Positions 1-20,831 of a stretch of DNA of 20,831 bases are shown one piece after another (the stretch's first letter is position 1; each line of letters begins with the position of its first letter). The DNA is from a virus: positions 1-20,831 of IMG/VR virus record IMGVR_UViG_3300049732_000048; one strand, 5' to 3'. The position numbers were made by a program, and so were the translations under genes. The notes beneath the pieces are model-generated. The model was given only the letters and a program-made list of their open reading frames with translations, was not told the DNA's origin and did no database searches.

Positions 1-369
1 CCGCCCGATCAGTGGGCATCGCGGGCGATCTCGCTGTTTGATGCGCTCTCGGGCGATCGCATCATTGCAGAGACGAATAATGGCGGCGATCTGGTCGAGT
101 CGGTACTACGCACCATAAGGCGCTCGATCAGCTACGAAAAGATCACGGCATCGCGCGGCAAGGTGGTGCGGGCCGAGCCGGTGGCGGCGCTGTACGAACA
201 GGGCCGCGTGCATCACGTCGGCGCGTTCCCCGAACTCGAGGACGAGATGGTGAACTTCGTTCCGGGGCAGCTTGCGAAGTCGCCGAACCGCGCGGACGCG
301 CTGGTGTGGGCGCTCAGTTGGTTATTACTGCGACCTCGCAGTCAAGGCCGAGCACTGTGGGTAGGATGA
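1..369 (+). CDS. terL: Terminase large subunit, C-terminal nuclease part (5' partial)
   Basis: This is the last 122 codons of the large terminase, the packaging motor that cuts and pumps phage DNA into the prohead; the frame is already open at the first base of the window. The visible part matches the C-terminal RNase H-like nuclease domain of phage terminases: an AETNNGGD stretch near codon 30, then YEQGRVHHVG, then an acidic LEDEM segment, then a closing SPNRADALVWAL motif. These are family hallmarks that I recognise by eye. The ATPase half would lie upstream, outside the window. The normal family ending is followed by a dozen odd residues (RPRSQGRALWVG). A second copy of the DALVWAL ending lies about 100 bp downstream in another frame, so the 3' end appears rearranged. 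The next tiny frame starts at the stop with an ATGA overlap. Confidence 0.88.
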   Translation, partial: PPDQWASRAISLFDALSGDRIIAETNNGGDLVESVLRTIRRSISYEKITASRGKVVRAEPVAALYEQGRVHHVGAFPELEDEMVNFVPGQLAKSPNRADALVWALSWLLLRPRSQGRALWVG

Positions 370-440
370 GGGCCGGATACCGGAGCGGAAATGACGACGC
401 GCTGGTATGGGCGCTGACGTGGTTAATGCTGCTTCAATGA
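366..440 (+). pseudogene. Duplicated, out-of-frame copy of the terminase 3' end
   Basis: Bases 396-432 match bases 295-331 inside the terminase at 31 of 37 positions, offset by 101 bp, so the copy lies in a different frame. Translated, this copy reads DDALVWALTWLMLLQ and then stops at 438-440, against RADALVWALSWLLL in the intact gene. It looks like the proper C-terminus of a related terminase left behind by recombination or by tandem duplication. An ATG at 366 opens a 24-codon frame across it, overlapping the terminase stop. I doubt that it is a functional gene. Confidence 0.55.
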
Positions 441-490
441 GGCCGCGCGGTATCCGACTTGAACAACAGTCTATCAGCCGCCGGAAGCGA

Positions 491-598
491 ATGGCGGCAA
501 TGCGCCCGACCGAGCGGATCGCGGCGCTGATCCTGCTGGCGACGTTGATGCTGTTGTTTCTGGCGTATGGGTTCGATCCGCGGGACTGGTGGAGATGA
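491..598 (+). CDS. Small single-pass membrane protein, unknown function
   Basis: This encodes 35 residues: a short basic N-terminus (MAAMRPTER), one hydrophobic helix at about residues 10-28 (rich in L, I, A and M), and a short polar tail ending DPRDWWR. The positive-inside rule suggests the N-terminus is cytoplasmic. I chose the ATG at 491 because a GGAA sits about five bases upstream and because the frame further upstream (from 407) overlaps the terminase remnant and has no protein-like character. Tiny membrane proteins of this type are common between phage packaging genes, but I do not recognise the family and assign no function. Confidence 0.45.
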   Translation: MAAMRPTERIAALILLATLMLLFLAYGFDPRDWWR

Positions 599-617
599 CG
601 CCTCTCGGGTGACGAAG

Positions 618-947
618 ATGGACAAAGTGTACTCGGTGTCGATACGAACGTTCACTTTCATCCAGAAATACTTTCCGGAAGGTGTTCCATATGAGAGTCT
701 GAGTCACGATGCCGCCAGGTGTGCTCTGGAGATCGAGTTCAACGCTGTTGCGGCGTCTGCTGCCCTGCGTTGTGCCGAGATTGCAAACGGATTGGTTGTG
801 ACTCACGCGGAAGCATATCAGAGGGCAGAGTTGGCCGAAGACAAAGATGCCGCAACGTTTATCGCCGGGTTGAGGGATGGCGCGGCGGGATGTAGGGACC
901 AGATCCGCCGTGAATTCGATCTGGACAATTCAGACGGTGATGCCTGA
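618..947 (+). CDS. Hypothetical protein, 109 aa
   Basis: The start at 618 is preferred because GGTGA lies about six bases upstream. The product is a mostly helical, Ala- and Glu-rich soluble protein with three Cys residues (in RCALE, LRCAEI and GCRDQ) that do not form a recognisable zinc motif. The C-terminus is acidic (DLDNSDGDA). Its codon use is less GC-biased than that of the neighbours, which fits an accessory gene. It overlaps the start of the next gene by eight bases, suggesting coupled translation. I do not recognise the family, and no function can be assigned. Confidence 0.55.
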   Translation: MDKVYSVSIRTFTFIQKYFPEGVPYESLSHDAARCALEIEFNAVAASAALRCAEIANGLVVTHAEAYQRAELAEDKDAATFIAGLRDGAAGCRDQIRREFDLDNSDGDA

Positions 948-1122
948 CAAGGAACTCCGCATCTCGATATCGCCGATCCCGCTGAGCGAGGACTCCGAAC
1001 TGGAGATGGCGTTCGAGGGCCGCGAGATCGGCAGCGTCACTTTGCAGCCGGGGGATCTCGCGGAGTTTGTCGAAGGACTGCGGAACGGGTTCCGCGTGGT
1101 GTTTACGTCGCGGTCGCTGTGA
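940..1122 (+). CDS. Hypothetical protein, 60 aa
   Basis: The ATG at 940 lies inside the end of the preceding gene (ATGCCTGA overlap), and its own stop overlaps the GTG of the methyltransferase gene (GTGA). This position argues for a coupled, real gene. The product starts MPDKELRISISPIPL, contains an acidic EDSELEMAFEGRE segment and ends with a predicted beta strand (FRVVFTSRSL). There is no signal peptide, membrane helix or metal motif. A longer frame upstream to 877 would run inside the previous gene and is not preferred. Function is unknown. Confidence 0.5.
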   Translation: MPDKELRISISPIPLSEDSELEMAFEGREIGSVTLQPGDLAEFVEGLRNGFRVVFTSRSL

Positions 1123-2297
1123 ACTACTACAACGAGCATGACCCGCACAAAGCGGCATGGCTCAGGGAACTGATCAGACGCAACGCCGTAGCTCCCGGCA
1201 TCGTAGATGAGCGGTCAATCACCGATGTTCAGCCCGCCGATCTCGACGGATACGTCCAGTGCCATTTCTTCGCCGGAATCGGCGTCTGGTCTTACGCTCT
1301 TCGACTTGCCGGATGGCCCGACGACAGGCCCGTCTGGACAGGCTCCTGTCCCTGTCAGCCGTTCTCGGCGGCGGGCAAGCGGCTCGGCACGTCGGACGAA
1401 CGCCATCTGTGGCCTGCTTGGTTTCGCCTCATCGAAGCATGCCGGCCTGAGCGAGTCTTTGGCGAGCAGGTTGCGTCCGCTGACGGACTCGCTTGGCTCG
1501 ACGATGTTCGATCTGACCTGGACTCGGCGGGTTACGCCTGCGGGGCTGTCGATCTGTGCTCTGCGGGGTTTGGCGCGCCGCATCTCAGGCAGCGGCTTTA
1601 CTTCGTGGGTGACGCCGCAGAAGAAGGACTACCGGTGCGGTCAGGCGGAGCGGTATCTCGCGGGAGAGCACGCGGTGTCGGTGAACGATCAGGTGATGCT
1701 CGCGGCATGGGGGACGCCGAAAGCGACGGACGGCGCGGGCGGGCGAACGGCGCAGACGGAGGGCGGCGGGAATATCCACCTGGACGTTCAGGCGAGACTG
1801 GCGGGATGGACCACTCCAACCGGAACGGAGCGGAGCGGGCAGGGAGAACGGAACAAGTCGTTCTCGCTGGATGCGACTCTGGCGGGATGGCCGACGCCGG
1901 CGGCGAACGAATACGAGCAGACGGATATGGACGCGCTGATGGAGCGGCGAGCGCGTTTGCAGACGGCGCACGGCAACGGGAACGGGTTTGGGATGACGTT
2001 GGGGAACATGGCGCACCTGGCCCAACTAGCGGATTCTGGCGGGATGCCGGTTGGGTTCTTACTAGGCCCGAGCGGGTGGGAGACGGTCCCGGCATCCGGC
2101 CAGTTAGACCCTGCTCATTCGAGATGGCTGATGGGTCTTCCGGAGATTTTCGATCAGTGCGCGATAGCGGCTTCCCGCTCAGGCAAAAAGAGCCGGCGAG
2201 AATCCTCAGACTCCGAGGATACGGCGATGCAATCTGCGCGCCGGTCGCCGCGGCGTTCATCGGCGCGTACATGCAAGTGAGAGGTGAGTCATGCTGA
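1119..2297 (+). CDS. C5 cytosine-specific DNA methyltransferase
   Basis: This enzyme transfers a methyl group from S-adenosylmethionine to C5 of cytosine in DNA. In phages such enzymes usually protect the genome from host restriction. The canonical motifs are in order: motif I FFAGIG (residues 50-55), motif IV GSCPCQPFS with catalytic Cys79, motif VI as EQV (116-118, where many enzymes have ENV), motif VIII RQR (157-159), and motif X as GDAI (369-372, where GNAI is usual). Between VIII and X is a long Gly- and Arg-rich variable segment in the position of the target recognition domain, with recurring GDA or ADA motifs. The 392-residue length is normal for the family. The GTG start overlaps the preceding stop. 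No restriction enzyme gene is seen beside it. The whole central part also has a second open frame (see 1207-2280). Confidence 0.88.
   Translation: MNYYNEHDPHKAAWLRELIRRNAVAPGIVDERSITDVQPADLDGYVQCHFFAGIGVWSYALRLAGWPDDRPVWTGSCPCQPFSAAGKRLGTSDERHLWPAWFRLIEACRPERVFGEQVASADGLAWLDDVRSDLDSAGYACGAVDLCSAGFGAPHLRQRLYFVGDAAEEGLPVRSGGAVSRGRARGVGERSGDARGMGDAESDGRRGRANGADGGRREYPPGRSGETGGMDHSNRNGAERAGRTEQVVLAGCDSGGMADAGGERIRADGYGRADGAASAFADGARQRERVWDDVGEHGAPGPTSGFWRDAGWVLTRPERVGDGPGIRPVRPCSFEMADGSSGDFRSVRDSGFPLRQKEPARILRLRGYGDAICAPVAAAFIGAYMQVRGESC
1207..2280 (+). CDS. Long overlapping ORF (+1 frame) with W-x-T-P repeats inside the methyltransferase gene
   Basis: A 357-codon ATG-initiated frame lies wholly within the methyltransferase gene, shifted by +1. 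Its product is not random-looking. It has a Ser/Pro-rich start (SSPESASG), a segment SLASRLRPLTDSLGSTMF, then SICALRGLARRISGSGF, then four W-x-T-P units (Trp codons at 1606, 1708, 1807 and 1888), a GNGNGFGMTLGN motif, and LDPAHSRWLMGLPE near the end. From memory, proteins with this same order of motifs are often annotated in phage genomes, so the frame may be a conserved dual-coding gene. The W-x-T-P units coincide with the GDA/ADA units of the other frame. No clear ribosome binding site precedes 1207. GC-rich coding DNA often leaves shadow frames open, so translation is unproven. Confidence 0.4.
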   Translation: MSGQSPMFSPPISTDTSSAISSPESASGLTLFDLPDGPTTGPSGQAPVPVSRSRRRASGSARRTNAICGLLGFASSKHAGLSESLASRLRPLTDSLGSTMFDLTWTRRVTPAGLSICALRGLARRISGSGFTSWVTPQKKDYRCGQAERYLAGEHAVSVNDQVMLAAWGTPKATDGAGGRTAQTEGGGNIHLDVQARLAGWTTPTGTERSGQGERNKSFSLDATLAGWPTPAANEYEQTDMDALMERRARLQTAHGNGNGFGMTLGNMAHLAQLADSGGMPVGFLLGPSGWETVPASGQLDPAHSRWLMGLPEIFDQCAIAASRSGKKSRRESSDSEDTAMQSARRSPRRSSARTCK

Positions 2298-2431
2298 TTA
2301 ACGTTCGATCGATCCTCGTTCTGGTCGCCGTCGCGTGCTTCGGCGCCGCCGCGGCGGGCGTCCCGTCTCGAGTAAATCTGCTGGCGCTCGGGCTCGCGGT
2401 CTGGGCGCTTTCCACGATCATTACGGTGTGA
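2291..2431 (+). CDS. Small hydrophobic membrane protein, 46 aa
   Basis: The ATG at 2291 is preceded by a good ribosome binding site (GAGGTGAG at 2281-2288) and overlaps the methyltransferase stop. The product has two hydrophobic segments (about residues 8-22 and 29-45) joined by a short GVPSRVNL turn, giving a probable two-pass helical hairpin. Small proteins with this SRVNLLALGL turn are, from memory, recurrent in phages and bacteria, but no function is known to me. It ends just before the non-coding spacer upstream of the portal gene. Confidence 0.6.
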   Translation: MLINVRSILVLVAVACFGAAAAGVPSRVNLLALGLAVWALSTIITV

Positions 2432-2546
2432 TTCCGCCGTTGCACAAACGAAGGTTTACGCAACACTGATTTCCGCCGCCTGACGCCGTTTGTTTGCAAC
2501 GCCGCAAACCGCCCGCTAACCGACACGTTTTTGAAACACCAGCAAA
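2432..2546 (+). other. Intergenic spacer upstream of the portal gene
   Basis: This is one of only two appreciable gaps in the window and is less GC-rich than the genes around it. It holds a small perfect hairpin (GTTTGC at 2492-2497, six-base loop, GCAAAC at 2504-2509) and a repeated TTCCGCCG (about 2433 and 2471). I see no convincing -35/-10 pair. A promoter for the head genes here is possible but not supported. Confidence 0.3.
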
Positions 2547-3803
2547 GTGCCTACCGCAGTGCTCGATAAATTCCTGAACCGTCTCGGACTCCAGCGTAAG
2601 GCGAACGGCGATTCGCCGCCGATCATCCATGACGGCGGCTCCAACGAGCCGTCGGTGCGTGTGTACGGCTCGTGGGCATCGGGGATGCCGCTGGCATCGT
2701 GGACGCCGCACAGCTTCCCGCAAGCCGCCCGCGAGGGCTACATGCGGAACTCGGACGTGTATGCGTGCGTGTCGCTGATCGCATCCGCGGGCAAGCAGGT
2801 GAAATGGGATGCCGAGGGCCGGAACGCGGCATCGGCGGCGCTGCTCGCTCAGGTCGGCGGGCCGACGTTCATCGAGCAGTGGCTCTCCTACATCCTGCTC
2901 TCGGGTAACGCCTATATCGAGATCATCCGCGCCGGCCGCACGATCACGATGTTGTACCTGGACAACCCCGCGCTGGTGAGCGCCGAGATCAACCGGGACG
3001 CGATGCACGCCGATGAGGCGGTGAACTACTGGGTCGTCAAGAACGGCTACGGGTTCCAGCGGCGGCTCGATCCGTACCGCAAGGGGACGCAGGACATCGT
3101 CCAGTCGAAGCTCTTCAACCCGCTCGATCCGGTGTACGGCATGGCTCCGCTCGCCGCGGCCATGATGCGCGTCGATATGCAGAACGAGGGGCAGACGCTG
3201 ATGAAGCGCGTCCTGCAACGCGGGTATGCGCCGGGGTGGATCGAGGCCCGCGAGAACTCCGAATGGACCGACGAGCACGTCGCGCAGCTGCAACAGCGGG
3301 TTCGGCAGTCGAAGTACCACGGCGAGGAGTTGTTCCTCGAAAACGCCGAGTGGCATCCGATGGGGTTCGCGCCCGCCGATAGCGGTCTGGCCGATCAGCA
3401 GATGCTGACCAAGCGCGACATCGCGAGCGTGTTTCATGTGGATCCGGCTTTGATTGGCGACACCACGGCGCGGACGTATGCGACGTACCGCGAATCGCGC
3501 CGGGGGCTGTACATGGAAGCGGTGATCCCGCTCCTGACGCAGTTCCGCGAGGACTGGAACAAGACGATCGGCGCGGAGATCGGGTCGGAATTGCTGTTTG
3601 ACCGCGACTCGTTCGACGCGATCAGCGCGGCGCGGGAGGAAGCGACCGACCGGGCGACGAAGCTCTGGACATCGGGGCTCATCACGCGGAACGAAGCGCG
3701 GAGCGATCTCGAATACGCGCCGCCGAAGCCGGGGGATGAGTTCTTTGGTCCCGCGAATCTTGTGCCGATGGATGCGGAGGCGTCGGGAGGCGAGGACGAG
3801 TGA
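2547..3803 (+). CDS. Phage portal protein (HK97 family)
   Basis: The portal forms the dodecameric ring at one capsid vertex through which DNA enters and leaves and onto which the neck is built. The 418-residue product has the HK97-family pattern: an N-terminal SDVYACVSLIA segment, a LLSGNAYIEIIR strand pair, a P-domain, then RDIASVFHVDPALIGD followed by TYATYRESRRGLY, and a C-terminal helix carrying LITRNEARSDLEYAP. The length is typical for the family. The start is a GTG at 2547 after the spacer; no strong ribosome binding site is visible, so the exact start is less certain. The following gene overlaps its stop (GTGA). Function is clear from the conserved ALIGD and RNEAR motifs and from the position after the terminase. 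Confidence 0.93.
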   Translation: MPTAVLDKFLNRLGLQRKANGDSPPIIHDGGSNEPSVRVYGSWASGMPLASWTPHSFPQAAREGYMRNSDVYACVSLIASAGKQVKWDAEGRNAASAALLAQVGGPTFIEQWLSYILLSGNAYIEIIRAGRTITMLYLDNPALVSAEINRDAMHADEAVNYWVVKNGYGFQRRLDPYRKGTQDIVQSKLFNPLDPVYGMAPLAAAMMRVDMQNEGQTLMKRVLQRGYAPGWIEARENSEWTDEHVAQLQQRVRQSKYHGEELFLENAEWHPMGFAPADSGLADQQMLTKRDIASVFHVDPALIGDTTARTYATYRESRRGLYMEAVIPLLTQFREDWNKTIGAEIGSELLFDRDSFDAISAAREEATDRATKLWTSGLITRNEARSDLEYAPPKPGDEFFGPANLVPMDAEASGGEDE

Positions 3804-4465
3804 CGTTACAGGAACTGTTGGAGTTGTTGCGGGCGTTTATCGAGCGCCTGTGGTGGTGGCGGCAACCTGATGTGCGCTTACTGCCGATGGCATCGGAAGA
3901 TTGGAAACGCCGGGTCTTGTTGTGCTTGGAACGATACCCGACGATGTGGGCGCCGGGATTCAAAGAACACGTTATCAGGTTATTCAGCGGCGATCAGGCA
4001 TATATACGGAAGTGGCGAAAGAAGCGCTGGGAATACTACGCATGGGTGGGCGTGATCGATCGGAAGGGAAAGAAGCACGAACCGCATCCGTACTGGAGGA
4101 ACACGGCGTGGCTGTTTGGAATGCTCGGAGCGAAGGCGTGCGAACTCCGGTTAGGTTCCTGCACGCATACGCCGAGCCAGTTGCATCACATTCCCGAATG
4201 GTACGAGGTGACGCTCGGAGTCGAGATCCTGTATCCGGAAGGGATACAGCGCGTGTGTTGGGAGTGCCATCATCAGGTGCAGCCGGAGAAGGAACGGAAC
4301 ACACAGATTTACGTCATGATCGAGCGTTCCGTGGCACAGGAACGCCGAATCGCGGAAATGGACCAGAGGATCGACAGGGTGGAGTGCTTCGCGAAGCGCA
4401 TGGATCAAAGGAAAGATGCCGCTTTGAATGGCTACGAAGCGAAAGAACCGCGCAGTGATAGGTAA
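3800..4465 (+). CDS. HNH-like accessory protein, 221 aa
   Basis: The GTG start overlaps the portal stop. The N-terminal half is basic and aromatic (KWRKKRWEYYAW). Residues 114-158 carry Cys114, Cys121, the pair His129-His130, Cys153, Cys156 and His157-His158 (CWECHH). This resembles an HNH nuclease zinc-knuckle fold, with HHI as the first strand and CxxCHH as the closing helix. The first Cys pair is spaced by six residues rather than two, so it may be degenerate or a different zinc fold. The C-terminus is a charged helix (EMDQRIDRVECF). GC is clearly lower than in the flanking structural genes, suggesting a late-acquired accessory gene. HNH proteins often sit near terminase genes and help packaging, but they also occur as homing endonucleases; neither role is shown here. 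Confidence 0.55.
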   Translation: MTLQELLELLRAFIERLWWWRQPDVRLLPMASEDWKRRVLLCLERYPTMWAPGFKEHVIRLFSGDQAYIRKWRKKRWEYYAWVGVIDRKGKKHEPHPYWRNTAWLFGMLGAKACELRLGSCTHTPSQLHHIPEWYEVTLGVEILYPEGIQRVCWECHHQVQPEKERNTQIYVMIERSVAQERRIAEMDQRIDRVECFAKRMDQRKDAALNGYEAKEPRSDR

Positions 4466-4471
4466 TCCCAC

Positions 4472-4813
4472 ATGGAACAGGATGTCTCTGTTCTCCTCGA
4501 AAAGCTGGACGAACTGACCCGCGACCGCAACGCGGCCCGCGCCAGAGCGACCAAAGCGATCAACGAACGCGATGCCGCCGTCCGCGACCGTGAGCACATC
4601 GCCGAAGCAGCAAAGCAACTGGTCGCCCGCGTGCATTTCGACGACGGGCGCTGCAAGGCGTGCAGCAAGGGCATCTACTGGATCAAGCACCGCGCGGGTC
4701 CGGTCACCGCGTACGACGCAGACGGCGTGATGCATGTGAGCCGGTGCAGCGGATCAAGGCAATTCTCGCGCGGGCCGAAGCAGCAGCAGATGCTCTACGA
4801 GGGGACGACGTGA
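4472..4813 (+). CDS. Small coiled-coil protein with C-terminal zinc-binding motif
   Basis: The 113-residue product begins with a charged helical segment (about residues 5-50, rich in Glu, Arg, Asp and Ala, likely coiled coil). A compact Cys/His module follows: Cys61-x2-Cys64, an IYWIK strand, a YDADGVMH turn and His88-x3-Cys92. The CxxC, IxWI and H-x3-C order is one I recognise from small phage zinc-ribbon proteins of unknown function. It probably binds one zinc and may bind nucleic acid or protein, but that is inference. The next gene's GTG overlaps its stop (GTGA). Confidence 0.6.
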   Translation: MEQDVSVLLEKLDELTRDRNAARARATKAINERDAAVRDREHIAEAAKQLVARVHFDDGRCKACSKGIYWIKHRAGPVTAYDADGVMHVSRCSGSRQFSRGPKQQQMLYEGTT

Positions 4814-5031
4814 CCGGGCCGCACGCAGCGACGATGAGGGCGAGGGTGACGCCCGACCGCGAGCAGTTGTACCAGCCGCTGGTCGCCGACGTCGAGGAAC
4901 GGCGGCGCTTGTGGCGATCGCTGATCCAGCGTGAAGTGCTGCGACTCGCGCTCCGCGGCGACCGGGTGCGCCCGGAACTGCTCCGGTGGGCGGAAGCGGG
5001 GATGAGCAATGAAGAGCGGCAAAGTCATTGA
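4810..5031 (+). CDS. Hypothetical protein, 73 aa
   Basis: The start is placed at the GTG at 4810, which overlaps the upstream stop and has a GAGGGG five bases before it. The longer upstream frame runs inside the preceding gene. The product is a small basic, helical protein (RRRLWRSLIQREVLRLALRG) with no metal motif or membrane segment. Its 3' end overlaps the start of the next gene by 23 bases. Function is unknown. Confidence 0.5.
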   Translation: MTGPHAATMRARVTPDREQLYQPLVADVEERRRLWRSLIQREVLRLALRGDRVRPELLRWAEAGMSNEERQSH

Positions 5032-5383
5032 GCCGGTGAAGTATCCGTTCACGCGGGACGAGATCCGGCAACTGGGCGCCGATCTGGCTCGCGCCACATG
5101 GGCCGCGATCGAGATCGAGGCGCAAAAGAAAATCGCGATGGCGGATTTTGCCTCAGACAAGAAGGCGATCGATGCCAGACGCGCCGAACTGGCGCTCAAG
5201 ATCGAGCGCGGATTCGAGATGCGCGAGATGGAGTGCCTCGTTTACTGGTCGATGCCGAAGCCGGGGTTCAAGACGCTCGTGCGGGCCGACACGGGCGAAT
5301 GCGTGCGGGAAGCGGCGATGACGCCGGATGAGATGCAGCGGCTGCTCGACTTCGGCGCCGAGGAGAGTGGAACGCCCCAATGA
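5009..5383 (+). CDS. Conserved phage protein of unknown function, 124 aa
   Basis: The product has a central helical, probably coiled-coil segment (about residues 15-70, with SDKKAIDARRAEL). A C-terminal part follows with the order ECLVYWSMPKPG, then VRADTGECV, then MTPDEMQ. That layout, a helix followed by strand-P-strand, DTGE and M-T-x-[DE]-E-x-Q, is one I recall in small phage proteins of unknown role. It lies between the portal and the head morphogenesis gene. Its stop overlaps the next ATG (ATGA), indicating coupled translation. I assign no function. Confidence 0.6.
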   Translation: MKSGKVIEPVKYPFTRDEIRQLGADLARATWAAIEIEAQKKIAMADFASDKKAIDARRAELALKIERGFEMREMECLVYWSMPKPGFKTLVRADTGECVREAAMTPDEMQRLLDFGAEESGTPQ

Positions 5384-6246
5384 CATCCCCTGTACCAGTC
5401 CCCGCGGTCCGGTGCCACGCGCTCGACGGCGCAAAGGCCGGCGCAAAGGCCGACGCGCCGCGCAACGCACGCCGCATCTGGCAGGAGATGAATGCCTTTG
5501 TCGAGGGGCATGCTCCGCGATGGACCGGACGCGCGGCGGCGATCCTGAACGGCGAGGGCAAGCGGGCGTCTGAGGCATACGAAAGCGGCGGGGAGAGCGC
5601 TGCGATCGCATCGGTCGATGATCAGGAGTGGCTGCGCTATCTGCGGTCGCTCTGGATCGCGACCGTTCCGGCGGCGGGTGGTATTGTCATTCCCTACCTG
5701 CCGCCGGTCAAGTCTCTCTCTCTGCGGACGAAGATCACGCCCGAGGAAGGGCTGATCGCCGCCGCGATGGAGTGGCTCCGGATGAACGGATTGCGCGGGG
5801 CAACGCAGATCGCCAATACGTCGAGGCGCGAGATCGCCGATCACATTGACGAAGGTGTCGCGAAGAACGAATCCTCGCACCAGATCGCGATGCGGATACT
5901 CACGTCGGTGCGATCGCGAAGACCCGCGCGGTCGGAGGTGATCGGGCATACCGAAGTCCACGCGGCGTCGAACTACGGCTCGCTATCCGCCGCGCAGCAG
6001 ACGCGGGCGCAGATGGCGAAGTTCTGGGTGCATATGGCGGACAACCGGGTGCGGGACTCGCACCGGGCCGCCGGCGGGCAGCGTCGGACGCTGGACGATG
6101 CGTTCCTGGTGAGCGGTGAGCGGCTGATGTTCCCCGGCGACGTGTCGATGGGCGCCTCCCCTGGCACGGTTGTGCGGTGCCGGTGCCATATCGCCTATGG
6201 CTCGGCTGAACGGATGGCGCCGCGGCGTCCGCGGCGCGTGGCGTGA
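5380..6246 (+). CDS. Head morphogenesis / minor capsid protein (Mu F-like)
   Basis: This 288-residue minor head protein associates with the portal during prohead assembly and is thought to be ejected or to aid DNA delivery in related phages. The C-terminal domain is the Mu gpF / SPP1 gp7 type: TEVHAASNYGS from residue 191, FWVHMADNRVRDSHRAA, a MFPGDVSMGA turn, and a final VRCRCHIAY at 265-273. The paired CRC and the preceding H and D residues are the usual conserved set. The N-terminal part has an Ala/Lys-rich stretch with a direct duplication (AKAGAKA). A separate helical region around 30-110 is less typical. It lies between portal and protease, as expected. The product ends in a basic RRPRRVA tail. 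Confidence 0.85.
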   Translation: MTSPVPVPAVRCHALDGAKAGAKADAPRNARRIWQEMNAFVEGHAPRWTGRAAAILNGEGKRASEAYESGGESAAIASVDDQEWLRYLRSLWIATVPAAGGIVIPYLPPVKSLSLRTKITPEEGLIAAAMEWLRMNGLRGATQIANTSRREIADHIDEGVAKNESSHQIAMRILTSVRSRRPARSEVIGHTEVHAASNYGSLSAAQQTRAQMAKFWVHMADNRVRDSHRAAGGQRRTLDDAFLVSGERLMFPGDVSMGASPGTVVRCRCHIAYGSAERMAPRRPRRVA

Positions 6247-6250
6247 CGAG

Positions 6251-6256
6251 GGAGGG
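6251..6256 (+). promoter_or_regulatory. Ribosome binding site deciding the protease start
   Basis: GGAGGG lies seven bases before the ATG at 6264. It favours this start over the in-frame GTG at 6243, which overlaps the preceding stop. Confidence 0.65.
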
Positions 6257-6263
6257 AGCGGCA

Positions 6264-6947
6264 ATGGAATACACAAAATACTTTGACTTCGCGTTGAAAG
6301 AGATAGCCGACGATGCGGCGGGCCAGTTCACTGGGTACTGTTCGACCTTTGGCAATACCGATCTTCAGGGCGACATCGTGATGCCGGGTGCGTTCGCTCA
6401 CACGCTGAAGTCATCGCGGGGTAAGGTGCCTATCCTCATGGGTCACCAGATGGCGCGTATCGTCGGGTTCGGCTTATCCGCCGAGGAGGACGAGAAGGGG
6501 CTGAAGGTGACCGGCCAGTTCACGCTCGACTCCGACGAGGGCCGCAATGCCCACGCGGTCGCGAAGCACGCATCGCAGGTCGGACACAAACTGGGGCTGT
6601 CGATCGGCTACGGCATTCGCAAGAACGGCTCGGAGTACGACGAAGCGACTCAGACGAGGAAGCTGAAGGATCTGGATCTCTGGGAGTACAGCATTGCCTG
6701 TGTTCCCGCGAATCCGAGAGCCAGAATCTCCGCCGTCAAGGCGAATGAATCATGGACCGAACGGGATTACGAGCAGTACCTGCGGGAAGCAGGGCTCTCA
6801 CGGGAAGCCGCGAAACGCTTTGTCTTGCGCGGCTTTGGTGCTCTCGATCAGCGGGATGCTGACGGCAGCGACAACGGCGCGGATGCGGCGGCGTTCAGCC
6901 GCGATCTGCGCGAACTGCGGGATTACATCACGCTGACAGGAGTATAG
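6264..6947 (+). CDS. Prohead maturation protease (HK97 family, U35/S78-like)
   Basis: This serine protease cleaves the N-terminal scaffold-like arm of the capsid protein inside the prohead, allowing expansion. The 227-residue product shows the family pattern: an N-terminal GYCSTFGNTDLQGDIV segment and PGAF, catalytic His61 in LMGHQM, a GLKVTGQF strand pair, Ser113 in KLGLSIGYG, and a closing LWEYSIACVPANPRA. The tail after residue 170 is charged and likely interacts with the capsid during assembly. The ATG at 6264 was chosen because of its strong ribosome binding site. It sits directly before the major capsid gene, which is the standard order. Confidence 0.93.
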   Translation: MEYTKYFDFALKEIADDAAGQFTGYCSTFGNTDLQGDIVMPGAFAHTLKSSRGKVPILMGHQMARIVGFGLSAEEDEKGLKVTGQFTLDSDEGRNAHAVAKHASQVGHKLGLSIGYGIRKNGSEYDEATQTRKLKDLDLWEYSIACVPANPRARISAVKANESWTERDYEQYLREAGLSREAAKRFVLRGFGALDQRDADGSDNGADAAAFSRDLRELRDYITLTGV

Positions 6948-6950
6948 GCA

Positions 6951-8177
6951 ATGGCTGAAGGATCGTTGATGAACAATGAAGATCGCGAGCAGGTAAAAGG
7001 TATCCTGCTCGAATTCAAGGATGCATACAAGAACGTTCGCGAGGAAGTCGCGAAGCTCGGCAAAGCCGACTCCGCGACGCTGGAGCGAATCGACAAACTC
7101 GATCTGGCGATGAAAGAGGTGCAGGAGCGGCACGAGGCCGCGTCCAGACGCGCCGACGCGCTCGAAGTCAAGCTGAACGAGAAACCGCGCGAGCGGGTGC
7201 CGAGCCAGTCGATCGGCGACATCGTGATCGCCGACGCCGGGTTGCAGGCGCACATCAAGAGCGGATCGCGCAACGGGTACACCGTATCGGTTCCGCGTGG
7301 TCTGTACGGCCAGAAAGACATCACCGGCGTTTCGCGGAGCGTCCCCGAATCGCTCCCCGGTATCGCGCCGGGGCCGCGTCTGGCGATCGGCGTCCGCTCG
7401 CTGGTTCCGCAGGGGACGACGACGGCGGGCGCGATCACATACGTGGTCGAGACGTCGTTCACCAACAACGCCAATGTGGTCGCGGAAGGCGCGGCGAAGC
7501 CGAAGAGCGACAAGGTGTTCACTCCGACGACGCAGCCGGTTGAGACGATCGCGCATTTTTTCAAGGTGTCCAGACAATCCTACGAGGACCTGCCGGGGCT
7601 CGCCGCGCAGATCGAATCGAACGGGATCTACGGCGTGCAACTGAAAGAGGACCAGCAATTGTTGAACGGTACAGGGACCGCTCCGCAGTTGAAGGGATTC
7701 ATGCCGGTGGCGGCGGCGGCGCCGGCGCCCGGCGGTACGGATGCAACTCTGGTCGATGCGGTGGGAGCGGCTATCTTTGACCTGGCATCGAAGGGTTACA
7801 TGGCGGACGGCTCGGTGATGAATCCGGCGGACTGGGGCGGCGTTGCGATGTTGAAGAACTCGCAGGGCAATTACCTGTTCGCGAATCCGATCGCGTATTC
7901 ATCGACGATGTCGCTCTGGGGGACGCGGCTGGTTCTGTCATCGCAGATGACCGCGGGCAACTTCCTGGTCGGCGCGTTCCGCGGCAACTCGCTCATCCTC
8001 GACCGCGAGGAAGTGAATGTGCGGGTGGCGGAACAGAACGTGGACGACTTTGAGAAGAACATGCTCACCATCCTCGTGGAAGAGCGGCTCACGTTGCTGA
8101 TCTTTACCGCGGCGGCGTTCGAGAAGGGCGTTACGCCGGTGGTCGTCGCGGCGGGCGGCGGCGCCGCTCGCCGGTAA
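6951..8177 (+). CDS. Major capsid protein (HK97 fold)
   Basis: This encodes the main shell subunit. The 408-residue product begins with a charged coiled-coil segment (about residues 8-80), the delta domain that acts as internal scaffold and is normally removed by the protease encoded just upstream. The HK97-fold part follows: an SIRS-like region replaced here by IGVRSLVPQGTTTAG, then YVVETSFTNNANVVAEGA, KPKSD, a long helix around SRQSYEDLPGLAAQIE, LLNGTG, MNPADWGG, and a final strand region near LTLLIFTAAAFEKG. An AGGAG lies close upstream of the ATG. The cleavage site is probably near residues 80-100 but cannot be fixed from sequence alone. It is followed by the structured gap at 8178-8371. 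Confidence 0.94.
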   Translation: MAEGSLMNNEDREQVKGILLEFKDAYKNVREEVAKLGKADSATLERIDKLDLAMKEVQERHEAASRRADALEVKLNEKPRERVPSQSIGDIVIADAGLQAHIKSGSRNGYTVSVPRGLYGQKDITGVSRSVPESLPGIAPGPRLAIGVRSLVPQGTTTAGAITYVVETSFTNNANVVAEGAAKPKSDKVFTPTTQPVETIAHFFKVSRQSYEDLPGLAAQIESNGIYGVQLKEDQQLLNGTGTAPQLKGFMPVAAAAPAPGGTDATLVDAVGAAIFDLASKGYMADGSVMNPADWGGVAMLKNSQGNYLFANPIAYSSTMSLWGTRLVLSSQMTAGNFLVGAFRGNSLILDREEVNVRVAEQNVDDFEKNMLTILVEERLTLLIFTAAAFEKGVTPVVVAAGGGAARR

Positions 8178-8187
8178 CCTTCAGTTT

Positions 8188-8209
8188 CCCGTGACGGCTG
8201 AATCACGGG
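8188..8209 (+). terminator. Hairpin just after the capsid gene, possible attenuating terminator
   Basis: A perfect seven-base-pair stem (CCCGTGA and TCACGGG, eight-base loop) begins ten bases after the capsid stop. No T run follows, so it is not a standard intrinsic terminator. It may end or slow some transcripts, or protect the abundant capsid mRNA from 3' exonucleases. Confidence 0.35.
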
Positions 8210-8215
8210 GGAAGC

Positions 8216-8264
8216 GCCGGGACCGGGCGCGGCGAGGCCATAGCCGCCGTGTCCGGTTCGGCGG
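8216..8264 (+). repeat. Structured GC-rich repeat, copy 1
   Basis: This is a 49-bp element that recurs at 8311-8359. It folds into a long hairpin: GCCG pairs with CGGC at the ends, then GACCGG with CCGGTT, and GCGCGGC with GCCGTGT using G-T pairs, leaving a loop of about 12 bases. Differences between the copies mostly keep the pairing, for example a G-T pair here and an A-T pair in copy 2. It lies in a gap without a credible gene. Confidence 0.6.
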
Positions 8265-8310
8265 TATAAGAACTCCTTGTACCCTGCGACGTTCCGGCCG
8301 CGGGGATTGT

Positions 8311-8359
8311 GCCGGAACCGGGCGCGGCGGGGTGATGGCCGGCGCGTCCCGGTTCGGCG
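8311..8359 (+). repeat. Structured GC-rich repeat, copy 2
   Basis: This is the second copy of the element, starting 95 bp after the first, with roughly 80-85% identity and a one-base insertion. The outer stem AACCGGG / CCCGGTT is perfect and is flanked by GCCG / CGGC. The element ends about a dozen bases before the next small gene, so it would lie in that gene's leader RNA. Confidence 0.6.
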
Positions 8360-8371
8360 TTTTGGTGCTCC

Positions 8372-8503
8372 ATGACCGACGATCAACCGAAGCAGAAGCC
8401 AGAGCGGACGCCCGAGAACAAAGCACTCGGATACGAGAACAAAGCTGCGACGAAACGCAAACCGGCGAAGAAGGCGGCGAAACATGAGACTGCTCGCGAT
8501 TGA
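8372..8503 (+). CDS. Small Lys-rich protein, 43 aa
   Basis: A 43-codon ATG frame fills the space between the hairpin repeats and the connector gene, and overlaps the connector start by 20 bases. The product is very polar and basic (KRKPAKKAAKH) and contains a short internal duplication, ENKALGYENKAA. It has no hydrophobic core, so it is probably disordered and perhaps binds nucleic acid or the capsid. The base composition differs from the GC-rich gap before it. No ribosome binding site of note is visible. I do not recognise a family. Confidence 0.45.
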   Translation: MTDDQPKQKPERTPENKALGYENKAATKRKPAKKAAKHETARD

Positions 8504-9053
8504 GCGGATCACCGGGCCGACGGATCTCCCGGTGACGGTGGACGAGTTCATCGACCACGGGCGGCTCAACGGGCTCACCGTCGATCGGCAACCCGATCTG
8601 ATCCACCGCGAACTGGCCGCGGCGACGATGCGGGCCGAGCGGTATCTGCGGCGCTCGATCATGACGCAGACGCTCAAGGGGTACTGGGATCTCGACCACC
8701 GGGGATGCGATACGGCGATCGTGCTCCCGCGCGGGCGAGTGCAGAGTGTAACGACGGTGAGCGGGGCGTCGGGTGCGCCGGTGCTCGATCCGGCGGCGTA
8801 TCAGGTGATCGGTCCTGTGATCACGCTGCAATCCGCGGCGTATATGCGGATGGCCGTCGTCTGGGTGTCGGGCTACGGCGACGAGCCCGCCGATGTGCCG
8901 GATAGCGTCCGCGAGGGAATCCTCGAGTACGCGACGGTGCTCTACTGCGACCGGCTGGGCGGGCGCGAGTCGCGGTATGCGAACGCCGCGGCGAAGCTGC
9001 CGCGCGGGATCGAGGATCTCTGGCGCGGCGAGCAGATCGAGATCGGGGGATAG
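8484..9053 (+). CDS. Head-tail connector protein (phiE125 gp8 / gp6-like)
   Basis: The 189-residue product matches the connector proteins that bind under the portal and begin the neck. It has an N-terminal VTVDEFIDHGRL helix start, a helical ELAAATMRAERYLRRSI segment, a beta section with IVLPRGRVQSVTTVS, a DPAAYQVIGPVITLQS stretch, WVSGYG, and a final helix pair beginning VPDSVREGILEYATVLY. The order of R-x-[IL]-x-LP..[KR]V.SV and the SGYGD-P turn before the last helices is the usual signature. Its position after the capsid gene agrees. Confidence 0.85.
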   Translation: MRLLAIERITGPTDLPVTVDEFIDHGRLNGLTVDRQPDLIHRELAAATMRAERYLRRSIMTQTLKGYWDLDHRGCDTAIVLPRGRVQSVTTVSGASGAPVLDPAAYQVIGPVITLQSAAYMRMAVVWVSGYGDEPADVPDSVREGILEYATVLYCDRLGGRESRYANAAAKLPRGIEDLWRGEQIEIGG

Positions 9054-9063
9054 GTGGTGACGG

Positions 9064-10368
9064 GTGAGTAAATACACTGGCAGGGGCGCGAAGTTTTCAG
9101 TCGAGGGAACCGAGGTCGCGCAGGTCCAGTCGATCGGATCGATCGACATAACCGCGGATGAGACGGAAGTGACCACGTTGGACAATGCGAGCGGTTTCAG
9201 GGAGTTCCTGCAAACCTTCAAGGATGCCGGCGAGATGCCGCTGACGCTGGTCTGGGACCCGGCGCTGCCGTCGCACGGGCCGGAAGCGGGCGGGCTCTGG
9301 GAGTTGTTCATCAGCGGCGCAACCAAAAGCATGAAGATCGAATGGGCGACGGTTCCACCCTACACGGCGACGTTTCAGGGCGTTGTCAAGTCGTACCCAA
9401 CTCCGCAGGCGACGCCCGACGACGCGCTCATGGCCGAGGTGTCGATCCGCGTTGCCGGAACGGTGACGCTGGCGCCGTCCGTCCTCCCGCCCGCCTATAC
9501 GCGCACCGGCGCAACCGGGGACCGGCGGTCCATGATCACGGTCACCAGTGACTATTCGCACGGCAGCAGGATGGATGCTCTTGTCAACGGCACACAGACG
9601 AACGAGTTCTTCTTCGGGACTGATCCCGTCGCGGGGAAGCAGATCCTGTTCGCTTTCGACTACCAATACGCGATCGATGAGGCGCGGTGGTATCAGTCGG
9701 GCGCGGACGCTCACGGCACATGGCGATGGCAGGGGAGCAACGATCTGAGCGCGTGGGCAAACATCGGCTCGCCGTTCGTTCTCGGCGGCGCCGCCATGCA
9801 GACGCAGACCGCGCTGAACGGCAACACGGCGGCGTATCAGTACTACCGGCTGCTCGGCGTGAGCGGCAACGCGAGCAACAGCGGGTACGTGCGGGAGGTG
9901 GAGTTCCGCATATCGCCGCCGCACAACCGGACGGCTGAAACCGCCTGGCTGACCGGCGATCGCCGCGCGTCGATCACGATGACGAGAAACGGCGTCGGGT
10001 CGGCGGATAACGCACTGTTCGACGGATCGTACAGCAACACGTTTTTCGCCGGTGGATCTGTCGCGGGCTGGTGGCTGAGATTCGATTTCGGCTCGCCGAA
10101 GCGGATCGACGGTGCGCGGTGGATCGCGAGCGGCGAGTGGACTCTCGGCGAGTGGAAATGGCAGTACAGCGATGACGGCGCGGCGTTCACCGATGCCGGG
10201 CCGGCGTTTTTGCTTGCGCCGGCGAACGGTCCGGTGAACGGGCCGACCTGCAACATGTACTCGATGTCCGCGCATTCATCGCCGCATCGCTACTGGCGGA
10301 TGCTCGGCGTGACCGGCAACTGGGACGCGAGTTCCTATGCCCGCGAAATCGAGTTCCGTCAGGCGTGA
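9064..10368 (+). CDS. Tail tube paralogue fused to two discoidin-like domains
   Basis: Residues 1-137 are a tail tube protein nearly identical to the product of 12655-13104: seven substitutions and a six-residue deletion near residue 14. Two similar C-terminal domains follow, about residues 140-285 and 287-434. Each has the plan D-R-R-[SA]-x-I-T, then FFxG or FFAGG, LxFxF(D), ARW[YI], G-x-W-[RK]-W-Q, YWRMLGV or YRLLGV, and REVEF or REIEF. That order is typical of discoidin (F5/8 type C-like) beta-sandwich domains, which often bind sugars or surfaces. The GTG start has AGGTGG six bases upstream. The gene lies between connector and head closure, not next to the chaperones where a tube gene belongs. 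It may form decorated rings in the tube or neck, or the tube part may serve as an anchor; this is inference. Confidence 0.85.
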   Translation: MSKYTGRGAKFSVEGTEVAQVQSIGSIDITADETEVTTLDNASGFREFLQTFKDAGEMPLTLVWDPALPSHGPEAGGLWELFISGATKSMKIEWATVPPYTATFQGVVKSYPTPQATPDDALMAEVSIRVAGTVTLAPSVLPPAYTRTGATGDRRSMITVTSDYSHGSRMDALVNGTQTNEFFFGTDPVAGKQILFAFDYQYAIDEARWYQSGADAHGTWRWQGSNDLSAWANIGSPFVLGGAAMQTQTALNGNTAAYQYYRLLGVSGNASNSGYVREVEFRISPPHNRTAETAWLTGDRRASITMTRNGVGSADNALFDGSYSNTFFAGGSVAGWWLRFDFGSPKRIDGARWIASGEWTLGEWKWQYSDDGAAFTDAGPAFLLAPANGPVNGPTCNMYSMSAHSSPHRYWRMLGVTGNWDASSYAREIEFRQA

Positions 10369-10380
10369 GGGGTGAAACCA

Positions 10381-10566
10381 ATGAGCGGATGGCATGACTC
10401 CACGATGAAGGCGGCGGAAGAGATCGCCGCGGCGCTCGCGACGGCGGGCGACGGGGCATTGTCGCATCTGAAAGCGGTGCAGCAACACATCGACAACGCG
10501 ATCGAGGCGCTGGAGAGCAGTCTGGCCGGGGATGACGACGAGGGCGAGGACGATCCCGACGAATGA
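10381..10566 (+). CDS. Small acidic helical protein, 61 aa
   Basis: The ATG at 10381 has a GAGGGGTGA just upstream and is preferred to the GTG nine bases earlier. The product is one long amphipathic Ala-rich helix (about residues 8-48) ending in a very acidic tail (GDDDEGEDDPDE). There are no Cys residues or membrane segments. It is placed directly after the fused tube gene and before the head closure gene. A 57-bp gap follows it with no clear signal. The function is unknown. Confidence 0.6.
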   Translation: MSGWHDSTMKAAEEIAAALATAGDGALSHLKAVQQHIDNAIEALESSLAGDDDEGEDDPDE

Positions 10567-10623
10567 CGGCGGGTAAAATTGCTTGGCATGAGATGATCGA
10601 AACGAGACGCTGGCGTTAGGCTT

Positions 10624-10959
10624 ATGACCGCATCCGATCTCAGCGAATGGATCGCCGTATTCCAGATGGAACTGATCCCCGACGGGCAGGGCGGATTCAC
10701 CGAACAGGTGCCGATGGGTCTGGTCCCCGACCGGCCGGCGCACGTCGCGCGGCTCTCCGGCCAGGAACTCGCCGCCGCCGATCAGGTCGCGGGCCGGGTG
10801 CGGTATCACATCACGATCCGGTACGAGCCCGCCATCACAATCGCGTGGCGCGTGCTCTGGCGCGACCAGCTGCTAGACGTGATCGATGTGGCGAACGTCG
10901 ATAACGCCGATGCGTGGCTGACGATGAGATGCGAGCGGAAAGAGGCGGGGGCGCAGTGA
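10624..10959 (+). CDS. Head closure / head-tail joining protein (SPP1 gp16-like)
   Basis: The 111-residue product has the head-tail adaptor pattern: an N-terminal IAVFQMELIPDGQGGFTEQ hairpin, an AHVARLSGQELAAADQ segment, then VRYHITIRYEPAIT, a WRVLWRDQLLDVIDV strand pair and a terminal WLTMRCE strand. The GQE, IRYxPxI and [RQ]xLxVIxV landmarks are those of the small beta-barrel proteins that plug the connector once DNA is packaged. Its position between connector and gp10-like genes fits, apart from the inserted fused tube gene. The following gene's GTG overlaps its stop. Confidence 0.78.
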   Translation: MTASDLSEWIAVFQMELIPDGQGGFTEQVPMGLVPDRPAHVARLSGQELAAADQVAGRVRYHITIRYEPAITIAWRVLWRDQLLDVIDVANVDNADAWLTMRCERKEAGAQ

Positions 10960-11171
10960 CGGCCAGCTTCCTCGATCACACGCTGATGGACGCCCGCTCG
11001 ATCGCCGGGAGAGAGACGCCCGACGACGGTCTGGGACTGACCCTGCGTCTGTCGTGCGGTCACCGGATCTGGTTCGCGTCCGAGCCGCGGGGAGCCGTCT
11101 ATTGCGGGGTATGCCTCGATCATCTGGTGCAGCAGATCCGCGAGATACAGGCCGGGCAGGCGCCGCTGTGA
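10956..11171 (+). CDS. Small zinc-knuckle-like protein, 71 aa
   Basis: The GTG at 10956 overlaps the preceding stop (GTGA). The product has a CGH motif (Cys34, His36) and a CGVC motif (Cys50, Cys53) on either side of a short beta segment, which would suit one zinc ion in a ribbon-like fold. A helix follows (DHLVQQIREIQ). It is the second Cys-rich mini-protein in the window. Its neighbours are neck genes, but I do not recognise a neck role. The next GTG overlaps its own stop. Confidence 0.5.
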   Translation: MTASFLDHTLMDARSIAGRETPDDGLGLTLRLSCGHRIWFASEPRGAVYCGVCLDHLVQQIREIQAGQAPL

Positions 11172-11317
11172 AGTGGGTGGCGGTCTGGTATACGGTCATT
11201 GCGTTCGGTGCCGCGGTGCTGTTCCTGCGGCGCGGCGAGACGTGGATTCTGATTGTCGCCGTGATCGCGGCGTTCCTCGCGATGTGCTGCCGGATGCTCT
11301 GGTGGGAAGAGGAATAA
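11168..11317 (+). CDS. Small two-pass membrane protein, 49 aa
   Basis: The GTG start overlaps the previous stop. The product has two hydrophobic helices (about residues 3-19 and 26-44) separated by a short basic RRGET loop, and ends with acidic WWEEE. The basic loop would be expected on the cytoplasmic side, with both termini outside, although the acidic end makes this uncertain. No signal cleavage site is seen. The function is unknown; it could act on the host membrane during infection, but nothing in the sequence shows this. Confidence 0.5.
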   Translation: MKWVAVWYTVIAFGAAVLFLRRGETWILIVAVIAAFLAMCCRMLWWEEE

Positions 11318-11323
11318 ACCGCG

Positions 11324-11821
11324 ATGCCGCGCGGCATGTTCACCATCGACATCAGGGGGCTGGAGATACTCCGCAGGAACGTGGAGATGCTCAAACGCGA
11401 GTTCCCGGTCTGGCTGTTTCGCGCGAACGAGGAAACGGCGGTTGAGATCTTCGGCGCCGCCCGGGCGAATATCGTCGCGAACGATTCTTACGCATCCGGC
11501 GAACTCTACGAATCGATGTTGATCGAAGTGAAGGACCAGGGCCTGCGGATCTTCGTCGGATCCACGTCGCACTATGCGCCGTATGTCGAGTACGGGACCA
11601 GACCGCACTTCCCGCCGGTGTCCGCGATCCGCGAGTGGTGCCGATTGAAGGGGATTCCGGAAGCGGCGGCGTATCCGATCGCAAAGAAGATCGCCGAGCG
11701 CGGGACGCCGGAACAGCCGTTCTTTGCGCCCGCGGTTCAGGTGGCGCGGGGACGGCACATCAAGCGGCTGCGGGATCTGGTGACGGCGGCGATCAACGGG
11801 CGGCTGAAAAAGGCGGGCTGA
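11324..11821 (+). CDS. HK97 gp10-like neck / tail completion protein
   Basis: The 165-residue product belongs to the HK97 gp10 family of tail-side neck proteins. It has an N-terminal helix region (LEILRRNVEMLKREF), ASGELYESM (the S-G-x-L-x-x-S landmark), a VGSTSHYAPYVEYGTRPH segment in which APYVEYGT-x-PH is the strongest family signature, then AIREWCRLKGI and a closing EQPFFAPAV. In known phages the protein lies between head closure and terminator genes, as it does here. The stop and the next ATG share a base (TGATG). The start at 11324 follows a purine-rich stretch with a long spacer; an alternative ATG lies four codons later. Confidence 0.88.
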   Translation: MPRGMFTIDIRGLEILRRNVEMLKREFPVWLFRANEETAVEIFGAARANIVANDSYASGELYESMLIEVKDQGLRIFVGSTSHYAPYVEYGTRPHFPPVSAIREWCRLKGIPEAAAYPIAKKIAERGTPEQPFFAPAVQVARGRHIKRLRDLVTAAINGRLKKAG

Positions 11822-12033
11822 TGAGCATTCCCGACATGTGGGTCATCACCGATCATCCGAAGGACTTGCCGAACCACTTCGTTGCCAGACGTTGGGTCCA
11901 TGGTGTTCCGACGGCGGAAGGGCTGGTGTCGCAGCATCTGGAGAACCTGCGAGCGCGGATGGAAGCGATGGGGCTGGTTTGCATACCGCGCGACGAATGC
12001 GACGATCCGGTGATTGTGGAATCCTGGCTATGA
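11821..12033 (+). CDS. Conserved small phage protein, 70 aa
   Basis: The ATG at 11821 overlaps the preceding stop. The product begins MWVITDHPKDLPNHFVARRW after five residues, has a helical middle (SQHLENLRARMEAMG) and ends ECDDPVIVESWL. I recall small phage proteins with this arrangement (VITDHP-x-D-x-P, FVAR-x-W, DDPVIVE-x-W) whose function is unknown. It is likely a soluble alpha/beta protein. The next gene begins within its last codons (ATGA), so translation is probably coupled. Confidence 0.6.
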   Translation: MSIPDMWVITDHPKDLPNHFVARRWVHGVPTAEGLVSQHLENLRARMEAMGLVCIPRDECDDPVIVESWL

Positions 12034-12236
12034 AGCGCCGGGGATCGGGCGATCTGCGGGACCAGTTCCGGACGCTGGACGATCCGATGCCGGATGTGAC
12101 GCTGCCCGCCGGGCCGTATCCGTCGTTTGAGCGCGATCGTGAGCCCGTCGGGTGCTGGCGGGCCGATCCCGCGAAGCCGGGGCTCTGGCGCCGGTTCTGG
12201 GCGTGGGCTTTGCTCGGGTATCGCTGGCGCGACTGA
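12030..12236 (+). CDS. Hypothetical protein with aromatic C-terminus, 68 aa
   Basis: The ATG at 12030 overlaps the stop of the previous gene. The product is polar and apparently disordered over most of its length and closes with a Trp-rich amphipathic segment (LWRRFWAWALLGYRWRD). That end could lie along a membrane or pack into a protein partner. Similar W-rich endings are, from memory, found in small phage proteins, without known function. There is no cysteine cluster or catalytic motif. Confidence 0.5.
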   Translation: MKRRGSGDLRDQFRTLDDPMPDVTLPAGPYPSFERDREPVGCWRADPAKPGLWRRFWAWALLGYRWRD

Positions 12237-12241
12237 TTCCA

Positions 12242-12625
12242 ATGCTTCCGCTATCCGCCGTACAGAAGGCGATCTACGAGGCGCTGACGCCCGCGCTCGC
12301 GCCGGTCCCGGTGCTCGACCTCGCCGGTCCCGACCAGTTGTATCCCTACGTCACGATCGGCGAGTTCACCGGCGAGCAGAACGATCCTCTGATCGAGCAC
12401 GGGACAAACCTCGAGGTCAACGTGCACACCTGGTCGCGGTATCCCGGCATGGCCGAGACGCAGCGGCTGATGGAGACGGCGCAGTCGGCGCTCGACCGGC
12501 AGCGGTTCGCGATCGAGGGCGCTCAGTGGGTCGATACGATCTGGATCTTCGCGCAGACGCTGCGCGATCCCGACGGCGTGACGCGGCACGGCGTGCTGCG
12601 CTTTCGCGTAGTTCTGTTCAGTTAA
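12242..12625 (+). CDS. Tail terminator / tail completion protein (gp17-like, DUF3168 type)
   Basis: The 127-residue product shows the order of the DUF3168 family: VQKAIYEAL at the start, VPVLDLAG, YPYVTIGE, an EVNVHTWSR strand, an AETQRLMETAQSAL helix, and a final VTRHGVLRFRVVL strand. This family caps the tail tube once it has reached full length and joins it to the neck. The location directly before a tail tube gene is standard. I chose the ATG at 12242, since the longer upstream frame lies inside the previous gene. Confidence 0.85.
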   Translation: MLPLSAVQKAIYEALTPALAPVPVLDLAGPDQLYPYVTIGEFTGEQNDPLIEHGTNLEVNVHTWSRYPGMAETQRLMETAQSALDRQRFAIEGAQWVDTIWIFAQTLRDPDGVTRHGVLRFRVVLFS

Positions 12626-12641
12626 ATCACTAATTCAGTCT

Positions 12642-12647
12642 GGAGGG
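12642..12647 (+). promoter_or_regulatory. Ribosome binding site supporting the TTG start of the tail tube gene
   Basis: GGAGGG lies seven bases before the TTG at 12655, in a short AT-rich gap (12626-12654). This supports the unusual start codon and would give strong initiation, as a major structural protein needs. Confidence 0.7.
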
Positions 12648-12654
12648 TAAACAA

Positions 12655-13104
12655 TTGGCGAAATACACGGGTAGAGGAGCGACCTTCTCGGTCGAAAGCG
12701 GAACACCGGGAACGTATGCGGAGGTAGCACAGGTGCAGTCGATCGGATCGATCGATATAACGGCGGATGAAACGGAAGTGACCACGCTCGACAACGCGAG
12801 CGGCTTCCGCGAGTTCCTGCAAACCTTCAAGGACGCGGGAGAGATGCCGTTGACCTTGGTATGGGATCCGGCGCTCCCGTCGCACGGGCCGGAAGCGGGC
12901 GGGCTCTGGGAGTTGTTCATCTCGGGCGCAACCAAAAGCATGAAGATCACCTGGGCGACGGTTCCGCCCTACTCGGCGACCTTCGACGGGTTCGTCAAGT
13001 CGTTTCCGACGCCTCAGGCAACGCCCGACGACGCATTGATGGCCGAGGTGTCGATCCGCGTTGCGGGGACGGTCACACTGGAGGAAGCCGGGGCGGTGGC
13101 GTAA
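12655..13104 (+). CDS. Major tail tube protein
   Basis: This 149-residue protein forms the stacked hexamer rings of the tail lumen. It is the plain version of the tube domain that also heads the gene at 9064. Common parts include YTGRGA, QSIGSIDITADETEV, TLDNASGFREFLQTF, DAGEMPLTLVWDP, ELFISGATKSMKI and EVSIRVAGTVTL. It has a six-residue insertion (around SGTPGTY) near residue 16 relative to the fused copy, in what should be a loop. The TTG start is supported by the GGAGGG upstream. Its place between terminator and chaperone genes is the standard one, so this is the likely main tube subunit. Confidence 0.88.
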   Translation: MAKYTGRGATFSVESGTPGTYAEVAQVQSIGSIDITADETEVTTLDNASGFREFLQTFKDAGEMPLTLVWDPALPSHGPEAGGLWELFISGATKSMKITWATVPPYSATFDGFVKSFPTPQATPDDALMAEVSIRVAGTVTLEEAGAVA

Positions 13105-13107
13105 GGT

Positions 13108-13545
13108 ATGCAAAAGATCGTAAACGGAACCGCCGCATCTCCGCGGCGGTTGTCGAAGCCGGTCACGGTCATGCTCGATCGCGAGCGGGAACTCGTCTAC
13201 GACCTGAACGCGATCTGCTCGTTTGAGGAAGCGACGGGGCTCTCGGTTGTCGATGCTCTTCGCAGTCTCACCATGACCAACATACGCGCCCTGATCTGGG
13301 CGGGTCTGCTGGTGGACGATCCGGCGCTCACGCTCAACCAGGCGGGGGCGCTGATCCGGTTCACCGATATCGCCGCCGTCACGCAGTCATTGCGCGATGC
13401 ACTGCGGTCGGATCTGGCGCAGGCGGATGACGCCGAGCGCCCTACGAACGAGACGGCGGTGGTCAACGGCGCATCGACTGGGGCCGTCTCTGGTCTGTCG
13501 GCAGATACAACCTCCGACTCTCCAATAGCGATTTCTGGCGTCTGA
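13108..13545 (+). CDS. Tail assembly chaperone, upstream frame (gpG-like)
   Basis: The 145-residue product starts three bases after the tube gene. Its core has VTVMLDRERELVYDLN, AICSFEEATGLSVVDAL, an NIRALIWAGLL helix and LTLNQAGALI, which match the short tail chaperones that bind the tape measure before tube assembly. The last 30 residues or so are low-complexity (Ala, Ser, Thr, Gly) and look like a non-structured end. A second frame, -1 to this one, overlaps its end from 13431 and reads on to 13796. This is the G/GT arrangement known from lambda, where a small fraction of ribosomes shift frame to make a longer form. Confidence 0.8.
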   Translation: MQKIVNGTAASPRRLSKPVTVMLDRERELVYDLNAICSFEEATGLSVVDALRSLTMTNIRALIWAGLLVDDPALTLNQAGALIRFTDIAAVTQSLRDALRSDLAQADDAERPTNETAVVNGASTGAVSGLSADTTSDSPIAISGV

Positions 13546-13796
13546 CGCCGCGGGAGTTCTCGCTGCTGTGCGAAGCTCACCGCGAGCAGGAACGCGCCGC
13601 CGACTACCGCGCCGGGGTGGTGGCATCGCTCGTCTCCGCGTGGGTCCGCAAGAAGCCGTTGCAACCTGCTGACCTGTTCGTATCGCTCCGGACCGGGGCC
13701 GCGGCATCGGGCGTCAACGGACGCGGCCAGACGCCGGAACAGCAACTCGCCATCTTCAAAAGCATTTTCTCTGACCGGCTTGTGATCAGGAACTAG
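13431..13796 (+). CDS. Tail assembly chaperone, -1 frame extension (gpT-like)
   Basis: The frame opens after a TGA at 13428-13430 and lacks a good ATG or GTG near its beginning. It reads IDWGRLWSVGRYNLRL, then SDFWRLTPREFSLLCEAHRE, and ends FKSIFSDRLVIRN. The FW-x-LTPREF motif is a landmark of second tail chaperone frames. The motif begins at 13533, before the stop of the first frame at 13543-13545. Its reading frame is -1 relative to the first, so it is most simply made as a frameshift fusion. I found no canonical X-XXY-YYZ heptamer in phase between 13431 and 13545. The limits given are those of the open frame, not of a known protein. The tape measure gene starts eight bases later. Confidence 0.72.
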   Translation, partial: RRAPYERDGGGQRRIDWGRLWSVGRYNLRLSNSDFWRLTPREFSLLCEAHREQERAADYRAGVVASLVSAWVRKKPLQPADLFVSLRTGAAASGVNGRGQTPEQQLAIFKSIFSDRLVIRN

Positions 13797-13803
13797 ACTT
13801 CCT

Positions 13804-16800
13804 ATGGGTGGATTCTCCAACGTACTCGGATCGTTGTCTGTCGTCATCGGCGCCGAGATCGATGATTACCTCAACGATCTCGCGCGGGTGTCGAAGGAAG
13901 CCGGGACTGCCGTCGGCGAGGTCGAGAAGAAGTTCGAGGGGCTCCAGACGGTAGGAACACAGATCGCCGGTCTGGGTGCGGGGCTCACCGCCGGGATAAC
14001 ACTGCCGCTCGCGGGATTGTCGGCGCTCGCTATCAGCGCGGCGGCGGATATGGACTCCCTGATGCGGGGGCTGACCGCTGTTGCGGGATCGTCTGAGGAA
14101 GCGGGCAGGCAGATGGCGCGGCTGAAAGAGGTCGCGAAACTGCCGGGGCTTGCGCTCGAGGAAGCAGTACAGGGATCGATCCGGCTGCAATCCGTCGGCG
14201 TGTCGGCAGAGCAGGCCGAACGCACGATGAAGGCATTCGGCAATGCACTGGCGACGGTCGGCAAGGGAGCGCCCGACCTCGAGGCGGTCATCTCGCAGCT
14301 TGTGCAGATGTCGAGCAAGACAAACGTCGTCGCCGAGGATCTGAAGCCGATCATGGAGCGCGTGCCACAGGTGGCCGCGATCATGAAGCAGGAGTTCGGG
14401 ACGATCAATACGGAGGTGCTGCAAAAGCTCGGAGTCTCAACGAAGGAATTTACCGACAAGGTTATAGCGGGACTGGAGAGGCTCCCGGCTGTATCCGGCG
14501 GGGTGAAGAACGCGATGGAGAATCTCAGGGATTCTTCAAGGGCGGCGTTAACCTCGATCGGGCAATCGCTGATCCCGGTACTCGAGAAACTGACTCCGGT
14601 CATCGAGGGTCTGCTCGGCCAGGTGGTGAAACTGGCCGAATGGTTCCGAAATCTCCCGGCGCCCGTACAGGCAGCGGTGGGCGCGGTGGTAGCGTTCGCC
14701 GCCGCGCTCGGGCCGGTGCTGGTCGCGATCGGCGGACTCACCGCGGCGGTTGGCGCTGCGATGCCCGCGTTGACCGGGCTTGCCGTATTCTTTGGCACGT
14801 CGGTCGGCGCACTCGGCACATGGACGGCGACAATCGGTCTGGCGGTCGCCGCTCTGGCAATTCTCACTTCACAGGCGAGCGACACCGGCAATGCGGCGCG
14901 GGAACTGCACGATGCGCTCAACATGACATCAGAGGCCGGTGGCACATCGAAGGGCATCATTGATCAGGTCACCGAATCGCTGCGCGGCATGTTTGGCCTT
15001 TCGGATCAGGCGAGCGGATCGCTGAAGACGGTCAACGAGACGGTGAAGGAAAGCTCCGACCTTGCTAAGTTCTTCTCCGAGAAACTGGAGGAACTGAGGA
15101 TTAAGTGGGAACAGTTCCGGTGGACTGACTACATCAGCCCGCTCGGCGTGTTCAACAAACTGCTGCGCGATACAGCCGAGGTTGTTTCCACGATTCGCGG
15201 CGTGTTCCCCGATATGGAGAAGGCGGGGACCAAGGCGCTCGAATCGCTGCAAAAGTCTAATCAGAAGTCCGCGTCTGACGCTGCGGCGAACGCGATGGCA
15301 ATCGATGCAGTTGCGAAGAAACAGCGCGAGGCAGCGGAGGCCGCAGCAAAAACGGATGCAGCACTAAAGAAGAAAGCGGCTGCGGAGAACGCGGCTGCGA
15401 AAACGGCGGCGGATCACGCCAGAGCGGTCGCGGATGCATGGGACTCGGCGCACAAGCGATACGACCTCGCCGCGAAGGACGCCGAAAAGAACCGCAAGTG
15501 GTTCGAGGACGCCTACAAAAAGATCGAGCAACTCGACCGGGATCTCGAGCGAAGCGCGGCGCAGTTAGCGACCAACTTCGCCAAAGCCCATCTCGAGATG
15601 CAGAAGGCGGCGACGGAGACGGTCAACGTCATCGTGCCGCTGACGCAGCGCATACCGCCGGAAGTACAAGCCGTCATCAAAGCGAATCAGGATCTCGAAA
15701 AGGCGTACAAAACGCTCGGCATGACGAGCGCCGAGGAACTGGCGAAACAGTGGAAGGCGACCGCCGAAGCATACGATCTGATCGTCGCTAAATCAGGCGA
15801 GGCGTCGGATGAAGCGGGCCGCGCGTGGATCGCGATGGAGGAAGCGCGGGTCAAAGCGACCGTCGCGGCGGGCGGCATCATCACCGAAGAGCAGAAAAAA
15901 ACGCTCAAGGAGATGAAGGAGCTCTATCCTCCGATCGAGGATGCGACGAGGGAGCATCAGGAAAAAACCCGCTCGCTCTGGCAGGACTGGGCAGATGACA
16001 TCTCGGGGATTCTCGGCGGGTTCGCCCAGGCGGTGTTCGACCGGCTGATGCACGGCTCGCAGGAGAACGAACGGCTGGATGAGGAAACCGCGAAGCTTCA
16101 GCAATCCCTCGCCGATCGTGCCGTCGAATACGAAGACTATGTGGCGGAGGTGAACGGCGAACTCGATCAGTTGCACGCCGACTACGTCGCCGATATCGAC
16201 GCCGAGACGGAAGCGCTGGCCGCGCAGCTTGCCGACGCTGCGGGGGAATGGGACGAGTACGTACAGGACGTGGCGGACAATATCGCCGCCATCCATGAAA
16301 AGCACCAGTCCGCGATCGAGGGCGAGCGCGAGAGGACGGTCGAGGCGATAGCGGACAAGACCGAGGCGTATGAAAAATACGCGGAGGATGTAGCCGAGCG
16401 GATCGGCGAAATCCAGGAGAAGTGGGACGAACAGCTTGCGGATGAAACCGAATCGCTGCGGGCGGCACTGGCCGAACGTCAGGAAGACTATGACGACTTC
16501 GTAGAGGACGCCAACACCAAACTCTCGCGGCTCGGCGGCAAGTACAGCGAGAACATCGAGGACGAGACGCAGGACACCGAGCGGAGCATCCGTGACCGCG
16601 AGAAGGACTACGCACGGTACGCGGAGGATGTAGCCGAAAAGATCAAAAAGCTCCGCCTGAAAAACAAGGGGCAGTACAGCGACGAGGAAGGCGACCTGGA
16701 GCGTTCGCTGAAGCGCAAGAAGGAAGACCTCGATCAGTACGTCGCCGATCAGCGGGCTGATCTCGAAGAATACAGGCGTGAGCAGCAGGAGCGTCAGTCG

Positions 16801-17976
16801 CAGGAAGAAGCGGACCTGAAAACCTCGATGGATCGCAAGACGCGCGACCACGAGCAGTATCTGGCAGAAAACAAAGCAAAGCAGGACGGCGCCTACGCGA
16901 AATATCAGGAGGGGCTGACGAAGGAGGTCGGCGCGCAGCAGAAATCGCTGGCTGAACGCCAGACCGATCTGGCCACATTCGTGACCGAGAAGACGGCGGC
17001 GCTCGACCGTTCCGTCGCCAGTCACCAGGCGGCGGAAGAGAAAGAGATCGAGCAGCAGCGCACCGCGATGGCGACGAAAAAGACGGAGTACGACACTCAC
17101 GTCAACGAACTGATCGCCGCATCGGAGCGCCGGAAGGGCGAGATCGCGAAGCATTACGAGGACGAGACGGCGAACCTCACGACCGAACTCGGCAAGCAGA
17201 CGACCGAATACAACAAATGGGTCACCGGCATCACCGGACCCGGCGGCGAACTGGAGAAGCTGAAGGAAGCGCACCGCACGGTCTGGGACGACATCAAGGG
17301 ATTCGGTATGAATGCGATCAGCGATATCGGGGCATCGCTTATGGACCTGATCAGCGATCGCATACTCGGCAAGGTCACCAAGGCTCTGGGCGAAACCGGT
17401 CTGGGCGGGATACTCGACACGCTCGGCGAGAAGATCGCCGGACTGATCGGCAGTTCCGGTGATGTCGTCGCGGGTGTCGCAGGAAGCGCCGGCGGCACGG
17501 CGGCGAAAGTGGGCAGCGGTCTGATGGGGACGATCGGCGCGATCGGCGGCGTCGTCAGTGCCATATCCGGCGTCATCGGAAACTTCCAGATGGCGGGGAT
17601 GAATAAGACGCTTGACCTGATCGAGAAGGAAACCCGCGAATCGAAAATCCACTTACAGCACATTCTGGAAGACGGCGTGAACAAGTATCTCCCGAAGTTG
17701 CCAGAGATCGCGGGTTACCTGTGGAACACATTCACGCCCGCGTTCGCTTCGCTGATGACGACTGCCGAAACCATGAACGATCGCCTGTTTGCCATCAGCA
17801 CCAACACCTACGGCGGGACCGGAACCGCTCTGAACAATCAGTTATTGGTGCTCATGGAGATCCGCGATTCGCTTGTCGCGAGGCCGCCCGCGGTCACTAT
17901 CGTCGTTAACGGTGCGGCTGGTCCTCAGGCAACCGCCGACGCGGTGGCGCTCAAACTCCAGGGAGTCATGCTTTGA
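13804..17976 (+). CDS. Tail tape measure protein, 1390 aa
   Basis: The tape measure is packed in the tube lumen and fixes tail length. An AGGAAC lies upstream of the ATG. Domains in order: an N-terminal helical domain (about residues 70-250) of the kind seen in many tape measures (MDSLMRGLTAVAGSSEEAG, VVAEDLKPIMERVPQV); a hydrophobic Gly/Ala-rich stretch at about 290-355 that may insert in the host membrane; an Ala/Lys helical segment around 490-620; then 9.5 repeats of 40 residues (758-1137) forming a continuous charged coiled coil; and a second Gly-rich hydrophobic segment at about 1200-1262. No lysozyme or peptidase motif was noted. At about 0.15 nm per helical residue the protein could span up to roughly 200 nm. 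It follows the chaperone pair, as expected. Confidence 0.95.
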   Translation: MGGFSNVLGSLSVVIGAEIDDYLNDLARVSKEAGTAVGEVEKKFEGLQTVGTQIAGLGAGLTAGITLPLAGLSALAISAAADMDSLMRGLTAVAGSSEEAGRQMARLKEVAKLPGLALEEAVQGSIRLQSVGVSAEQAERTMKAFGNALATVGKGAPDLEAVISQLVQMSSKTNVVAEDLKPIMERVPQVAAIMKQEFGTINTEVLQKLGVSTKEFTDKVIAGLERLPAVSGGVKNAMENLRDSSRAALTSIGQSLIPVLEKLTPVIEGLLGQVVKLAEWFRNLPAPVQAAVGAVVAFAAALGPVLVAIGGLTAAVGAAMPALTGLAVFFGTSVGALGTWTATIGLAVAALAILTSQASDTGNAARELHDALNMTSEAGGTSKGIIDQVTESLRGMFGLSDQASGSLKTVNETVKESSDLAKFFSEKLEELRIKWEQFRWTDYISPLGVFNKLLRDTAEVVSTIRGVFPDMEKAGTKALESLQKSNQKSASDAAANAMAIDAVAKKQREAAEAAAKTDAALKKKAAAENAAAKTAADHARAVADAWDSAHKRYDLAAKDAEKNRKWFEDAYKKIEQLDRDLERSAAQLATNFAKAHLEMQKAATETVNVIVPLTQRIPPEVQAVIKANQDLEKAYKTLGMTSAEELAKQWKATAEAYDLIVAKSGEASDEAGRAWIAMEEARVKATVAAGGIITEEQKKTLKEMKELYPPIEDATREHQEKTRSLWQDWADDISGILGGFAQAVFDRLMHGSQENERLDEETAKLQQSLADRAVEYEDYVAEVNGELDQLHADYVADIDAETEALAAQLADAAGEWDEYVQDVADNIAAIHEKHQSAIEGERERTVEAIADKTEAYEKYAEDVAERIGEIQEKWDEQLADETESLRAALAERQEDYDDFVEDANTKLSRLGGKYSENIEDETQDTERSIRDREKDYARYAEDVAEKIKKLRLKNKGQYSDEEGDLERSLKRKKEDLDQYVADQRADLEEYRREQQERQSQEEADLKTSMDRKTRDHEQYLAENKAKQDGAYAKYQEGLTKEVGAQQKSLAERQTDLATFVTEKTAALDRSVASHQAAEEKEIEQQRTAMATKKTEYDTHVNELIAASERRKGEIAKHYEDETANLTTELGKQTTEYNKWVTGITGPGGELEKLKEAHRTVWDDIKGFGMNAISDIGASLMDLISDRILGKVTKALGETGLGGILDTLGEKIAGLIGSSGDVVAGVAGSAGGTAAKVGSGLMGTIGAIGGVVSAISGVIGNFQMAGMNKTLDLIEKETRESKIHLQHILEDGVNKYLPKLPEIAGYLWNTFTPAFASLMTTAETMNDRLFAISTNTYGGTGTALNNQLLVLMEIRDSLVARPPAVTIVVNGAAGPQATADAVALKLQGVML
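16135..17214 (+). repeat. Nine in-register 120-bp (40-residue) repeats in the tape measure
   Basis: Each unit starts with an aromatic-V/A pattern such as DYVAEV, EYVQDV, KYAEDV, DFVEDA, RYAEDV, QYVADQ, QYLAEN, TFVTEK and THVNEL. Each ends near a xxRxxxY/D/E motif. Every unit is exactly 40 residues by my count, with no insertions or deletions, and half a unit precedes the first (16075-16134). The units have diverged, but a 20-bp identical stretch (TACGCGGAGGATGTAGCCGA) recurs exactly 240 bp apart, at 16378 and 16618. Confidence 0.85.
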
Positions 17977-20447
17977 TCCCGCGCGTGCTGATCGAGGGCT
18001 CCGACGTATCCGGCGCGGTGATCCACGAGTCGCTGCGGATTCACGAGGACTCGCAAAGCCGCGTGCCTACGGCTGAGTTCACCGCGATGCTCGCCGCGCA
18101 GCCGGCGCGGTGGGACGAGGACCGGTGGGATCAGGCCGAATGGTCGATCCAGCTGGAGGAACTGAACCGCGTCACGATCCTCGACCAGACCACTGGACGG
18201 AAGCGGTTCGGCGGGCAACTCTCCTACATCGACTACTCGCGCCCGAAGCCGGGGAGGATCTTCGTCAAGTGCCGGTGCGCCGGCTATGCGGCATGGCTCG
18301 AACACATCCTCGTCCCGTTCGAGGATTTCGGCGTTACGCACTCGGACCAGTACATCCTCAAGCACCTGATCGACACCTACGCCGCGGGACTGCTGGACTC
18401 ATCAGGCATCGAGCAGATCCTGCCGGTCGTCGCGCTCGGCGTAGTCGAGAACCAGACGCTGCGCCAGGTCTTCGACTGGATCGCGGACCTGTCGAATGCC
18501 TGGTGGTCGGTGACACCGGACGCGAAGGTGCTCTACAGGCGTCCGAATGCGGTTCTGTCGCCGTACAGGTTCACCGACGATGCGCCCGATGGCGTGACCT
18601 CGTTCAGGTACGCGCTCGAGGGATTCTCGAGAGACTTCGCGCGTCCGATCAATCACGCGGTGGTAATCGGCGGCGTGCTCGCCGACGGCAACGCGCTGAC
18701 GGTGCAGTACTCCGACCCGCTCTCGATCGACGCCTACGGCAAGTGGTCAACGACGATCCTCGACCGGGGGCTCACTGACGCGAACGAGGCGATCCTGCGT
18801 GCTCAGGCGGTGGTGCAGGCCAACGCCTACCCGCTCGCCAACGGCTCGCTGGTGACCTACGCGGACGAGTTCGCCGCCGGCGACTACGTGCAGATCGAGA
18901 CGGAGGATTACGCGATCAACGATCCGTTCGTTCTGCACTCCTGCGAGATGAAGCAACTGAACCGGACGACCACGCAGTACACCTACGGCTTCGGGCCGCG
19001 GCGACCGGATGCCGAGCGTCTGCTGCGGGTGCTCGAGCGGTTCATGCGGGCCGAGGCGGGGCTCGGGTCGATGACCGGAGTCTCGACGCCGGCGGCGGGC
19101 TCGATCACCGAGGACATGCTCGATGAGAGCTTCAAACTGAACGCGAACGCGCTCTACGGCTCGATCTCGGGTGACGAGGTCACCGTAGCGGCGGGAACGA
19201 TCATCGGCGAGATCGGCGGCGAACTGGTGACGGTGGACGCCGGGACGATTCAGGGCGTCATCACCGGCGACGATGTCCACGTCGATACGGGCACGTTTCA
19301 GGGGCTGATCATCTCGGATCAGTTAGCCAACGGCATCATTGACGATCTCGGCAAGTTCGCGGACAGCACAAGGCCGATCCCGGTTTACGAGGGAATGCCG
19401 ACGCTTCCGAACGCTGATCTTCCGGCGAACGCTTATTTCTTCAACAACGCGAACGGTCACTTCTATCGCGTGGATGCGGGCGGAACGACGGCGACCGATC
19501 AGGGGACGAATCCCGACGCGCTCGCCGGGACGATGAAGCTGTACAGCATCGGCAAGGTCAACGTCCAGTCGTTTATCGGTCTGATCGCGGCGAACCAGAT
19601 CGGGAGCGTCAACGCCGGAACCATCATCGGCTCGATCACCGCGGGGCAGTCGATCACGATCGATGCGTCGGTCCTTCAGGGGACCGTTACGGCTGGTCAG
19701 GACGTGGTGATCAATACATCGGTGCTCGAGGGGACCATATCCGGAACCAGCGTGAACATCGACGCGAACCGCGTCACGCTCGGCGTGATGCAGGGGACGC
19801 GGGTTGAGAATCTCCGCGGCGAGACGATCAATATCGGGTCGGTGGATTCGTCCCGGCTGAACGCAACCGAGATCCGCGTTGGCGGCGGCGGCTCGAAGCC
19901 GGGGAAGTTTACGGTCTTCAACTCGAGCGGCTCCGAGATCGGGTTTATCGGCGTCAACGGTAGCTCAGAGGGCGGGTGGTTCAAGACGCTCGGCGTCGGC
20001 GGGACGACCAAGGACACGCCGATCATCAAGGCCGACGCGCTCGGCAAGGTCACGATTACCAATGCAGACTTCACGATCTCGACGGCGTCGAACGGCAGCG
20101 TGAATATCTCAACGACGACGTTCGACCCGACCTACTCGTCGGTCGGCCTGGGCGTGACCGACCCGTCGGGGATGTACAAGACGACGACGGTGTCGAAGGG
20201 CGTTGTGGGCTATTACGGCGCGAACCAGTTGTTCAGCATCAACGTCGATCCCGGTGCGCCGACGTGCGGCGAGATGGTACTCCGCAACAACGGGACGATC
20301 ATGATGGTCCTCTCCGGTGTGAGCGGCCTGGTGGATGCGACGAGGTTCGCGATTCGCGGCGCAGGCAATGCGTACAACATCGACATTCCGATTCCCGGCG
20401 GGCTGACGATCCGGATCAAACACGGTCTTGTGTACGGCTATAGCTGA
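17973..20447 (+). CDS. Tail hub / tip protein with beta-repeat fibre part, 824 aa
   Basis: The TTG start overlaps the tape measure stop (TTGA). The N-terminal part (about residues 1-355) resembles a tail hub: FGGQLSYIDYSRPKPG, an RQVFDWIADLSNAWWSVTPD segment, a HAVVIGG strand and a YTYGFG strand near 345. It would close the tube at the tail tip. From residue about 400 the sequence turns into beta-strand repeats of 16-17 residues (AGTIIGEIGG, AGTIQGVITG, TGTFQGLII, then again from about 545: AGTIIGSITAG, ASVLQGTVTAG, TSVLEGTISG). These are typical of trimeric beta-helical or beta-prism fibres. A separate compact region (about 465-540, with YEGMPTLPNADLPANAYFF) interrupts the two arrays. The Gly/Ser/Thr-rich end could be receptor-binding. 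An in-frame protease domain is not apparent. Confidence 0.82.
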   Translation: MIPRVLIEGSDVSGAVIHESLRIHEDSQSRVPTAEFTAMLAAQPARWDEDRWDQAEWSIQLEELNRVTILDQTTGRKRFGGQLSYIDYSRPKPGRIFVKCRCAGYAAWLEHILVPFEDFGVTHSDQYILKHLIDTYAAGLLDSSGIEQILPVVALGVVENQTLRQVFDWIADLSNAWWSVTPDAKVLYRRPNAVLSPYRFTDDAPDGVTSFRYALEGFSRDFARPINHAVVIGGVLADGNALTVQYSDPLSIDAYGKWSTTILDRGLTDANEAILRAQAVVQANAYPLANGSLVTYADEFAAGDYVQIETEDYAINDPFVLHSCEMKQLNRTTTQYTYGFGPRRPDAERLLRVLERFMRAEAGLGSMTGVSTPAAGSITEDMLDESFKLNANALYGSISGDEVTVAAGTIIGEIGGELVTVDAGTIQGVITGDDVHVDTGTFQGLIISDQLANGIIDDLGKFADSTRPIPVYEGMPTLPNADLPANAYFFNNANGHFYRVDAGGTTATDQGTNPDALAGTMKLYSIGKVNVQSFIGLIAANQIGSVNAGTIIGSITAGQSITIDASVLQGTVTAGQDVVINTSVLEGTISGTSVNIDANRVTLGVMQGTRVENLRGETINIGSVDSSRLNATEIRVGGGGSKPGKFTVFNSSGSEIGFIGVNGSSEGGWFKTLGVGGTTKDTPIIKADALGKVTITNADFTISTASNGSVNISTTTFDPTYSSVGLGVTDPSGMYKTTTVSKGVVGYYGANQLFSINVDPGAPTCGEMVLRNNGTIMMVLSGVSGLVDATRFAIRGAGNAYNIDIPIPGGLTIRIKHGLVYGYS

Positions 20448-20457
20448 GGTGTAAAGG

Positions 20458-20694
20458 ATGCAGACAGAGTATCGGTTCGAGGGAAAGACGCTGGCATTTT
20501 TCGAGCAGCAGTACGCGCAGCTTGCGACGTTGCAGCAGGGCATCAGCGGCGCCCTGTCGCTCCTGCTGAATCAGGAGGGGCTGGAGGGCCAGTGGTCGGT
20601 GGACTGGCCGAACCGGCGGCTGGTACGTCAGGACGCGCAGCCGCGGGAACAGGAGACAACCGCGCATGAACTCGCTCGTAACGGACTCGGGTAA
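20458..20694 (+). CDS. Small protein after the tail hub, 78 aa
   Basis: The ATG at 20458 follows GAGGTGTAAAGG, a usable ribosome binding site. The product is soluble and mostly helical in its first half (FFEQQYAQLATLQQGISGALSLLL), then has WSVDWPNRRLVRQ and a polar end. The amphipathic Gln-rich helix with LLL could trimerise at the base of a tail fibre, but I do not recognise a family. It overlaps the start of the next gene by 29 bases. Confidence 0.6.
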   Translation: MQTEYRFEGKTLAFFEQQYAQLATLQQGISGALSLLLNQEGLEGQWSVDWPNRRLVRQDAQPREQETTAHELARNGLG

Positions 20695-20831
20695 CGGCAT
20701 CGGACCTCTGGCGATCCCGCCGTTTCCGGTGACGCCGGTGTTCCCGGCGCCGGTGTCGCCGGGTCAGGTGGTGTCGTCTACAGGCTTCGGCAACGTCGTC
20801 CGTCAGGCGCTGATCGACCTGTGGACGAACG
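20666..20831 (+). CDS. Probable tail tip or fibre protein, 5' part only
   Basis: An ATG at 20666 opens a frame that continues past the end of the window (55 codons visible). The start MNSLVTDSGNGIGPL is followed by a Pro-rich stretch with repeated PV and PG (PPFPVTPVFPAPVSPG) and then VSSTGFGNVVRQALIDLW. The Pro-rich spacer and the location after the hub suggest a tail tip or fibre component, but only the N-terminal piece is visible. The reading frame overlaps the previous gene by 29 bases. The function is inferred from position alone. Confidence 0.5.
   Translation, partial: MNSLVTDSGNGIGPLAIPPFPVTPVFPAPVSPGQVVSSTGFGNVVRQALIDLWTN

Follow-up and report, generated by a model that had tools for sequence, protein, structure and literature searches.

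Introduction

Siphophages with partly decorated tails are known. As described, such tails arise through ribosomal frameshifting, and what is added to the tube proteins is either Ig-like or a BppA-type module. In phage SPP1, a ribosomal frameshift on a single gene yields both the tube protein gp17.1 and an extended form, gp17.1*, that carries one FN3 domain. The two forms are present in the tail at a ratio of 3:1 (one subunit in four is extended), and the added FN3 domain is dispensable (PMC8718954). In lactococcal 936 phages, a fraction of the tube subunits (MTP-TpeX) carries a large carbohydrate-binding module of the BppA type, preceded by an intervening Ig-like adhesin domain. This form is also of frameshift origin, with no separate tube gene, and purified TpeX bound host strains but not the non-hosts tested (PMC6669499). 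In lambda gpV, T5 pb6 and YSD1, the outward C-terminal domain is Ig-like and lies inside the main tube gene; a single C-terminal Ig-like domain is likewise what a review describes for tube proteins (PMC9022992). The function of the outer tube domain has been stated as open (PMC8718954, PMC9022992).

The window analysed here (the whole 20,831-base stretch of viral DNA) holds a plain tail-tube gene, TTP, and a decorated one, DTTP. The pair resembles the SPP1 isoforms in that one of two encoded tube forms has extra C-terminal sequence. It differs in that DTTP is a separate paralogous gene with two discoidin domains. As with MTP-TpeX, a fraction of the tube subunits would bear a large module, here predicted to bind carbohydrate. 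In fold, the tube part of DTTP matches gpV (26% identity over 106 residues, Z about 8.7), and its C-terminal domains would likewise point outward. The added domains are of the CBM32 or F5/8 type C kind by profile and fold matches, and their tandem arrangement is that of neuropilin b1b2 and factor VIII C1C2, but in DTTP these modules are mounted on a phage tube protein.

Two tail tube genes in one late gene cluster

The late genes run in the order terL end, portal, head region, capsid, adaptor, Hc1, neck, terminator, tube, chaperone, tape measure and tail proteins, with DTTP inserted among the connector and neck genes (Table 1). The tape measure protein, at 1390 aa, suggests a long siphophage tail, and no tail-sheath gene was seen among the window's genes. 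Plain tube orthologues are present in three relatives (G001, G002 and G006). The portal is about 24-31% and the capsid 37-38% identical to those of varied phages. No close relative that would point to a host was found in the genome collection, where the best tube match was 38%, in Caloramator.

The start codons of the two tube genes were corrected from an earlier reading to GTG at 9064 and TTG at 12655. Their ribosome-binding sites are predicted to be close in strength, with anti-Shine-Dalgarno duplexes of -8.6 kcal/mol for DTTP and -9.8 kcal/mol for TTP.

Table 1. Tail, neck and connector features of the window, by position.
Feature	Position	Strand	Product	Basis
Head-tail adaptor, upstream neighbour of DTTP	8484..9053	+		PHROG 442, E 2e-15
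DTTP ribosome-binding region, AGGTGG	9042..9063	+		Sequence comparison
DTTP (decorated tail-tube gene)	9064..10368	+	434 aa, GTG start	Single ORF; tube and two discoidin domains
DTTP tube domain, lambda gpV type	9064..9471	+	Residues 1-136	Pfam/PHROG, AF2 model, alignment
D1, discoidin/CBM32-type domain	9493..9921	+		Profile against PDB CBM32; AF2 pLDDT; fold matches
D2, discoidin/CBM32-type domain	9940..10368	+		Weak Pfam F5_F8_type_C match (311-378); fold match
Small ORF between DTTP and Hc1	10372..10566	+	64 aa	Directly 3' of adaptor in G002; empty-site marker
Head closure Hc1	10624..10959	+		Pfam Phage_HCP 8e-14, PHROG 25
Neck/tail completion protein (HK97 gp10-like)	11324..11821	+		Pfam PF04883, PHROG 5
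Tail terminator	12152..12625	+		Pfam PF11367, PHROG 176
TTP (plain tail-tube gene)	12655..13104	+	149 aa, TTG start, GGAGGG Shine-Dalgarno	Pfam/PHROG
Tail assembly chaperone	13108..13545	+		PHROG 2115 and position after tube gene
Tape measure protein	13804..17976	+	1390 aa	Position and coiled-coil sequence

DTTP contains a complete tube domain

Residues 16-136 of DTTP match Pfam Phage_TTP_12 (E 3e-8), and residues 16-145 match PHROG 158, the major tail protein (E 3e-12). TTP matches the same two families at 2e-9 and 2e-14. Both proteins score above the curated Phage_TTP_12 cut-off of 26.1 (34.1 bits for DTTP, 37.8 for TTP). Over their 136 common codons, the tube parts have 92.6% protein identity and 83.8% DNA identity. 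Residues 16-92 of DTTP, which cover the N-terminal strands, the long stacking loop and the helix, are identical in protein to TTP. The differences sit at the N-terminus, around residues 93-111, and in a 6-residue loop, a segment that the plain tubes of the clade have and DTTP lacks.

The modelled tube part (residues 5-141 of the second AF2 model) has lambda gpV among its top fold matches (Foldseek E about 1e-4; VIA Z 8.3-8.9). Hcp and other tube proteins score like gpV against this model, so the fold match indicates the superfamily, and the assignment to the lambda type comes from sequence. By Pfam, PHROG and fold, then, the original prediction of a second whole tube gene holds.

The C-terminal part is a pair of discoidin domains

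Residues from about 144 to 286 and from 293 to 434 are two copies of one domain, with 39% mutual identity. A profile built from nine such domain sequences matched solved CBM32 modules (7blg at 1.9e-5, 4a42 at 6e-4 and the AlyQ CBM32 at 7e-4), which was the outcome of the profile search of this region that the original prediction had proposed. Pfam F5_F8_type_C was found in five of the nine members, at best 1.1e-6; DTTP itself reached 20 bits, under the gathering cut-off of 28.2. In fold, D2 (residues 300-434) matched the F5/8C domain of chitobiase, 2kd7 (VIA Z 11.0, 2.9 A, 111 residues). The C-terminal part as a whole gave a tandem match to neuropilin b1b2 (Foldseek E 3e-7) and also to factor VIII, and it resembles single CBM32 and chitobiase F5/8C domains. 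These profile and fold matches establish that the discoidin call is correct and that the folds are in tandem, as originally predicted. By sequence, CBM32-like is the most precise label. In other phages, relatives of the domain occur in fibre-like and esterase-bearing virion proteins or in small proteins.

Structure prediction of the full protein, also proposed earlier, recovered both the tube and the tandem discoidin folds, but the overall models are weak, with a mean pLDDT of 66 for the first and 57 for the second. The first was built from a mixed alignment in which discoidin-only rows spread over the tube; D1 was still confident, with pLDDT above 90 for most of residues 190-270. The second used tube rows only, and gave a good tube and weak discoidins. 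Each model is good in one part only, so there is no single confident full-length model.

DTTP is an old, maintained gene

The 136 common codons of DTTP and TTP contain 42 synonymous and 8 replacement differences. By the NG86 method, dN is 0.069 and dS 0.71, giving a dN/dS of about 0.10 (bootstrap 0.05-0.17) for the tube part. For the discoidin part, the comparison of the window with G001 gives 0.115. Because synonymous sites are well diverged and dN/dS is low, DTTP is an old, maintained paralogue under strong constraint in both of its parts. A recent duplication is rejected on the same counts.

Two further explanations of the second gene were considered and rejected. An assembly artefact or a chance reading frame is not tenable, as a second IMG/VR record, 3300049733_000031, carries DTTP at the same position with 100% identity and an intact frame. 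That record matches the window over 15.1 kb at 99.8%, with one mismatch and one 30-base gap. Nor is DTTP a frameshift extension of the plain tube: it is one continuous ORF 3.6 kb upstream of TTP, and the chaperone frame directly follows TTP.

The gene moves among relatives

In G001 (3300045978_000309), DTTP is placed between the terL and portal genes. Its discoidin half is undamaged and 86% identical in protein to that of the window. The tube part carries a 109-nt frameshifting deletion and is only 74% like the resident G001 TTP. When records were searched for the junction left by this deletion, only the G001 contig itself was found, and the deletion could be an assembly error. G002 (3300045885_000279) has only the plain tube; there, the homologue of ORF 10372 comes immediately after the adaptor. 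Since not every relative has the gene, DTTP is dispensable within the group. The region just upstream of the start is common to the window and G001 copies of DTTP (AGGTGGTGAC), unlike the upstream region of the plain tube (GGAGGGTAAA). For this reason, DTTP appears to be an accessory cassette that carried its translation start along when it moved. The original prediction had called the gene misplaced. This describes its position in the neck cluster of the window, but there is no conserved neck position in the group.

The region between terL and portal has other additions. In the G001 locus (L004), a 28-nt direct repeat is present three times (5527-5554, 6775-6802 and 8104-8131, at 100, 86 and 68%) and bounds the decorated tube and collagen-repeat genes. 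Its 16-nt core has four matches in the locus at up to three mismatches, against 0.06 expected, and was not found in the window. These repeats are possibly the trace of a cassette insertion. The collagen-like (Gly-X-Y) gene, at 7123-8103 of L004, lies beside the relocated DTTP and follows a 116-aa ORF with no Pfam match; the stretch from 6780 to 8103 is an accessory island of adhesin type in the packaging region of G001. In the window, the corresponding site between terL and portal holds an ORF at 1119-2297 that resembles a DNA methyltransferase, named by inspection of its sequence. The site thus appears to be a hot spot for accessory genes. A stretch of about 142 bp (2291-2431), after the methyltransferase-like gene, recurs elsewhere in the relatives: it is 82% identical to G001 locus positions 11063-11203, which match a stretch upstream of the G002 portal at 81%. 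It looks like a small mobile or shared intergenic element.

Signs of exchange in the tube part

A tube-domain tree does not place the two DTTP copies together: that of the window pairs with the window TTP, and that of G001 with the TTP of G002 (supports 79 and 78). The AU test rejects a forced grouping of the two DTTP tubes (p 0.013), and the SH test is borderline (p 0.0545). The window DTTP and TTP also have in common 11 successive codons that are variable among relatives (permutation p 0.019), a run that includes amino acids peculiar to the window phage. Because the DTTP tubes do not group though the discoidin parts are orthologous, these comparisons indicate an exchange of tube sequence, which in the window phage went towards the resident tube. 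Such an exchange would fit gene conversion between DTTP and the resident tube gene, or selection for a match between the two, and recombination between phages may be an alternative source. Such tracking of the resident tube is seen in the window phage, within a comparison of very few phages and sequences; the G001 DTTP does not match its resident tube and is broken.

A second tube copy is rare

The 118 tube-domain loci compared come from viral contigs and bacterial genomes; among them, only the window phage, 3300049733_000031, G001 and the short contigs L067 and L107 have a second tube copy. The scans were seeded by conserved peptide words and can overlook more distant cases, and where a short contig shows one copy, the second may lie beyond its end. 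L067 and L107 are unrelated short viral contigs that, like the window, pair a plain tube gene with a second one. In L067 (38-1089), the second tube carries an Ig-like domain of about 90 aa, and in L107 (1747-2508), the tandem tube genes are cut by the contig end. These pairs differ from DTTP and TTP in that the two genes are adjacent and diverged, and the addition is of Ig type. No fusion of a tube to a discoidin domain was found outside the small clade, either in 30 viral discoidin loci or in the approximately 118 tube loci.

In the literature searched, which had incomplete coverage and in which candidates were judged by title or abstract, no description of a tandem discoidin on a tube protein was found, nor, for the phrases tried, any of an extra or duplicated tube gene. 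The earlier suggestion of novelty for tandem discoidins on a separate tube paralogue therefore survives both the literature and the locus searches. That novelty is limited by the existence of a separate-gene decorated tube in L067 and of lectin-type tube extensions in lactococcal 936 phages (PMC6669499). The decorated tube is already known, and the form with two genes and a double discoidin appears to be undescribed.

Possible roles of DTTP

We think it probable that DTTP is a minor, decorated tube subunit that co-assembles with TTP and displays lectin-type domains for a grip on host glycans. The protein, made from its own gene, would co-polymerise with TTP into common hexameric rings, with its C-terminus outward as in lambda, T5 and SPP1. 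The two CBM32-like discoidins on the tail surface would provide a multivalent, weak grip on host-surface glycans and so help reversible adsorption. Ring assembly, minor stoichiometry and glycan binding are all inferred; the minor share is argued by analogy, because the predicted ribosome-binding strengths differ little. Tape measure proteins scale at the usual 1.5 A per residue. With a ring rise of 38-43 A (PMC9022992), a tape measure of 1390 residues would correspond to a tail of about 50 rings and 300 tube subunits, in which DTTP at a low fraction would already supply tens of lectin pairs. In favour of this reading are the complete and constrained tube domain, the tracking of the resident tube in the window phage, the broken tube part in G001 where the match to the resident TTP is poor, the fold matches, the occurrence of related domains in fibre-like and esterase-bearing proteins, and the SPP1 and 936 precedents. 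The loop that DTTP lacks, the absence of the gene from G002 and the weak full-length models weigh against it. Of the roles first envisaged, decorated rings with a surface-adhesion function are retained as likely.

An alternative is that DTTP forms a single or a few special rings at the head-tail joint or the tail end, as an adhesion device like a collar or whiskers. The window gene does sit among connector and neck genes, and 936 phages have collar and neck-passage structures with carbohydrate-binding modules (PMC6669499). However, the G001 copy is between terL and portal, and the site in G002 is empty, so the neck location proposed earlier as a clue loses its force: a neck-specific ring is poorly supported because DTTP is an accessory cassette with a non-conserved location. 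The inter-ring and helix regions are also as in an ordinary tube and show no features adapted to the terminator or the adaptor; given the identity of residues 16-92 to the plain tube, nothing marks a special ring. We regard this alternative as unlikely. The same mobility could suggest that DTTP is an accessory gene spread by horizontal transfer, in decay or of passing use only, and without a part in the virion here, as the gene occupies different sites in different phages, is absent from G002, and has a frameshifting deletion in the G001 tube part. Against this, dN/dS is low in both parts, the frames are intact in the window and in 3300049733_000031, and the deletion is in a single contig whose discoidin half is undamaged. 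Decay is improbable on these grounds.

It is also conceivable, at similarly low probability, that DTTP decorates the tube but that its discoidins stabilise or stiffen the tail and are not lectins. Discoidin folds bind many things besides sugars. In lambda, the outer Ig domain makes additional contacts within the ring, and activity falls when this domain is lost (PMC8718954). Yet in the profile search, the nearest domains of solved structure are carbohydrate-binding CBM32 modules, and domain relatives in other phages are in fibre-like and esterase-bearing proteins.

Returning to DTTP as a decorated subunit with glycan-binding domains, we advance more tentatively the idea of heteropolymer rings built from two tube paralogues encoded by separate genes, in which a movable double-discoidin copy is kept ring-compatible by gene conversion or by selection against the resident tube. 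If true, phages would have a genetic route to partly decorated tails as an alternative to frameshifting. With a separate, movable gene for the decorated tube, a phage could gain or lose lectins on the tail surface and leave the essential tube gene untouched. The arrangement offers a clean test of the role of tail decoration, since deletion of one gene suffices to remove the decorated form.

Tape measure and chaperone regions

The tape measure protein varies in length among these phages. That of 3300049733_000031 has 1400 aa, the genes differing by 30 nt within a stretch rich in Ala and Gly, and those of G001 and G002 have about 995 aa; the extra length in the window is a charged coiled-coil region. 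Judged from these lengths, tail length varies within a close phage group. In addition, a stop-free frame on the + strand (13410-13797) overlaps the end of the chaperone gene and reaches almost to the tape measure gene, as for a G/GT extension by programmed frameshift.
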